Positions 1 to 62,072 of a DNA stretch of 62,072 nt are shown piece after piece. The translations under genes and the position numbers were made by a program. Each line of letters opens with the position of its first letter. The first letter of the stretch is position 1. Source of the stretch: Chitinophagaceae bacterium (GTDB lineage Bacteria; Bacteroidota; Bacteroidia; Chitinophagales; Chitinophagaceae); contig CANJQU010000015.1 of NCBI GenBank assembly GCA_947476485.1, positions 1 through 62,072 of the forward strand, read 5' to 3'. The notes beneath the pieces are model-generated. The model had not been told where the DNA came from and searched no databases. It worked only from the letters and a program-made list of their open reading frames with translations.

Positions 1-870
1 GATGCAATTGTGCTTAAATACTTTACAAACCCTTCTCCATACGGTTACCTCGGTATACTAAACGAGGCGGGCACAATGCTGAGCTCCCATTTTATGGGGC
101 ACCCATCTTTGCAAGCTAAAATTTACAGCAATGGGGATGTGTTATCCGGGGCAATAGACTACTCCGATTACGCGGAAATGGACTTTTACAACAAAGCCAC
201 AAATACTTGGACTTATGTAAAAGGCACATCTCATGATACTACTACTCTTGTAAACTACACGCCTTTCCGGCTTCCTGACGGCACACTATGCGCGTTCAAC
301 GTGACTTACAAATCGGGCAAAACCTATCTGTCTATAGCAAATCCAAGCGGTGCCACCTACCCTACCCCGCTCTATCATTCGCTCTTCCTACAGGAAATGC
401 CGGAATTGGCGTATGACTACTTCGCAGAACGCGGGCCCTACCTGGTGGCATCCTGCCAGGATGAGAATACATTTACGATTGTGATCGGCAAGGGCACACA
501 AACAACAAACTACCCTACAAAACTTTATGCTTACAAATGGACCAAAAATGAGTTGAGCTTTACGACACTGTACACTGAAGTTACACTGACCGAGGCTGAA
601 GGCACTGCGTTCAACTCACCTTCAACGCACTGTTTGCCAGATGGTACCGCGTACCGCTGGAACCTTTCGCTGGATGCGCTATCCGGAAATGTATTGACGG
701 CAGATGCCACAGGTGTGCACCGTTATGGTCAAATAACTTTGCCAACCAATACGGGAATAGGCGCAGTGACCTATATCGATGGCGGTTATTACGGTGTTGC
801 TTATCCCTACAGCGACCAATTTGATACTGATCACAAATTGCGTATGGATATTGTGAAGCTGATAAAATAG
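1..870 (+). CDS. Hypothetical protein, 5' end outside window
   Basis: The frame is open to the left edge (the codons before the GTG at position 10 are also sense), so this is the C-terminal part, about 290 residues, of a longer protein. No start or signal peptide is visible. The sequence is rich in Tyr, Thr and Asn, with alternating hydrophobic and polar residues and repeated Gly-Asp or Asn-Gly turns. This fits a secreted or surface beta-structured protein such as a propeller-like lipoprotein. There is no C-terminal T9SS sorting motif. I do not recognise the family. It converges on the leftward gene at 987-1421, and a hairpin lies between them. Confidence 0.6.
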   Translation, partial: DAIVLKYFTNPSPYGYLGILNEAGTMLSSHFMGHPSLQAKIYSNGDVLSGAIDYSDYAEMDFYNKATNTWTYVKGTSHDTTTLVNYTPFRLPDGTLCAFNVTYKSGKTYLSIANPSGATYPTPLYHSLFLQEMPELAYDYFAERGPYLVASCQDENTFTIVIGKGTQTTNYPTKLYAYKWTKNELSFTTLYTEVTLTEAEGTAFNSPSTHCLPDGTAYRWNLSLDALSGNVLTADATGVHRYGQITLPTNTGIGAVTYIDGGYYGVAYPYSDQFDTDHKLRMDIVKLIK

Positions 871-937
871 CAACAATTAACTCGGGTCATCCCATTATGC
901 ACAATTATAGTCTGCCTTTCATAAACGAAAGACGAAA

Positions 938-961
938 AAGCCACTTCCGTAGAAATGGCTT
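938..961. terminator. Hairpin between convergent genes
   Basis: AAGCCA..TTC (938-947) pairs with GAA..TGGCTT (952-961), with one C/A mismatch and a 4-nt loop. There is an A-run on the left and an AT-rich stretch on the right, so it could terminate both convergent genes. Confidence 0.55.
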
Positions 962-986
962 AATTCTTAAATTGAAAAGGTATGGA

Positions 987-1421
987 CTAGCGGTAGTGAT
1001 AAAATCCTTCTTCATCACGTGTCAGCCTTGTGCCGCTGTGAAAGCAGATAGTCGCGTCGTTAGCTTCACTCCTTTTACAATAATCTCCCTTCACAGGGCC
1101 TTTTACTACTATAGTCTCCACATCCTGTTTCTCAGTCTGACCCGGCAGATCACCAGTTGGCCCATAGGTAGTAACTTCATCGGGATAAAGAGGCTCATTT
1201 CCTTCAGGATCTACTGTTTTAAAACAACTTACAGACTTCCTGTCTGGGTTAATTTTACATACCTCGTAAGGAACAAGGTGGCATGATAACTCGACAGTTT
1301 TCTGTTGTATTGCAGGTGCCGCGCTTACATGTTTTGCAGCTGGCTGCGGTTTACAAATCTGTGCTTCCGCGCCGGAACACGCAAATGCGGCAATTGCCAG
1401 CGCTATTATTATATGTTTCAT
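987..1421 (-). CDS. Small secreted cysteine-containing protein
   Basis: The protein has 144 residues. A signal peptide covers about residues 1-20 (MKHIIIALAIAAF..., cleavage after AEA or AQA). The mature part has six or more Cys and many charged residues but no recognisable domain. The signal peptide and general build resemble the next gene to the right (1468-1752), which is on the same strand, so the two may be diverged tandem paralogues. It is probably periplasmic or extracellular. Function unknown. Confidence 0.65.
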   Translation of the reverse strand: MKHIIIALAIAAFACSGAEAQICKPQPAAKHVSAAPAIQQKTVELSCHLVPYEVCKINPDRKSVSCFKTVDPEGNEPLYPDEVTTYGPTGDLPGQTEKQDVETIVVKGPVKGDYCKRSEANDATICFHSGTRLTRDEEGFYHYR

Positions 1422-1467
1422 AATTTCAATTTTTTAAGATTATCAGAAAATACTACCTCGCTAAATA

Positions 1468-1746
1468 CTACCTCACTGCAAGCGACTTTTCGCCCACAGG
1501 TTTTGTTGTCGTGTTTTTATACAGGCAACAAGTATAGTAACCACCCTGCTCGCGGCACACCTGGTACGTACGGGTTTCAGATACCAGCTTGGGCTGAGGA
1601 CGCGCGACATGTGCAACCTTATGCATCTTTTGTGCTTTGTGCACCTTAGCTGTCTTAGAAGCAGGGCACACGCACTTCTTGGTCTGCGCCTGGGCACCCG
1701 CACATGTAAACCCAACTACCGCCAATGCCATTATTATCTTTTTCAT
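1468..1746 (-). CDS. Small secreted Lys/Cys-rich protein
   Basis: The start is taken at the MKKIIMALAV methionine (1746); an in-frame ATG two codons upstream is also possible. The signal peptide ends around AGAQAQ. The mature part, about 70 residues, is basic (repeated K-H-K-A-Q) and has five Cys, including a CVC near the new N-terminus and a late CC pair. The Cys content suggests disulphides or metal binding. No family was recognised. It lies 47 bp upstream of the similar gene at 987-1421 in the same orientation, so the two may be co-transcribed. Confidence 0.65.
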   Translation of the reverse strand: MKKIIMALAVVGFTCAGAQAQTKKCVCPASKTAKVHKAQKMHKVAHVARPQPKLVSETRTYQVCREQGGYYTCCLYKNTTTKPVGEKSLAVR

Positions 1747-1875
1747 AACCATTCCATTTAAGTTTACAAAATCAATTTCTCACACTAGCTGTGTAAAAAC
1801 CGTTCCGTTGAACGTTAAAGGAATGATAAGTAATGCGTATTGCCATTTGGCATGATTATTAGTTCAACTGTCATT

Positions 1876-2658
1876 ATGAACAACAAAATAATAACGACCC
1901 CGGCAGTGCTAATTATAGCAATCTCTTCCTTTTATGCGTGTAAAAAAAGCAAGCCTAACCCGGGCAATACCGCACAGGTGAGTATGCATCTTACTGATGA
2001 TCCCGCGAACTATGACCATGTGTACCTGGATATACAACAGGTAGCAGTAACAATGTCTGGCAGCAGTGAAGTCACACTTGATCTCATCCGGCCAGGCATC
2101 TATGATCTGCTGCAATTCAAAAACGGACTGGATACACTGCTCGCCAGAGCAATACTACCTGCCGGCACAGTGGGTCAAATACGACTCATACTGGGCAACA
2201 GCAATTCGATAGTGGTAAGCGGTGTAACCTATCCCTTAACAACTCCATCTGCGCAGGAGAGTGGTGTTAAATTAAACCTTCATCAAACATTTGCAGCAGG
2301 CGGCGCTTATGACATCTGGATAGACTTTGATGCAGGAAAATCTATTCTTCAAACCGGTTCGGGAGTATATAAACTGAAACCGGTGATCAGGGCATACAGC
2401 AGCGTCACATTGGGAAACATCAGGGGCTACATACTGCCGCTTGGTGCATTCGCCACGGTTTATGCCATTAACGGCACCGATACTGCCTCCGCCATACCTG
2501 CCGCAGATGGCTACTTTTCTATAAACGGCCTGGCTGCTGCTAACTATGAGATACTGGTGACGCCTGGAATAATAACACTTCAACCCTACACACAACCGAA
2601 TGTACAGGTTACCTACGGTGTTGCAAATAACCTAGGCACAATAACGCTACATCCTTAA
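1876..2658 (+). CDS. DUF4382-like lipoprotein
   Basis: The start is chosen at 1876 (MNNKIITTPAV), because this places a lipoprotein signal with lipobox FYAC at the N-terminus; the upstream ATG at 1840 would bury it. The mature protein opens with V-S-M-H-L-T-D-D-P-A, followed by a 'V.LDIQQV.V' strand. This is typical of DUF4382 proteins, which are beta-sandwich surface lipoproteins of Bacteroidota. The last 70 residues look like a carboxypeptidase-regulatory-like or Cna-B type sandwich (GYFSINGL..ANYEILV). It is probably anchored in the outer membrane. Substrate unknown. Confidence 0.75.
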   Translation: MNNKIITTPAVLIIAISSFYACKKSKPNPGNTAQVSMHLTDDPANYDHVYLDIQQVAVTMSGSSEVTLDLIRPGIYDLLQFKNGLDTLLARAILPAGTVGQIRLILGNSNSIVVSGVTYPLTTPSAQESGVKLNLHQTFAAGGAYDIWIDFDAGKSILQTGSGVYKLKPVIRAYSSVTLGNIRGYILPLGAFATVYAINGTDTASAIPAADGYFSINGLAAANYEILVTPGIITLQPYTQPNVQVTYGVANNLGTITLHP

Positions 2659-2673
2659 CAAGACGCTGATGTC

Positions 2674-2717
2674 AACGATGAAGAAAGGGCTCCGATATCG
2701 AGGGTCCTTTCTTCGTT
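2674..2717 (+). terminator. Likely terminator after the DUF4382-like gene
   Basis: AACGA..AGAAAGG pairs with CCTTTCT..TCGTT around a self-complementary centre (GATATC), with a 3-nt bulge, and is followed by TTAAAA. It lies between the lipoprotein stop and the topoisomerase start. Confidence 0.45.
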
Positions 2718-2772
2718 AAAAGACCAATGCGCAGGGGCATAGTTTTTAATACTGTTAGGCCAAAATGCATCT

Positions 2773-3879
2773 ATGAACGTTGCTCAGCAAATTACCATAA
2801 GAACAAGTAAACTAAGGAAGCTCACTACTACAGACAATGAAGAAACTGCCGCTGCCGCGAACCTGAAATATGTATATGACACCGAACGCGGTATTGAACG
2901 CATAAATCAAGGCGGCTCTTTCAAGTATGTGCTCAGCGGTAAAGAAGTAACCAGTGATGACATATTGCAACGGATAAAGAAACTTGCCATTCCGCCGGCA
3001 TGGACGAACGTGTGGATCTGCAAGGATGCCAACGGTCATCTGCAGGCGACCGGCCTGGACACAAAGGACAGGAAGCAATACCGCTATCATCCACTGTGGA
3101 ATAGCCTGCGGAACCTTACTAAGTTCTCTCATTTACTGGACTTCGGGATCGCACTGCCGGCCATCAAGCAGCGAATTCAAAAGGACATTTCTCAACCCGG
3201 ACTACCGTTAAACAAAGTACTGGCAACTATCGTGTCGCTTATGCAATGCACCTGTATACGCATAGGGAGCAATGAATACGAAAAGCTTTATGGCTCCTTC
3301 GGCCTGACAACACTTAAGGACAAACATGTAAAGATCGCCGGGAATGAGCTCAAGTTTTCGTTTAAAGGAAAGAAAGGTGTCTATCATAATATAGCACTCC
3401 GCAGCAAACGCCTTGCCCGCATCGTGAAGCAATGCAGAGACATACCGGGCCAGGAGCTCTTTCAATACTATAATGAACAAGGCGAGCGCAAACCAATCGA
3501 ATCCGGGATGGTGAACGACTACATAAAAGAGATATCCGGCGCACATTTTACATCAAAAGACTTTCGCACCTGGGCGGGCAGCACCTATGCATTTGAAGCG
3601 TTTCGGGAACTAGGCTGCTGTGACAGCGCTACCGAAGCAAAAAAGAAGATCGGGGATGCGCTGGATACTGTATCAAAGAAACTAGGCAACACCCGCAACG
3701 TATGCCGGAAGTATTATGTTCACCCGGTGATCATAGATTATTATTCAGACAGGACCATTGAAAAATACTTTGTTACAATGGAGCAGCTAAACAGCGCCAG
3801 CAGTGCCGACCTTAGCGCCGAAGAACAGGTGCTGCTGCAGATGCTCAGCGATCTGAAATCTGCGGTAATCGCAGCCTGA
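2773..3879 (+). CDS. DNA topoisomerase IB (poxvirus/eukaryote-like)
   Basis: This 368-residue protein relaxes supercoils by transient single-strand cleavage through a 3'-phosphotyrosine. The N-terminal part has the family hallmarks LKYV.D...GI.R, then IPPAW..VWIC and G.D.K.RKQYRYHP (about residues 75-105). The C-terminal catalytic domain carries RIGSNEY, KDKHV and F.GKKGV around residues 150-200. The nucleophile is very probably Tyr315 in the RKYYVHP motif. Bacterial IB enzymes are scattered accessory topoisomerases, so this is additional to TopA and gyrase. It has full length for the bacterial subfamily. The C-terminal 25 residues are a variable tail. Confidence 0.93.
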   Translation: MNVAQQITIRTSKLRKLTTTDNEETAAAANLKYVYDTERGIERINQGGSFKYVLSGKEVTSDDILQRIKKLAIPPAWTNVWICKDANGHLQATGLDTKDRKQYRYHPLWNSLRNLTKFSHLLDFGIALPAIKQRIQKDISQPGLPLNKVLATIVSLMQCTCIRIGSNEYEKLYGSFGLTTLKDKHVKIAGNELKFSFKGKKGVYHNIALRSKRLARIVKQCRDIPGQELFQYYNEQGERKPIESGMVNDYIKEISGAHFTSKDFRTWAGSTYAFEAFRELGCCDSATEAKKKIGDALDTVSKKLGNTRNVCRKYYVHPVIIDYYSDRTIEKYFVTMEQLNSASSADLSAEEQVLLQMLSDLKSAVIAA

Positions 3880-3894
3880 GACCGTGCAGCGACT

Positions 3895-4020
3895 TTAAAA
3901 ATAGCGAGTGTCACCCATTCCGTACTGACGCTTGTCGTAGCACCTGCCATGGTGCCGTGCTGCACAAGAGGACAAACACACAACTACTAATATTACCAGG
4001 ATCAGTTTTGTTTTCATCAT
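3895..4020 (-). CDS. 41-residue small lipoprotein
   Basis: This is a short gene. Two ATGs (4020 and 4017) are followed by a basic and then hydrophobic signal, with the lipobox LSSC (Cys19) and a short mature tail containing HH, Cys, several Arg and Tyr, ending in RYF. The composition is what a Bacteroidota lipoprotein looks like: a two- to three-Lys start, a long run of Leu, Val and Ile, then SSC. It converges with the topoisomerase gene, with the two stops 16 bp apart. Function unknown. A similar His-rich small lipoprotein lies at 59665-59811. Confidence 0.6.
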   Translation of the reverse strand: MMKTKLILVILVVVCLSSCAARHHGRCYDKRQYGMGDTRYF

Positions 4021-4184
4021 GTAAAAGACTGCATAAATCATGCCGCTTTTGGCGACGAAATGTTAAGTAGTATGTGTCGATTATCCAAAGTAGCCGCCAT
4101 GAATGTTCCTATCACCCGCAGCGATGTGCTAATATCAAGAAAAATAGCCGCAGACATTAAAAATTAAATATTTCACCCCATTTA

Positions 4185-4216
4185 TTTGGCTTGTTTGTGA
4201 AAAAATTGATATTTTG
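4185..4216 (+). promoter_or_regulatory. Putative Bacteroidota promoter of the papain-like gene
   Basis: TTTG (4185-4188) is followed 21 nt later by TATTTTG (4210-4216), one base short of the -7 consensus TAnnTTTG. This leaves an A-rich 33-nt leader before the ATG at 4250. Confidence 0.45.
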
Positions 4217-4249
4217 TAAAAAATTAATAAAACTAAAAAAACAGATAGT

Positions 4250-5422
4250 ATGAAAAGGACGTTATTTAAAAGGGTGGCGATCATGGCCGCGGCATCATTG
4301 ATTTTTTATGGATGTAAGAAGCAATCGAGCCCGGGCCCTGATAATACCACAGTTGCAGTACACAGATTTGGTGTAAACCCGATGACAGATGATCAATGGA
4401 ATTTCGTACCTGTTTTCGCACCCGATGTGCTTGGAAAAGGCGCTAAAGGAACCGGTTTGGTTGCAGGAACATTGCCATCCAGTTTCCTATTATCTTCTCC
4501 TGCAGTAAGAGACCAGGGACAGATAGGTAGCTGCACCGGTTTTTGCGGCGCAGAAACAGATGCGATACTTAAGTATTACAAGACCGTAGTAGCACCTGTT
4601 ACTTCAACGGGCCTCGATTCTGCGCATGGCCTGACTACTGCGGTAAGCACCCAGTTTTCCGGTACTTCATTGTTCGGAACCTCCGGTGCATTGAGCCCAC
4701 TGTTCATTTATTATGTTGAACGTTGCGTAATAAACGGAGGATCAATCGGTTCTGATCCAGGAGCTAGTATGGTAAACATCTGCCAGACTTTGCAGGGTTT
4801 ATCAACCAATACGACTTCGGGCCGTACGCTTACCAAGAAAATATCGGGCGTAACCTATACCTTTTCGGGTGATTGCACAGAGAACCTGTATGCCTATCCA
4901 ACAACCGCAACACCATCGTCCAGTCAATATACTACACCGCCGTCGAGCACAGCCATTGCCAGTGCCCCCAGCTTCAAAATTGGAGCACAATCGGGAACAA
5001 CAGGCAGCAGCGGAACTACCACCCATGGTTACTATGTGATCAATTCAACATCACGTGTTAACGACGTTAAGGTGGCCCTGTACAACAAAAAACCTGTGAT
5101 GATGGGTTTTAATGTTTATGATAACAGCGCTTACCAATACTTCGAAGGCCTTGGTGTTACCGGCTATTCGCCGAATAAGTTTGTATATAATCCACTTACC
5201 ACTTCAGGTTCTTTGATCTCCGGGTTGTCATTGTTGGGCGGCCATGCAGTGCCGATAATCGGTTATATAGACCAGGCAGGCGCACCAGGTGGCGGTTACT
5301 TCATTGTTGAAAATTCATGGAATACGAACTGGGGATACCAGGGCTATTTCTACATGCCATATTCTGTTTTAGCGAGCACAACAATAGTTCCGGCAGGAAG
5401 CTTGTATGTTTGTATTATCTAA
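4250..5422 (+). CDS. Papain-family (C1) cysteine protease lipoprotein
   Basis: The signal has a lipobox ending at Cys22 (IFYGC), so it is probably lipid-anchored at the surface or in the outer membrane. The catalytic set of peptidase family C1 is complete. The oxyanion Gln89 and nucleophile Cys95 lie in RDQGQIGSCTGF, the His in GGHAVPIIGY, and the Asn in ENSWNTNWGYQGYF. There is no long prodomain, only about 55 residues between the lipid Cys and the catalytic domain. An insert between Cys and His is rich in Thr, Ser and Gly (residues about 180-260). It is a stand-alone gene with its own promoter and terminator. Likely role: extracellular proteolysis. Substrate unknown. Confidence 0.88.
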   Translation: MKRTLFKRVAIMAAASLIFYGCKKQSSPGPDNTTVAVHRFGVNPMTDDQWNFVPVFAPDVLGKGAKGTGLVAGTLPSSFLLSSPAVRDQGQIGSCTGFCGAETDAILKYYKTVVAPVTSTGLDSAHGLTTAVSTQFSGTSLFGTSGALSPLFIYYVERCVINGGSIGSDPGASMVNICQTLQGLSTNTTSGRTLTKKISGVTYTFSGDCTENLYAYPTTATPSSSQYTTPPSSTAIASAPSFKIGAQSGTTGSSGTTTHGYYVINSTSRVNDVKVALYNKKPVMMGFNVYDNSAYQYFEGLGVTGYSPNKFVYNPLTTSGSLISGLSLLGGHAVPIIGYIDQAGAPGGGYFIVENSWNTNWGYQGYFYMPYSVLASTTIVPAGSLYVCII

Positions 5423-5448
5423 GACAACATAAATTTATAGAAGAGCGC

Positions 5449-5473
5449 AGGCTGTTCCCATATGGAGCAGCCT
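5449..5473 (+). terminator. Terminator of the papain-like gene
   Basis: AGGCTG-T-TCC pairs with GGA-G-CAGCCT around a 5-nt loop and is followed by GTTCTGTTTT. It starts 26 bp after the stop codon. Confidence 0.7.
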
Positions 5474-5728
5474 GTTCTGTTTTAACATTTACCGGAATAA
5501 TACCTGTCTCAAATTATACAATGCCTCACTTTCGGATGAATAAAAAAACGGGCTAATATGGGACATTGCATGCTTTGAAATATCACAGTTTTTCAGAAAA
5601 AAAGATTGCACAGGTTTGTGTTGATAATCAAGTTTTTAAGCAGAAAAAATATCACAAAAACCTCACAAGAGTATCACACGGCTGATCAATTTCCGGGGGC
5701 TCAGCTTGCCTGCTGAGCTGCAAAAAGA

Positions 5729-5884
5729 TACCCCATTTATACCCCATTCATGCCCCATTATTACCCACCTGAATTTGATACCTATTTACCCGAAAGACAA
5801 AAGACAAACAATTTAACGAGGGATAAAAAGGCCCCATTTGTACCGCATCTATGCCCCATTCATGCCTCATTATTACCCATCTGA
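5729..5884. repeat. Two degenerate CCCCATT arrays in a gene-free gap
   Basis: The gap 5474-6172 holds no convincing gene. Array 1 (5729-5772) repeats the unit (T)ACCCCATT(T/C)AT about three times and ends in ATTACCCACCTGA. Array 2 (5831-5884) repeats the same unit and ends in ATTACCCATCTGA. They are about 100 bp apart. A perfect hairpin GCTCAGC-TTGCCT-GCTGAGC (5699-5718) precedes array 1. Function unknown; possibly decayed protein-binding iterons. Confidence 0.5.
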
Positions 5885-6172
5885 TTTCAAGTTTGGCCAG
5901 CAAATGCCGAGAATTCCGGCTACATGCCGTATGGTCAAAAGTCTGCTCCCCGGGGCTTAAAAGCCGGCACTTTTAATAAACCAGTCTAATTTTGATTTCC
6001 GAAAAGGTGTAAAATGACAACTGATTTCTGGTACACGTTGGGTGTGATCATTGATCGATATGAGTCGCAAACGTGAAATTATGGCACAAATTTACGAAGC
6101 AATATAACACGAGACAAGACGATTTATCTATAGCCATATTGTGGATAACGGGCGGCTCAACCAAGGTGAGTA

Positions 6173-6772
6173 TCAATGAAGCTGCGTGACGTTTTCGATA
6201 TTGTCTATGAGCCACTTGCCACCGGCCTTTGACATTCTGAATTTGAGCTGCATCATTACATCCAGTGTTACGGCGGCTGTATCGCTGCCTGTTACCTGTT
6301 CCATTACTTTGGCTGTGTCTATAGCGGCCAGCGTTGATTCGATCTCCTGCGTCCATAGTACCAGGTCGAAGTCGAAGCCAACGGGTGGCCCACCTAACTC
6401 AGGGTTCTCTTTGAAGTATTTGTCGCACTTTTTATAATAGTCCATTTGGTTAGACATGTACTTGTCGGAAATGTAGCCACTGGCTCTCAGTGCGCTGAGA
6501 TACTCCTGTGCCTTGCCGAAGTTGACCGAGTATGGCTTGCCTTTTTCGTTTTCTCCATAGGTCACATTATTGACCATTTCTATCTTCGTAATGGTATCCC
6601 GGTGCTGTTTGTACCATTTCAGAAAATTTATTGCCGCATTTGCAGCATCGCTATTCTGCACTGGCTGTGCGATGACTGCTGCACTGTCAACAGCATTCTT
6701 AATATCGCTGTTTCTCCCATTATTGCAGGATAACAGGAAAAGCAGCGCCGCAGCAAAAAGTGATTGTTTCAT
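6173..6772 (-). CDS. Lipoprotein of unknown function
   Basis: The start is set at 6772 (MKQSLFAAALLFLLSC), which gives a clean lipobox LLSC at Cys16. The longer in-frame extension would add an unlikely hydrophobic stretch. The mature region, about 180 residues, contains A-I-N-F-L-K-W-Y, a central YYKKCDKYFKENPEL segment and, at the C-terminus, WLIDNIENV. This arrangement is reminiscent of DUF3828-type lipoproteins (NTF2-like fold: early F..WY, late W.I). It is monocistronic. Role unknown. Confidence 0.75.
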   Translation of the reverse strand: MKQSLFAAALLFLLSCNNGRNSDIKNAVDSAAVIAQPVQNSDAANAAINFLKWYKQHRDTITKIEMVNNVTYGENEKGKPYSVNFGKAQEYLSALRASGYISDKYMSNQMDYYKKCDKYFKENPELGGPPVGFDFDLVLWTQEIESTLAAIDTAKVMEQVTGSDTAAVTLDVMMQLKFRMSKAGGKWLIDNIENVTQLH

Positions 6773-6895
6773 GCGTATTGAATTGAGAAAGCACAAAATA
6801 AACAAAAAAATAAAATGCAATTCAGGATCGTGAAAAAGGGTGTATTTCAATTCCTGGCACTAAATACGATTTAACCCTAAGTTAAGGGGTATGTC

Positions 6896-6975
6896 GCCCT
6901 TTCAGGGCTTTGTCGTTGTGGGCATTTACGTCCGGGGGCGTCACCCCCGGCTAGTATATACCGCTCCTTCAGAGC
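6896..6975. repeat. Cluster of three REP-like hairpins
   Basis: Three hairpins stand in a row within 80 bp: GCCCT-TTC-AGGGC (6896-6908), CCGGGGG-CGTCA-CCCCCGG (6932-6950) and GCTC-CTTCA-GAGC (6963-6975). The G+C is much higher than in the flanking AT-rich gap (6773-7123). The layout resembles repetitive extragenic palindromes mobilised by REP-associated transposases. No transposase is visible nearby. Confidence 0.5.
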
Positions 6976-7123
6976 TGCTTGTATTTTTCAATAATCTTTA
7001 ACTTAGAGAATGCCCGTTGGGGTTGGCGCTTGATCCGGTCCTTTTACCACCGGGGTATGAAAAGGAGTTACAAAAATGAAGCTTTGATATACTTTTACAT
7101 CTGAACTTATCAGTACCGGGGAA

Positions 7124-7387
7124 ATGGCGCTCAATAAAACTATAAAACGTGAACTGGAGGTTGCATTTTCAAAACATGCACAGCCCATGTGGATGCGTAT
7201 TGCTAAGTACTTAGTATTGGGTAGTGTGGTGTACTTTTTTTGGAGCAGCAAATTACTTTGGGTCATTTTGCTGGTAGTATTTGCTCTAGGCTTTTCGGTA
7301 CATTTCTGGTACCGGTACAAAACCGGTGGGTGGACAAAAAGCTATGGTGGGTGGGACTATGAGAAAAACAAGCCAATGGATAGATAG
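7124..7387 (+). CDS. Small membrane protein, unknown function
   Basis: The protein has 87 residues: an amphipathic, basic N-terminus (about 1-25), one or two closely spaced hydrophobic segments (about 29-60, rich in Leu, Val and Trp), and a hydrophilic tail with W..GGW..SYGGW repeats of Trp, Gly and Tyr. It is probably an inner-membrane protein. No family was recognised. An imperfect GGCC..GGCC hairpin just after the stop (7388-7406) may terminate it. Confidence 0.55.
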   Translation: MALNKTIKRELEVAFSKHAQPMWMRIAKYLVLGSVVYFFWSSKLLWVILLVVFALGFSVHFWYRYKTGGWTKSYGGWDYEKNKPMDR

Positions 7388-7514
7388 GCCAAAGAAGCTT
7401 CGGCCATTGGGTGTCCCGCTCCGTATTCACCCTATTGTTATTGATCCAACGAACTGCAATCTGAAGATTACACTCCGCACGGACCAGGAGGTTGTCCAAA
7501 TTCCAGCTTAATTA

Positions 7515-7603
7515 CTTTGAATACCTCTTCGCTATCGCTCAGCGTGAGCCTGGAGACGGAGTTATATTTTCACTTCCGGATGCCCTTTTGGAACATCCGG
7601 GAA
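7515..7603. repeat. Dispersed hairpin repeat, copy 1
   Basis: This segment shares an ordered series of blocks with 8369-8460: TTGAATnCC, CTTCG, TCGCTCAG, GGAGACGGAG, and CTTCCGGATGC...ATCCGG, the last forming a hairpin. It is non-coding, although an open frame runs through it into the HD gene. The core TTCG..TCGCTCAGnG resembles a widespread Bacteroidota intergenic repeat. Confidence 0.6.
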
Positions 7604-7711
7604 AATCCGAAAGAGCAGGCGCACACATTTCTTTTCCCGCAGTGGCCCAGAAGACCAAAAATTGTAGTAATTAGCAGAGGGATTTTTTTCGAGGCAGCAA
7701 AATCAACGGAT

Positions 7712-8305
7712 ATGGAATTTGAATTGGTAAAGAAGTTCATCATGAAGAAGCTGAAGAATGAGCTCCCGAAAAATCTCACCTACCACAGCGCTGAGCATAT
7801 TAAAGACGTATACCGCTCCGCGAAGAGGCTGGCTAAGCTGGAAGGAGTGACTGGAGCGGATCTGACGCTGCTGCTTACAGCGGTACTGTTTCATGATTCA
7901 GGCTTCATAAAGAGCCAAAAGGAACATGAGCGCCTTTCCTGCGAGATCGCAAGGGAATATTTACCGGGATATGGCTATAGCGAGGACCAGATAGAACGGA
8001 TATGTGGCATGATCAATGCTACCAAAATACCACAGACGCCGCACAACAGACTCGAAGAAATAATATGCGATGCAGACCTGGACTATCTTGGCAGGGACGA
8101 CTTCTTCAGAATAGGCAAGGGTCTTTATGAGGAGTTGTGCATGTACGGAATTCTTAACGACGTATACGAGTGGAACAAGCTGCAGGTTCGTTTCCTCGAG
8201 AAGCACACCTATTTCACGAAGACGGCGAAGCAGCTACGCAAACCCAAGAAGGATGAATACATAAAGATGGTTAAGGACAAGCTGAAAGAAGATAAAAAGA
8301 AGTGA
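7712..8305 (+). CDS. HD-domain phosphohydrolase-like protein
   Basis: The start is set at 7712 (MEFELVKKF), because the 65 upstream in-frame codons lie in a repeat also found at 8369. The protein has 197 residues. Metal-binding HD motifs are visible: H in YHSAEH, the HD pair in LFHDSGF, a later H of KEHERLS, and D in CDADLDYLG. HD proteins hydrolyse phosphoesters, often nucleotides or (p)ppGpp. The size fits small stand-alone HD proteins rather than full RelA/SpoT. The C-terminus is Lys-rich. The gene sits between two copies of the same repeat, which suggests a mobile or recombinogenic segment. Confidence 0.8.
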   Translation: MEFELVKKFIMKKLKNELPKNLTYHSAEHIKDVYRSAKRLAKLEGVTGADLTLLLTAVLFHDSGFIKSQKEHERLSCEIAREYLPGYGYSEDQIERICGMINATKIPQTPHNRLEEIICDADLDYLGRDDFFRIGKGLYEELCMYGILNDVYEWNKLQVRFLEKHTYFTKTAKQLRKPKKDEYIKMVKDKLKEDKKK

Positions 8306-8368
8306 TCTGGAGCATACCTAGCATTCACTTTGCTTCTGGAAAGCAACAACGATTTTTCAACATTAGTT

Positions 8369-8460
8369 CCTTGAATGCCCCTTCGACTGTCGCTCAGGGC
8401 GGGCTTGGAGACGGAGCTTTATTTCTGCTTCCGGATGCGCTGCGCCAATATCCGGAAGAG
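8369..8460. repeat. Dispersed hairpin repeat, copy 2
   Basis: This is the second copy of the 7515-7603 repeat, in the same orientation. Its hairpin is perfect: CTTCCGGAT pairs with ATCCGGAAG around a GC-rich 13-nt loop. It lies 63 bp after the HD gene stop. Confidence 0.6.
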
Positions 8461-8480
8461 CGGGGAGATATTCGGTTACA

Positions 8481-8705
8481 ATGCGCGTTTTTTCAATAGA
8501 AGATAATACTCGCATCGCCAGCCATTCCTTTTACATTAAGGAGTGGGAAGGAGTATGGGCTTGCTATGAATATGTCAATCAGGCGTATAGACGTATGAAC
8601 TCAGAATTAGCTGAAAGAATATGTCAGGACGTATTAAGCGATTATCAAAATACCTTCGAGAAATTAACTGAAATCGATGCTGCTGATTTTTTTGATGGCT
8701 TATAA
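8481..8705 (+). CDS. Small hypothetical protein
   Basis: The protein has 74 residues, is acidic, and is predicted mostly helical in its second half (NSELAERICQDVL...). The frame is clean and codon use resembles that of neighbouring genes. No signal, membrane segment or known motif is seen. It is convergent with the MltR-like gene, with the stops 15 bp apart. It could be a real accessory-region gene or a remnant. Confidence 0.4.
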   Translation: MRVFSIEDNTRIASHSFYIKEWEGVWACYEYVNQAYRRMNSELAERICQDVLSDYQNTFEKLTEIDAADFFDGL

Positions 8706-8720
8706 CGCCATTTACATATG

Positions 8721-9248
8721 TCATATTGTCCATTCGCGAAATGAACACCTTTTTTGAGAAACGTAATGCGGTCGATTGGTCAGATTAAGAATCAAACAAA
8801 CAGCGGCAGAGGAAAATTTCCCTCTTGGTTGAACGACAACCTCACCATAGTCCCCTGCCGAATACTTGAGCTTTCTACACAATTCAATAACTTTGTTATC
8901 GCTAAACGAAGTATGAATATTATGAGCAAAATTGTTCCTTATTTTCCGTATTAAATCGGCTTCGGCAAATTCCATCTTTGATATTAAGCCTAACGAATAA
9001 GCAGCGGTACACCTAGACGAAAAGGTTCCCAATGGGGCATTAAACCCATCTACTAAAGCAGAGCTTGTTTTTCCTGCAAGGAAATATGATTTAAGGATTT
9101 TCAACATCAATTCATCCAAATAGCTGGCTGCAATTAACACCATGCCCCTATCCGATTCTTTATTCAGCTCGGGTAAAAACTTGTTGAATTCTTTTAAATG
9201 AGGATGCGTTTCTTCAAACGACGGACGATCTTCTTTCATATTTTGCAT
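8721..9248 (-). CDS. MltR-like protein (mannitol repressor family)
   Basis: The start is at 9248 (MQNMKEDRPSF); the longer frame adds a Cys/Phe-rich stretch unlike the family. The family signature is present in order: ESDRGMVLIAASYLDELM, then PLGTFSSR and AYSLGLIS, then a late IRKIRNNFAH. MltR was named as a repressor of the E. coli mannitol operon, but it lacks a DNA-binding fold. Stand-alone homologues occur widely in accessory regions with unknown roles. No mannitol genes are nearby, so the name should not be read as function here. Confidence 0.75.
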   Translation of the reverse strand: MQNMKEDRPSFEETHPHLKEFNKFLPELNKESDRGMVLIAASYLDELMLKILKSYFLAGKTSSALVDGFNAPLGTFSSRCTAAYSLGLISKMEFAEADLIRKIRNNFAHNIHTSFSDNKVIELCRKLKYSAGDYGEVVVQPRGKFSSAAVCLILNLTNRPHYVSQKRCSFREWTI

Positions 9249-9320
9249 TAGTAAAGTAAAGAGAAAAAAAGAATAGCACCCATGTTTAGCTTGAACACTT
9301 AGTCCGTTTCGAAATAAAAA

Positions 9321-9351
9321 AACCGGGAACATCGAGCTGATGTTTCCGGTT
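9321..9351 (-). terminator. Strong terminator of the four-gene operon
   Basis: AACCGG-G-AACATC pairs with GATGTT-T-CCGGTT: 13 pairs including one G-T, with loop GAGCT. On the minus strand it is followed by a T-run (complement of AAATAAAAAA at 9311-9320). It ends transcription arriving from 11632 to 9398. Confidence 0.85.
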
Positions 9352-9397
9352 GAAGTGGAAGGCGGGAATGCCAGAACACTCTCCTATTGTCAATAGA

Positions 9398-9595
9398 CTA
9401 TGATGTTAAAATAACTGTTGCAGCGGATAGTTGGGACTGTCTGTCTTTTATCTGATAATCGCGGTTAACCTCTTCCATATGTTGGTCTATCGCAAAAAGA
9501 CCAGCCAAATCTTCTGTAGAATTCATGACAAAGACTTTATTGTCTGCAGCTAGCTGTGCGAGAACTTCATCTCTTTTATTAAGTATTGTAGCCAT
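9398..9595 (-). CDS. Small last gene of the accessory operon
   Basis: The protein has 65 residues, is helical and acidic, and has no signal or recognised motif. Its ATG overlaps the stop of the preceding gene (TAATG), which implies translational coupling and supports it as real. It could be a small partner of that protein, or an immunity/antitoxin-like component; nothing in the sequence proves either. A strong terminator follows 46 bp downstream. Confidence 0.6.
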   Translation of the reverse strand: MATILNKRDEVLAQLAADNKVFVMNSTEDLAGLFAIDQHMEEVNRDYQIKDRQSQLSAATVILTS

Positions 9596-10320
9596 TAGAA
9601 TCCGTTTAAATTATTTGTAAATATAGAAAAGGAGTGCAAAGGTAGTATATTTCTGACGAAATTTTTCGTGTTCTCATCGAAAAATACAAACTCATTATTA
9701 TATGATGCAGCTATTAGGGCGTTCGTTGTCTGTGTATTTCCTTGTGTTGCGTCAAAAATAAAAATGCCATCAGCCATTTTTGCTTTAATTAAGGCTTTAT
9801 TAGATGTTTCAGCAATCCAAATAAATTTAGGTAGTGCTGTCTCCAGTAATATATCTTTTGTAGGCTGGTCAAAAGTGGTATTAATTGCTAAAGAATGCTT
9901 GAATGAACGGCTAGATGTCAGATAAAATCTGATAAATATTTGGCTATCGTCCGGAACCTTAAATAAATTAAATAAAATTGACTTAAATAGATTTTTTGCC
10001 CTAAACGCTTCTAAATAAACTTTGGAGTATAATGGCACAACAAAATGTGTTATCTCGCAATTATGCCATCTTGCTACTGGATAATGGGCAGCAGGTGCAT
10101 TTATTTTACCTAATTGGTAAATCGGTCTATTATCATCAATAAACACAAAGTCTTTTCGGATATCATCATTATCAAAAAACTGAATTCTTTTTCTCGCTAT
10201 AATACCCGCAATAAGTGGGTCAGTTTCATCAGTGACCTGTAAGCTATCGATTAGATTATCTGTCGTTCTCTCTCTACCTATGGTTAAAACTGCATGCCCA
10301 ATATCACCACCAATATGCAT
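9595..10320 (-). CDS. Unknown protein, possibly N-terminally truncated papain/C39-like
   Basis: The protein has 241 residues from the ATG at 10320, which is one base after the stop of the endonuclease gene. It begins almost at once with GGDIGHAVLTIG. This resembles the His block of papain- or C39-fold cysteine peptidases, where a short 'ESGIPLI.AF' strand normally comes just before. That strand is present in frame upstream of the ATG (back to the TGA at 10375-10377) but would need a non-ATG start. No Cys half is visible. Later blocks are DFVFIDDNRPIYQ, FIRFYLTSSRSFK, LPKFIWIAE and FDATQGNT. Either a functional short form or a 5'-deleted gene. Confidence 0.6.
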   Translation of the reverse strand: MHIGGDIGHAVLTIGRERTTDNLIDSLQVTDETDPLIAGIIARKRIQFFDNDDIRKDFVFIDDNRPIYQLGKINAPAAHYPVARWHNCEITHFVVPLYSKVYLEAFRAKNLFKSILFNLFKVPDDSQIFIRFYLTSSRSFKHSLAINTTFDQPTKDILLETALPKFIWIAETSNKALIKAKMADGIFIFDATQGNTQTTNALIAASYNNEFVFFDENTKNFVRNILPLHSFSIFTNNLNGF

Positions 10321-10321
10321 T

Positions 10322-11185
10322 CTATTTTCGAAAGCTGTAATAAGTGGTATTCCACTTTCTACATTGCTTCTTAATCAGTCTCGATTTGAGCTCATCAATC
10401 GAGAAGGGTTTCGTCCTCTTGTGTAGCATTGCATGACAATTCGGACAAACCGGCCTCAGGTCTTCGACCGGATTAATTTGATATTCTTTGCCTATGCTCC
10501 CTACCGGTGTCATGTGATGAACGTGAATGAAATAACGACCTATGTCGCCATAAAATTCTTGAAAATCGAAATCACATACAGAGCACGTATAGCCGTAGTA
10601 TTCAAGGCAAGCGTTTCTTGCATGCGGATTACGTTCAAACCTAATGGAAAGAAACTCGCTCCGGCTACCCTCCATAAACTTGTTTTCTGTAAAATCGACT
10701 AAGCGTCTATTTATATGGCTATTGTTCAAGAATGTAAACCATGCTTCCTCTAAGGTCGGAACAACCTCCTTTCGTATCTCAATGCCAGAGCTTTGTGTAG
10801 ACCAATGCTGATTTGCAAGAACGCTTTGAGAGTTCTTAAGAAAATCGATGGGTAATATCTCGTCTTTCACGGGATTTATTAGAACATCGAAGTCTATCGA
10901 TACGTAGTCAACATCACCCTTGTTTTCATCGGTCCAGTGTTTTTCTTTAAAAGGTTCGGAAGAAATGTAGCCGCTGCCGAATATTCCTTTTTTTCCTTCT
11001 CCGAGTTTTATAAGAAATGCCCTGTCTCCAACCGTTGCACTTTTATTAGCGCATCTCCAGGTATCTGTGAACTTACCTGTGTTACTTAGTTGTTCAATAT
11101 ATTTTTCAAGATCGCTGCCCCATTTTCCGTGTTTAGGTTCGGCGTTCCAAGTAAAAAGATAAGTGGGTGGGTAATTGTAATCCAT
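10322..11185 (-). CDS. EVE-HNH endonuclease (modification-dependent type)
   Basis: The protein has 287 residues. The N-terminal half (about 8-130) has the look of an EVE/PUA-like modified-base-binding domain: TYLFTWNAE..., DTWRCANKSATVGDRAFLIK, then GIFGSGYI. The C-terminal half is an HNH nuclease with zinc ligands Cys201/Cys204 and Cys247/Cys250, catalytic HVHH (221-224), then DLRPVCPNCHAMLH. EVE-HNH enzymes such as VcaM4I are known to cut DNA containing modified cytosine, so a type IV-like anti-phage role is likely. No methyltransferase is adjacent, consistent with that class. It is second in a leftward operon, 33 bp after the 137-residue gene. Confidence 0.8.
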   Translation of the reverse strand: MDYNYPPTYLFTWNAEPKHGKWGSDLEKYIEQLSNTGKFTDTWRCANKSATVGDRAFLIKLGEGKKGIFGSGYISSEPFKEKHWTDENKGDVDYVSIDFDVLINPVKDEILPIDFLKNSQSVLANQHWSTQSSGIEIRKEVVPTLEEAWFTFLNNSHINRRLVDFTENKFMEGSRSEFLSIRFERNPHARNACLEYYGYTCSVCDFDFQEFYGDIGRYFIHVHHMTPVGSIGKEYQINPVEDLRPVCPNCHAMLHKRTKPFSIDELKSRLIKKQCRKWNTTYYSFRK

Positions 11186-11218
11186 GAAGACAAGGGCTTT
11201 TAAAAGTTGAGCTTAAAA

Positions 11219-11632
11219 CTACCATTTACGTTTGATTGGTCTGATTGGTTGTTTGCCTTCCGATTTTAGTTTAAGATTGAGTGCTCGAGTTTGTCGTCCC
11301 AGACTTGTCCTAAATGAATCAGATGAAAGATCGGTCGTACTCCCGTTTTCTTCGAGGATAATTTTGTTACTGTTCACTTTACGGTATGTTTTACCATCGG
11401 CAGAAATGCTGATCGGCACGTTGACATTATCGTTATCCAATACAATGTCGTATCGAGTGCCTTTTTTCAATTCTGCTTTCTGTAAAAGTATAATGTCATT
11501 AAATCTCATAGTGCCCTTTGAACTCTTCAGACCAACCACGTCAATGAATTCATGCTCTTTGGTCTGTAGATTATCCCGATCTCCTGAAGTTCTTTTAATG
11601 CCATTGTAGGTAGCAGAGATTTCATTACACAT
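11219..11632 (-). CDS. First gene of the accessory operon, unknown function
   Basis: The protein has 137 residues with no signal peptide. The middle is beta-rich (RYDIVLDNDNVNVPISISADG) and the C-terminus strongly basic (KSEGKQPIRPIKRKW), suggesting nucleic-acid contact. No family was recognised. It lies 33 bp upstream of the EVE-HNH gene on the same strand, with no terminator between, so it probably belongs to the same system. It could be a specificity or regulatory subunit; that is inference from position only. Confidence 0.55.
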   Translation of the reverse strand: MCNEISATYNGIKRTSGDRDNLQTKEHEFIDVVGLKSSKGTMRFNDIILLQKAELKKGTRYDIVLDNDNVNVPISISADGKTYRKVNSNKIILEENGSTTDLSSDSFRTSLGRQTRALNLKLKSEGKQPIRPIKRKW

Positions 11633-11694
11633 ATTCGATATATCCTCCCGTTAGATTTTCTTAAATACACATGGAAGATACATCAAAACTTAAA

Positions 11695-11717
11695 GATGGC
11701 GGAATTGGTCGACGCGC
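11695..11717 (+). repeat. tRNA-Leu 5' fragment, inverted relative to the intact tRNA
   Basis: GATGGCGGAATTGGT followed by GACGCGC, with one mismatch between, matches residues 5-27 of the tRNA-Leu at 11888-11971 but lies on the opposite strand. No anticodon, variable or T arm follows. An inverted pair TGTCCG...CGGACA comes directly after it. The fragment marks the upstream edge of the accessory operon and could be an integration scar. Confidence 0.65.
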
Positions 11718-11848
11718 ATGTCCGTAAATAATGTTTGTGCCGGACAATTGAAACATATAAGCAGGAATTACTAAGAGCCTTTACTACAGCGGCTTTCCGG
11801 AGACAATAGTGCAAAAAATAGTGCAAGACGTTTTTGACTAAAACAAAA

Positions 11849-11876
11849 AAGCAGCTATACTAATGTATAACTGCTT
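11849..11876 (-). terminator. Terminator of tRNA-Leu
   Basis: AAGCAG-C-TATAC pairs with GTATA-A-CTGCTT (loop TAAT). On the minus strand it is followed by a T-run (complement of AAACAAAAAA). It lies 12 bp beyond the tRNA 3' end. Confidence 0.75.
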
Positions 11877-11887
11877 GATTTTCAGAG

Positions 11888-11971
11888 TGCCCCGAACAGG
11901 AATCGAACCTGCACTACCTTGCGATAACCAGATTTTGAGTCTAGCGCGTCTACCAATTCCGCCATCGAGGC
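11888..11971 (-). tRNA. tRNA-Leu (anticodon CAA)
   Basis: The acceptor arms GCCTCGA and TCGGGGC pair over 7 bp (one T-G), with discriminator A. The D arm is TGGCGGAATTGGTAGACGCGC. The anticodon loop CTCAAAA carries CAA (reads UUG). A variable arm typical of class II tRNAs follows, then the T arm GCAGG-TTCGATT-CCTGT. CCA is not encoded. An inverted 23-nt fragment of this gene lies about 230 bp away. Confidence 0.93.
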
Positions 11972-11977
11972 CTTTTT

Positions 11978-12009
11978 AGTCGTAAGTTGTAAGTCGTGAG
12001 TCGTAAGTC
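11978..12009. repeat. Degenerate GTCGTAAGT tandem repeat, copy A
   Basis: About four tandem 7-9 bp units (AGTCGTAAGTTGTAAGTCGT...) lie between the tRNA and hscB. The same motif occurs at 40310-40341. Confidence 0.6.
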
Positions 12010-12075
12010 TGCGATTACTCCTTATTCCTTTTTTCAGTTTGCAGTTGGTAGTTGCTGCGAACTGCCGGTGATTTT

Positions 12076-12621
12076 TTACCGGGTTGCAAATCTATCAATT
12101 CTTTCCTTAATGCGCAACAGGTATTTTTTGCGGAAATACTGGTCTTTTACCTGCAATAGTAACTCCTTGTCTTTTTCGCCTTTTTCGAAGCGTTGTATGA
12201 GCGGTTTTGTCGCATCGTCCCAAAGTTCCAGTTGCTCATTGAGCATGGTTGTAGCCCCTGTAAGGGCGTCATTATCGTTTGGGTCGTCTTTGTCGTGGGT
12301 GGCCTCGTAGTCGCTTATCGCTTCATTTATATCCATCATCTCCATAAGGAAGGCCGGGGGCAGGGCATATTTTTCTTCATCCTCCAGCAGGCCGTTCTGC
12401 TTCAGTATGTAAGCCATAGTGGCATCAGGATTTTTGAGGGTTTTGTAGGCTTGATTGTTCATGGCGGCCATGCGCAGCGCCTCGGCCAGTTCGGCACCAC
12501 CGGCCTGGGCAAAGCGGTCGGGGTGGTATTGCCGGCTAAGCTCGTAGAAGGCGCTTTTTACGGCGGCCTGGTCTGGGTGAAAGGAGACGGGCAGGCGGTA
12601 TAGTGTGAAATAGTCTGTCAT
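12076..12621 (-). CDS. hscB: Fe-S assembly co-chaperone HscB-like
   Basis: The start at 12621 (MTDYFTLYRLPVSF) matches the family N-terminus; the longer frame is unrelated. The protein has 181 residues. The J domain (about 1-75) carries the HPD motif in SRQYHPDRF, needed to stimulate the Hsp70 partner (HscA/DnaK). The C-terminal helical bundle includes the P..FLMEMMD..EAI..Y segment that binds IscU-type scaffolds. It acts in cytoplasmic iron-sulphur cluster transfer. It is divergent from the gene at 12651. No isc genes are adjacent. Confidence 0.88.
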   Translation of the reverse strand: MTDYFTLYRLPVSFHPDQAAVKSAFYELSRQYHPDRFAQAGGAELAEALRMAAMNNQAYKTLKNPDATMAYILKQNGLLEDEEKYALPPAFLMEMMDINEAISDYEATHDKDDPNDNDALTGATTMLNEQLELWDDATKPLIQRFEKGEKDKELLLQVKDQYFRKKYLLRIKERIDRFATR

Positions 12622-12626
12622 GGTGT

Positions 12627-12634
12627 TATCTTTG
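12627..12634 (+). promoter_or_regulatory. -7 box TAnnTTTG for the dehydrogenase gene
   Basis: TATCTTTG lies 16 bp before the ATG at 12651. It implies a very short leader. No clear -33 TTG is seen. Confidence 0.55.
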
Positions 12635-12650
12635 CCGCAAATTACTAAAG

Positions 12651-13856
12651 ATGATCCGCATAGGTGTGATACGTGAAAGGAAAAAGCTACCAGATGAGCG
12701 AGTGCCGCTGATACCCCGGCAATGTACTTATATTGAGGCTCACTATCCCGGGATAAAAATAGTGGTAGAGCCATCGCCCATACGCTGCTATACAGATGCA
12801 GAGTACCAGGCAGAAGGCATAGAGCTGAATGAAAACCTCAGTGATTGTGATATTCTGCTGGGCGTAAAAGAAGTGCCTGCGGACAGCCTGGTGCCGGATA
12901 AGACGTACTTTTTCTTTTCTCATACCAAGAAGAAACAGCCCTACAACCAGGGCCTGATGCGTGCCCTGATAGAGAAGCGCATCCGAATGATAGACTATGA
13001 GTGCCTTACCCATAGCGATGATCAGCGCATACTGGGCTTCGGCCTTTATGCCGGGATAGTGGGCGCGCACAACGGACTGCTTACTTATGGCAAGAAATTC
13101 GGACTGTATGACCTGCCAGCGGCACATGCAGTAAAAAGCTTTAAAGACCTGATGGCGGCATATGAACATGTGAAACTGCCGAATATAAAAATAGCCATGA
13201 CCGGGTCGGGCAAGGTTGCATCGGGCGTGCTGGAAGTACTAACCCAGCTAGATATAGAAGCGGTGGAGCCGAACGACTTCCTGACCCACGAATATGAGTA
13301 CCCGGTGTTTACACACCTTAAAGGCGCTAACCTGTATGCGCGCAAAGACAACGATATGTTTTTCCGCGATGATTTTCACGCTAATCCTGAGGCCTACAAG
13401 TGCCTGTTCACCTCTTATGTGAACCAGGCAGATATACTGATGAACGGCATCTACTGGGAGCGGAGGATAGCAAGATTGTTTGAGAAGGATGATATAAAGC
13501 GCCGAGACTGGCGCGTGAGCGTAATTTCGGACATTACCTGTGACATAGATGGGTCGGTACCGATCAATCTTGATTCATCGACTATTGCGGACCCTGTATA
13601 TGGTGTAGACAGAGCCACCTGTACCCGTACCGCTCCTTTCCAGAACACCAAGGATGTTATTGATGTAATGGCGGTAGACAATCTGCCAAATGAGTTGCCG
13701 CGTGATGCCTCACGTTACTTCGGGATACACTTTGAGAAGCATATTTTGCCGGAATTGGTGAAGGCGAACAGTGATATACTGAAGCGCGCTACGATATGCG
13801 AGGGTGGGAAGCTGACGAAGAAGTATGAGTACCTGAGCGATTATGCGTATGAGTAG
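12651..13856 (+). CDS. Saccharopine/alanine dehydrogenase-family oxidoreductase
   Basis: The protein has 401 residues. The N-terminal AlaDH/PNT-like domain begins MIRIGVIRERK and continues with DERVPLIP. The Rossmann region has IKIAMTGSGKVASGVLEVL (about 180-200), with the nucleotide-binding GSGKVASG. The C-terminal part has ISDITCDIDGSVP and AVDNLPNELPRDAS, which are characteristic of LYS1-type saccharopine dehydrogenases (lysine-forming, NAD-dependent). Bacteroidota commonly carry this enzyme. The natural direction or substrate cannot be told from sequence, and no other lysine-pathway gene is nearby. Confidence 0.82.
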   Translation: MIRIGVIRERKKLPDERVPLIPRQCTYIEAHYPGIKIVVEPSPIRCYTDAEYQAEGIELNENLSDCDILLGVKEVPADSLVPDKTYFFFSHTKKKQPYNQGLMRALIEKRIRMIDYECLTHSDDQRILGFGLYAGIVGAHNGLLTYGKKFGLYDLPAAHAVKSFKDLMAAYEHVKLPNIKIAMTGSGKVASGVLEVLTQLDIEAVEPNDFLTHEYEYPVFTHLKGANLYARKDNDMFFRDDFHANPEAYKCLFTSYVNQADILMNGIYWERRIARLFEKDDIKRRDWRVSVISDITCDIDGSVPINLDSSTIADPVYGVDRATCTRTAPFQNTKDVIDVMAVDNLPNELPRDASRYFGIHFEKHILPELVKANSDILKRATICEGGKLTKKYEYLSDYAYE

Positions 13857-13896
13857 CCATGGGAGAAACCCTTAGTAAAGCAATAATATAAAAACA

Positions 13897-14655
13897 ATGC
13901 AAAGCGGCGGTTTGTACATATCAGCTTTTTTGATGCTCTGCCTGTGCAGTTGTGACCGGTATTATTATCAGCCGAACGGTGTGCATGCACCGCTGCTGAC
14001 GAACGCAAAAGACGCCCACCTTTCTGCTAATGAGGATGGCAGCAATGCTAATATACAGGCGGCCTATTCACCCATAAATCATTTAGGCATTATTGCAGGA
14101 TACAGCAGATTTTCGTACAAAGCGCCGAATGTGGATGCAAGTGCCGGCAACGTAGATGCGCATGCACACCTGGCAGAAGCGGGCGCAGGATATTATTATG
14201 CGATGGGTAAGAAAGTGAAGGTGGTGTGCGATATATATGGTGGTGCAGGTGGCGGTGCGCTGAAAAGCGATGTGAACATGCATTTTTTCCGGCCATTCAT
14301 ACAGCCGGGGGCGGGGCTACGGACACCCTACTTCGATGTTGCAATAAACTACCGGTTCTCTGCGATACGCTATTCGCAACTGGATGCGAATGGTCATGAT
14401 GCGGGATACCTGGAACAACACAACCTTGTAAACGGAGACCGCAGCATAACTGACAAAGGGTATGTTTTTGGAGAGCCCTCGATCACAGTACGCGGCGGAT
14501 ACAAGTTCCTTAAACTACAAATGCAGCTTGTGACCAGTCATGCAATATCAGACGTACCGTGGCGCTATAACAACAGTCAACTGACAGTTGGCATACACTT
14601 TGCACTGGAAGATCTGCTTGCGATCATTAATCCAAAAACACAGGCAAAAAATTAG
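13897..14655 (+). CDS. Outer-membrane lipoprotein, beta-barrel-like
   Basis: The signal has lipobox CLCSC near residue 19. The mature part, about 230 residues, shows many short alternating strands with Gly and aromatic pairs (GIIAGYSRF, AGAGYYYAMG, FIQPGAGLRTPY, VAINYRFSAIRY), as in small outer-membrane barrels. It sits 40 bp after the dehydrogenase and 15 bp before the CAP gene, so the three could be co-transcribed. Function unknown. Confidence 0.7.
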   Translation: MQSGGLYISAFLMLCLCSCDRYYYQPNGVHAPLLTNAKDAHLSANEDGSNANIQAAYSPINHLGIIAGYSRFSYKAPNVDASAGNVDAHAHLAEAGAGYYYAMGKKVKVVCDIYGGAGGGALKSDVNMHFFRPFIQPGAGLRTPYFDVAINYRFSAIRYSQLDANGHDAGYLEQHNLVNGDRSITDKGYVFGEPSITVRGGYKFLKLQMQLVTSHAISDVPWRYNNSQLTVGIHFALEDLLAIINPKTQAKN

Positions 14656-14670
14656 TTGCATACAATAGTT

Positions 14671-15147
14671 ATGATCCCGAAAACATTCGCGGCGGCGATA
14701 CTGCTTATCGCGCTTACCGTTTTTTGCAATAGCCGCCTATTGGCCCAGGAGCAGCAAAGTAATTATGCCGAAATGAAGACCGGCATCCTGGAACTTGTGA
14801 ACAAGCACCGGGCGGGGATGGGACTAGCCCCGCTGACCATGAACGTGGATATAGAGCGCGCGGCAACCAGGCATAACCACAATATGGCCACGAAGAAAAT
14901 TCCTTTCGGGCATGACGGCTTTAGTGCAAGGATGAAAGTGATAACGAAACAACTGAAAGGGGGCACAGGCTGGGCTGAGAACGTGGCGATGGGTTCAGAA
15001 ACCGCCGAAGAGGTTGTGGACCTCTGGTTGCATAGCGAAGGACATAAAAAGAATATAGAGGGAGATTACAACCTCACGGGAATAGGTATAGAAAAAGACG
15101 CAAATGACGATCTTTACTTCACCCAGATATTTGTGTATAAAAAGTAA
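14671..15147 (+). CDS. Secreted CAP-domain (SCP/PR1-like) protein
   Basis: ATG 14671 (MIPKTFAAAILL) is preferred over the upstream TTG. The signal peptide ends near LLAQE. The CAP fold is visible throughout: ILELVNKHRAGMGLAPL (helix 1 with the His site), AATRHNHNMA, the second His in FGHDGFSAR, GWAENVAMG and WLHSEGHKKNI, ending in the YFTQIFV strand. It is a single-domain form of about 135 mature residues. CAP proteins are secreted and bind lipids or act as proteases or adhesion factors; the bacterial role is mostly unknown. Confidence 0.88.
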   Translation: MIPKTFAAAILLIALTVFCNSRLLAQEQQSNYAEMKTGILELVNKHRAGMGLAPLTMNVDIERAATRHNHNMATKKIPFGHDGFSARMKVITKQLKGGTGWAENVAMGSETAEEVVDLWLHSEGHKKNIEGDYNLTGIGIEKDANDDLYFTQIFVYKK

Positions 15148-15180
15148 AGATTTCAAAGACCAGCATCCTAATTCCAAAGA

Positions 15181-16449
15181 CTAGTACCCGTATTTGTCTT
15201 TCCAGCAGTTTCTCAGGTATTCTCTAAGGCGGGCCTCGCTTGCATTGTCGGAGGGATCGTAGAGTTTGGTGCCTGCGACCTGATCGGGGAGAAATTCGAG
15301 GGGTGAGAAGTTGCCTTCAAAATCGTGAGCGTATTTATAGCCTTTGCCGTAATCCATCTTTTTCATCAGGCTTGTTGGCGCATTGCGGATAGCTAATGGC
15401 ACAGGCAGGTCTCCTGTTTTATTAACCAGCGCGCGTGCCATACCTATGGCGACCGTGGCAGAATTGCTCTTGGCTGATGAAGCGAGGTATATAGCGGTCT
15501 GGGAGAGTATAAGACTGCATTCGGGATAGCCGATCATCTCTACTGCCTGGAAACAACTGGTGGCAAGCAGCAGCGCATTGGGGTTTGCGTTACCAATGTC
15601 TTCGCTGGCCAATATGAGCATGCGGCGGGCAATGAACTTAGGGTCTTCCCCACCCTCTATCATACGGGCCAGCCAGTATACCGCAGCATTGGGGTCGCTG
15701 CCGCGCATTGACTTGATGAATGCAGAAATGATATCGTAATGCTGTTCACCGGTCTTGTCATACAGCGCCATCCTTTTCTGTACAATATCCTGCACGGCGT
15801 CGTTGCTGAATTCCTTGTGATCATCGGGCAGTGCGGCTGCTACCAGCTCCACAAGATTCAGGAGCCTGCGGGCATCGCCTCCACTGAGCTGCAGGAGCGC
15901 TTCCCATTCCTTTATTACTATGTGCTGGTTTGCCAGCCATTCGTCTTTCGCCATAGCCTGGTGAACCAGCGACTTAAGGTGTTCCTCCGACAATGACTTA
16001 AGCACATATACCTGGCAGCGACTGAGCAAGGCACTAATGACCTCAAATGATGGATTTTCGGTGGTAGCCCCGATAAGAGTGATGATGCCTTTTTCTACTG
16101 CCCCGAGCAGGCTATCCTGCTGCGCTTTATTGAAGCGGTGTATCTCGTCTATGAACAACAGTGCGTGGCCACTCTTACGAGCCATTTCTATCACTGCCCG
16201 CACGTCTTTCACACCGCTATCTATGGCGCTGAGTGTGAAAAACGGCATATCCAGTGAATGAGCTATGATCTGGGCCAGCGTTGTTTTTCCGACGCCCGGC
16301 GGGCCCCAGAAAATAATAGAATGCCCTTTGCGGCTCTGGACCATTTGCTCCAGTACTTTACCCGGACCTACAAGATGCTCCTGGCCTATGAATTCAGCAA
16401 GTGTCTTTGGTCTTATCCTTTCTGCAAGCGGTGCATTTGAGCCCTGCAT
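15181..16449 (-). CDS. rarA: Replication-associated recombination protein A
   Basis: This AAA+ ATPase of the MgsA/RarA/WRNIP1 family acts at stalled replication forks. The N-terminus ([20 protein letters not shown]) is family-typical. Walker A is GPPGVGKTT (49-57) and Walker B LLFIDE (97-102), with HRFNKAQQD and a sensor 1 in [11 protein letters not shown]. The C-terminal tetramerisation region carries [15 protein letters not shown] and [12 protein letters not shown]. The length of 422 is normal. It is divergent from the thioredoxin-fold gene at 16499 with a 49-bp intergenic region. Confidence 0.95.
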
Positions 16450-16498
16450 AGACTGAGATTTATGATTATTTTTTGAAGTAATTCCCTAAATTAGCTGA

Positions 16499-17098
16499 AT
16501 GTTACGATACGTACTCCTACTTGCCTGCATTGCAGGCGCGACAAACACAATCGCCCAAAAACCGGCGGCTGCGCATACCAAAACTACGGAAAAGCAGGTG
16601 GTGGAGATCGACTATAAGGAAAAAGGCGCGCCAATGCCTCCCATTAAAGTATTGCTATACCAGGACTCTGCAAAAAATGAGGCTATAGAAAAAGGGGATG
16701 CTGAAGCTAAGCGGAAAAAGAGCCAGGAAAAAATTTACCTCACCACCGAAGATGTTGCCAATAACGCCAACCTGTTCGTAATGATGTTTAACCCGACCTG
16801 CTCGCATTGTGAAGATGAGGCGGCAATAATGAGAAACAATATTTCGCTGTTCAAAAAAACGAATATTGTATTGATGGCTAACCCCGGCATGAAGCAATAT
16901 CTGCCAGACTTTGTGCATCGCCAGCACCTTGACGACTACCCAACATTCCGCATAGGTATTGACAGTGCAGATTTTATTAATAAAGTGTACTTGTTCCAGA
17001 TGTTGCCGCAGATCAATATTTACGACCACTCCCGTAAACTAATAAAGACCTTTAACGGAGAGGTTGTGATAGACAGCCTGAAGAAGTATATCGAATAA
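16499..17098 (+). CDS. Periplasmic thioredoxin-fold protein (CxxC)
   Basis: The signal peptide is MLRYVLLLACIAGATNTIAQ. A Lys/Glu-rich linker (about 55-80) precedes a thioredoxin fold with active-site C101-S-H-C104 in MFNPTCSHCEDE. A cis-Pro-like MLPQINIYD strand follows near residue 175. The CSHC motif and Bacteroidota context suggest a thiol-disulphide oxidoreductase or a TlpA/ResA-like reductant in the periplasm. No partner genes are adjacent. The fold is clear, the redox role inferred. Confidence 0.8.
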   Translation: MLRYVLLLACIAGATNTIAQKPAAAHTKTTEKQVVEIDYKEKGAPMPPIKVLLYQDSAKNEAIEKGDAEAKRKKSQEKIYLTTEDVANNANLFVMMFNPTCSHCEDEAAIMRNNISLFKKTNIVLMANPGMKQYLPDFVHRQHLDDYPTFRIGIDSADFINKVYLFQMLPQINIYDHSRKLIKTFNGEVVIDSLKKYIE

Positions 17099-17212
17099 TA
17101 ATTTTTGCTTTCAGGTGAGACAACCGCCGAAAAGCTCACTATACCCGTTTTGCCAGAAACGAATACTTTCACGGCTCATCCGTGGCATTTGGTGGCGCTT
17201 TGCGCAGCGAGG

Positions 17213-17719
17213 TTATATTGCAACCTGTGCATGTACATTGGTACCTGATGCAGTATAGGCGTCGCCTTTACCTACAACATAAGCACGCACTTTACGCACA
17301 TAATCGAAATATCCCTTCTGCAGGCGGTAAAGGAAAAAGCCAAAGATCAGAGTATCTGCACCTAAGAGGATAAATGTCACGTTCCAATCTCCTCCCACAT
17401 ATCGCAGAATAAATGCAGCAACAAAGATAAAAAAGCAAAATATCATCAGGAGCTGAGGGCCACCAGAGTCCACTTTGCGCATTTTAGAAGTCACCTTTAC
17501 ATTTGTCTGAGATCCCTTCTCGGTCATATCCACATGTGTAATAGGAAGCGTTTTTATTGCCTCTTCCTGCTCAGCGTGAGGTACGATCAACAGTTCACCA
17601 TCCCGTTCAATAATCTCAAAATCCAGGTTGTGAATTTTCACATGGCTGCCCATAAGGCGCTTCTTCAAATCGGCTTTGGCAACGGGTGAATTAAAATTGT
17701 GCGTCTTTGTGAAAAACAT
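17213..17719 (-). CDS. Membrane protein of unknown function
   Basis: The protein has 168 residues. A hydrophilic N-terminal half (about 1-85, mixed beta, with FEIIERDGELLIVPH) is followed by two transmembrane segments (about 88-107 and 112-132) and a short basic tail. No family was recognised. Monocistronic: upstream is a 285-bp AT-rich gap (17720-18004) in which I see nothing else. Confidence 0.6.
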   Translation of the reverse strand: MFFTKTHNFNSPVAKADLKKRLMGSHVKIHNLDFEIIERDGELLIVPHAEQEEAIKTLPITHVDMTEKGSQTNVKVTSKMRKVDSGGPQLLMIFCFFIFVAAFILRYVGGDWNVTFILLGADTLIFGFFLYRLQKGYFDYVRKVRAYVVGKGDAYTASGTNVHAQVAI

Positions 17720-18004
17720 AGGCTTAGTTTTAATAGTTAGAACAAATTAGCAAATTGAAGATACCCCAATTTCTTTGCATTTCAAATACTTCAATTAAAA
17801 AATATTCAAATCCAAAATCGTGCCAAAAACGAAGACATATGTGAAAAAATAGAGAATATATGCGGATATTGACGAAGCCAACAATCTATTAATTTTGATT
17901 AAATATAAGTAATTATTTATATTTTTAATCGTTGGTTAATAAATTGCTAGAAAAAATTTGCGGGGGTGTTTTGAAAAAAAAGAAAAAAAGGGGTGAATTG
18001 CGTG

Positions 18005-21000
18005 TTATTTGTTGCCAATGATATGAAAATAGCTTTCTACCATGTCGCGGTAATAAGGTTTTAGTTGAGGTGGAACGGTCTTGTATAGTTCGAGCAATTG
18101 CTTCTGGTCTGTGATATACTTCTGCAATGCTGCGGGCACCGGGCGGCTTATTTCTTCGCCGCTACGGGATGAACGTTTGTCGTCCTGCTCCTGCTCACGC
18201 AATGATTTCTGAGTTTCCAGCAATCTTGTTGTGATCTCCTTCTGGCGCAAGAGGAGTTCACTTGTGATCCTGCGGTTCACAAGGTCAGTCTCGTTCTTGT
18301 CCATTTTTTGCTCTATCTCGCGCAATTCCTTAGCACTGCCACCCATACCGCCCTTGCTATTCAGTTCGTTGGTCAGCTCCTGTATCTTCCTTCTTAGCAT
18401 AGCCTGCTGCTCTGCCAGCCGCGCCAATTGCTCAGGATCTCCATTCTCGCCCTTTTCACCCTGACCACCCTGTCCACTGCCCTGACCCTGACCGGGTTTC
18501 TGACCAGGCGCGCCCGGACTTTTTCCACCCGGTTTTGGCATTTTGCCCATACCTTCTCCCAGCTTCTGCTGCTCGGTAATAATATCCGACAGTTGATCGC
18601 CGGGGCCCTTATTGGGCTTCTTACCACCAGGCATACTGCAACTCCCGGCTCCGCCGGGCTTCTTGGCATCGTTCTCCATCTGAATAAGATTGGCTAGAAT
18701 CTCATTCAGCATAAGCGCCAGGTTGTTGGTATGGGTCATTACATACTGGCCATCCATTTGTGCGAGGTCTGTCCGGCGGTCTTCGAGGTTGTCGACGGCT
18801 TTCTGCATATGATGCTCGAGCTCGGTCGTTTCTTTATTTATGTTGGTAGCGATCTTCACGATACGCTTGCTGAGGGCAAACATACTGTCGCGTATCATCT
18901 GTGAATTACGGTGCAGCCTGTTCTCCTCTTCCTGGTTAGTGATATACCGCTGGCTGGACGTAGCCGTCACTTTCACAGATGCCATCAGGTCTTCCTGATC
19001 GAATGACAATCTTATCAGGTTGCTGAGTATCTGCCTGGTGGCTTTAATGTCTATTTCTATCTCTTCGGGGCTTTGTCCACCTGCCTTTTTGCGCAGCGAT
19101 TTTGCCATGGCGTCCAAATTATCTGCTGCACTTTTCTGAGCCTTGCCCGCTTTACTGTTTTCTTTTTTATCCAGGTTCTCCTCACTCTGCTGCATGTCTT
19201 TCTGAGCATCCTTACCCTGTTCTTCTTCGTTTTCGAGCCGGTCTTTCTGCTTTGTGTCTTTGGCCATTTTCTGCATATCGGCCACATCTTCCTTCATTGC
19301 TTTGTCGAGCTGATCTTTCAGTTGCTTCTGTTCTTTGGCCAGCGCAGCATTATCCTTCTTTCCCTGTTCTGTCTGCTTCTGCAGGTCTCTTTGCTTTTTA
19401 GCGAGATCGTCCATCTTATTGGCGACATCTTCCATATGCATCTGCATCTCCAGCTTTTTCATCAGCTCCTGGATGCGCTGCATGTCCATATTGAAGAGCT
19501 TGTTGTCCTGTTGCATCTGCTTCATAGCATCAACAGCCTGATCCTTATTCAGTTTCTGCATGAGCTCCTGAAGTTTCTTCATTTCTTCTTTCAGCTCACT
19601 GTTCAACAGATTGTCGAGCTGCTTATCGAGCTCCTTTTGCTTTTCTTTCAGGTCTTCACTGTATTTTTTCTGCTCGCTCTGCTGCATCTGCTCTTCAAAC
19701 CGCTGCTTGATGTTCTCCAGATTAGTCTTCAGGTCAAGCTGTTTCTTCATCATCTCCTGCAGCGACTGCTGCTGCTCCCACTCGAGGCTGTTGCTCTGCA
19801 GCATTTTGTTCTGCATGTCCTTGTAGTCGCTCTGGAGCTGTTGTGTTTTCTGGGAACTGTTGCTGATCCCGGAGTTTATCTGCTGCGAGTTTTCATTTAT
19901 CGCTGAGTCTAACTGCTTGGGATCATACATCTGGAACGACATTACCTCGCTGCGGGAAGCTTTGCTGCCATGAACGCCATCATTATCCCAGGCTTCTATG
20001 TAATAGGATAGCTTTTGTCCAGGTTGCAGTTTCAGGCTTTCTATATCGAAGTACTGCTCAAAGGTTGTGAGGCCGCCTACTGTAATCTTTACGGGTATAC
20101 TTTTCGTCAAAACAGGCTTTTCCTTGTCTGTCACTTCATAATTGAAGGATGCACGGGTGATGCCATAATCGTCGCCTGCAGTACCGGTGAGCAATATCTG
20201 CTTGCCAGTAACCGAATCTTTGAATTGCTGTAGCTGGATCACGGGATACTGATCCGGTATCACCTGTACCTGGTAACGATAGCTGTCTGCTATAGCTGCC
20301 TCTTTATTGTGCAGCGTAATGGTGTAAGCAGTATCGCTCATGAAACGGTACTGGTAGGAAAATGTGGATGAACTATTAGGTAGTGCGACCGGTGCGCTGC
20401 TGCCAAAATGGATGGAAGCATTATCAGTATGGTCGGTCACGAAGGTCCAGCTTACGCTTGTGCCAACGGGTAGAGTCATGTCGCTGAGGCTGTTGCGGAC
20501 CTCATTTTTTTTGCCGGTATAGGCCGGATAATTCACTTGTATCTTAAAGGCTTTCAGCACAGGTCTCTGGATGACCTTCAGCGTGTTGGACGATGAATAA
20601 AAGCCGGCAGCATAAAAGCGAAAATTGATCGCCTCTGTGACATTCCTGAAAGTATACAGGAACGTATGATTTTCGGTGGGCTGCATGGCTATACGCTCGC
20701 CATTGATCTCTATTGCGGCATCGACAGGCAACATGCTGCCTTTAACCTCTGCAGTGAGCACATAGTCTGCGTTGCGGACAGCAATAAGGGAAGGGTTCTT
20801 AATTATGAACTGGAACGGCGATGGCTTTTCAAAAGCCTTAGTTGGCTGAAGCAAGCGAGAAGAACCCTCTGTGAACACACTAGGGGCTGCAACAAGTATG
20901 AACACACCAACCAACAACAATGGCAACAGGTATGGGAGATATTTTTTGTTTCTGGAGAGGTCAATAGCAGAAGAAATGGGCACTACCGAGATAGCGCTAA

Positions 21001-21409
21001 TCTTCTGGTTGATGCTTGCTTCTGCAAGCTCACGGCTGGCATTGTTATCAGGGTGGCGTTTTAGCTGCAGTATATTCAGCAATCTATCACTGATCTCGGG
21101 GAAATGGCGGCCAATAATACTTGCCGCCTGCTCATGGGAAATTACTTTTCCAAGCCGGCCCATTTTTGTGAGCGGAATAACAACCCAGGCAACGAGTGAT
21201 GACAACCCAAGAACTGCGAAAATGGAAACGATAGATACTTTTGACCATACCGGCAGGTAGAGGTAATACTCTCCTACACTTACTGTAAGCACATAAAACA
21301 GCAGGCAGCTCAGAAACACCAGCCCACCGCGAATCACTTGGTTTGCGTAATACTTGCGTATAAATGCATCCAACCGCTCTATCAGCCACTCATAATTGTT
21401 CGTACTCAT
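18005..21409 (-). CDS. DUF4175-family large membrane/coiled-coil protein
   Basis: The start is set at 21409 (MSTNNYEWLIERL); 1134 residues. Three hydrophobic segments near the N-terminus (about 30-50, 55-80 and 155-175) are followed by a beta-sandwich-rich periplasmic-type region (about 180-500). Then comes a very long Gln/Lys/Glu/Met-rich coiled coil (about 500-800), a low-complexity Gly/Pro/Gln stretch (about 950-1010), and a helical end. This is the architecture of DUF4175 proteins of Bacteroidota, whose job is unknown. They are often near MoxR-type ATPase and von Willebrand A genes, which are absent here. Confidence 0.82.
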   Translation of the reverse strand: MSTNNYEWLIERLDAFIRKYYANQVIRGGLVFLSCLLFYVLTVSVGEYYLYLPVWSKVSIVSIFAVLGLSSLVAWVVIPLTKMGRLGKVISHEQAASIIGRHFPEISDRLLNILQLKRHPDNNASRELAEASINQKISAISVVPISSAIDLSRNKKYLPYLLPLLLVGVFILVAAPSVFTEGSSRLLQPTKAFEKPSPFQFIIKNPSLIAVRNADYVLTAEVKGSMLPVDAAIEINGERIAMQPTENHTFLYTFRNVTEAINFRFYAAGFYSSSNTLKVIQRPVLKAFKIQVNYPAYTGKKNEVRNSLSDMTLPVGTSVSWTFVTDHTDNASIHFGSSAPVALPNSSSTFSYQYRFMSDTAYTITLHNKEAAIADSYRYQVQVIPDQYPVIQLQQFKDSVTGKQILLTGTAGDDYGITRASFNYEVTDKEKPVLTKSIPVKITVGGLTTFEQYFDIESLKLQPGQKLSYYIEAWDNDGVHGSKASRSEVMSFQMYDPKQLDSAINENSQQINSGISNSSQKTQQLQSDYKDMQNKMLQSNSLEWEQQQSLQEMMKKQLDLKTNLENIKQRFEEQMQQSEQKKYSEDLKEKQKELDKQLDNLLNSELKEEMKKLQELMQKLNKDQAVDAMKQMQQDNKLFNMDMQRIQELMKKLEMQMHMEDVANKMDDLAKKQRDLQKQTEQGKKDNAALAKEQKQLKDQLDKAMKEDVADMQKMAKDTKQKDRLENEEEQGKDAQKDMQQSEENLDKKENSKAGKAQKSAADNLDAMAKSLRKKAGGQSPEEIEIDIKATRQILSNLIRLSFDQEDLMASVKVTATSSQRYITNQEEENRLHRNSQMIRDSMFALSKRIVKIATNINKETTELEHHMQKAVDNLEDRRTDLAQMDGQYVMTHTNNLALMLNEILANLIQMENDAKKPGGAGSCSMPGGKKPNKGPGDQLSDIITEQQKLGEGMGKMPKPGGKSPGAPGQKPGQGQGSGQGGQGEKGENGDPEQLARLAEQQAMLRRKIQELTNELNSKGGMGGSAKELREIEQKMDKNETDLVNRRITSELLLRQKEITTRLLETQKSLREQEQDDKRSSRSGEEISRPVPAALQKYITDQKQLLELYKTVPPQLKPYYRDMVESYFHIIGNK

Positions 21410-21560
21410 CAGGGTATGCAATTTAACTGATTTTCCTGATGCAAAAAGGTTAAAAAGAGGGGAATTCGGAAATTTCAGATGAAATTAAATGGACTGTAGA
21501 AGATAATAGGATCGATAAATAAATAATTGAGTAATTTCATAATGTTATTCTTAACTCCCT

Positions 21561-23300
21561 ATGAGAAAACTGCTCTGCATTTTCTTCGTCTTATCCTCAT
21601 CGACCCTTCTTAGGGCGCAGTTTACTATATCTATCAGTTCCCTTTCAGACACGGCTTGCAACGGAGCACCGGTTGTCGTTACCGCAACCGGCACCGGCAT
21701 ATCGACTCCGCACTACCAATGGCAGGTAAACGGTAGCAATACCGGTACAGATACGTCCGTATTTGTAACAGACACGCTTAGCAATGGCGCCAGTGTATGC
21801 TGCCAGCTAACCAGCAGTGGCGGCATACCGCTTTCGACATCAAACAGTATTGTTTTCACTATCCTTCCTCCACCCTACGCAGGGATTATCACGGGCCCCG
21901 ATAGCGTTTGCTTTCAATCCTCCATAACATTGTCAGACACCACAGCGGGTGGCACATGGGCAACGGCACTTGGTTATGCTACGGTTTCTGGTGGTTTAGT
22001 TACAGCCGAATCAATTATGCAATATGAATGTGGTCAACTACCCACATGGGACACCATTTTCTATATGAAGTCTAATTATTGCGGAACGGATACTGCTGTT
22101 AAACTAGTATTAATTGAAGTATTGCCAAGTGCGTGGTTTTACCTTGGCAGTAACCCAACTACGTGGACCAATTCGATGTGTGTAGGGGAACAGGTTCTGG
22201 TCAACGGAGGAGACTGTCCCTGGGGAAGTATTTTATCAACAAACGGGAATGTTGGAGTGTCCTGGTATTTATATGGCTTACATGCGGGATCGGATATACT
22301 TGTAAGCATCGACTCCAATTACTGTGGCGTAAGCAGATATTCTTTACCGGTAGTTGTCTACGGCGTGCCAACCGTCAACCCGATTGTAGCTTCGGCTACG
22401 GAATTGTGCGGGGGATCGACAATCGTTCTGTCAGACTCAGCCGACACTTATTACTCTCATTGGTATTGCTCCAATTTAACTGCATCACTGGGCGTCTACA
22501 ATGGTCTTACTATCACAGTTACGGGTGTCTATGCAGGAATAGACACAATTTTTTTCCAAACTTCCAATATGTGTGGGGTTGCACGTACATCTATTGCGGT
22601 AACCGTAGACGCGCCTGCGGCGATAGGTACACCCACGCCTGTATGTGCAGGTGGAACAGAATTAATAACCGACATTTCGCCGGGCGGCACCTGGAGCAGT
22701 AAAAATACTCTGATAGCGACTATCGATCCAGTAACCGGCCTGCTTACTGGCCAGTCCCCGGGAAAGGACACTATTACATACATGCTTGCGAACGGTTGTT
22801 TTGTGACCACAACCGTGTCTGTGATGCCATCGCCTTCACCGATCGCTGTTCCGGCCTATATCTGTGTTGATTCCCTTGTTTTCCTTTCAGATACCGGAAG
22901 CGGGATATGGAGATCAGATAATGATAGCATTGCATTTATCGAGCCTTCAACTAATAAACTGATCTGCCGACATGCGGGCGTTGTTGCCATTTCCTATACC
23001 CTGCCAGACGGATGTTTTGACACCGCCATCGCGACTGTCGTAAATTGCGACACGAACACAAATTCAACACTCAAAACAGTCATTTTCCCAAACCCCTCCA
23101 TTGAACATGTAACTATACAGACAAGCGACACCACATACAGCGGTTATTCTTTTACCAACACCATAGGACAGGTATCGCTGCGAGGTAAGGTCAATGGCAT
23201 GTTTACGAGCATTAGCATACGGTCATTACCACCGGGAGTTTATTTTATTACACTCTACGGGAACAATGATAAATATGTGTGCAGGTTTCTGAAAAAGTAG
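21561..23300 (+). CDS. T9SS-secreted Ig-like surface protein
   Basis: The protein has 579 residues. Signal peptide about 1-19 (ends LLRAQF). The mature part is a string of Ig-like/Big_2-type units, recognisable by repeated '..C.G....L.D...GGTW.S....ATID..TG.LTG...G.DTITY'. Units with Cys suggest disulphide-stabilised sandwiches. The last about 80 residues are a T9SS type A sorting domain: VIFPNPSIEHVTIQTS..., then LPPGVYFITLY and a final FLKK. It is therefore probably exported by the gliding/T9SS machinery and attached to the cell surface or released. It converges with the larger T9SS gene to the right. Confidence 0.82.
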   Translation: MRKLLCIFFVLSSSTLLRAQFTISISSLSDTACNGAPVVVTATGTGISTPHYQWQVNGSNTGTDTSVFVTDTLSNGASVCCQLTSSGGIPLSTSNSIVFTILPPPYAGIITGPDSVCFQSSITLSDTTAGGTWATALGYATVSGGLVTAESIMQYECGQLPTWDTIFYMKSNYCGTDTAVKLVLIEVLPSAWFYLGSNPTTWTNSMCVGEQVLVNGGDCPWGSILSTNGNVGVSWYLYGLHAGSDILVSIDSNYCGVSRYSLPVVVYGVPTVNPIVASATELCGGSTIVLSDSADTYYSHWYCSNLTASLGVYNGLTITVTGVYAGIDTIFFQTSNMCGVARTSIAVTVDAPAAIGTPTPVCAGGTELITDISPGGTWSSKNTLIATIDPVTGLLTGQSPGKDTITYMLANGCFVTTTVSVMPSPSPIAVPAYICVDSLVFLSDTGSGIWRSDNDSIAFIEPSTNKLICRHAGVVAISYTLPDGCFDTAIATVVNCDTNTNSTLKTVIFPNPSIEHVTIQTSDTTYSGYSFTNTIGQVSLRGKVNGMFTSISIRSLPPGVYFITLYGNNDKYVCRFLKK

Positions 23301-23386
23301 TTATGAAAACTTTACTCAACAAAATGCTATTTTCATTATCATGATTGGGTAGAGCTCACCAAGACAAACAAAACAATCGAACATAC

Positions 23387-23414
23387 AAAAGGCTACCCGC
23401 GAGAGTAGCCTTTT
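23387..23414. terminator. Bidirectional terminator
   Basis: AAAAGGCTAC pairs perfectly with GTAGCCTTTT around an 8-nt loop. It lies between two convergent T9SS-cargo genes, with A and T runs built into the stem for both directions. Confidence 0.85.
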
Positions 23415-23435
23415 GTAATTGAGTATGGCTGGGAA

Positions 23436-26400
23436 TTATTTCAGGATCACCAGTTTTTGTGTCTGCGGATTGCCGGGACCATGCAGGGTTACAAAGTATA
23501 CGCCCGGCGCAAATGTATTTAGGTCAAGGCCAATATGCTGACTGCCCTTTGTTAGTGTTATGTCTTTGTTCATTATTACCCTGCCTGCCACATCAACTAT
23601 ACTTAGTAATGCAGCACCTGACGCATCATTATTAAGGGCTACAGAACAGGTATTATCTGCCGGGTTAGGGTATATACTAAATGTTTTAGCCGTTGTAACT
23701 GTCACGTTGTTTACAAAGTCGGGGAAGCTGCAAATGGTGTTCAGGGTCGATTCCGTCTTCACGGGCGCATTAAAATCAAAGTAAATAGAGGCTGAATTCC
23801 TGATCTGGGTGCCGATCGGCAAGGCGGGTTTCAGCTTAATACTATATACAAAAAAGCCACCGCTGGTTATTGGCTCAGAAGACGAAGGTGGGAGGTAAAT
23901 GTTTTTAAACGTAAAAGTAACATGCCCGTTCTCGTCCATATCCACTTTGCAGTTGGCTGAGGCATATATAGGGGATAGTGACGTCCAGTCCAGGTTGGGG
24001 TCGAGCGTGTCGGTAACAACTACATTCTGGGCCGGGTAAGTACCGGTGTTCTGGAAGTGAACCATGTACTGTAATACAGAGTCGCTATGCGTTATCAATC
24101 CCATAGAGCCTAGACCAGTTGGTTTTACTTCTTTAAAATTAGGATCATATGGACCAACTACGTATGGGTTGAAATAATCGACGTTGTTCCATGGCGTGTT
24201 GTCCGTTAGCCAGCCCGATAATGGAGCGGTATTGGACACGGTATCTTTAAACACGAGTATAGTACCCAACGGCACACTGGCGGGTACGAAATAGTCCATT
24301 AAGAAAGACTGCGCACTACCCGGAGGCAATGAAGGCAGGCTGGCGGCATTGTACCAATAAGGTGCTCCAGAATAACTACCAGATGGAGTAATGGTTGGGG
24401 CAAAAATAGTTCCATCTGCCCAGTAGCTGGCTTGAACACCAGGTTCTGTGAAACTTCCATTATTACGGATGACGGTGACCTGGTTGTAAGCAAATCCAGG
24501 CACCGGCCGGTTATAATCCCATGTGGACACGGAAAGATCATGAACGGTATCCGGCGGCGCAACGGGGTTGAGTGTGTCGGCAAAATTGATGACGGTGCTG
24601 CAGCCTGATGCGGCAACCGCAATGTAAGGAATGTAGTTTGGCTGACAGGCGGCGAGAGAATAGCCCGCTATGAATGGTTCTGATTCTACAACGGTATATG
24701 TGCCCGAAGGCACTATAATGGCATAGTGTCCTGCTGCGTCTGTATACGTGTATTCATAATTAGCAGCGTGGATCTGTACGCCGTTCCGGCCGACCTCGCC
24801 CGCATCTTGTATACAATTGGAATTGAGATCACTGAACACTGTGCCTATAATGGTGCAATAACAACTGCTGTCGGCGGTGTTGTGGCCTATACTCCCACTC
24901 GTCCAGGCATGGCATCCGGAAGCATCCGTCACAGAAATACCATAATGACCGGTGATCAGACTACTTATTGTTACAGAGCCCGACGATGTACCGCCCATTG
25001 AATATGTGTACGGAGCCGTTCCGCCGAGCGCTGTGGCCGTAAAGGATCCGTTGGCCACAAACAAGCATGAGGCGGGCGTTGAAGACAGTCCTACCGACAA
25101 TGGAGAAAATGTAGGGACTTCCTGATCATCGCTAACATGGCATCCGTTGGCATCCGTAACAACGACATGATAATGCCCGCTGCCAACACCACTCAAAGTG
25201 GCGGTAGCACTACTACCACCAGTCCATACGTAAGAATATGGTGTAACGCCGCCTGTTGCATCCGCAATCACACTGCCATCATGAAGCGTGCAGGTGGCGG
25301 GTGTGGCGGTGAGTGAAAGACTCACGGCATAAACAGGCGGGATGTAGACCGTACTGTATTTCACACAGCCTGTGGCGTCAATAACCTGGTATCCGTAGCC
25401 CCCCGCGGCTAAACCCGTGGCCGTGTAACCGGTCTGCATAGGCGTTGTATACCATGTAATGGCGTATGGCGGAGTGCCTCCGGTTATCGTAGCAATATTT
25501 GCCGTGCCGGTGGCCGTAGAGCAGGCGCTTGCTGTGACAGTCGGCGGAGTTACAGAAATAGGAATAATGGTACCCACATAACTATATCCCGTTCCCTTGC
25601 AGCTATTGACATCCGTAATTGTACAGTGATAAGAACCGCCATCAATGCCACTAATGGTTGGTGTAGTGGCGCCATTGTTCCATAGATAGGTGTATGGCGC
25701 CATGCCTCCATAGGGTGTCGCAGTTGTAGCGCCACTGTGGGAAACGCATGTGGTCGGGGTCTCTATGGTACTTACAGTGATCGTAACACCCTGGGCCACA
25801 TAGGTGCCTACTGACGACATCACGCAACCCAGCGCATCGGTAATGCTGACATAATAATATCCGGGCATCAGACTCGAAATAGCAGAAGAGACGGCGCCAT
25901 TGGACCACAAATAGCTGAACGGAGGAACGCCACCGGTAATGTATGCTGTTGCAGTTCCATTTGTGCAGGTGGCCGAAGTAGGCGATACTGTTGCAGTAAA
26001 ATCAGGCAGCATGTAGATGTAAACACTATCGTCGGTAGCGCTGCACCCCAGGCCATCTGTAACAACAAGGTCGTAATGGCCGGCAGGCAAACTGGCCGGT
26101 GTTGTAGTAGATATTATCGTTCCAGAGGAATTGATCCATTGATAGGTGAAAGGTGCTGTACCTCCGCCAATTACCGCCGATGCGCTACCAACACCCGGAC
26201 AAATAGCGGCGGTTGTTGTGTGCATCAGTGTGAAATCGTTATTGACCACTATGTTTACCGAGCCGGTGCCGGAGCACCCAGTCGCATCGGAAATTGAATA
26301 GTAATAATAACCGGTAGTGGTGATGCCGGAAACGGAACTGGAGGTTCCGATCAAAGTGCCAGAGCTGTTGGTCCAGGAATAAGTGAAGGGGGCGACACCG

Positions 26401-27263
26401 CCGGTTACCGTAACAGTGGCACTACCGGTGGCTGGGCAGACAGCAGGGGTGGTTGCAGTTGATACTGTAAAATCGGGAACTGTGTAAATATTAAAATACC
26501 GAGTTTCGGAGCATCCGGTACTTTCAGTGGCTGTAACATGATAAGACCCTCCAGGCAGAGCCATGGGGTTGGCTATGCCTACCACCGTGCCCGATGAATT
26601 GGTCCAGATATAGGTGAACGGGCCGATACCGCCTGTAGGAGTAACTGTTGCTGAGCCAAGACTAGGGCAGATGGCTGAGGCTGTGACTAAGCCTCCGGTA
26701 GAATCGATGGAAAAACCGAGGCCGATGGTAACATTCAGGCCATTGAGATAAGTGAAGCAACCAGCCGCGTCCGTCGCTTTTACTTTATAGTAACCAGCGG
26801 GCAGTGAAGCCGGATTACCGGTGGCGACGAGTGTAGACGTTGAGGTATTGATCCATTGATACGTATATGGAGGAGTACCACCGGAAATTGTAGCGTTTTC
26901 TGAGCCCAAGCCCGGGCATATACCTGGTGTCATCGTAGATGCAATGCTGAATGGAGATGCCACAAAAGCTGGACTAGTAGTGGACGCGTTGATAGAGGTG
27001 TCTGCTCCATTGGCTGCGGTTACGTATATATAGCCCCCCATAAAATTAAAAAGCGTATCGGTGGTCCCACTGGTAATTGTATCGGTAACACCGATGCCGC
27101 CAGCATACCAATAGATAATTACCGGAAGCGTCAGCCCGGTGAAGGAAGCAACAATGACGCCATTGCTATCGCACGGCGGGGTTACCGTAACCAGCGAAAC
27201 ACTCTGTGCATTCATCCGCGATGTCATCACGATCAGAAGCAACAAAAAGTACAATTTTTTCAT
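23436..27263 (-). CDS. SprB-repeat T9SS-secreted surface protein
   Basis: The protein has 1275 residues, with a signal peptide ending at MNAQS. Residues about 110-840 hold some nine SprB-type repeats, each with a 'GG..PFTY.W' or 'GGTPPYTYQW' core and ending in 'G.Y.V.VTDA.GC'. A Cna-B/SdrD-like domain follows (FSDLNSNCIQDAGEVGRNGVQIHA). Next is a DUF7619-like domain with DPNFKEV and MVHFQNTGTYPAQNVVVTD. The C-terminus is a T9SS sorting domain (FSIYPNPADNTCSV... APGVYFVTLH). SprB repeats are known from the gliding adhesin of Flavobacterium, so a role in surface adhesion or gliding is plausible. Confidence 0.87.
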   Translation of the reverse strand: MKKLYFLLLLIVMTSRMNAQSVSLVTVTPPCDSNGVIVASFTGLTLPVIIYWYAGGIGVTDTITSGTTDTLFNFMGGYIYVTAANGADTSINASTTSPAFVASPFSIASTMTPGICPGLGSENATISGGTPPYTYQWINTSTSTLVATGNPASLPAGYYKVKATDAAGCFTYLNGLNVTIGLGFSIDSTGGLVTASAICPSLGSATVTPTGGIGPFTYIWTNSSGTVVGIANPMALPGGSYHVTATESTGCSETRYFNIYTVPDFTVSTATTPAVCPATGSATVTVTGGVAPFTYSWTNSSGTLIGTSSSVSGITTTGYYYYSISDATGCSGTGSVNIVVNNDFTLMHTTTAAICPGVGSASAVIGGGTAPFTYQWINSSGTIISTTTPASLPAGHYDLVVTDGLGCSATDDSVYIYMLPDFTATVSPTSATCTNGTATAYITGGVPPFSYLWSNGAVSSAISSLMPGYYYVSITDALGCVMSSVGTYVAQGVTITVSTIETPTTCVSHSGATTATPYGGMAPYTYLWNNGATTPTISGIDGGSYHCTITDVNSCKGTGYSYVGTIIPISVTPPTVTASACSTATGTANIATITGGTPPYAITWYTTPMQTGYTATGLAAGGYGYQVIDATGCVKYSTVYIPPVYAVSLSLTATPATCTLHDGSVIADATGGVTPYSYVWTGGSSATATLSGVGSGHYHVVVTDANGCHVSDDQEVPTFSPLSVGLSSTPASCLFVANGSFTATALGGTAPYTYSMGGTSSGSVTISSLITGHYGISVTDASGCHAWTSGSIGHNTADSSCYCTIIGTVFSDLNSNCIQDAGEVGRNGVQIHAANYEYTYTDAAGHYAIIVPSGTYTVVESEPFIAGYSLAACQPNYIPYIAVAASGCSTVINFADTLNPVAPPDTVHDLSVSTWDYNRPVPGFAYNQVTVIRNNGSFTEPGVQASYWADGTIFAPTITPSGSYSGAPYWYNAASLPSLPPGSAQSFLMDYFVPASVPLGTILVFKDTVSNTAPLSGWLTDNTPWNNVDYFNPYVVGPYDPNFKEVKPTGLGSMGLITHSDSVLQYMVHFQNTGTYPAQNVVVTDTLDPNLDWTSLSPIYASANCKVDMDENGHVTFTFKNIYLPPSSSEPITSGGFFVYSIKLKPALPIGTQIRNSASIYFDFNAPVKTESTLNTICSFPDFVNNVTVTTAKTFSIYPNPADNTCSVALNNDASGAALLSIVDVAGRVIMNKDITLTKGSQHIGLDLNTFAPGVYFVTLHGPGNPQTQKLVILK

Positions 27264-27413
27264 GAAATATAATTTTAATGATATTTTTAAACCGTTTTCG
27301 GAGATAATATGTTCAACGTTATGACGTGGAAAGTAGGAAGAACGTTAGTAAAGTAGTTAAAATATTTGTTTTAGCCTCACCCTAGATCCAGGCAGCAGTT
27401 CATCGATTTATCT

Positions 27414-27421
27414 TAAATTTG
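27414..27421 (+). promoter_or_regulatory. -7 box of the first antitoxin copy
   Basis: TAAATTTG, a perfect TAnnTTTG, lies 20 bp before the ATG at 27441. It is repeated exactly 242 bp downstream. Confidence 0.6.
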
Positions 27422-27440
27422 TAGTGCAAAAGGTTTTTTT

Positions 27441-27644
27441 ATGTCAAATGCTATGTTATATGCTGAGATTGGCTCACTCCCTGACAATCTACGATCGGAG
27501 GTTGCTGATTTTGTTGCGTTCCTTAAGCAGAAACATCAACCAAAGAAAGAAATCAAAGAGCGTCAATTTGGTGGGTTAAAGGGTGCTTTTATTATGTCAC
27601 CTGATTTTGATGAACCATTAGAAGATTTCAAAGAATACATGTGA
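27441..27644 (+). CDS. Antitoxin-like protein, copy 1 (DUF2281-like)
   Basis: The protein has 67 residues: MSNAMLYAEIGSLPDNLRSEV.DFV.FLKQK, then a basic linker and the C-terminal GGLKGAFIMSPDFDEPLEDFKEYM. The N-terminal helix resembles DUF2281 and the C-terminal motif is the typical toxin-binding tail of VapB-type antitoxins paired with PIN toxins. It is about 88% identical to the next gene; differences are mostly conservative. It is separated from the toxin by the second copy. Either copy could neutralise the toxin. Confidence 0.78.
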   Translation: MSNAMLYAEIGSLPDNLRSEVADFVAFLKQKHQPKKEIKERQFGGLKGAFIMSPDFDEPLEDFKEYM

Positions 27645-27655
27645 TGGAATTTCCT

Positions 27656-27663
27656 TAAATTTG
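27656..27663 (+). promoter_or_regulatory. -7 box of the second antitoxin copy
   Basis: TAAATTTG, a duplicate of 27414-27421, lies 20 bp before the ATG at 27683. It shows that the promoter was duplicated together with the gene. Confidence 0.55.
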
Positions 27664-27682
27664 TTGTACAAACGGTTGAATA

Positions 27683-27886
27683 ATGTCAAACGCAATGTTA
27701 TATGCAGAAATTGGCTCTTTACCCGATGATTTAAGATCGGAGGTTGCCGATTTTGTTGGATTCCTCAAGCAGAAACATCAACTCAAGAAAAAAATCAAAG
27801 AGCGCCAAATAGGTGGGTTAAAAGGATCTTTTATTATGTCGCCTGATTTTGATGAACCCATGGAAGAGTTTAAAGATTATATGTGA
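27683..27886 (+). CDS. Antitoxin-like protein, copy 2 (DUF2281-like)
   Basis: This is a tandem paralogue of the gene at 27441, 67 residues, starting exactly 242 bp later. The stop TGA overlaps the toxin ATG by one base (TGATG), so this copy is translationally coupled to the toxin. Differences from copy 1 include D for N at residue 15, G for A in the DFVGF segment and a charge change at the C-terminus (EEFKDYM). Confidence 0.8.
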   Translation: MSNAMLYAEIGSLPDDLRSEVADFVGFLKQKHQLKKKIKERQIGGLKGSFIMSPDFDEPMEEFKDYM

Positions 27887-28269
27887 TGAGGTATTTGTTG
27901 GATACGCACACATTTATTTGGTTTAGCGAAAACGATAAACTACTGTCCAAAAAGGCTGCAAAAGAAATAACTCATATAAATAATAGCTGTTTTCTCAGCA
28001 TTGCGAGTCTCTGGGAAATTGCGATCAAATCCAGTAACGGTAAATTAGATTTAAAAATCCCTTTTCAAGAAATTTATTCATTTCTATCAGCAAACAACAT
28101 CACCATTCTCCCAGTTGAAATGAATGATCTTTACACACTTCTTGCTCTTGAACATTTTCACAAAGACCCATTCGACAGAATAATTATTGCTCAGGGAATT
28201 TTTCAAAATCTTACTGTTATTACGGTAGATGGAAATTTCAGGCATTACCCTGTAAAATGCCTGTGGTAG
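27886..28269 (+). CDS. PIN-domain toxin (VapC-like)
   Basis: The protein is 127 residues from the ATG at 27886. The first PIN acidic residue is Asp6 in RYLLDTHTFIWF, the Glu is in SLWEIAIK, and the later acids are in KDPFDRIIIAQ and ITVDGNF. All positions needed for the Mg-dependent RNase site are present. Members with this N-terminus (LLDTHTFIW) form toxin-antitoxin pairs with DUF2281/VapB-like antitoxins. The likely target is RNA, often tRNA. It ends 4 bp before mutS2 on the same strand. Confidence 0.87.
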   Translation: MRYLLDTHTFIWFSENDKLLSKKAAKEITHINNSCFLSIASLWEIAIKSSNGKLDLKIPFQEIYSFLSANNITILPVEMNDLYTLLALEHFHKDPFDRIIIAQGIFQNLTVITVDGNFRHYPVKCLW

Positions 28270-28273
28270 TAAA

Positions 28274-30388
28274 ATGATGCAACTATACCCCGCACATGCG
28301 GCTGAATCGCTGGAGTTCCATAAAGTTTGTGACCTGCTGTTACAGAAGTGCCGGACAGATGCTGCGCGGGAGCGTGTGGACAATATCCGCTTCCACACCC
28401 GGCTGGACCATATGGAGCTGGAACTGACGCAGACGAATGAGTTTAAGAATTTGCTGCTGGCGGGGGATCATTTTCCCAATGAATTTACCAGGAGCATGCA
28501 GAAGGAATTAAAACTGCTCGTGATACCGGGAGGAGTACTTACCGGGGAGCAGCTACTGTCTTTTCATCAGCTTGCTCTGAACACACGCGATATACTTCAA
28601 TGGTTCAAAAAACATGACGACCTTTTTCCGGCGCTGCGGTTGCTGTGCAAGGACATCACCTATGAAAAGAAAATAACCGATACAATTACGAATGTTATAG
28701 ACGACAGTGGCATCGTGCGCGATACGGCATCGCAGGAACTGATGATCATACGATCGGAACTAGGCAAGGCGCGGCATGCTGCGCGGAGGACATTTGAAGG
28801 GGTACTACGCAAACTGAGCAAAGCAGGTTACCTGGCAGATATTTCAGAGAGCTTCCTGAATGGCAGGCGCACCGCTGCCGTACTGGCAGAGTATAAAAGG
28901 ATCGTAAAAGGTATACTGCACGGAGAAAGCGATACGCAGAAAACAGTTTTTATAGAGCCGGAGGAGACAATAGACCTTAATAACGAGATATTCTCACTGG
29001 AACGGGCAGAGACAAAGGAGATACACCGTATACTGGTGCAGGCCACAAAGGATCTATCAGAGTTCTCCGTGCAGCTGGAAGCATACTTTCAAATCTGCGG
29101 GATATATGACTACATCAGGGCTAAGGCACTGCTGGCGGTGGATATGAAGGCAAATATGCCACGACTGAGTCCCCATCCCGGTGTGCAATTGGAGAAGGCA
29201 TATCACCCGTTACTGTTCCTGCAAAATAAGAATAGCAACAAAACGACCGTTCCGCTGAACCTGACCTTAGACAGGCAAAACCGGATACTAATCATTAGTG
29301 GTCCGAATGCAGGGGGAAAGACTGTGGCCATGAAGACCATAGGCCTGCTGCAACTGATGGCGCAGGCAGGATTGCTTATCACTGCGGATGAAAATTCAGA
29401 GATGGGGATCTTCAGGCAACTGATGGTGCAGATAGGTGATACACAATCTATAGAACATGAACTGAGCACCTACAGCGCCCACCTGCAACACATGAAGTAC
29501 TTCATGGATTTTGCAAACGGGAAGACGCTGTTCTTTATAGACGAACTAGGCAGCGGATCAGATCCTGACCTGGGCGGGGCCTTTGCGGAGGCTATAGTTG
29601 AAGATCTTGCGGCAAAACATGCGCTGGGCATTATTACCACCCACTATCTGAATCTAAAAGTGATGGCGGGTAAGGTCCGGGGCATTTTTAACGGGGCTAT
29701 GGCGTTTGACGAAGAAAGACTGGAACCGCTGTACCGGCTCACCATAGGCAAGCCCGGCAGCTCCTACACCTTTGCGATAGCCCAGCGCAGCGGCTTGCCG
29801 GCACCCGTGATAGAACGGGCGAAACAACTTACGGCGCGGGAGCACTTTAAGCTTGATAAAATGCTGCATCATACTGAGCAGCAGTCGGTGAAACTGACGG
29901 GAAAAGAAAAAGAGCTGGATAAGCTGATAAAGGAAAATGAGCGGCTTAAAAAGCACTATGAAGAAGTTACAGACAGAGAAAAGCTGCGTCAGCAGCATGA
30001 AACCATAAAGCTGCAGAACAGCATTAAGAAAGAGGAACTGGACTATCTGCGCGATACGGAGCGAAAGTTCAAACAGATCATCCAGGACTGGAAAAAGACC
30101 GATAACAAGCAGGAAGTAATAAAGGCCGCAGAAAGTGTACTGTTTCGCAAGAAGCAGGTGGTTAATAATGCAGCAGCAGCAAAGAAGGCTGATAAAAACT
30201 ATGATACCATAGGCGGCAAACCGTTGATAGGTGACCTTGTCAGGAATAAGGAAAACCACCAGGTGGGGACGCTAACTGAACTGCGGGACAAACGGGCTAT
30301 TGTGAAGATCGGGAATATGCCTTTTACAGTGAATATTGATGAATGGGTAGTGGTGAGGAAGAAGGAGAAACCAGTGAAAACAACCTAG
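28274..30388 (+). CDS. mutS2: MutS2-type ATPase lacking the Smr domain
   Basis: The protein has 704 residues. N-terminal core helices are followed by the MutS-type ATPase with Walker A ISGPNAGGKTVAMKT (GPNAGGKT at 343-350), then GDTQSIEHELSTYSAHL and LFFIDELGSGSDP (Walker B and signature), and ITTHYLNLK. A long coiled coil (about 525-600) leads to a small KOW/SH3-like end (VGTLTELRDKRAIVKIG). The usual C-terminal Smr nuclease domain of about 80 residues is absent. MutS2 proteins limit recombination or rescue collided ribosomes; loss of Smr suggests a reduced or different activity. Confidence 0.88.
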   Translation: MMQLYPAHAAESLEFHKVCDLLLQKCRTDAARERVDNIRFHTRLDHMELELTQTNEFKNLLLAGDHFPNEFTRSMQKELKLLVIPGGVLTGEQLLSFHQLALNTRDILQWFKKHDDLFPALRLLCKDITYEKKITDTITNVIDDSGIVRDTASQELMIIRSELGKARHAARRTFEGVLRKLSKAGYLADISESFLNGRRTAAVLAEYKRIVKGILHGESDTQKTVFIEPEETIDLNNEIFSLERAETKEIHRILVQATKDLSEFSVQLEAYFQICGIYDYIRAKALLAVDMKANMPRLSPHPGVQLEKAYHPLLFLQNKNSNKTTVPLNLTLDRQNRILIISGPNAGGKTVAMKTIGLLQLMAQAGLLITADENSEMGIFRQLMVQIGDTQSIEHELSTYSAHLQHMKYFMDFANGKTLFFIDELGSGSDPDLGGAFAEAIVEDLAAKHALGIITTHYLNLKVMAGKVRGIFNGAMAFDEERLEPLYRLTIGKPGSSYTFAIAQRSGLPAPVIERAKQLTAREHFKLDKMLHHTEQQSVKLTGKEKELDKLIKENERLKKHYEEVTDREKLRQQHETIKLQNSIKKEELDYLRDTERKFKQIIQDWKKTDNKQEVIKAAESVLFRKKQVVNNAAAAKKADKNYDTIGGKPLIGDLVRNKENHQVGTLTELRDKRAIVKIGNMPFTVNIDEWVVVRKKEKPVKTT

Positions 30389-30423
30389 CTTTCGGTGACA
30401 GCAGGCCCCTACAAAACAAAAAC

Positions 30424-30453
30424 AGAGACGTCCCGTGAACACCGGACGTCTCT
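30424..30453. terminator. Bidirectional terminator mutS2/secG
   Basis: AGAGACGTCC pairs with GGACGTCTCT, with an inner GTG/CAC extension. AAAATTTT follows on the right and A-rich sequence lies on the left. It sits between convergent mutS2 and secG. Confidence 0.85.
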
Positions 30454-30472
30454 AAAATTTTACTGAACGAAA

Positions 30473-30760
30473 TTATTTTTTCTTTGCAGGGGTAGAAGAC
30501 TGAGTAGCAGTGTTGCTTTTGCTTCCGCCTTCGGGCTTCTGGAACAACGCCACTGATATGATGCACAGGAAAGCAATAGCGCCGATGAGGCCCCATGTTC
30601 CCTTTTCCATTACATCGCTGCTCTGCTTTACACCCATAACCTGTGAACTCATGCTGCCAAAGCTACCAGTAAGGCCACCGCCTTTAGGATTCTGTATCAA
30701 TATAAAGAACGCAAGTGCCACGCAGGCCAACAGTATTAGAATAATTACGATAGATATCAT
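30473..30760 (-). CDS. secG: Preprotein translocase subunit SecG
   Basis: The protein has 95 residues. Two hydrophobic helices (about 3-22 and 55-75) flank the family motif FILIQNPKGGGLTGSFG. The tail is Ser/Thr/Lys-rich. It is a membrane partner of SecYE that helps SecA-driven export. Its ATG overlaps the stop of the preceding TPR gene by 4 bp (ATGA), so the two are translationally coupled in the lptE-TPR-secG block. Confidence 0.92.
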   Translation of the reverse strand: MISIVIILILLACVALAFFILIQNPKGGGLTGSFGSMSSQVMGVKQSSDVMEKGTWGLIGAIAFLCIISVALFQKPEGGSKSNTATQSSTPAKKK

Positions 30761-31740
30761 GATTGCTTTTCCTTTAGAACTTCCTCTATTTTGCGGGCAA
30801 AGTAAGCGTTTTTTTGAGGATTTCGCAAACTTAATTTTCTATACATATCCATAGCCTTGTCATATTTACCCTGTTTGATATATATTTCGGCTAAAGATTC
30901 GCTGGCCAGGCCATCTTCCTTGGTTATGGAATTGACTGCCATTTCGAATACATTTTCGGGTATTTCTTCGTTTTCCTCCTCAAGCGCTGCGGCCAACTTT
31001 TCTTTCTGCCACATTGTTTTCAGCGCCTTCTGATCTTTCTTTTCCTCCTGCTGCTTCAGGGTGGTACTCTTGAAATGGAGCAACCATTCTGAGAAACTCA
31101 TCATTACCATGAGCGCTTTCTCGGCTTCTTCTTTTTCTTTATCCGAACTGATTTCGTCGGGCAATTCATCGGGTATCCGCTCGCCTTGCTGAAGGAAATA
31201 ATCCTGGGTATATACTGCGGAAATCAGTTCATCCGAATTCTCAATAATCGAAACTTTCTCGCCGGCAGGTAACTCTTCTATTTCATTTTCAGCCCCAGCA
31301 TCACCCTCCACAAGTTTTACCTCTTCTTGTTTTACGTCGATCACAGGTTCTTTAGCAGGTGAAGCGGCAACCAATACTTCGGGCTCAGCTATCACCTCAT
31401 CTATTTTTTGTGGCTCTCTGGCCTCTTTCTTTGCTTCCTGAAGGGGCTCTACCACGCTTTCAATGACAGGCGTGGAAATAACAACCGGCGGCTCCTTAAC
31501 AGCAGCATCAATAAAATCACAAAACAGCATCCAGTTACCAAGGTAGGGCTGCGCACTGCTCATCATTTTGGACGAAAAACCTTCTATTTTGATACTTTCG
31601 ACCGCAGCCGCATACCGTATAGGCACAAAGTAAGGATAGGCTTCCTGCCATGCCTTTATGCTGGCATTGTCTGCCACCGAAATAGTGGCGGGAGCATCCA
31701 GCAAAGCGGATATATATTGTATAGGAGATTGATCTGTCAT
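30757..31740 (-). CDS. TPR-like protein in the lptE-secG operon
   Basis: The start is at 31740 (MTDQSPIQYIS); the frame is open six codons further up. The protein has 327 residues. The N-terminal part (about 1-90) is globular. The middle (about 90-230) is acidic, low complexity and rich in Glu, Val, Ile and Pro, so probably disordered. The C-terminal 90 residues contain one to two tetratricopeptide-like units (LAEIYIKQGKYDKAMDMYRKL). There is no signal peptide, so it is cytoplasmic. It is 11 bp after lptE and overlaps secG. Function unknown, but its position is conserved in Bacteroidota. Confidence 0.75.
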   Translation of the reverse strand: MTDQSPIQYISALLDAPATISVADNASIKAWQEAYPYFVPIRYAAAVESIKIEGFSSKMMSSAQPYLGNWMLFCDFIDAAVKEPPVVISTPVIESVVEPLQEAKKEAREPQKIDEVIAEPEVLVAASPAKEPVIDVKQEEVKLVEGDAGAENEIEELPAGEKVSIIENSDELISAVYTQDYFLQQGERIPDELPDEISSDKEKEEAEKALMVMMSFSEWLLHFKSTTLKQQEEKKDQKALKTMWQKEKLAAALEEENEEIPENVFEMAVNSITKEDGLASESLAEIYIKQGKYDKAMDMYRKLSLRNPQKNAYFARKIEEVLKEKQS

Positions 31741-31751
31741 TCCGGAACCGG

Positions 31752-32255
31752 CTACCAATTTACGAAAGCTTTATTAAAAATGTCATCTGCCAGCTGATTT
31801 CCTATGTCTTCGATCAGGGCGGTCTTTACATTATCCAGTATCTGGGAGGCGTCAAAATCAGAAAATCGGGTGAAAGTCTGGGTGAAATTGGACTTTTCGT
31901 TCAAACGGTTTTTGAAGGTGATCTTTACACTCAATGTAAGCCTGTTCTTGGACGCGACCTGCACATTTGTGGCGCCAGTGACGGTGACCTCGTAAGCGGT
32001 AATGTCTCCGCTCATGTCGTAATCTGCATCCTCCCTGTTGACCGACGAAAGGCCGGTCTGTGACAGAATACGGCCGCGCAGCTTGTCGGTAAGCGTAGAT
32101 GCAAGACTGGGCTCTACATTCCGAGCCTTGTTTTCCAACAGGCGGATATTCAGGGTCTTACCTTCGATCGTTGCGCCAGAAAAACTATATACGTGACAGC
32201 CCGCCGCCAAAAAAAGCACAGGCAATAACAGCAATAAGGTGAGTTTGCTCCGCAT
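31752..32255 (-). CDS. lptE: LptE-like LPS-assembly lipoprotein
   Basis: The start at 32255 (MRSKLTLLLLLPVLFLAAGC) gives a clean lipobox with Cys20. The protein has 167 residues: CHVYSFSGATIEG..., then 'LTDKLRGRILSQTGLSSV' and the AYEVTVTGA strand. These are LptE features. LptE supports insertion of LptD into the outer membrane for LPS transport. It is the first gene of the leftward lptE-TPR-secG set. A perfect TATTTTTG box is placed 7 bp upstream of the start on the same strand (32263-32270). Confidence 0.82.
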   Translation of the reverse strand: MRSKLTLLLLLPVLFLAAGCHVYSFSGATIEGKTLNIRLLENKARNVEPSLASTLTDKLRGRILSQTGLSSVNREDADYDMSGDITAYEVTVTGATNVQVASKNRLTLSVKITFKNRLNEKSNFTQTFTRFSDFDASQILDNVKTALIEDIGNQLADDIFNKAFVNW

Positions 32256-32262
32256 TGGGACG

Positions 32263-32270
32263 CAAAAATA
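32263..32270 (-). promoter_or_regulatory. -7 box of lptE
   Basis: TATTTTTG on the minus strand (plus-strand CAAAAATA) matches TAnnTTTG and leaves a 7-nt leader before the lptE ATG. Confidence 0.5.
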
Positions 32271-32344
32271 CGAAAAAAATGGCGGGTAGGTAAATGGGAA
32301 CCACAGGGCTAATATTTGAGCTTCGGTCATGCCTACATATATTA

Positions 32345-32380
32345 AATACAAGGGCCGGTGTTCACACCAGCCCTTGTATT
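32345..32380 (-). terminator. Terminator of the adhesin gene
   Basis: AATACAAGGGC-C-GGTG pairs with CACC-A-GCCCTTGTATT (loop TTCA). It starts 20 bp beyond the adhesin stop and separates it from lptE. A T-run lies on the plus-strand side, so it may work best from the left. It still insulates the two genes. Confidence 0.7.
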
Positions 32381-32400
32381 TTTGCAAACCGCATGCTCAC

Positions 32401-35400
32401 TTAATTCCCGATCACGAAGTGGATCGTCTTATTCTCATTACCATTGCGCGCGATCAATACGTAGTTACCATTTGTAAGGTTGCTGCCCAGTGACACGTGG
32501 CTGTTGATCATACCGCCTGTTGCAGTGCCATTGCTGGTGTAAACAACCTGGCCAAGCATGTTTGTTACTTCGATAGTTACATTAACGTCTTTGTCTGTAC
32601 CTGCGATACCAGTAACAGTGAATGCCCCCTTGTTAGGAATTGGGAACAGCTTTACTTCGAAAGGAAGCGCATTTACAATTACGTCCGTTACTGTTTCAGT
32701 TGCAACACCCTTAGCAGCAACTATGTGCGTAATAGTAGCGTTACCGGGAGCAACTGCAGTTACAATTCCGTTTGCGTCAACTGTAGCGATGTTGTCATCG
32801 CTGCTGCTCCATTCGCCACCGAAAGTCTCATCAGCCATATTAACTATTGCACCTACGCTTGTAGTAGCAGTAGAAGCATATCTTGCTGCACTAGCAGTGA
32901 TCAGCTTAGCAGCCTGACCGATGCAACCGTATGAGTTGACCACAGTGTAGTATATGGTAGAATTACCGCCGCCGAATAAAGGGGTTACGATACCTGTAGC
33001 GCTGCCAATGGTCATGATGCCCGTATTGCTGCTGCTCCAGATACCACCGGGTGTAAGGTCAGACAATGTTACCGGGCCAGCCGCGAGAGATACTGACGAT
33101 GCACCTAAGATAGCAGTAACAACCGGTACAGGGTTAACAGAAACAACAGTTGTAATGAAGCAGCCGGAGGTAAGTGTGAAAGTCATGGTTGCAGTACCTA
33201 CTGATATGCCACTCACAGCTCCTGAACCAGAGATGGTAGCTACAGATGGCGTGCTGCTGTTCCAGGACATCGGATTTGCGCTTGTATCTGATAAGAAAGT
33301 TACAGAGCCAGTACATACGTTACGGTTGCCATTGATCGGTGCAGGACCGGGATTAACCGCTATGATACTAACCGCAGAGCAGCCAGTAACCGGTGATGTG
33401 TAGCTAATCATTATTCCACCTGCAGAAATGCCGGTTACACGTCCTGAAGCATCAACCGATGCATGTCCGTTGCTACCGCTCCAGGAACCACCCGGAGTGA
33501 GATCAGCGAGGGTAATTGTTGCACCAGGACATACGTTTGAAGGACCGGTGATGCCTGCTGGATTTGCATTAACGGTAACATTAATTGCAGCCCTGCAACC
33601 GGCAGGAGCCACCAATGTGTAATACATTGGAACAACGCCCGCATTGTTACCAGTCACTACGCCGGCAGGACTGATAGTAGCTGTAGATGGGATGGCACTT
33701 GTCCACACACCGCCGGGAGTAGCATCAACCAGCATCATGCTCGCACCCATGCATACTGTGCCAGGTCCGGCAATAGCAGCAGGAACAGGATACACAGTAA
33801 GTACGCTTGTTACGGTAGTTCCCCAAACTGTATAGCTGAGCGTTGCTGTACCTACAGAAACACCGGTAACCAGACCCGTTGTCGGAACAACGGTTGCAAC
33901 AGCGGTATCCGCACCATTGATAGAGAAGATGCCACCGGTTGTACCATTCCAGAATGCAGCAGTACCACCTACGCAAGCGAAGAAAGCAGGACCTGTGATC
34001 TGTGATACAAATACTACAGGGCTATCAACAGTGATCAGCTTAGTAGCAAAAGCGCTACCGCAAAGATTGCTGAGCGAATATGTGATGGTAACAGTACCAG
34101 GATAAACACCGCTAACAAGGCCGCCTGCTACAGATGCATAAGGATTGCTGGTTGTCCAGGTGCCAACACCAACTGTGTCGGTCAAAACTATAATGCCTGA
34201 ATAAGCTACATGCGACGGTCCGGTGATCACACCCGGATCAGGCAAAGGCTTGATGCGTATGATCCTGGAGGCAACCGCAGTACCGCAGCCATTAGTTACA
34301 GAGTAGGAGATAGCAGCAGGTCCGCCAGTTAAGCCAGTTACAAGGCCTGAAGCATCAACGGCAGCGACACTTGCCGCGCCTGAGCTCCAAACACCGCCGG
34401 AAGTCATGTTTGTGAACAGTGTGGGTATTGCAACGCAGATGCTGTCTATACCGTTAACTACGCCGGCATAAGGCAGTGCATTTACCGCCATAGGGCTGGT
34501 GACGGTAAGAGAACCGCAGCTATTTGATACGGTATAAGATATTGTGGCACTTCCTGCTGCAACACCAGTTATTAAACCTGCTGCGTCGGTTGAAGCTATA
34601 GCGTTGTTGCTGCTGCTCCAAACACCGCCAGCCGCCGTATTACCTAAAGCTGTTGTTGCGCCGATACATACCGAGGCATTACCAGTGACAGGAGCAACGA
34701 CAGGCATTGGGTTAACGATGATGCTGCCTGTTGCAACCGCAGAGCCGCAGCTATTAGAAACAGTATAAGAGATAGTAGCAGCACCAGCAGAAACGGCCGA
34801 AACTACACCTGCTGCATCTACAGTTGCAATACTTGCATCGCCGGTGCTCCATACGCCACCAGCTATTGTATTGTTAAGGCTGGCTGTAGCGCCTGCGCAT
34901 ACAGTAGCGCTGCCGCTAACTGTACCGGCATCAGGTAAAGAACCAACAGTCACCTCATTGATGGCAACCGCCGCACCGCAGCTATTACTTACGGTATAAG
35001 AGATAGTAGCAGCACCTGCACCAACGATGGCGACAACACCTGCAGCATCAACTGTAGCAACGGTTGCATCGCCAGTGCTCCAGGCACCACCGCTAACGCT
35101 GCTGTTCAGGTTAAGTGCAGCGCCCATACAAGCTACGTTTCCGCCGGTTATTGTACCTGCATCGGGAACCGAGCTAACATTTACAGTGCTGTTTGCGACT
35201 GAAGAACCACAAGTATTGTTTATGGTATAATTGATACTTGCTACGCCGGCAGCCATACCAGCTACAACGCCGCTTGCGTCAACTGTAACAACGGCTTCAT
35301 TTGCTGAGCTCCAAACTCCACCAACAACTGTATTATTAAGTGTTGCATGCGCGCCTACGCAAATGTTGGCGCCCGCTGTTATTGTACCAGCATCCGGCAA

Positions 35401-37731
35401 TCCGTTAACAACGATAGTTGCATTTGCAACTGCAGAACCGCAGCTGTTGGATACCGTATAAAGGATACTTGCAGTACCTGCAGCTATACCTGTAACAACA
35501 CCTGACGCGCTTACAGTAGCAATGCCGGCTGTACCTGTGCTCCATACGCCGCCGCTCACCGCATTATTTAATGTTGCTGCTGCACCAACACATATATCAG
35601 CGCTGCCGCCGATAACACCGGCATCAGGAATTGACGTGATCGATACCATTTTAGTAGCTGTTGCATTTCCACAGCCAGAAGTTACCCGGTAAGAGATCAT
35701 TGTGGTGCCTGCAGCTATGCCGGTTACAACACCCGCCGCATCAATCGTAGCTACAGCAGCGTTAGCTGAGCTCCATGCTCCACCAGTAACTGCATTTGCC
35801 AGATCGATCGTTGCACCTGCACAAGCAACAGCGGCGCCAGTAATTGTACCTGCATCAGGCAATGCAGAAACAGTTATCACTTTGGTAGCCGTTGCATTTC
35901 CGCAGCTATTGGTTACCTTATAGGAGATAGTTGCTGTACCTGCAGATACTCCAGTTACAACACCTGATGCGCTTACAGTTGCATGACCACCGGCAGCAGC
36001 ACTCCAGGTACCACCAGTTACAGCGTCAGCGAATGTTGTTGCTGCACCAACGCACACATGTTCAACTCCTGTTATAGTACCTGCATTTGGCGCGGCGCCA
36101 ACAGTTATAGCACGAGTGGCAGTTGCAGTTCCGCAGCTATTAGTTACGGCATAGGATATGGTAGCTGTTCCGGTGGCAACACCCGTCACAACACCGACAG
36201 AGTTAACCGTAGCTTTGGCTGGTGCGCCGCTGCTAAATACACCGCCACTTATCGAACGGGCTACTGTTACCGTTGCACCTGGGCATACAGAAGTAGTACC
36301 TGAAAGAGTGCCTGCATCCGGCAACCCGGTAACGGTAACAACTTTTGTAGCTTTAGCGTTTCCGCAGCCGTTAGTTACTTTATAAGTTATGGTTGCAGTG
36401 CCGGCAGATACGCCGGTTACAAGACCAGCCGAATTAACAGTTGCAATACCTGAAGCGCTTGTGCTCCATGTGCCTCCGGTTGTAGCATTCGACAAGGTAG
36501 TTGTTGATCCTACACATATAGAAGCATTTCCGTTTACTACACCTACAGTTGGCGTTGAAGTTACTGCAACAGCCGTTGTAGCGGTTGCCTTGCATCCTTT
36601 GGTGTCTGTAACTGTAACGCTATAAGTACCGGCCATTGAGCTGGTCATACCTGAACGGCTACAATTTTGTAATGCAGACGAAAAACATGAAGGGCCATGC
36701 CATGCAAAAGTTGATGAGCCGGTGCTTCCGCCGCCACCACCGCATCCGCCACCACCACCGGTGCTGCCACCAGTTGTGCTTGAAGTGAGACTAAGTGTAG
36801 TCCCGCTACAAACAGAAGCCGGCGAAGATGCATCAACTGAAGGAGAGCCGTTTACTGTAACGATACCGGTTACCGCGCAACCACTGGTAGTATAAGTAAT
36901 TCTTGCAGTACCGGCGGATACTCCTGTTAACACCCCACCGGCGGTAACAGATGCTATTGAAGAGCTGCTGCTGGTCCAGGTGCCACCTGATATTGATGCT
37001 GTCAATGTAGTAGCGCTGCCCTGGCAAACAGAAGCTGCAATATTTGTTCCAGTTAGAGAAACCGTCTGGTAAGAAGAATAGGTGGCGGTATAAGTAGAAC
37101 CACCACCGCCGCAAGAACCACCGCCTGTAGTTACTTTAGCGCCAGCTACTATATATGACTTATAGCGCTCAGAAGTACCTGCGTTATCGGTATTTGAATA
37201 AGGTGTGCAGTAATTACAATCAGACGCTTTAATGCCGAGGCTGTTCATATCGCTGTTGAAAGAACTGTAAACTGCTGCTGACCACTGCCAACTGATCGAT
37301 ACGTTTGCGCCACAGGTGGAGAAAGTACCAGTCCAGGATATTGGATTGAGTCCGCCGGCAAGATTAGCGGTCAGTGAATCACGGTAACCGGATATAAAGT
37401 AGTCACCTGTCTGATTTGGTGGCGCCGTCGTAACCCAAGTTGAACCGCTGTATACCGTTGTTGCTGTTGTAGCAGCAGGATCAAGTATTAACCGTGCATT
37501 CGCAACATTGAGCGAAAACGCCGAGCTTGTAATCGTCTGGTTAGTGAAGTTAATAGTTAAAGGGTAAGTGGCAGCGCCATTTACCTTAACTACCGCAGTA
37601 AACCATATTTTCTTACCCGCAGAAATTGAAGTGCTGTTAAACGACGATGACAATGTGCTGCTGGCCTTAACCAGGTAAGCAGGCATTAATAACAGTATTG
37701 CTATTATGCCGGTGAGTATATTCTTTTTCAT
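32401..37731 (-). CDS. Giant Ig-like (Big_2) T9SS-secreted adhesin
   Basis: The start at 37731 (MKKNILTGIIAILLLMPAYL) gives a proper signal peptide; the 42-codon extension upstream is rejected. The protein has 1776 residues. After an N-terminal region of about 230 residues come about 18 tandem Big_2-like units of 80 or so residues, each 'C.GA...L....GG.WS....A.VD..GVVTG...G.ATISY.V.N.CG'. One unit near the start is replaced by a Gly-rich Cys insert (TTGGSTGGGGGCGGGGG). The C-terminus is a T9SS sorting domain (FPIPNKGAFTV..., ending ENKTIHFVIGN). A repetitive, extended cell-surface adhesin is the likely role. Confidence 0.85.
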   Translation of the reverse strand: MKKNILTGIIAILLLMPAYLVKASSTLSSSFNSTSISAGKKIWFTAVVKVNGAATYPLTINFTNQTITSSAFSLNVANARLILDPAATTATTVYSGSTWVTTAPPNQTGDYFISGYRDSLTANLAGGLNPISWTGTFSTCGANVSISWQWSAAVYSSFNSDMNSLGIKASDCNYCTPYSNTDNAGTSERYKSYIVAGAKVTTGGGSCGGGGSTYTATYSSYQTVSLTGTNIAASVCQGSATTLTASISGGTWTSSSSSIASVTAGGVLTGVSAGTARITYTTSGCAVTGIVTVNGSPSVDASSPASVCSGTTLSLTSSTTGGSTGGGGGCGGGGGSTGSSTFAWHGPSCFSSALQNCSRSGMTSSMAGTYSVTVTDTKGCKATATTAVAVTSTPTVGVVNGNASICVGSTTTLSNATTGGTWSTSASGIATVNSAGLVTGVSAGTATITYKVTNGCGNAKATKVVTVTGLPDAGTLSGTTSVCPGATVTVARSISGGVFSSGAPAKATVNSVGVVTGVATGTATISYAVTNSCGTATATRAITVGAAPNAGTITGVEHVCVGAATTFADAVTGGTWSAAAGGHATVSASGVVTGVSAGTATISYKVTNSCGNATATKVITVSALPDAGTITGAAVACAGATIDLANAVTGGAWSSANAAVATIDAAGVVTGIAAGTTMISYRVTSGCGNATATKMVSITSIPDAGVIGGSADICVGAAATLNNAVSGGVWSTGTAGIATVSASGVVTGIAAGTASILYTVSNSCGSAVANATIVVNGLPDAGTITAGANICVGAHATLNNTVVGGVWSSANEAVVTVDASGVVAGMAAGVASINYTINNTCGSSVANSTVNVSSVPDAGTITGGNVACMGAALNLNSSVSGGAWSTGDATVATVDAAGVVAIVGAGAATISYTVSNSCGAAVAINEVTVGSLPDAGTVSGSATVCAGATASLNNTIAGGVWSTGDASIATVDAAGVVSAVSAGAATISYTVSNSCGSAVATGSIIVNPMPVVAPVTGNASVCIGATTALGNTAAGGVWSSSNNAIASTDAAGLITGVAAGSATISYTVSNSCGSLTVTSPMAVNALPYAGVVNGIDSICVAIPTLFTNMTSGGVWSSGAASVAAVDASGLVTGLTGGPAAISYSVTNGCGTAVASRIIRIKPLPDPGVITGPSHVAYSGIIVLTDTVGVGTWTTSNPYASVAGGLVSGVYPGTVTITYSLSNLCGSAFATKLITVDSPVVFVSQITGPAFFACVGGTAAFWNGTTGGIFSINGADTAVATVVPTTGLVTGVSVGTATLSYTVWGTTVTSVLTVYPVPAAIAGPGTVCMGASMMLVDATPGGVWTSAIPSTATISPAGVVTGNNAGVVPMYYTLVAPAGCRAAINVTVNANPAGITGPSNVCPGATITLADLTPGGSWSGSNGHASVDASGRVTGISAGGIMISYTSPVTGCSAVSIIAVNPGPAPINGNRNVCTGSVTFLSDTSANPMSWNSSTPSVATISGSGAVSGISVGTATMTFTLTSGCFITTVVSVNPVPVVTAILGASSVSLAAGPVTLSDLTPGGIWSSSNTGIMTIGSATGIVTPLFGGGNSTIYYTVVNSYGCIGQAAKLITASAARYASTATTSVGAIVNMADETFGGEWSSSDDNIATVDANGIVTAVAPGNATITHIVAAKGVATETVTDVIVNALPFEVKLFPIPNKGAFTVTGIAGTDKDVNVTIEVTNMLGQVVYTSNGTATGGMINSHVSLGSNLTNGNYVLIARNGNENKTIHFVIGN
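34450..36550 (-). repeat. DNA-level tandem repeats inside the adhesin
   Basis: Near-identical blocks recur about every 230-250 bp, for example 'CCGCAGCTATT' in front of a 'GATAGTNGC' or 'GATACTTGC' block on the plus strand. These encode the Big_2 units. The similarity at DNA level is high enough to allow recombination to add or remove units. Confidence 0.6.
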
Positions 37732-37902
37732 GTTCGTGTTATTAATAAATGAACAAGTGGATGAGGCAGATGGACGAGTGGAAAAACCGGAAGGTGTGCA
37801 TGCTTCTGCGAAAGAAGCTGTCTTGTGACCGAAACTGATTGGGGTAATATTTCTCATACGCTTTGTTTTTTAGATTTGTGCCTTAAAAACAATTTTCTCT
37901 AA

Positions 37903-37960
37903 TGCACTCATTTGTTATTTATTAGTAAACGATTTGCTAATGATTTACTAATTGAGTGCA
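37903..37960. promoter_or_regulatory. Nested dyad upstream of the adhesin
   Basis: The outer arms TGCACTCA (37903-37910) and TGAGTGCA (37953-37960) are perfectly complementary. The inner arms TTAGTAAA (37922-37929) and TTTACTAA (37944-37951) are also complementary. The spacing is asymmetric (11 nt versus 1 nt). It lies about 170 bp before the adhesin ATG. The rest of the 37732-38445 gap is AT-rich, with no gene seen. Confidence 0.45.
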
Positions 37961-38414
37961 AGTTAATGAGAATGCAATGATATTTACAACTAATTAACAA
38001 ATAATTTTATTGTACATGTTTATGTGCTATGAAAATCAATATTTTTTCTTAAAAGATAGAATTAGCAAATTGCGAGTTGTAATTAAAGCATTGTGTGGAA
38101 TTGACAACACATTTCAAAATTTTGACGCCTAACTTATAGCGATGAGGGGCATTTATAAGAACATATTTTAGCGCTTATTGAATGTGTCTTTTTTTGCTTC
38201 CGGCTAAATTTGTTAAATGAACTCGTTATTCATTTGTTAACGAAATTTTAGATGAAAACAACCGGTTCCAATATATATGTTAGTAAAACGAGATTTCCGT
38301 TAAGTGGCAAAATGTGAATGATACTCCCGGTATGGAAGAGATGATCAGTGATCGAGAAAATTATCCTCCTGTCTATTGAGGATCCAGCAAAAAGTCCTAA
38401 TCAGGATAATTGAG

Positions 38415-38422
38415 TACTTTTG
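38415..38422 (+). promoter_or_regulatory. -7 box of the 38446 gene
   Basis: TACTTTTG, a perfect TAnnTTTG, lies 23 bp before the ATG at 38446. No clear -33 element is seen. Confidence 0.5.
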
Positions 38423-38445
38423 CGCCCTGATAAATAAACGCTTGT

Positions 38446-39003
38446 ATGCAGATCGTAAAATCCCTAGTTGGTGCTATTGCCCTTTTAATAGTAAGCCTGC
38501 AGTCCTTCTCTCAAAACGTTGGTAAGCTGGGTGATGAAAAGCGTAAAGTATGGGTAAAAGCAAATCTAACGACCGCGCAGGATGCAGTGGACTTTATCAC
38601 GATGGCTTATAAAGACTTCACGATCACAATTAATAAACATTCCGTGGAATCCGGTATCTACAAGAGAACGCTGAAGTTTACCGATTGTGAACTCACTATA
38701 GAAACCGACAGCCGTCAACAGGAATCATCGTGGAAAGCGGATAAAGAATTCGTAAAAGATATTGTGGTTATTGACTTCGACAGGGTAATTCTGGACGGAA
38801 ATGACATAAAGCCTTCAAGCCCTGAAAATGCGAAAGGACTATTTGCCGGTAAAAGCTATGCACGCTTTCACAAGATCCCTTCCTATTCTATATTGGCAGG
38901 TGTTCCCAACCGGGATAATGATAAGTTTACTGACAAGCATTATGAGGAACATCTGCAATGGGCATTCCAGTACCTGATAGATGAATGCAGCAACAGAAAA
39001 TAG
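38446..39003 (+). CDS. Secreted protein of unknown function
   Basis: The protein has 185 residues. Signal peptide: MQIVKSLVGAIALLIVSLQSFSQN. The mature part is mixed alpha/beta with no Cys-based motifs: V.FITMAYKDFTITINKHS, TLKFTDCELTIET, IVVIDFDRVILDG and a C-terminal helix (HLQWAFQYLIDECS). I do not recognise the family. It is probably periplasmic. It stands alone, convergent with the sigma-54 activator (stops 62 bp apart). Confidence 0.7.
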   Translation: MQIVKSLVGAIALLIVSLQSFSQNVGKLGDEKRKVWVKANLTTAQDAVDFITMAYKDFTITINKHSVESGIYKRTLKFTDCELTIETDSRQQESSWKADKEFVKDIVVIDFDRVILDGNDIKPSSPENAKGLFAGKSYARFHKIPSYSILAGVPNRDNDKFTDKHYEEHLQWAFQYLIDECSNRK

Positions 39004-39065
39004 GCCCTTCGACAACACCCGGGAAGACGACTCCGTTTCGCATCCATTAATATTCCTGTCCCCCA

Positions 39066-40304
39066 CTATTCCTCAATATTGTACTCCTTTATTTTGCGAT
39101 ATAGTGTGCGTTCAGATATCCCCAATTCTGCTGCGGCATCGCGACGACGACTTTTGTGTTTTTTCAGCGCCTTTGTAATAAACTCTTTTTCACGGTCGGC
39201 AAGCAATAATGTCTCCTCTATATCTTCATGATGGTCGTTCGATTCCAGCAGAATTGGCGTACCCTGATTATAGGTGGCCGGGGCAGTATGCTCACTGTCG
39301 TTATAAACCGGCATAAGCGAGCCGTTATTTGACGAAGGGTCGACAGGTGTGTACCCCTGGTGATGGGCAACGTCAAATATCATCTGCTTGAGGTCATTCA
39401 TGTCTTTTTTAAGATCGAAGAACAACTTGTACAAAATATCCCGCTCGGTGTTGAAATCAGTACCGGAACCTGTTGAGCCGCCCTGCATAGCAGATGGTAT
39501 TACTGCCAGGCTACGGGAGGTTTCACGCTGGGGAAGAAAACGCTGCATTACTTCTGCATTGATCGCCTTATCAGTTGAAAGTACGGATATCTGCTCAGCT
39601 ATATTTTTAAGTTCACGTACATTGCCCGGCCAATAGTAGCTGACGAGCATTTGCTGTGCGGCAGCATCGAGCTGCACCGATTGTGTTTTATATCGCTCAG
39701 CAAAATCTGCCGCAAATTTTCTGAACAGCAGCGGAACGTCTTCTTTTCTATCACGAAGAGACGGCACCCGGATGGGAACGGTGCTCAGGCGATAGTAAAG
39801 ATCCTGCCTGAAATCACCTGTCTGTGTATATTCCAGGAGGTCGCGGTTGGTAGCGGCAATTACCCGCACATCGGTCTTTTGAACCTTAGACGAACCAACA
39901 CGAATGAACTCGCCTGTCTCCAGCACGCGCAGTAAGCGTGCCTGTGTGCCCAGTGGCATCTCACCTATCTCATCAAGGAATATGGTACCACCGTTCACCG
40001 TTTCAAAATAGCCCTTACGGCTATCTACGGCACCGGTGAAAGAACCTTTCTCATGCCCGAACAGTTCACTATCGATTGTGCCTTCTGGTATGGCGCCACA
40101 GTTAACGGCAATAAAAGGATTATGTTTCCTGGGAGAAAGGGCATGGATGATCATGGAAAAAACCTCCTTACCCACACCACTCTCCCCTACTATAAGTACG
40201 GAGAGATCGGTATTGGCAACCTGTACGGCTGTACTTAAGGCGTGGTTCAGCGCGGGAGAATTACCGATGATACCAAACCTGTTCTTTATACTTTGAGTGT
40301 CCAT
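39066..40304 (-). CDS. Sigma-54-dependent transcription activator
   Basis: The protein has 412 residues. There is no receiver or GAF domain; the AAA+ domain begins almost at the N-terminus. Walker A is GESGVGKE (40-47). The sigma-54 contact loop appears as GSFTGA (87-92), where GAFTGA is usual. Walker B is GGTIFLDEIGEM (105-116), followed by DVRVIAATNRDL and SYYWPGNVRELKN. The C-terminus is a Fis-type HTH (RRRDAAAELGISERTLYRKIKEY). Bacteroidota commonly encode this activator between miaB and lptE. With no sensory domain, activity may be set by expression or by the N-terminal 10 residues. Targets unknown. Confidence 0.92.
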   Translation of the reverse strand: MDTQSIKNRFGIIGNSPALNHALSTAVQVANTDLSVLIVGESGVGKEVFSMIIHALSPRKHNPFIAVNCGAIPEGTIDSELFGHEKGSFTGAVDSRKGYFETVNGGTIFLDEIGEMPLGTQARLLRVLETGEFIRVGSSKVQKTDVRVIAATNRDLLEYTQTGDFRQDLYYRLSTVPIRVPSLRDRKEDVPLLFRKFAADFAERYKTQSVQLDAAAQQMLVSYYWPGNVRELKNIAEQISVLSTDKAINAEVMQRFLPQRETSRSLAVIPSAMQGGSTGSGTDFNTERDILYKLFFDLKKDMNDLKQMIFDVAHHQGYTPVDPSSNNGSLMPVYNDSEHTAPATYNQGTPILLESNDHHEDIEETLLLADREKEFITKALKKHKSRRRDAAAELGISERTLYRKIKEYNIEE

Positions 40305-40309
40305 TTTTT

Positions 40310-40341
40310 AGTCGTAAGTCGTAAGTTATAAGTCGCAAGTC
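40310..40341. repeat. Degenerate GTCGTAAGT tandem repeat, copy B
   Basis: Four units (AGTCGTAAGTCGTAAGTTATAAGTCGCAAGT) lie between the activator gene and hepT. The same motif occurs at 11978-12009. Confidence 0.6.
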
Positions 40342-40362
40342 CGAGATGCACGCGTCTTACTT

Positions 40363-40698
40363 CTATTTTGAGTTTAAAATTGTTTCTACTTCTGCTTTGA
40401 GTATTGGGAGATACTTGGTAACAATCAAATACAATTGGTAGTTATCAATAACGTCGTATTCATGTGTAATTTTATTCCTGGTACTGATAATTTTTTGAGC
40501 ATTCGTAATTTGTATACCTGGATCCAAAAGCAAAATCCTTTTCATTGCTTCAGCGATAATCTCAACCCCACGCTCCACTATCCAGCTGATTTCATACTGA
40601 TCGTATTGTTGAGCCTGAACGCCTTTCGTCGACCGCTCAACATTGTTGATAGCGATCAATATTTCCTCCAGGTGCTTGTTAAGTTTGTTAACCTCCAT
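40363..40698 (-). CDS. hepT: HepT-like HEPN toxin
   Basis: The protein has 111 residues, all helical (HEPN/DUF86). The catalytic motif RX4HXY is intact as R74-NKIT-H79-E-Y81. In the known system HepT is an RNase whose Tyr is AMPylated by MntA. The start overlaps the MntA stop by 11 bp, as is usual for the pair. A GTCGTAAGT repeat array follows the stop. The pair lies between miaB and the sigma-54 activator. Confidence 0.85.
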   Translation of the reverse strand: MEVNKLNKHLEEILIAINNVERSTKGVQAQQYDQYEISWIVERGVEIIAEAMKRILLLDPGIQITNAQKIISTRNKITHEYDVIDNYQLYLIVTKYLPILKAEVETILNSK

Positions 40699-41017
40699 AT
40701 ATCAATTGACGACTACGATCCACTGACTCTTTAAAATACCTATTGTGAATATTTTTATAAGGAACCAGGTCAACCTTCCTGCATAATAATCTCTTAAGGT
40801 CGGCCTCGAGATCGTTGAGATTATCTATATAGTCATAACTAGCGGTATCCCAGTTGTTGAAATTAACCGTGTCGATCTCATATAAAAAATCGACATCGCT
40901 TTTTTTGTCAAAAGCCTGGTCGTCTACTGCGCTCCCAAATAAATACAATGCCTTCACATGATGCTTTTTGCAAAGCTCCTGTATGGCAGGTATGTTATTT
41001 TGTATCAGAGGTACCAT
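40688..41017 (-). CDS. mntA: MntA-like nucleotidyltransferase antitoxin
   Basis: The protein has 109 residues of minimal nucleotidyltransferase fold. The motif G28-S29...D41-V-D43 corresponds to GSX10DXD but has 11 residues in the spacer, one more than consensus. A third acid is in the CRKVDLVPY strand. Known MntA antitoxins AMPylate HepT. It begins 2 bp after the miaB stop, so it may be read from the miaB promoter. It could also be regulated with it, since no terminator is seen in between. Confidence 0.84.
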   Translation of the reverse strand: MVPLIQNNIPAIQELCKKHHVKALYLFGSAVDDQAFDKKSDVDFLYEIDTVNFNNWDTASYDYIDNLNDLEADLKRLLCRKVDLVPYKNIHNRYFKESVDRSRQLIYGG

Positions 41018-41019
41018 CG

Positions 41020-42432
41020 TTAAACAATTTCTCCAAGTAGTGTGGCTGATGTAGCATTGGTTATTCTTACCTGTATGTAATCGCCTTTCTTCAGCGGTTG
41101 CTCATTCTTCGGAAATACTACCATTTTGTTCTGGCTATTACGGCCGCTCCAATCTTTGTCGCTTTTCTTGCTGGAGCCTTCTATCAATACTTCAAAGGTC
41201 TTCCCAATATCGCCTTTATAGCTCTCGCGTGAATGTCCGTTTTGCAGGTTGATGATCTCAATAAGCCTTCTTTTCTTTACATCTTCAGGAATGTCATCTT
41301 CATAACGGCGGGCAGCCAGTGTGCCGGGGCGCTCGCTGTAAGAGAACATATAGGCCATGTCGAAACGGCTGAGTTCCATTACCGAAAGTGTATCCTGGTG
41401 GTCTTCTTCCGTTTCTGTACAAAATCCAGAAATAACATCTGTACTCAATCCGCAATCCGGCATTACTTCCCTGATACGTTTTACCTTATTAAGGTACCAC
41501 TCCCGGGTATAGGTGCGGTTCATCAGGTTCAGGATACGCGTATTTCCACTTTGCACAGGCAGGTGAATGTATTTGCAGATGTTTTTGTATTTCGCCATGG
41601 TGTACAATACATCGTCAGTAATATCTTTGGGGTGCGAGGTACTGAAACGTATACGAAGCAATGGGTCAATAAGTGCGACGCGCTCCAGGAGATTAGCGAA
41701 ATTTACTTCGTCGCCGGTAGCCGATGTGTGATAATAGCTATCTACATTTTGTCCTAACAAGGTAACTTCCCTAAAGCCCCTGCTGAAGAGGTCGCGGCAC
41801 TCATTAACGATGCTTTCTGCATCGCGACTACGCTCACGACCACGGGTAAACGGCACCACACAAAAAGTACACATGTTATTGCAACCACGCATAATACTTA
41901 CAAATGCAGTAACACCATTGCTATCAAGGCGCACCGGGGATATATCTGCATAGGTCTCATCGCGGCTCAGTAGCACGTTCACGCTTTTTTGCCCCCCCTC
42001 TGCTTCAGTGATCAGTCCGGGCAGGCTGCGATAAGCATCCGGGCCTACTACTATATCCACAAGTTTTTCTTCTTCAAGGAATTTAGCTTTGAGACGTTCC
42101 GCCATACAGCCGAGGACACCAATGAGCATACCCGGGTTACTTTCTTTTACTTTGCGAAAAGCCTGGAGGCGATTACGAACCGTTTGCTCGGCCTTCTCAC
42201 GAATGGAGCAGGTATTGAGCAACACCAGATCTGCCTCTTCGAAATTTCGTGTAGCACCGAAACCCTGTTCATGAAGTATGGACGCCACAATTTCGCTATC
42301 GCTGAAATTCATCTGGCAGCCATAGCTTTCTATATAGAATTTTTTCCGAAATTCATTTGGGTCGCCCGCAAACGGAGCATATGCTTCTCCCTGTCTCGTC
42401 TCTTCCACCACTTTTTGCAGCACTTCTGCCAT
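41020..42432 (-). CDS. miaB: tRNA methylthiotransferase MiaB
   Basis: This radical SAM enzyme adds the 2-methylthio group to i6A37 in tRNAs. It has 470 residues. The N-terminal UPF0004 domain has Cys39, Cys75 and Cys109 ([21 protein letters not shown]), the second Fe-S site. The radical SAM cluster is C184-NNM-C188-TF-C191. A C-terminal TRAM domain follows ([10 protein letters not shown].., ending in LLGEIV). The substrate context is complete and length normal. It is the first gene of a leftward run with mntA, hepT and the sigma-54 activator, and is divergent from the glycosyltransferase gene. Confidence 0.95.
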
Positions 42433-42455
42433 AATTGCCGATTTTCAATTTTGCG

Positions 42456-42463
42456 CAAAGTTA
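42456..42463 (-). promoter_or_regulatory. -7 box of miaB
   Basis: TAACTTTG on the minus strand (plus-strand CAAAGTTA) matches TAnnTTTG. A TTG about 23 nt further upstream could be the -33 element. Confidence 0.55.
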
Positions 42464-42513
42464 CGGAATATTGATATGTAGACGTTCAACGCGATAATTC
42501 TCAGGAATAGCCG

Positions 42514-42521
42514 TAAATTTG
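42514..42521 (+). promoter_or_regulatory. -7 box of the glycosyltransferase gene
   Basis: TAAATTTG, a perfect TAnnTTTG, lies 26 bp before the ATG at 42548. It is divergent from the miaB promoter. Confidence 0.55.
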
Positions 42522-42547
42522 ACATCTCTAAACCAGATATACATTAG

Positions 42548-43651
42548 ATGTTTTTTTGCTTCGTTTTCGGCCTTGAGCCCTGGCTATTACCCCCGGCGGT
42601 TGAAATGATAGAAGCGTTGAAAGAGAAAGGCCACCAGGTGAAGGTGATATATGCAGCATACAGAGGCGATCTGCCTGATCCCAAAGACTACGAAACAACG
42701 AATACCTTTGAAGCAATACCAAAACTAAGCGGATACAAAAGGTTGTTCACGCATACATTTTTAAAGAAATCTGTACAGGAACTTATTTCTGCAAGCAAAA
42801 TTGATGTGGTGATCGCGTGTGATATTCTTTCATTGCAGGCTATTTCAGGAGTGGGGGGTGTAAAAAAAGGATATTGGGGCTTTGAGATCGCCAATACGCC
42901 TACAAAAATGCGCTTGTCGTTTGATTATTACCGTGCGCTCCGTTTTCCGGCATGGGTGAGAGGTGTAGATTTTTTCCTGGCACCTTCAGCGAGCAGAGTG
43001 GAGAAAATCAGCAAACGGAGTGGAAAGAAAGGACCAGGAGAAGTGATCTATAACTGCAGGCGACACGAAGAACAATCAAACGGCACCACCCAAAGCAAGG
43101 GTGCGAAATTGGTATATACTGGTAGGGTATCTGAGGCGCAGTATATAGAAGAGATCATCGATTCGATGGAATTATTGCCAGCTGAGGTAACCTTGTATAT
43201 AGCCGGACCGGCGAGCGACATTTATAATAAGAAGTTGAAGGATAAAATTGACAATAACCCTTCTCTAGCAAGGCGTATATTTTTACTCGGCCGCCTAAAC
43301 AGGGAAGATGTTTATGATCTAATAAATACCGCTGACATTGGTTTCGTGTTTTACAACACAACTATGAGCGATGAGGCGGATGATCCGGCACCTAATAAAC
43401 TGAGCGACTATATTGCAGGGAATATATGGACTGTGGGTGGACCACAAGCTTATATTAAGTACTGGCTGGAAGAACGTCATGGGGGAGTATGCATCAACGA
43501 GATCAATAAAACAGAGATCGCTGGCGCAATAAAGAAAATACTATCAGGAGCGGAATTCAAGGACAAAGCTGTACTGAATAAACTATACCTGGACGAACTG
43601 AATATGGAAGTGCAGGCTGAAAAATTATTAACATTGGTAAAGGCTTTATAA
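42548..43651 (+). CDS. Glycosyltransferase (GT-B fold)
   Basis: The protein has 367 residues. The N-terminal Rossmann half includes LLPPAVEMIEALKEKGHQVKV, and the C-terminal half begins around KLVYTGRVSEAQYIEEIIDSM. It continues to LYIAGPASDIY, a family-1-like phosphate-binding region, FLLGRLNREDVYDLINTADIGFVFY and NKLSDYIAGN. These are typical of group-1/GT4-like enzymes. The acceptor and donor are unknown. It lies 10 bp before asnB, which is often linked to surface polysaccharide loci, so cell-surface glycan synthesis is likely. Confidence 0.8.
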   Translation: MFFCFVFGLEPWLLPPAVEMIEALKEKGHQVKVIYAAYRGDLPDPKDYETTNTFEAIPKLSGYKRLFTHTFLKKSVQELISASKIDVVIACDILSLQAISGVGGVKKGYWGFEIANTPTKMRLSFDYYRALRFPAWVRGVDFFLAPSASRVEKISKRSGKKGPGEVIYNCRRHEEQSNGTTQSKGAKLVYTGRVSEAQYIEEIIDSMELLPAEVTLYIAGPASDIYNKKLKDKIDNNPSLARRIFLLGRLNREDVYDLINTADIGFVFYNTTMSDEADDPAPNKLSDYIAGNIWTVGGPQAYIKYWLEERHGGVCINEINKTEIAGAIKKILSGAEFKDKAVLNKLYLDELNMEVQAEKLLTLVKAL

Positions 43652-43661
43652 ATTACGGAAG

Positions 43662-45503
43662 ATGTGTGGCATAGCTGGTTATATAGGTAATAGCAAGGAG
43701 GAAGGCCTGAAGTTTGCCAACAGAGCAAGTAAGCTTCTGCTGCATCGCGGGCCTGATGACAGCGGCATATATAATGACGAGCAGGTAACACTGCTTCACC
43801 GTCGTTTGTCAATACTTGAACTATCTGCTCTTGGGCACCAACCTATGGAGTCATCGTGCGGGAGGTATAGTATGGTATTTAATGGCGAGATATACAATCA
43901 CCTTTACCTTCGTAAGAGATTTTTGCCAGACTATCACTTCAAAGGACATTCGGACACCGAGACGATCATTGAGCTATTCAGACTGCAACAGGAGCAGATG
44001 CTGAAGGAAATGGTGGGCATGTGGGCGCTGCTGATATGGGACAAGCAGCAAAAAAAGCTATTTGTGAGCAGGGACCGGTACGGACAGAAACCAATCTATG
44101 TGCGAAGGATAAACGGCACATGGTCGCTTGCCAGTGAAGTGAAGCCACTTATAGGTGAAAATGAGCAGCCTGCCGCTGACCCTACTGAACTGGCGGAATA
44201 CCTGGCGCTAGGCAACTACGGCCACCTGGGCGCACACACTTTTTATAAAGATATACGGCACTTTCCACAAGGTGCCTATGCATGGATGAGCGCTGCTGAT
44301 GAGCAAATAGATAGCAAGAATTACTGGGAGCTCCCAAACATACCGGCAAAAGACAAAGTACCGTTTGATAAGAAAGCTCAAAAAGAACTTCACGACCGGA
44401 TGGTGGAGGGTGTGTTGTCGCAAACACTAGCGGATGTGCCAATAGGCATCACATTATCAGGCGGCATAGATTCGTCTATCATAGCAGGTATACTTTCTAC
44501 ATACTATGATAAGGAGATACACATATTTACCGCGCAGTCGCCAAATACTAAGTATGATGAGACTAAGTATGTAGATGCGGTGATCAATAAATTCGGCAAG
44601 AGTAATTTTATTGTCCATAACAAGAACCTGCACGAGCTTTCTATCAAGAAAGACCTTGGAACATACATTGGGATACAGGAGGAGCCATTTGGCGATCCAT
44701 CTATCATGGGGCACGGCTTCCTGATGAATATGGCGGCTGAGGCCGGGATAAAAGTGGTGTTGAACGGACAAGGCGCGGATGAGTTGTTCTTCGGATATAA
44801 CAATATGGCACAAGCGATATTGCTGCAACAGTTCAAGTCAATGCAGTTTGGAAAGTTTTATGAGAATCTGAATGCGATGAAGCTGGGCAAAAAGTATTTC
44901 CTGCGCACCTTGCTAAAGTCACTGGCGCCCGGAACAGAAACAAAACTCAGGACGAGATCACGCATACAACGCAGAGGAATAATATCCGCAGACTTACTGA
45001 AAAACGTTGACGACAGTCTCATTGAGCAATACCAGTACGACAACATCTACGATGTCTGGCGCGAGTCTATCTATAGCGTACACCTACCCCACCTGGTTCA
45101 CTATGATGACCGCAATGGCATGGCATGCAGCATAGAGGGGCGTATGCCTTTTCTTGATCATCGCATTGCCGAATATGTAGCGACTATCAGACCGGAGGAT
45201 TTTCTGAAGCATGGTATGAGGAAATACATACTCCGCGAATCCTGCAAACAATACCTGCCGGAACTGGTGTATAACCGCACCGATAAAATAGGTTTTTACA
45301 CCCCGCTGATCGATGCGCTGACAAGAGACCAGGAATGGGTGAAGTCGCAGATACAAAAGAGACACTTGCTTACAGATGGTCATCAACAGATGTTGTTTGA
45401 TAAACTTGCAGGTAAGACGCTGACAGTGCCTGAGGCTACACAGTTGTGGCGCAGCCTTTCGGCGAATGTGTGGATGGATGAGTTTAATACCCCAAACCCC
45501 TAA
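43662..45503 (+). CDS. asnB: Asparagine synthetase (glutamine-hydrolysing)
   Basis: The protein has 613 residues. The nucleophile Cys2 is exposed after Met removal (MCGIAGYIG). The glutaminase domain runs to about 200 with RGPDDSG and NGEIYNH. The synthetase domain has the PP-loop SGGIDSS (266-272) and late GRMPFLDHRIAEY and REACKQYLPE-like (here RESCKQYLPE) elements. It makes Asn, or an amidated sugar-nucleotide or peptide if it belongs to a glycan locus, as in many such clusters. It is the second gene of the pair with the glycosyltransferase. Repeat sequence CCCCAAACCCCTAAAGGGG follows at the stop. Confidence 0.93.
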   Translation: MCGIAGYIGNSKEEGLKFANRASKLLLHRGPDDSGIYNDEQVTLLHRRLSILELSALGHQPMESSCGRYSMVFNGEIYNHLYLRKRFLPDYHFKGHSDTETIIELFRLQQEQMLKEMVGMWALLIWDKQQKKLFVSRDRYGQKPIYVRRINGTWSLASEVKPLIGENEQPAADPTELAEYLALGNYGHLGAHTFYKDIRHFPQGAYAWMSAADEQIDSKNYWELPNIPAKDKVPFDKKAQKELHDRMVEGVLSQTLADVPIGITLSGGIDSSIIAGILSTYYDKEIHIFTAQSPNTKYDETKYVDAVINKFGKSNFIVHNKNLHELSIKKDLGTYIGIQEEPFGDPSIMGHGFLMNMAAEAGIKVVLNGQGADELFFGYNNMAQAILLQQFKSMQFGKFYENLNAMKLGKKYFLRTLLKSLAPGTETKLRTRSRIQRRGIISADLLKNVDDSLIEQYQYDNIYDVWRESIYSVHLPHLVHYDDRNGMACSIEGRMPFLDHRIAEYVATIRPEDFLKHGMRKYILRESCKQYLPELVYNRTDKIGFYTPLIDALTRDQEWVKSQIQKRHLLTDGHQQMLFDKLAGKTLTVPEATQLWRSLSANVWMDEFNTPNP

Positions 45504-45510
45504 AGGGGCT
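45489..45510. repeat. CCCCAAACCCCTAAAGGGG repeat unit
   Basis: This short, partly self-complementary element (CCCCTAAAGGGG) overlaps the asnB stop. Related sequence recurs at both ends of the element at 51259-51388. Confidence 0.55.
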
Positions 45511-45580
45511 TCACTTGAGAATATACTTTGAACTTCCTCGGCTAACTCAGCATTGTATTAGTTCGATGGGTTTTTAGAAT

Positions 45581-46861
45581 TCATCTCAAATATATCTTCC
45601 CCTCCTTCATCACAAAATTCATGTGACTGAGGACGGTAATATCCTGTAGCGGGTTTCCGGATACGGCAATGATGTCTGCTATTTTGCCTGTTTCGACCGA
45701 GCCTCTTTCGTTCGTTATCCCCAGCAGCTCTGCGGCGTTTACAGTCGCACATTTGATGGCTTCCATCGCAGGCATTCCCACTTCGGTCATGAAGCGGAAT
45801 TCAAGGGCATTCATGCCATGGGGATACACACCTGCATCTGTGCCGAAGGCTACCTTGACGCCAGCCTTATATGCCTTCGCAAATGTTTTCTGAATTGTAG
45901 GCCCCACTACCGCAGCCTTAGCTGCAACGACCGGAATAAAGTATCCGGGCACTTTGGAAGAATCGCCAACGGACCTACCTGCAGTAAGCGTGGGCACATA
46001 CCACACATTGTGCTTCTTCATCAGCTCCATGCCTTCATCGTCCATAAATGTACCGTGCTCTATGGAATTGACACCGCCAAGTATAGCTCGCCTGATACCC
46101 TCTGCACCATGTGCATGGCAGGCAACAGCCATACCGTAATCTTTAGCCGTTTCGGTAATTGCTTTTATCTCCTCTATACTGAATTCAGCTCCTGAACCTT
46201 CTGTGCTGAGATCGAGCACACCGCCGGTGGATGCAATCTTAATAAGGTTAGCCCCGGACTTGAACTGGTAGCGCACAGCCTTGATACATTCATCCCTGCC
46301 ATTAGCTACGCCTTCCTCGGGGCCCGGCGTCTTGCGCATGGCATCGTCCCGAAGACCGACAGACGGGTCCATGTGACCGCCTGTTGCTGATATGGCTCTT
46401 CCTGCTGTAAGAATATTTGGCCCTATAGTGATACCACGATTGACAGCGTTGCGTAATGATACATTAACACCACTGCCGCCCAGGTCCCTCACTGTTGTAA
46501 ACCCAGCGAGCAATGTCCTTTTAGCATAGACCGCGGACATAAAAGCGATATCCGCATCCCTCTCGCGAAAGGCATCACCAAAAGCCGTCTTACTAAATTG
46601 GAATTCGAGGTGTACATGGCAATCAATAAAGCCGGGCATCACTGTTTTGTCCTTCAGGTCGATGATACTATCCGTTGACTTACCGCTTGAGTAGCCGTCC
46701 CTGATCTCAATGATCTTCTTACCCTCAACCACTATTGTTACCGTTTTCCGTTCCTTGTCAGAAATGCCATCAATGAGTCTACCGCACTGTATATAGGTCT
46801 TTTGCGCTATGGCGGAACCTGCTATCAGGATCACAAATAGCATAGTAAGCAGTTGTTTCAT
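45581..46861 (-). CDS. Secreted metal-dependent amidohydrolase
   Basis: The protein has 426 residues. Signal peptide: MKQLLTMLFVILIAGSAIAQ. The amidohydrolase TIM barrel is shown by the first metal motif DCHVHLEF (H-x-H), VAFGTDAGVYPHG (final metal-ligand Asp), and the mid-barrel GANLIKIASTGG strand with a possible carbamylated Lys. Then come CHAHGAEGIRRAI and SIEHGTFMDD. The closing Gly-rich composite domain is AELLGITNERGSVETGKIADII. The sequence resembles the imidazolonepropionase-like/Xaa-Pro dipeptidase group found in Bacteroidota periplasm. The substrate is unknown. It is monocistronic. Confidence 0.85.
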   Translation of the reverse strand: MKQLLTMLFVILIAGSAIAQKTYIQCGRLIDGISDKERKTVTIVVEGKKIIEIRDGYSSGKSTDSIIDLKDKTVMPGFIDCHVHLEFQFSKTAFGDAFRERDADIAFMSAVYAKRTLLAGFTTVRDLGGSGVNVSLRNAVNRGITIGPNILTAGRAISATGGHMDPSVGLRDDAMRKTPGPEEGVANGRDECIKAVRYQFKSGANLIKIASTGGVLDLSTEGSGAEFSIEEIKAITETAKDYGMAVACHAHGAEGIRRAILGGVNSIEHGTFMDDEGMELMKKHNVWYVPTLTAGRSVGDSSKVPGYFIPVVAAKAAVVGPTIQKTFAKAYKAGVKVAFGTDAGVYPHGMNALEFRFMTEVGMPAMEAIKCATVNAAELLGITNERGSVETGKIADIIAVSGNPLQDITVLSHMNFVMKEGKIYLR

Positions 46862-47049
46862 ACATTAAGTTTTGGTGCAACAGTCGTAAAGATAGAATCA
46901 ATTATCGCAGAAAAAAGCAAATTTATGATACACCACCCCACCTATGTCCGGCAATTCTACTAATCCGGAATTGCTTATTAACCTACTGACTTTGTTGATA
47001 CTGTAATTCTGCAGATGTGCGGAAAGAAGTTCATCGATGGAGCAATCCG

Positions 47050-47724
47050 TTACTTGATTTTCCGAGTATCAATATATTCGAACTTAAGCGCGTTCGAATC
47101 ATGGAAGATGCGGGGAATATCTATGACCACATTGTTCCCTATCTCAAACGATTTTTCAACGATCAACTTATCTATGTTGATATACTGACCAGGGATCATT
47201 TTACTGGCATTCATAAATAATGCCAATGGTATACGCACTTTTTTGAGGCTGTAGTTATTCTTTTTGTTGCGGGGATACAGCTCGGCATTAAAATAAACGA
47301 GATTCCTGTTTTCATCCATGTTCCCGATGTATGATGGCCCAAAGCCAATGCACTGGTCGAAAGAGTTGTATTTGAGCGAGAAATAGATGGTTACAGAATC
47401 TTTGGGGTAAGTAACCAGTTTGAGCAGGTATAGCTTCTGATAATATCCTTTGAAGTTTTTGTAATGGAGAATGTTGTTGTCGTTGCGCGAATTCACTTCA
47501 GAATAGTCGATCACATAATAGCCCTCATACGGCTTCTCCTCAAATGTGGTTTCGTAGGTAATAACAGAATCAACGTGCAGATTTTTATTCAGGATAGCAG
47601 GCAGTGACTGATAGAATGAAGCATTTGTAAAATTATCTGTGCTGAAAGCGACATGCCGGGGCGAGCAGCCATAAAAAATGCCTGTCACAACTACTGCTAT
47701 CAATATTCTACTTAATGTTGACAT
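47050..47724 (-). CDS. Lipoprotein, possible immunity-like partner
   Basis: The start is set at 47724 (MSTLSRILIAVVVTGIFYGC), with the lipobox at Cys20; the first 34 codons of the longer frame are discarded. The protein has 224 residues. The mature part is beta-rich with Tyr/Asn/Lys-rich strands (YPKDSVTIYFSLKYNS, KVRIPLALFMNASKM). The ATG lies inside the end of the upstream gene (overlap 17 bp), so the two are coupled. I do not recognise the family. If the upstream protein is a secreted toxin, this lipoprotein would be a natural immunity protein, but that is inference from position only. Confidence 0.55.
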   Translation of the reverse strand: MSTLSRILIAVVVTGIFYGCSPRHVAFSTDNFTNASFYQSLPAILNKNLHVDSVITYETTFEEKPYEGYYVIDYSEVNSRNDNNILHYKNFKGYYQKLYLLKLVTYPKDSVTIYFSLKYNSFDQCIGFGPSYIGNMDENRNLVYFNAELYPRNKKNNYSLKKVRIPLALFMNASKMIPGQYINIDKLIVEKSFEIGNNVVIDIPRIFHDSNALKFEYIDTRKIK

Positions 47725-48688
47725 TGGTAAAGTTGTTGTAAGTGCCTCCAATAAAAAAATGCTGATTATCGTTGTTAGGATGCAGTGAAAAACCACCCTT
47801 AATATGAATGATGTCCTGCAAACCAAAGTATAACTCCTTTTTCCTACGAGCAGATACGTCTTTCAATGAACCCATAGCGCCGACATCAATTCCATACCCC
47901 CTCATCAAATACACCTTCAGGTTGTACATAGAAGTATTATAGTTCGTTGGTTTAGGACCATGTGTGTCTTCGTCATACTGCAGGTTGTAATTAGGGATAT
48001 AGATACCCAGCATATTGCACGCCTCGAACAGCAGCGGACTATAGCCGGTAAACTGGTCGAAGCTGAACTCCACGCTGTTATAGGCCAGGTTATAATCTTT
48101 CTTATTGTGCACAAATACAGCGAAGCCACCCGTCCAATACCTGTCCAGGTTGTCTGCTATCGGTATCCTGTAAAAGGGTGCGCCACCGTCATTGTAATAG
48201 TTGAGTGTGAACTGTGGAAAGGACAATGAAATAGAGCCGTTCACCTGGTTACGTTTATGATTGTTGAGTACAAAATTACTCGTGAGCAAAAAGGCATAAT
48301 CCTTGTTGAGCATTACATTATAGTATGAGGCGTTATCGAGCGTACGGAACAGTTTGAAGTAGGGAAGATCACCGAGGCCGGCACCGAAGGAAAGGGAATT
48401 TACAAAATCGATCTGGAGGTCTGCAATAAGCGGGTTGAGATTAGCGCCTATAGACTTTGTGTAGAACGATAATGACGGTCCATAGTTAAGGATCAGGTGA
48501 TCTTTGTACACGCCATTTGCAGAGAAGCCGCAAAACAATTTCAGACCCGGAAAGGCTGTGCTGCCCCTGCTATAGTTGAGTGTATAGTTGCAGCCAAAAT
48601 TAAAATTACCGTGATACACCCACCCCTGCTGGGCCTGGGTCGTGCTTACCCTGCAAAAAAATAAAAGAAACAGGATGAGGCGCTTCAT
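47708..48688 (-). CDS. Secreted protein, possibly polymorphic-toxin-23-like
   Basis: The protein has 326 residues, with a signal peptide (about 1-19, ends TTQAQ). It is rich in Tyr, Asn and Gly with short strands: NFNFGCNYTLNYS, NYYNDGGAPFYRIPIADNLDRYWTGG and FSFDQFTGYSP. The 'ND..PF......D..DRYRTG' type segment is what I remember from small Bacteroidota proteins annotated as polymorphic toxin type 23. I cannot verify it here. A plain outer-membrane beta-barrel protein is the main alternative. It is coupled to the lipoprotein gene that follows. Confidence 0.5.
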   Translation of the reverse strand: MKRLILFLLFFCRVSTTQAQQGWVYHGNFNFGCNYTLNYSRGSTAFPGLKLFCGFSANGVYKDHLILNYGPSLSFYTKSIGANLNPLIADLQIDFVNSLSFGAGLGDLPYFKLFRTLDNASYYNVMLNKDYAFLLTSNFVLNNHKRNQVNGSISLSFPQFTLNYYNDGGAPFYRIPIADNLDRYWTGGFAVFVHNKKDYNLAYNSVEFSFDQFTGYSPLLFEACNMLGIYIPNYNLQYDEDTHGPKPTNYNTSMYNLKVYLMRGYGIDVGAMGSLKDVSARRKKELYFGLQDIIHIKGGFSLHPNNDNQHFFIGGTYNNFTNVNIK

Positions 48689-48848
48689 CAGAAGAGTTTA
48701 TTTATCAATGTTGCTAAAAATACTGATTTTCCCTATTACAACCCTCGGGACCAACGCATTTATTTGGTTGGCACAAAAGCACCAACTGTGCTACGGCTAT
48801 TAGAAATATACGAATTTGCTTAACTTACTTCCCAATAACTGAAGACAT

Positions 48849-51245
48849 ATGTATAGATCCTTCCTGCTACTGGCCCTGATGATGCCGGTATTATGCTTTG
48901 CACAACGAACACAAACAGTGCGCGGCCGCGTAGTGGACAAAGAATCAAAATCGCCACTGCCCGGTGTGATCGTAGCGATCACCGATATGCCAACCCGGGT
49001 GGGCGGCGCTACCGATAACTTCGGCGAATTCATAATTAATGAAGTGACCCTGGGCAAACATACGATAACCATGAGCTACATGGGCTTCGCTACCGTTACG
49101 CTTTCAGACATATTGGTGACCTCCGGCAAGGAGACTGTGCTGGAGATCGAAATGGAGGAATCTGTAACAACGATGAGCGAGGTAACCGTTTTGCATAAAC
49201 GGGAACATATCAATGATATGGCAGTGGTAAGCACACGAACATTTGACGTACAGGAAACAGAGCGTTATGCAGGCAGCCGATCGGACCCGGCGCGTATGGC
49301 GTCTAACTTTGCCGGCACACAGGGTGGCGATGATTCAAGAAATGATATAGTAATACGCGGCAATAGTCCCCAAGGTGTGTTATGGCGTATGGAAGGTATA
49401 GACATACCCAACCCGAACCATTTCTCTATTCCCGGCACATCGGGCGGCCCTGTGAGCATGCTCAACAGCCATACACTTGCAAACAGCGACTTCTTTATGG
49501 GAGCTTTCCCGGCCGAGTATGGCGATGCGGTTGCAGGTGTGTTTGATGTAAAACTGCGCAACGGCAACAACGACAAGTATGAATTTACCGGCCAGCTAGG
49601 GCTGCTGGGCACCGAGATAATGGCAGAAGGGCCGATCGCCCAGGACATTGGCTCATCGTTCCTTATCGCATACCGCTACTCTACCCTGAAGTTATTCCAG
49701 GGCCTGAATATCAAGCTGGGCACGACATCCATTCCTAATTACCAGGACCTTACCTTCAAACTAAACTTCCCGGTAAGCAGAAAATCTACGGTTACTATCT
49801 TCGGCATAGGTGGCACCAGCAATGTGGATCTTGTGGTGAGCGATCTGAAAGAAGCGACACCACAGCTATACGGCGAATCTGACCGTAACCAGTATTTTAC
49901 TTCTAATACCGGTGTCGTAGGCGCTTCATTTGCACATACCATTAACCAGGATGCGTACACCAAGTTTACCCTGGCTGAAACCGGGAGCGATGTTTATGCA
50001 CACCACGATTATGTCTTCCGCGATTCAAGCTTTGGTGTCGTGTATCCTTTAAAACCGATACTAGGGTATAATTTTAAGACGACAACTACAGTTGCGCACT
50101 GGTTCATGAATAAGAAATTATCATCGAGGCAATCTATGAAATTTGGCATCATCAACAAACTGTATAATGTGAATTTCACCGACAGCAGCAGACAGTACCC
50201 CCCGACCCGGCAAACGTGGCAGAACCGGGAGAATTATCATGGCATGACCGACCTGGCACAGGCATATATCCAGTTCAAGTATCATCCCCTGGCATCGACG
50301 ACGATCACCGCCGGTATCCACGCACAATACCTGACCCATAACAAGGCAAAATCCATAGAGCCAAGGGTTGGATTGAAAATAGTGCTTAGCGACCATGATG
50401 CAGCGACTTTTGGTTATGGCCTGCACAGCGAAATGCTGCCGCTATACCAGTACTTTGCGCATGACAGCACGAGTGCTGCTGTTATGCCAAACTACAACAC
50501 CGGCTTTATCCGCAGCCATCACGCGGTGCTGGGGTACAACCGGACGCTTTCGGACCACATAAGCCTCCATGCGGAGACCTATTTCCAGTACCTGTTCAAC
50601 GTGCCGATAGAAACAAGAATGGGCTCGTCTTATTCCGCACTGGACCAGGGTACCGGGTATTCGCGCAACTTCCCCGGCCAATTGCAGAATAAAGGAACCG
50701 GTTATAACTACGGGCTTGAGCTGACACTCGAAAAAACATTCAGCCGCGGATATTATGTGCTGCTAACTGGTTCAGTTTATGACTCTAAGGCCAAGGGAAA
50801 TGACGGAGTATTCCGCAATACAGATTATAACACGCACTACTCCATGAATGCATTAGGCGGTTACGAGAAGAAGCTGGGCAGGTACAACACGCTGATCACC
50901 GGGGTAAAGGCTACGATGATAGGCGGGCGGCTTTACTCACCGGTAGACACCGGTGCATCCAACTACTATGGCGATGCCGTGGTGGTAGACAGCCAGCGGA
51001 ATTCGCTGCATTTCAACCCATACTTCCGCGCTGATGTAAAACTGGGGATGCGCATTAACGGAAGAAGATTAACTCACGAAATAGGGATCGACCTGGTAAA
51101 CGTATTCAACACAAAAAACATACTGAATGTAACTTACAGCTACGGCCGGAACCTGCAAACAGCAGGTAAAGATCCATTCTATTATACTTACCAATTAGGG
51201 TTCCTGCCGATATTCTATTACCGGTTGGATTTTGGGGTGAAGTAA
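48849..51245 (+). CDS. TonB-dependent outer-membrane receptor
   Basis: The protein has 798 residues. A signal peptide (about 1-18) is followed by a carboxypeptidase-regulatory-like domain (about 22-105: VRGRVVDKESKSPLPGVIVAITDMP, GEFIINEVTLGKHTITMSYMGF) typical of Bacteroidota receptors. A plug domain follows (about 130-230, with DIVIRGNSPQGVLWRMEGIDIPNP). The rest is a 22-strand-type barrel of alternating strands, ending in YQLGFLPIFYYRLDFGVK, a terminal aromatic pattern. It imports an unknown ligand with energy from TonB. No SusD partner is adjacent, so it is more like a siderophore, metal or small-molecule receptor. Confidence 0.9.
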   Translation: MYRSFLLLALMMPVLCFAQRTQTVRGRVVDKESKSPLPGVIVAITDMPTRVGGATDNFGEFIINEVTLGKHTITMSYMGFATVTLSDILVTSGKETVLEIEMEESVTTMSEVTVLHKREHINDMAVVSTRTFDVQETERYAGSRSDPARMASNFAGTQGGDDSRNDIVIRGNSPQGVLWRMEGIDIPNPNHFSIPGTSGGPVSMLNSHTLANSDFFMGAFPAEYGDAVAGVFDVKLRNGNNDKYEFTGQLGLLGTEIMAEGPIAQDIGSSFLIAYRYSTLKLFQGLNIKLGTTSIPNYQDLTFKLNFPVSRKSTVTIFGIGGTSNVDLVVSDLKEATPQLYGESDRNQYFTSNTGVVGASFAHTINQDAYTKFTLAETGSDVYAHHDYVFRDSSFGVVYPLKPILGYNFKTTTTVAHWFMNKKLSSRQSMKFGIINKLYNVNFTDSSRQYPPTRQTWQNRENYHGMTDLAQAYIQFKYHPLASTTITAGIHAQYLTHNKAKSIEPRVGLKIVLSDHDAATFGYGLHSEMLPLYQYFAHDSTSAAVMPNYNTGFIRSHHAVLGYNRTLSDHISLHAETYFQYLFNVPIETRMGSSYSALDQGTGYSRNFPGQLQNKGTGYNYGLELTLEKTFSRGYYVLLTGSVYDSKAKGNDGVFRNTDYNTHYSMNALGGYEKKLGRYNTLITGVKATMIGGRLYSPVDTGASNYYGDAVVVDSQRNSLHFNPYFRADVKLGMRINGRRLTHEIGIDLVNVFNTKNILNVTYSYGRNLQTAGKDPFYYTYQLGFLPIFYYRLDFGVK

Positions 51246-51258
51246 CCCCCAAGCCTCT

Positions 51259-51388
51259 AACCCCCAAACCCACTGAAGGTGGCTTTGCTGGTGCATATAG
51301 CTTCTACAGCATATTTCACTTCAAGTTCCTTTAGGGAAATGAAATTCAGTAAATTTGTGGAAGAAGACCCTTTAGGGGTTTGGGGGTT
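51259..51388. repeat. MITE-like element with inverted ends
   Basis: AACCCCCAAACCC (51259-51271) and GGGTTTGGGGGTT (51376-51388) are perfect 13-bp inverted ends of a 130-bp segment, with AAGGGT-type continuations inside. The core is non-coding. It is located between the TonB receptor and PAP2-like genes. Related CCCCAAACCCC sequence lies at 45489. Confidence 0.5.
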
Positions 51389-51400
51389 GTTTTGGGTGGC

Positions 51401-52108
51401 TTATCGCATGTAAACGTATGCGGCGAGTTGCACCAGTATCCCAATGATATAGCCCAGCCAGACATCTCCACGTTGGTGAGCGCCAAGTATGAGGCGGGCA
51501 GAACCAATAAGGCCGGCAAGAATGATGGCTACAAAAAGTGGTATCGCCATATTTACATGGCCATTTAACATAAGCACAAGTATAATGCCGATCATTGCAC
51601 CGGCGGCGGCGGTATGCAAGCTTATCTTTGTAAAGATGTTGACCATAAAGAGTGCAATAATTCCCCAAAAGTTGCCGAGCAGCAACACCTTGTAAATTAG
51701 CGGCGGAACGGGCCCGGGATTAGGATTTAACTGGGTGGCAATACCCATACTATTAAATGTGTGTGTCGCCCAAAAATAAAATATCATCGTCGCCATCAGT
51801 GGTATAGTGCGCTCCCTGGCAGTAGGCATACTGAAGCTGCTGATAAAATCAAGCTTCTTCATCAACAGTATGCTGAACAAAGGAAAGAATAAGGTAGTAT
51901 ATCCGATAGTAATAAACCAACGAATAACCATTTGTGGCGGCGTACCAACAAAATCTGAGGGAGATAACTTGTACAAAACAATGGCCATGGCCAGCGAAAA
52001 AAACACCGGGTGGCAGACATACGATATTACATTGGCCAGCACCAGCATATATTTAGGCTGGCGTGAACCCGGCTTTTCTTCCAGTGACAACGGCTTTTGG
52101 TCTTCCAC
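51401..52108 (-). CDS. PAP2-like integral membrane protein
   Basis: The protein has 235 residues and six predicted transmembrane segments. The C-terminal half has degenerate PAP2 phosphatase motifs: ARERTIPL (KX6RP-like), SLHTAAAGAM (in place of PSGH) and SARLILGAHQRGDVWLGY (SRX5HX3D-like). The loss of the PSGH Ser/Gly/His context is notable, so catalytic activity is uncertain. A lipid-phosphate phosphatase ancestry is likely. It follows metH on the same strand after 21 bp and may be co-transcribed with it. Confidence 0.72.
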   Translation of the reverse strand: MEDQKPLSLEEKPGSRQPKYMLVLANVISYVCHPVFFSLAMAIVLYKLSPSDFVGTPPQMVIRWFITIGYTTLFFPLFSILLMKKLDFISSFSMPTARERTIPLMATMIFYFWATHTFNSMGIATQLNPNPGPVPPLIYKVLLLGNFWGIIALFMVNIFTKISLHTAAAGAMIGIILVLMLNGHVNMAIPLFVAIILAGLIGSARLILGAHQRGDVWLGYIIGILVQLAAYVYMR

Positions 52109-52129
52109 TTTTATCTATTCAAGGTTTAC

Positions 52130-54850
52130 TTATTCTAATATTGGCGATAGCCACCTGCTCATATCCTCAATGCTCATGTCTTTGCGTTTTGTATAGTCGA
52201 GCAACTGATCATTTTCTATGTGCCCGATGCCAAAGTAATGGCTATCGGGATGGCTGAAGTACCAGCCGCAAACAGATGCGCCGGGGTACATGGCCAAAGA
52301 CTCGGTAAGCGTAATGCCAGCGGTTTCTGTAGCGTTGAGGAGATCAAATAGTTTGTATTTCTCGGTATGATCAGGGCAAGCAGGGTAACCCGGAGCCGGG
52401 CGTATGCCGCGGTAGTTTTCCTTTACGAGGTCTTCAAGGAGTATGCGCTCATCGGTTGCATAGCCCCAGAATTCCGTTCTTACCCTTTTATGCAATACCT
52501 CAGCAAACGCTTCAGCAAGACGATCTGCAAGCGCCTGCAGCATGATCTTGTTATAGTCATCGTGGTCGGCCATGAACTTTTGCAGATGCGGCTCAATGCC
52601 ATGTATACTTACAGCAAATGCGCCCATATGATCCTGTACCTCGTGTTCACCACCAAAAGAATACGGCTTTATGAAATCAGCAAGAGAAAAACTGGGCTGA
52701 CCCGGCGCTTTCTTTATCTGCTGGCGCAACGATTCCAGATGCGCAAGATCTTTACCATCGGGGTCTTTTAATACGATGGTGTCAGGCGCTATCTTCCTGG
52801 CTTCCCAAAAACCAATGACACCACGTGCGGTGAGCCACTTTTCGGTGATCACTTTATCGAGCAGCGCATTGGCATCGTTGTATAGTTTGGTTGCTTCCAC
52901 ACCTACGTTTGCATCGTTGAGTATTGCCGGGAATTTACCTTTCATTTCCCATGCAATGAAAAACGGTCCCCAATCTATGTATTGACGTACCTCATTCAGA
53001 TCGTAGGCGTCGAACACTTTTGTACCAATAAGATTTGGTTTTGGTGGTGTATAGTTTGCCCAGTCAATCTTTGCGGCATTAGCCTGTGCCTGTTCAAAGC
53101 TTATATATTGCTTTGCTGACTTTTTGTTCTCGAAGTCCTCCTGCAGTTTAGCATACTCCTTGCCGGTTGCTTCGAGAAACTGGGCCTTTTGTTCTTTGTT
53201 CAGCAGGTTGCCTGCAACCGTTACGCTGCGGCTGGCATCAAGCACATACACAACGCCATTATCATACTGCGGCGCAATCTTAACGGCGGTATGCATACGG
53301 CTGGTAGTCGCGCCACCGATCAACAATGGTTGCGTCATGCCCCTGCGCTTCATCTCTTTTGCCACATGCACCATCTCATCGAGAGACGGGGTAATAAGAC
53401 CGCTAAGGCCTATCATGTCTACATTCTCCTTCTGAGCTGTATCCAGTATTTTGTCTGCCGCCACCATTACACCCAGGTCTATTACGTCATAGCCATTACA
53501 GCCAAGCACTACCCCTACTATATTCTTGCCTATGTCGTGCACATCACCTTTTACTGTGGCCATAAGTATTTTGGCTGCACCGGCGGTCTCTTCGTTTATT
53601 GTTCCGGCTTTGATGTGCGCCAGGCGGCGTTCTTCTTTCTCCGCTTCAATGAACGGGAAGAGATACGCAACGCTTTTCTTCATAACACGGGCACTCTTCA
53701 CTACTTGTGGCAGGAACATTTTGCCACTGCCAAAGAGGTCGCCAACCACATTCATTCCGTCCATCAGCGGGCCTTCGATCACATCCAGCGGCTTGGGGTA
53801 TTTCTGTCTTGCCTCCTCAGTATCCGCATCAATAAAATCAGTGATGCCGTTAACCAACGCATGTTTCAGGCGCTCTTCCACCGCATTACCACGCCATGCA
53901 TCGTCTTTCTTTTCTTCTTTGCCTTTTGCTTTCACCGTATCTGCAAAAGAGACCAGGCGCTCGGTTGCATCCGGGTGCCTGTTAAGTATTACATCTTCAC
54001 AAAGCTCACGCAGCTTAGGCTCGATCTCATCATACACCACCAGCGCACCTGCGTTAACGATCCCCATGTCCATGCCTGCTTTAATGGCGTGGAAGAGGAA
54101 TACACTGTGCATGGCCTCGCGCACCGTATCATTACCACGAAAAGAGAAGGATACATTACTAACACCACCACTTACCTTAGTAAGCGGCATCTTCTGCTTA
54201 ATAATACGTGTTGCCTCAATAAAGTCAACGCCGTAATTATTATGTTCCTCGATACCTGTAGCTATTGCAAAGATGTTTGGATCAAAGATTATATCTTCAG
54301 GATGAAACCCAACCTGTTCTGTAAGTATTTTATATGCGCGCCACGAGATGTTCACCTTTTTGTCCAGTGTATCTGCCTGGCCTGTTTCATCAAAAGCCAT
54401 AACGATAACAGAAGCGCCATAGCTGCGGCATATCTCCGCCTGTTCTATGAACTTTTCCTCTCCCTCTTTCATAGAGATAGAGTTCACGATACACTTACCT
54501 TGCACACACTTCAATCCGGCTTCGATGATCGCAAACTTCGAAGAGTCGAGCATAATAGGTATGCGGGCGATATCCGGCTCGGCCTGAAGCAGGTTCACAA
54601 AGGTGGTCATGGCCTGCACACCATCCAGCAGCGCATCGTCCATGTTTATATCCAGTATCTGCGCGCCGCTTTCGACCTGCTGGCGGGCTACAGACAATGC
54701 TTCTTCATACTTATTCTCCCTTATGAGCCGTGCAAATTTCTTAGAACCGGTAACATTAGTACGTTCGCCAACATTAAGAAAATTACTCTCAGGCCGTACT
54801 ACCAATGGCTCTAAACCACTAAGCCTTAAAAATGGTCTTATTCCAGACAT
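52130..54850 (-). CDS. metH: B12-dependent methionine synthase, C-terminal modules
   Basis: The protein has 906 residues and contains three MetH modules. The N-terminal pterin-binding domain has [24 protein letters not shown] and the IMLDSSKF strand. The cobalamin cap and binding domain follows (about 330-555), with [11 protein letters not shown] and cobalt ligand His438, then [13 protein letters not shown]. The activation domain is at the C-terminus (about 580-890, with [21 protein letters not shown] [10 protein letters not shown]). The homocysteine-binding domain that starts standard MetH is missing. It is probably encoded by a separate gene elsewhere, as is common in Bacteroidota. No cobalamin riboswitch was seen upstream. 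Confidence 0.93.
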
Positions 54851-54873
54851 TATTAATATTTATAAAAACGCTG

Positions 54874-54881
54874 CAAAGGTA
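54874..54881 (-). promoter_or_regulatory. -7 box of metH
   Basis: TACCTTTG on the minus strand (plus-strand CAAAGGTA) matches TAnnTTTG and lies 23 bp upstream of the metH ATG. Confidence 0.55.
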
Positions 54882-54893
54882 CGGGTTTAAGAG

Positions 54894-54926
54894 GATAAGT
54901 GATATGTTGATAAGTGATAAGTTGTA
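54894..54926. repeat. GATAAGT-type short tandem repeat
   Basis: Imperfect GATAAGTGATA/GATAAGTTG units lie between metH and the outer-membrane protein gene, upstream of metH. They are similar in style to the GTCGTAAGT arrays but differ in sequence. Confidence 0.4.
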
Positions 54927-54956
54927 TTGAACTAATGCGGTCAGATTATGAAAAAA

Positions 54957-54977
54957 ATAGCCCTGAAACAGGGCTAT
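54957..54977 (-). terminator. Terminator of the sigma/anti-sigma/OMP operon
   Basis: ATAGCCCTG-AAA-CAGGGCTAT is a perfect 9-bp stem. On the minus strand it is followed by seven T (complement of the A-run at 54951-54957). It lies 24 bp after the OMP stop. Confidence 0.9.
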
Positions 54978-55000
54978 CGATAATAAGTTGCAATGATGTA

Positions 55001-55864
55001 TTATATACCGCTGAAACGAAGGCCAAAACTGAACGGATGCAGGTCTATACCATTGTTATAAAGAGATGTTAGCTGGTAAGTGGCATAGAACCTGAACCCG
55101 TCCTGCCAGCCTATTTCGGCCGATACACAAGTGTTAAAATCTGCGAGCCCGAATTTATCGTGAACTTTTACCTGTCCTCTCGCGCCGCTCACTTGCTTGT
55201 TCCATGCAGCCACAAGATATCCCTCGGTAATACCGAAACCGTATACCAGCCAATTCTTCCCGGATATACGAGTCTTGAACGTCAACATTAAGGGGACATT
55301 GATGTAATCAAGGCCAAGCTTATCCTTTTTGAAGGATATGGTATCGAGCATTACACCCGCCGGATTCTTGGTAAAGGTAAGTGGTGACTCAAACCTAAAA
55401 TTATAAAGCTGCAAGCCGATACCTGTAGATATATAGATACGCTGGCCGTGGGTATTCACAGCCTTATAGCTCACCATGATGGGATAGACATTCACATTGA
55501 TGGACTTACCCTGGCGCAGATCGAACAGGCTTTTGTTTTGCTGTGCCGCAGGCACATGCAGATAACTGCGCACAGACGGATCGGCATAGTTGGTGTTATC
55601 GGCAAGGATATTGATACCAATATCGCAGGGGCCTATGGATGTGGTGAACCTGCTTTTGCTCTCCTGTGAAGCCGTATCCAATTTACCAATTTTCGTTTTT
55701 GAGCTGTCGGTCTCCTCTATCCTAATGCCATGATTGGATATAGTTACAGAACGACGCTTCTTGTTTTTTGGCGCATTGGTTTTTTCCTGCGCAGATACAG
55801 AACCGGTAAACAATACACAGACTGCTACCATGGCAGCGCAAAATGAGTTTTTCATAATTTTCAA
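55001..55864 (-). CDS. Outer-membrane beta-barrel protein in sigma-factor operon
   Basis: The protein has 287 residues, with a signal peptide (MKIMKNSFCAAMVAVCVLFTGSVSAQ). A basic Lys/Arg-rich segment (NKKRRSVTISNHGIRIEE) is followed by beta strands alternating Gly and aromatics (YISTGIGLQLYNFRF, NWLVYGFGITEGYL, FRFYATYQLTSLYNNG), ending in HPFSFGLRFSGI. This is typical of PorT-like or OmpA-like small barrels. It is the last of three genes with the ECF sigma and anti-sigma, 14 bp after the latter, so probably the structural target or a sensor partner of that system. Confidence 0.78.
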   Translation of the reverse strand: MKIMKNSFCAAMVAVCVLFTGSVSAQEKTNAPKNKKRRSVTISNHGIRIEETDSSKTKIGKLDTASQESKSRFTTSIGPCDIGINILADNTNYADPSVRSYLHVPAAQQNKSLFDLRQGKSINVNVYPIMVSYKAVNTHGQRIYISTGIGLQLYNFRFESPLTFTKNPAGVMLDTISFKKDKLGLDYINVPLMLTFKTRISGKNWLVYGFGITEGYLVAAWNKQVSGARGQVKVHDKFGLADFNTCVSAEIGWQDGFRFYATYQLTSLYNNGIDLHPFSFGLRFSGI

Positions 55865-55878
55865 ATTAAAGGGAACAA

Positions 55879-56733
55879 TTAAAAGGATAGTTTCAATTTT
55901 TTATCTTCTATTCTGATACTGAGCCTGGTTTCTTCAAGGCGTTGCTTTGTTTTACTTATGCCATTGTATATGTCAGCTACAGCGCCGGCAAGATGCTCCA
56001 TATTCTTTTTCCTGTCTTCGTCAATTGGCAGCATATCCCACAATGATCTCTTAGCCACACTACGCTCCGCATCGATGAACGATACAGGTTCATTGATAAT
56101 TGCAACAGGCTGCTCCCTTTGAGCTTTAGGCCATAATTCGCTCTCATTTGTTACGGCCACTGCTCCTATCTCTGTTTGGGGCAACACAATCTTCTTACTT
56201 ACCATTATCGCCTCCTGTTTCCTGCTAACTGAATGGATACGGCGAACTGCCGGTGTAACCGGAGCATGAGGCGCCTCGGATATTGCCTGACCGGATCGTA
56301 CAGGAGCAACAGCTACATTTTGCGAGCTCTGCACCGGAGTCACAGGGCTTTGCACAGGCACGTGATTTTGAGGCTGTGGTATTGCCGGTTTCACTGTATC
56401 TATCTTTACTACCTCATTGTCGTTCCGGTCCATGTCATTGTATTTGTAGAACGAAACATATGCCAGCGCAGCGATACCTGCAGCTATGGCATATTTACGC
56501 CACTGTGGAAATGCAATGATACGTGTCGATGGGTCTGATCTGAGCAACGAATCTTTACCGCTATAAACAACTGCTTCGTCTGGCACAAAACGAGCAACCT
56601 CATAAGCTTTCAATTCTCCCGAAAGTTCAGGATGCGCATCAAGGAACGCTTTCAGTTCCTGCACCTCAGCCGGTTGCAGCTCGCCATCGGCGTGCATTAT
56701 TATATACTCCTCGTAGTTCTCCCAGCTGATCAT
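55879..56733 (-). CDS. Membrane-bound anti-sigma factor-like protein
   Basis: The protein has 284 residues. The N-terminal about 90 residues are cytoplasmic, with MHADGELQPAEVQELKAFLDAHPE, a zinc-less anti-sigma-type helical start. One transmembrane segment (AIAAGIAALAYVSF, about 80-100) leads to a Pro/Val/Gln-rich, Lys-poor stretch and a long periplasmic part with a C-terminal coiled region (ISKTKQRLEETRLSIRI). It starts 2 bp after the ECF sigma gene. It probably holds the sigma factor inactive until an envelope signal is sensed, but no classic ASD cysteines are present. Confidence 0.78.
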   Translation of the reverse strand: MISWENYEEYIIMHADGELQPAEVQELKAFLDAHPELSGELKAYEVARFVPDEAVVYSGKDSLLRSDPSTRIIAFPQWRKYAIAAGIAALAYVSFYKYNDMDRNDNEVVKIDTVKPAIPQPQNHVPVQSPVTPVQSSQNVAVAPVRSGQAISEAPHAPVTPAVRRIHSVSRKQEAIMVSKKIVLPQTEIGAVAVTNESELWPKAQREQPVAIINEPVSFIDAERSVAKRSLWDMLPIDEDRKKNMEHLAGAVADIYNGISKTKQRLEETRLSIRIEDKKLKLSF

Positions 56734-56735
56734 GA

Positions 56736-57212
56736 CTAAATTATGTTTTCAACACTTACCAGGTAGTTCTTCAAAATTTTTCTTGCCCGGTGCAGGTAAA
56801 CCTTTACCTGGGTCTCCGTCAGTTCGGTTATTTGCGCTATCTCTTCATAGCGGTATCCTTCATAGTCTTTCAGCAACACCAGCGCTCTGGCCTGTTCATC
56901 CAGTTGGGCGAGCGCACGATCCAGTATCATCTTCAGGTCGGGATTGTGAGGTGTATAGGAGTCTTCCGGCGGTTCTGCATAGGTGATCCTAACTTTTTTC
57001 CGGTAGTTGTCTACAGACTTTCTATAAGCCACCTGGAACAAATAGGCCTTAGCCTTTCCCGCTTCCACTTCCTTTCTTTTCTGCCAAAGAACTTCAAAAC
57101 TGCTTTGTACCACATCATGCGCATCATCTGGCTGCCCTGTGCATTTGCAGGCAAACCTGAAGAGCGCATCCGCCCATTCACGTACACATGCATTGTACTC
57201 ATTAGCCTCCAT
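56736..57212 (-). CDS. ECF-family RNA polymerase sigma factor
   Basis: The protein has 158 residues. Region 2 covers about 10-80 (ADALFRFACKCTGQPDDAHDVVQSSFEVLWQKR), with the DDAHDVVQ polymerase-binding helix. Region 4 (about 105-155) has the helix-turn-helix Y.EIAQITELTETQVKVYLHRARKIL. There is no N-terminal region 1. It is the first gene of a leftward operon with the anti-sigma and an outer-membrane protein, so it probably responds to envelope stress. It is divergent from the SBBP-repeat gene. No TAnnTTTG is obvious upstream, consistent with a self-regulated promoter. Confidence 0.9.
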   Translation of the reverse strand: MEANEYNACVREWADALFRFACKCTGQPDDAHDVVQSSFEVLWQKRKEVEAGKAKAYLFQVAYRKSVDNYRKKVRITYAEPPEDSYTPHNPDLKMILDRALAQLDEQARALVLLKDYEGYRYEEIAQITELTETQVKVYLHRARKILKNYLVSVENII

Positions 57213-57428
57213 TCAGTAGTATATCGGTTGAGAAAAGAAATAGTTACAGGAAATTTCAAAAAAATTGCCCGCGAGCAATATGTAAAAGTACATCCTCATA
57301 ATAGATGCCTACCATCTCAGCTTCTTCCTGTTTACTAATAAAAACTTAAAAAAATATTTATTTGGCACATTTATTGCTGAATTCAGGCTTGATATACCCC
57401 TGATTTTTAAACTCCCAAAACACAGATC

Positions 57429-59123
57429 ATGCACACACGCTACCTGTATTTACTTCTTGTAATTTCGTCTTTATTTTGTTCGCCACGCGCCAATGCAGCA
57501 GGATGGTCCTGGGCAGAAGGCTTTGGAGGAAAAGCTGACGAAACACCGGGCGGAATTGTGAAAGACGCCGCCGGTAATATATATATGACCGGAAATTTCG
57601 TGAGCAAAACGGTATCGTTCGGCACATATACGCTCACTAATTCCGATACATCGGGCGGCACTTCAGATGTATTCCTTGTTAAGTATGATCCATCGGGAAC
57701 AGTAATGTGGGCGAGGAGCGCCGGTGGATTGTCTGTTGATCAAGGGCTGTCGATGGCTATTGACAAAGCGGGCCATATATACATAGCCGGCCTCTTTACA
57801 AGTGCCAGTATAACATTCGGTACGGTGACGCTTAACTGTGCATCGGGCAATGGCGACATGTTCGTATTCAAACTGGACAGTTCCGGGAACGGAATATGGG
57901 GCGCCAATACCGGCAGCGCATCAGCTATAGCCCAGGCCAATGCGGTAGCTGTAGACACATCAGGCAATGTGTATGTAGCGGGCATATATGAGACACCAAC
58001 TATCACCTTCGGTACTACCACGCTTACCAATGCAGGCAGCTGGCCGATGAACGATGTATTCCTGGTAAAGTATGGCCCGACAGGCAGCGCTGTGTGGGCA
58101 AGATCCATTGGTGGCAGTAATGACGAAGAAGTTTTCACCCTTTCTACAGACCCTGCCGGGAACGTGTTTATAGCAGGGTTCTTTAGCACCGCCAGCCTTA
58201 CCATTGGTACGGCAACGCTTACAAACGTGGGCAGCTCCGATATATTTTTAGCAAAGTACGATGCAGCAGGTACACCCGGATGGGCCAGGACCTGGGGTGG
58301 CAGTAATGGAGAAGAAGTACGCGCGTTGAAAGCAGATGATTCCGGCAATGTATATATGGCTGGTACATTTGGAAGCCCGACCATAACCTTCGGGGCAACA
58401 ACACTTACGAATTTGAGCACGGGGGTGATCCCAACCGATGTCTACCTCGTGAAGGTGGATGCCTCGGGCAATGTGGTATGGACAACAGGAGCTGGCGGCA
58501 CCGGCATGGAAATGGCCAACTCTCTTGTTATAGATTGGCTGGGCAATGTGCTCATGGGTGGCTATTTCTTTAGCACGGCGGTATCATTCGGAACTTACAC
58601 ACTTACGAACACGGCTTCAAGCAATATGTACATTACCAAGTATAGCCCGGGCGGCAATGTGCTATGGGCGGTTAGCGGTGATGCCGGCAGTACAGGTGTA
58701 TCGGCGATGACTGTTGGTGAACCCGGTAACATATACGTAGCAGGAACATTCTCCGGCACATCGTGTACTTTAGGATCGACCACACTCCCAAACCTGGGGA
58801 TCGCTAGCAACAGTGATATGTTTTTGGCCAAATACCGTGATTCAACAGTTACAACCGGTACGGTGACATTGTCAGAAGATATGACCAAAGTAAATGTTTA
58901 CCCAAATCCAAACAATGGGAAGATGACCGTGAGCCTTGGTATGAGCGGATGCACGTCGGTAGCCGTGTATGATATTTTTGGAAAGATCGTGTATAGCCGC
59001 GGTATCACCGTAACAGAAAAGAGTATATCGATCGATATGGAGAACTGTGCTTCCGGCATGTATTACCTGCAAGCTACAACCGATGGCAGCGTAACGAAAG
59101 TACCCTTTGTGCTTACCCGCTAA
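57429..59123 (+). CDS. SBBP-repeat T9SS-secreted protein
   Basis: The protein has 564 residues, with a signal peptide (MHTRYLYLLLVISSLFCSPRANA). The body holds about seven SBBP-type beta-propeller units recognised by 'D..GN.Y.AG.F....TFG..TLTN......DVFL.KY...G...WA'. The C-terminus (about residues 490-564) is a T9SS type A sorting domain: VNVYPNPNNGKMTVSLG, then CASGMYYLQA and a final VTKVPFVLTR. It is expected on the cell surface or secreted. Propeller proteins of this class may bind carbohydrate or protein, but no ligand can be read from the sequence. Confidence 0.85.
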   Translation: MHTRYLYLLLVISSLFCSPRANAAGWSWAEGFGGKADETPGGIVKDAAGNIYMTGNFVSKTVSFGTYTLTNSDTSGGTSDVFLVKYDPSGTVMWARSAGGLSVDQGLSMAIDKAGHIYIAGLFTSASITFGTVTLNCASGNGDMFVFKLDSSGNGIWGANTGSASAIAQANAVAVDTSGNVYVAGIYETPTITFGTTTLTNAGSWPMNDVFLVKYGPTGSAVWARSIGGSNDEEVFTLSTDPAGNVFIAGFFSTASLTIGTATLTNVGSSDIFLAKYDAAGTPGWARTWGGSNGEEVRALKADDSGNVYMAGTFGSPTITFGATTLTNLSTGVIPTDVYLVKVDASGNVVWTTGAGGTGMEMANSLVIDWLGNVLMGGYFFSTAVSFGTYTLTNTASSNMYITKYSPGGNVLWAVSGDAGSTGVSAMTVGEPGNIYVAGTFSGTSCTLGSTTLPNLGIASNSDMFLAKYRDSTVTTGTVTLSEDMTKVNVYPNPNNGKMTVSLGMSGCTSVAVYDIFGKIVYSRGITVTEKSISIDMENCASGMYYLQATTDGSVTKVPFVLTR

Positions 59124-59128
59124 TGAGC

Positions 59129-59539
59129 TTACTTGTCTGCCGTTGCGGTGACAAGATCGAGGGTTACTGAATTAGCGCCTTTTACATGATTGGTCTTAAT
59201 TTTGAAGTCGGTGGTTTCACCCGGTTTAATAACTACTTCAAGAATTTCCTTCTGTTTTTCTATAAGACTGTTGTCTTTATCGAGGAATGATATCTGTACT
59301 TGTATGTTTTTATAACTCACGAGTGTGGCCTTGTTGGTGATCTCGCCCTCAACTACTGTCTGATTGAGCAGATTGCCACGATGCGACGCATTAACCTTCA
59401 GGAATTTTAGCGGGCTGTCCCGCTCCATCTCCTCAAGGGTTGCCTTCTTTTCTTCGTATTTGGCAGATGGACGCTGCTCGCCTGACTGGCATGCAATAAA
59501 AAGCACAGCGGCAAATAAAATGGCGATGATATTTTTCAC
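59129..59539 (-). CDS. Lipoprotein, GTG start
   Basis: GTG at 59539 is chosen because it opens the signal VKNIIAILFAAVLFIAC with the lipobox just in place; an upstream in-frame ATG would bury it. The protein has 136 residues. The mature part has Lys/Glu-rich helices and then a beta-sandwich-like run (VVEGEITNKATLVSYKNIQVQISFLD, VVIKPGETTDFKIKTNHVKG) resembling FxLYD/DUF3426-type extracellular domains. It is convergent with the SBBP gene (stops 5 bp apart). Function unknown. Confidence 0.7.
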   Translation of the reverse strand: MKNIIAILFAAVLFIACQSGEQRPSAKYEEKKATLEEMERDSPLKFLKVNASHRGNLLNQTVVEGEITNKATLVSYKNIQVQISFLDKDNSLIEKQKEILEVVIKPGETTDFKIKTNHVKGANSVTLDLVTATADK

Positions 59540-59664
59540 AACAAAATATTTTATACCCCAAACATAATAAAACAATGCAGAACTAAACCGGGCTTTAAGA
59601 AAATAATGCGATGCCGTGCAAGATCGCAAGACACCGCAAACATTTATTACTTGTAGACCAAAGA

Positions 59665-59811
59665 TCACCTGACCATTACCTGGGCACCGTGATCATGATA
59701 GTGACGAAGGTGATGGCTACCGTGATGAGCATGTTCAGCCTCCACATAACATGAAGAGAAGCTCATGCCCAACAATACAAGCAGGACGAATACTAAGCGT
59801 TTTGTTTTCAT
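59665..59811 (-). CDS. 48-residue His-rich small lipoprotein
   Basis: ATG at 59811 (MKTKRLVFVLLVLLGMSFSSC) gives a lipobox with Cys21; the longer frame adds an unlikely start. The mature part is only 28 residues and carries about eight His in HAHHGSHHLRHYHDHG. This suggests binding of Zn, Cu or Ni ions at the cell envelope. It resembles the short lipoprotein at 3895-4020 in its start (MKTK) and overall size. Confidence 0.65.
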   Translation of the reverse strand: MKTKRLVFVLLVLLGMSFSSCYVEAEHAHHGSHHLRHYHDHGAQVMVR

Positions 59812-60029
59812 CGCTAATAAAATTTCGTGACTTAAATTGATTTTAACGCATCCCGGCGTCAAATCTTTTTCTCCTGTTTATATCCATCAAAAACATGCCA
59901 ATGCAGCAATGCAAGAAAAAAAAATGAAAATAAAGTAGGATTATTTTATTTTGTTTTCATAACTTGAACACTAATTCATAACCATAAAAAACACAAACAC
60001 TTTTATCTTCACTAACAAACATTAAAAAC

Positions 60030-60539
60030 ATGGCAACTTCAAAGAAAAAAGCAGCGAAAAAAGCAGCACCGAAAAAAGCGGCAGCTAAAAAAGCGGCGCC
60101 AAAAAAAGCCGCTGTAAAAAAGGCAGCTCCTAAAAAAGCAGCAGCCAAAAAAGTTGTAAAAAAAGCAGCAGCCAAGAAAGCAGCACCTAAAAAAGCAGCG
60201 CCAAAGAAAGCGGCGCCCAAAAAAGCGGTGAAGAAGAGCGCACCTGCGAAGAAAGCAGCACCAAAAAAAGCAGCGCCCAAGAAAGCCGCACCAAAAAAGG
60301 CAGCACCAAAAAAAGCAGCTCCAGCAAAGAAAGCGGCACCTAAGAAAGCAGCCCCACCAAAGAAGGCAGCTCCTAAAAAGGCAGCGCCAGCAAAGAAAAC
60401 AGCGCCAAAAAAAGTAGCTCCTGTACCTCCAATGCCAGTAACTGAAACTCCTGTAGTTAATACGGATCCGACACCTATGCCGGCAACAGACAGCGGTAAT
60501 ACCCAGGATAATGCCACAACTAACACCCCGGTAGAATAG
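60030..60539 (+). CDS. Lys/Ala/Pro-rich histone H1-like protein
   Basis: The protein has 169 residues. Residues 5 to about 130 are almost entirely KKAA, KKAAP and KKAAAKK repeats, followed by an uncharged, acidic-ended Pro/Thr/Ala tail (VTETPVVNTDPTP...). It resembles eukaryotic H1 C-tails and bacterial AlgP- or Hc1-type proteins. It should bind DNA nonspecifically through its charge and may compact the nucleoid. There is no fold to confirm. The repeats also make long false frames on the opposite strand. A strong terminator follows 29 bp downstream. Confidence 0.78.
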   Translation: MATSKKKAAKKAAPKKAAAKKAAPKKAAVKKAAPKKAAAKKVVKKAAAKKAAPKKAAPKKAAPKKAVKKSAPAKKAAPKKAAPKKAAPKKAAPKKAAPAKKAAPKKAAPPKKAAPKKAAPAKKTAPKKVAPVPPMPVTETPVVNTDPTPMPATDSGNTQDNATTNTPVE

Positions 60540-60567
60540 TACCGGTAAGATTATAATAAAGGGATAG

Positions 60568-60590
60568 AGCGGCGCACATTTTGCGCCGCT
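60568..60590 (+). terminator. Terminator of the histone-like gene
   Basis: AGCGGCGCA pairs with TGCGCCGCT (9 bp, loop CATTT) and is followed by TTTGTTTT. Confidence 0.9.
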
Positions 60591-60694
60591 TTTGTTTTGC
60601 ACCTGATACTGTTTCAATTGCAGCGAACACAACCTCCATTTCGCAACGCCCCATATCCGACCCACCTGGCTTTTTCACCATTTTTACCAAAAAA

Positions 60695-60720
60695 AATGGA
60701 TGAGCCCATGCCCATCCATT
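60695..60720 (-). terminator. Terminator of the ftsX-DUF3098 pair
   Basis: AATGGATG pairs with CATCCATT around a 10-nt loop. On the minus strand it is followed by a T-run (complement of the A-run at 60690-60696). It lies 26 bp after the DUF3098 stop. Confidence 0.8.
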
Positions 60721-60745
60721 AGTTAAATAAAATTTCTGTTTCGTG

Positions 60746-61093
60746 TTAAGCCTGTGCTTCCGGCGCTGTTTCCTTTGGTTTCTTCATAATAGCGTATACC
60801 TCAACGAAAAACCCAAGCAATACCACTATAGGGGCCAGCGTAATGCGGCGGAAACTATATATCTCTTCGTAATGAAACTCATGCGGATTGGGGCTCTTTC
60901 CACCCGACATAAGCATGAAGCCAACGAGTATCAGCACCACGCCACCTATCATCCACATATAATTCTCACGATCGAACAAAAAAGTGGCTTCCTTTTTGTT
61001 CTGTGTCATCCGTATTGGCTTAGATGCCGGAGTAGTTATCGGTTTTACTGCCGGTGCCGGCGCTGGTGTTGTTACTGTTTTTCCTACTGACAT
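60746..61093 (-). CDS. DUF3098 membrane protein
   Basis: The protein has 115 residues. A Pro/Ala/Thr-rich cytoplasmic start precedes two transmembrane helices (about 46-63 and 83-102), with FLFDRENYMWMIGGVVLI and the conserved GFMLMSGGKSPNPHEF loop, then YSFRRITLAPIVVLLGF. The family is unique to Bacteroidota and lies directly after ftsX (38 bp), as here. A role near cell division or cell-wall precursor recycling is assumed from context. The usual uppP does not follow; the terminator and the histone-like gene do. Confidence 0.88.
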   Translation of the reverse strand: MSVGKTVTTPAPAPAVKPITTPASKPIRMTQNKKEATFLFDRENYMWMIGGVVLILVGFMLMSGGKSPNPHEFHYEEIYSFRRITLAPIVVLLGFFVEVYAIMKKPKETAPEAQA

Positions 61094-61131
61094 AATCGCA
61101 ATATTAGTTTAAAAAAATCAAATCAAAAAGA

Positions 61132-61989
61132 TCAATAGAGGTCATCAATATGCATTTTCAGATACTTAATTACAGACCTGTGCGTACTTATCATAGAAAT
61201 AATGATGCCAAGAACAAGCATACTTACAATAAGAACTGTTAACAATACCGGATCAGTAAGGGTTTTCAGGACCGGCAGTTGCGCATTGGCAAACGACATT
61301 ACGATCCACAGACCAACCACAGCAACCGCGCCACTGATAAGGCCGTTAAAGAACGCGCGTAAATCGAAAGGCCTGGTAATAAACGAACGGGTAGCACCTA
61401 CCATTTGCATGGTCTTTATGATAAACCGGCTGCTGAACATGGCAAGACGCACCGTATTATCTATCAGGAAGATGACCACAATGAGCAGCACAAACGTAAT
61501 ACCGCCAAGTATGATGCCTATTTTACGGAGATTGCTGTCCATTTTATCCACCACCACATTGGGCCAGGTCATATCTCTCACTACATTACTTTGCAATATG
61601 AATTTCCTGATCTTGCCAAGGCTGTCTTTATTCACATACTCTTCGTTCAGCTTCATCGTTATAGAAGTGAACAACGGATTGTAACCAAGAAAGTCCATCA
61701 TATTTCCGCCTTCAATCTGGTTCTCCATTTTCATGGCTTCTTCCTTACTGATGATACGGGCCTCCCTAACAAACGGCTGCTTTACGAGGATCGCTTCCAT
61801 CCTTTTCACACTCTCATCGGTTACGTTGTCATGAAAATCCACGTTCACTTCAAGGTCTTCTTTGAAAGCGCGGGATAATGCCCGGCCATTTATCAGCAGC
61901 CATCCAAGCACACCTATCAGGAACAATACCAGGGCAACACCCATAATAGCGTTAAAATAAGTTGCTTTTCCTTTTTTGCCTGTAGCCAT
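61132..61989 (-). CDS. ftsX: Cell division protein FtsX
   Basis: The protein has 285 residues. A first transmembrane helix (about 12-33) is followed by an extracytoplasmic domain (about 35-165, with VNVDFHDNVTDESVKRMEAIL and FVREARIISKEEA) and a C-terminal FtsX permease domain with three helices (about 165-275). FtsX works with the ATPase FtsE to activate cell-wall hydrolases at division. FtsE is not in the window. The gene starts 83 bp from the right edge. A TACTTTTG box (minus strand, 62054-62061) lies upstream. Confidence 0.92.
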   Translation of the reverse strand: MATGKKGKATYFNAIMGVALVLFLIGVLGWLLINGRALSRAFKEDLEVNVDFHDNVTDESVKRMEAILVKQPFVREARIISKEEAMKMENQIEGGNMMDFLGYNPLFTSITMKLNEEYVNKDSLGKIRKFILQSNVVRDMTWPNVVVDKMDSNLRKIGIILGGITFVLLIVVIFLIDNTVRLAMFSSRFIIKTMQMVGATRSFITRPFDLRAFFNGLISGAVAVVGLWIVMSFANAQLPVLKTLTDPVLLTVLIVSMLVLGIIISMISTHRSVIKYLKMHIDDLY

Positions 61990-62053
61990 GTTGAAAATTT
62001 CCCCGCGCCTTTGTCGCGAAGAAGTGCCACGCCAGATGTTGAATGCGCGTAGC

Positions 62054-62061
62054 CAAAAGTA
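62054..62061 (-). promoter_or_regulatory. -7 box of ftsX
   Basis: TACTTTTG on the minus strand (plus-strand CAAAAGTA) matches TAnnTTTG. The leader to the ftsX ATG would be about 60 nt. Confidence 0.5.
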
Positions 62062-62072
62062 TAAAAAACAAC

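Follow-up and report, generated by a model that had tools for sequence, protein, structure and literature searches.

The window, the whole 62,072-nucleotide stretch of a Chitinophagaceae contig that we analysed, carries four leftward open reading frames (ORFs) between positions 9398 and 11632. The first-pass annotation had read them as a compact four-gene operon around an EVE-HNH endonuclease, and the coordinates and spacing that it gave, with gaps of 33 bp and 1 bp and an overlap of 1 bp, agree with ours. The tRNA-Leu and the tRNA-Leu fragment that it placed beside the locus both flank it, and the hairpin at 9321–9351 is present, followed by a minus-strand T run that we saw by eye. This hairpin is absent from the output of the automated terminator scan. 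Its palindrome occurs once more in this genome, and similar stretches occur in genomes of the same genus. All four genes point the same way and could share a transcript, which is a point against the chimeric origin discussed below. The features of the locus are listed from left to right.

9321–9351 (−): palindrome resembling an intrinsic terminator, judged by eye, which closes the peptidase/65-aa segment
9398–9595 (−): ORF of the 65-aa protein (ORF call)
9595–10320 (−): 241-aa ORF (ORF call)
9595–10364 (−): predicted C-terminal half of a peptidase gene of ~500 aa, made up of the 241-aa ORF and ~15 upstream codons
10322–10364 (−): 3'-terminal ~14 codons of the HNH ORF, apparently out-of-frame peptidase DNA (profile, blastn and frame reading)
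10322–11185 (−): ORF of the 287-aa HNH protein (ORF call)
10361–10380 (−): probable junction interval between the HNH segment and the truncated peptidase gene (profile ends and blastn)
10365–10690 (−): HNH nuclease domain (Pfam HNH; paired Cys and His-His motif present)
10691–11185 (−): probable EVE (PUA-superfamily) N-terminal domain, residues 1–165, aligned with 8 relatives
11219–11632 (−): ORF of the 137-aa protein (ORF call)
11695–11717 (+): inverted fragment of the tRNA-Leu 5' end, 23 nt, 96% complementary to the tRNA-Leu
11887–11971 (−): tRNA-Leu(CAA), right edge of the variable site

The locus sits in a variable site beside tRNA-Leu. In genomes of the same genus, the DNA right of this site is conserved, including the tRNA-Leu, a DnaJ-like gene recognised by eye and the sequence beyond, and the contents on the left vary. 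Left of the tRNA-Leu flank, locus L076 has a piece that reads by eye as a tyrosine recombinase, L077 has ABC-transporter-like genes (also by eye) and after them an exact tRNA repeat of 48 bp, and L079 and L084 have other genes. L083 carries two copies of a relative of the window gene at 4250–5422, about 2 and 4 kb from the tRNA flank, with other content in between. L078, L079 and L083 have copies of the tRNA-Leu fragment, 29–34 nt long, close to this tRNA flank. An Rfam P14 match at 9985–10121 was dismissed as chance, since its score of 35.6 is below the gathering score of 45 and it lies inside coding sequence.

The HNH protein

The 287-aa protein is the only one of the four with clear family matches. 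Pfam HNH matches it at 25.1 bits against a cut-off of 21.4, PHROG HNH families match it, and its best PADLOC match, mREase_IV, covers the HNH part at 2.5e-5; the other three proteins have no PADLOC match at E<=1. Residues C201, C204, H223, H224, C247 and C250 are invariant in all six aligned rows, the window included, and make up the His and paired-Cys motif of HNH nucleases. Among structures, PDB 6ghc matches the HNH part at E 4.2e-4 with the single sequence and 1.2e-4 with a profile. This entry is the 5-methylcytosine-specific restriction enzyme A, also named EcoKMcrA. It resembles the window protein in the HNH domain, whereas the N-terminal domain of the latter is unmatched.

Of the two domains claimed by the first-pass annotation, the HNH domain therefore stands on a Pfam score above its cut-off, while the EVE domain is seen weakly. 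Of the nine rows in the alignment of N-termini, four match Pfam EVE (best E 5.7e-4), and the window's own row has no match. L032 scores 19.6 bits, below the cut-off of 23. Three relatives have no Pfam EVE match at E<=0.05, and in PDB profile searches the N-terminal domain matched no EVE structure. PMC7641849 describes EVE-HNH proteins as a class of putative type IV enzymes, and remarks that EVE domains of the defence type are diverse and often hard to detect. The weak matches fit this remark, and from the alignment we regard the N-terminal domain as probably of EVE type. The protein is like the class, as presented there, in architecture, with its own domain below any curated EVE cut-off.

A characterised precedent is VcaM4I, a modification-dependent EVE-HNH restriction endonuclease whose EVE domain, according to PMC7897488, binds and flips 5mC or 5hmC and whose HNH domain cuts. 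The window protein is like VcaM4I, as described there, in the order of its two domains, the N-terminal one weakly EVE-like and the C-terminal one HNH, and in size (287 aa, against domains described to residue 309). On the other hand, it differs in lacking a match to an EVE structure in the PDB profile searches, and in its last ~14 residues, which are foreign. Given the intact HNH motif, the weak EVE matches and the VcaM4I precedent, we infer that the HNH protein is most likely a stand-alone type IV EVE-HNH enzyme. A pattern search with single sequences found no viral relatives of the HNH or the 137-aa protein of the window.

The truncated peptidase gene and the junction

In a phylum sample of 198 genomes, five match the 241-aa ORF, the window's own among them. 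The other four matches lie in open frames of 509 to 604 codons, three of which align almost end to end at 38–45%. Judged by these alignments, the 241-aa ORF is the C-terminal half of a protein of ~500 aa. A profile of the family has a single match in the window's genome, at 9598–10380, which covers profile positions 248–504 of 506 and contains one TGA. The same search, in a genome rated 99% complete, found no N-terminal half elsewhere, and we rejected a relocated N-terminal half because the profile gave this one match only. The 241-aa ORF itself has no internal stop or frameshift; this is another point against the chimeric origin, and it also fits a retained function.

A Gln, a Cys, a His and an Asp are invariant in 15 of 15 relatives, and in 18 of 18 after three plasmid-borne ones are added. 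Papain-like enzymes have the residue order Gln, Cys, His, Asp, and from these conserved residues we read the family as papain-like, a group that includes the C39 type. The window's ORF keeps the His and the Asp, and its Gln and Cys are gone with the N-terminal half. Intact relatives thus resemble the papain-like cysteine peptidases of Pfam Peptidase_C70 in the order of the four residues, but they differ in having no Pfam match at a curated cut-off in the 12 members scanned, and the window copy differs further in its missing Gln and Cys. Among 12 intact members, Peptidase_C70 appears in one, at E 0.079 across the Cys-His span and below any curated cut-off, and unrelated Pfam families match other intact members just as strongly, at 0.09–0.11. 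An AF2 model of the intact protein of L141, built with two rows, has a pLDDT of 32.8.

PADLOC has no match at E<=1 for any of six peptidase rows, the window fragment included. Plasmid records gave no match of the 137- or 241-aa protein, and phage records none of the 241-aa protein. In the open-access literature we recognised no description of the family; PMC12923530 was set aside, since it concerns a GIY-YIG enzyme. An intact pair is found in the window's genus, in genome G210 (locus L080). It comprises a 510-aa peptidase with 52% identity over the shared half and a 65-aa protein with 49% identity, and the 15 kb around it contain no HNH match.

The peptidase gene runs into the HNH gene. The HNH family profile stops at 10361, and the peptidase profile starts at 10380, 60 bases before the ATG of the 241-aa ORF and within the HNH gene. 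By blastn, homology to the intact peptidase gene of G210 starts at 10364, so that nucleotide homology reaches ~44 bases upstream of the 241-aa ORF, out of frame, in the HNH 3' end. The frame reading of this stretch is VESGIPLITAFENR; in the peptidase frame, the DNA gives VESGIPLITAFENRMHIGGDIGHAVL, which matches YVESGIP...GHALL of the intact proteins. We therefore place the junction at about 10361–10380, most likely at 10364. Because the peptidase homology extends into the HNH 3' end, the ~14 end codons and the 1-bp gap would be by-products of the junction: reading across it leads to the HNH stop and, 1 bp further, to a Met codon that lies in the frame of the former peptidase. The two sides differ in G+C content, 0.332 for the peptidase fragment and 0.412 for the HNH segment. 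A junction of this kind is unsurprising in a variable site beside tRNA-Leu.

The foreign nature of the HNH tail is also seen in its relatives. By tblastn, the HNH protein matches 110 of 112 other HNH-relative loci, and 99 of these 110 alignments reach no further than residue 274 of 287. In the remaining 11, the tail contributes 1–5 identities in 2–14 positions, and six of the alignments cross a stop codon of the target. In view of the few identities and the stop crossings, we take these longer alignments as chance extension, and on the same evidence we rejected the idea that members of the family normally have this tail.

Distribution of the four families

The first-pass annotation had proposed that the four genes form one module, and this proposal finds no support in the loci examined. 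We collected 113 HNH-relative loci, 72 from viral contigs and 41 from genomes; many are relatives of one domain alone and many have short flanks (1.5 kb on each side in the 30 loci L100–L129), and L101/L140 and L102/L139 are duplicate places. In profile searches at E<=1e-3, the 137-, 241- and 65-aa families match only L100, which is the window's own locus, so that in this set their homologues lie beside an HNH gene nowhere else. The 241-aa gene reads as a truncated remnant. Conversely, the HNH profile has one match in 15 peptidase loci, at the chance level of E 0.79. Among 395 genomes of the class, apparently the same draw for both families, 11 carry the peptidase family and 27 the HNH family, counting the window's own. 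The two families coincide in just two genomes, the window's and G559, and in G559 they are on different contigs. With no recurrence in the loci examined and a junction inside the HNH 3' end, we rejected the four-gene module, and the apparent operon is most likely an accidental join and not one conserved system.

The 65-aa gene, rather than the HNH gene, is by homology the normal partner of the peptidase. Its family has a conserved C-terminus, V-I-L-T-x (alignment of 4), and a homologue lies directly downstream of the intact peptidase in 5 of 15 loci, with E below 1e-27, three of the five being rows of the profile. A sixth locus, L131, has a weak homologue at 0.0095. Seven further peptidase loci (L130, L134, L135, L136, L217, L218 and L219) have a small ORF beside the peptidase, mostly upstream, which was recognised by eye or annotation and not by homology to the 65-aa family. 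By eye, L011, L132, L133, L137 and L138 have no countable small ORF beside the peptidase.

The 137-aa protein is, as far as these searches reach, a rare orphan, linked to the HNH gene by adjacency. It has a conserved C-terminal KLK.EGK.PI.PIKR.W, no Pfam, PADLOC or PHROG match at E<=1 and one NCBIfam match at the chance level of 0.14. Its two clear relatives show 54% and 46% identity. In the phylum sample of 198 genomes, it matches no other genome at E<=0.001. At E<=0.1 it matches 18 of 294 genomes of the family. Besides the window's own, these are G206 (2e-32), G342, where the match (1.7e-4) lies within a frame of 812 codons, and 15 with weaker matches. With an alignment of three sequences as the query, a pattern scan across 84,980 species genomes returned 2 relatives, both already rows of that alignment. 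The loci of the relatives, L075 and L086, contain no HNH relative by tblastn. An AF2 model of the protein (pLDDT 71) has no PDB fold match at E<=0.001, and its sequence has no PDB match at E<=1.

In L086, the relative of the 137-aa protein comes after genes matching DndB and DndE. We considered, and rejected, a role of the window's 137-aa protein as a Dnd-type partner for the HNH gene, as the window's genome has no DndE match; the DndE search also returned none in the control genomes, so this negative proves little.

Origin of the locus and the intact peptidase pair

We consider the locus to be a chimera, at a probability of about 0.78. A segment with the 137-aa gene and the probable EVE-HNH gene meets, at ~10364, the interior of a papain-like peptidase gene that has lost its first ~248 codons, and recombination would have made this join. 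The HNH protein would act alone: by analogy with VcaM4I, its EVE domain would sense and flip a modified base, and its HNH domain would cut that DNA. The 241-aa product could not be an active peptidase, and the 241- and 65-aa genes would be leftovers, whether expressed or not.

Several other explanations were weighed against this one. The tight spacing of co-directional ORFs, all open throughout, and the terminator-like hairpin would be expected of a genuine anti-phage system of four genes, in which the half-peptidase, the 65-aa and the 137-aa proteins regulate or assist the EVE-HNH nuclease. Such a system is very improbable, for its 1-bp gap is an out-of-frame reading into truncated peptidase DNA, none of the 112 other HNH-relative loci repeats it, the HNH profile reaches at most a chance match in the 15 peptidase loci, and only G559, on separate contigs, shares both families with the window's genome among the class genomes. 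It is somewhat easier to imagine, but still unlikely, that two loci were mis-joined in a draft or metagenome assembly. This assembly has 215 contigs, the G+C content steps at the junction, viral contigs gave no match to the junction stretch, and we saw no second assembly with the junction. Against a mis-join, the junction is internal to a 62-kb contig, and the N-terminal half of the peptidase is nowhere else in a nearly complete genome. Moreover, the 131 bases around the junction match nowhere else in the genome at E<=1, so we see no repeat that would mislead an assembler. Direct repeats within 8900–12100 are 14–15 nt long, and one pair, 9868/10337, lies near the junction.

A similarly low probability is given to the idea that the truncated C-terminal half and the 65-aa protein are still functional in their own right, with the intact pair having given rise to, for instance, a regulator or an immunity factor. 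The 241-codon frame is open, the ATG right after the HNH stop (TAGAATG) could permit re-initiation, and the 65-aa gene is intact with its conserved C-terminus. An open frame, however, fits a recent truncation equally well, and the Gln and Cys invariant in all 18 relatives are absent. Among the 15 loci, no other copy is without that half; in L138, where the contig end cuts the front of the gene, the Cys region is kept. The chimeric origin remains our preferred reading.

The intact peptidase, ~500 aa and up to ~720 aa, with a small protein of about 52–68 aa beside it, occurs in Bacteroidota and Pseudomonadota, on chromosomes, on plasmids and on a phage contig. Several of its neighbourhoods contain defence-type genes, among them bacterial ubiquitin-like conjugation genes. 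In L141, an IMG/VR contig with a terminase, a Piwi-domain protein (Argonaute) and a helicase are near the intact peptidase. Near other intact copies we find a reverse transcriptase and a PRTase-CE protein (L008), a cytosine methylase and a HATPase protein a few genes away (L009), an SNF2-type helicase (L080, in G210), DUF7665 (L132), a kinase-helicase (L133) and DUF6338 (L010). Multi-ubiquitin, ThiF and DUF6527 genes are present in L134, with similar genes by eye in L135, and ThiF and multiubiquitin are annotated on a Mesorhizobium plasmid with the peptidase. A Hymenobacter plasmid has a caspase-family gene and a DEAD helicase nearby, and a Shewanella plasmid a TrlF-family ATPase. Against a defence role, the peptidase of L130 lies among genes that look by eye like housekeeping genes, and in L011, L131, L136, L137 and L138 we saw no clear defence neighbour by eye.

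A defence role of the peptidase family is our hypothesis from these neighbourhoods. We tentatively suggest, as a possibility we would not bet on, that the intact peptidase and its small protein form an undescribed mobile anti-phage module, in which the small protein would hold, trigger or be cut by the peptidase, and that the copy in the window, which lacks its front half, was captured by a type IV restriction gene.

Reading the locus as a chimera removes a probable false positive, an apparently compact operon whose 1-bp spacing is an out-of-frame reading across a junction. Joins of this kind are a trap for operon-based defence searches, and they can be exposed by testing for homology beyond the start codon of an ORF. 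In addition, the locus leads to a so far unnamed family of peptidases that have a small partner and are found near defence-type genes and on mobile elements, and the intact copy in the same genus makes the peptidase pair directly testable.

The tRNA-Leu(CAA) site

The flank carrying tRNA-Leu(CAA) is kept across the genus, and the DNA to its left varies between genomes, as seen on comparing window 11695-11971 and the DNA to its left with the same-genus loci L076, L077, L078, L079, L083 and L084. In L077, the 3' part of the tRNA is repeated exactly over 48 bp at a distance of approximately 4.5 kb. The tRNA-Leu(CAA) site is likely an insertion hotspot.

On the left of the four ORFs, window 4250-5422 encodes a 390-aa protein with a motif that looks papain-like by eye. 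Relatives of this protein occur in L083 as a tandem pair (823-2001 and 2423-3601), which locates near the same tRNA flank as in the window. An HD-domain protein is also encoded on this side, at 7517-8305 (Pfam HD, 27.1 bits).

The terminator-like palindrome and the adjoining ORF

The terminator-like palindrome at window 9324-9349 has a near-identical second copy in the window's own genome (contig C41, 31814-31839), and same-genus genomes hold stretches resembling it. The 203-aa ORF to its left (window 8721-9332) matches PHROG 22031 (9.5e-26) and, weakly, MtlR/HEPN-type proteins. Because the first ATG of this ORF overlaps the palindrome, translation probably begins at a position deeper inside the ORF.

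Relatives of the 137-aa protein and the peptidase

At L086 (5615-11405), which is apparently one and the same place as L087, the gene for a 137-aa protein relative comes right after genes with matches to DndE and DndB. In the IMG/VR contig of L141 (1-13521), the pair of the peptidase and the 65-aa protein adjoins a Piwi-domain protein and a helicase, and the contig also encodes a phage terminase.

Distant peptidase relatives in L134 (6706-11191) and L217 adjoin multi-ubiquitin and ThiF genes and are preceded by a small ORF; in L134, a DUF6527 gene also lies beside the peptidase relative. Ubiquitin-like conjugates could be a target of the peptidase at these two loci.
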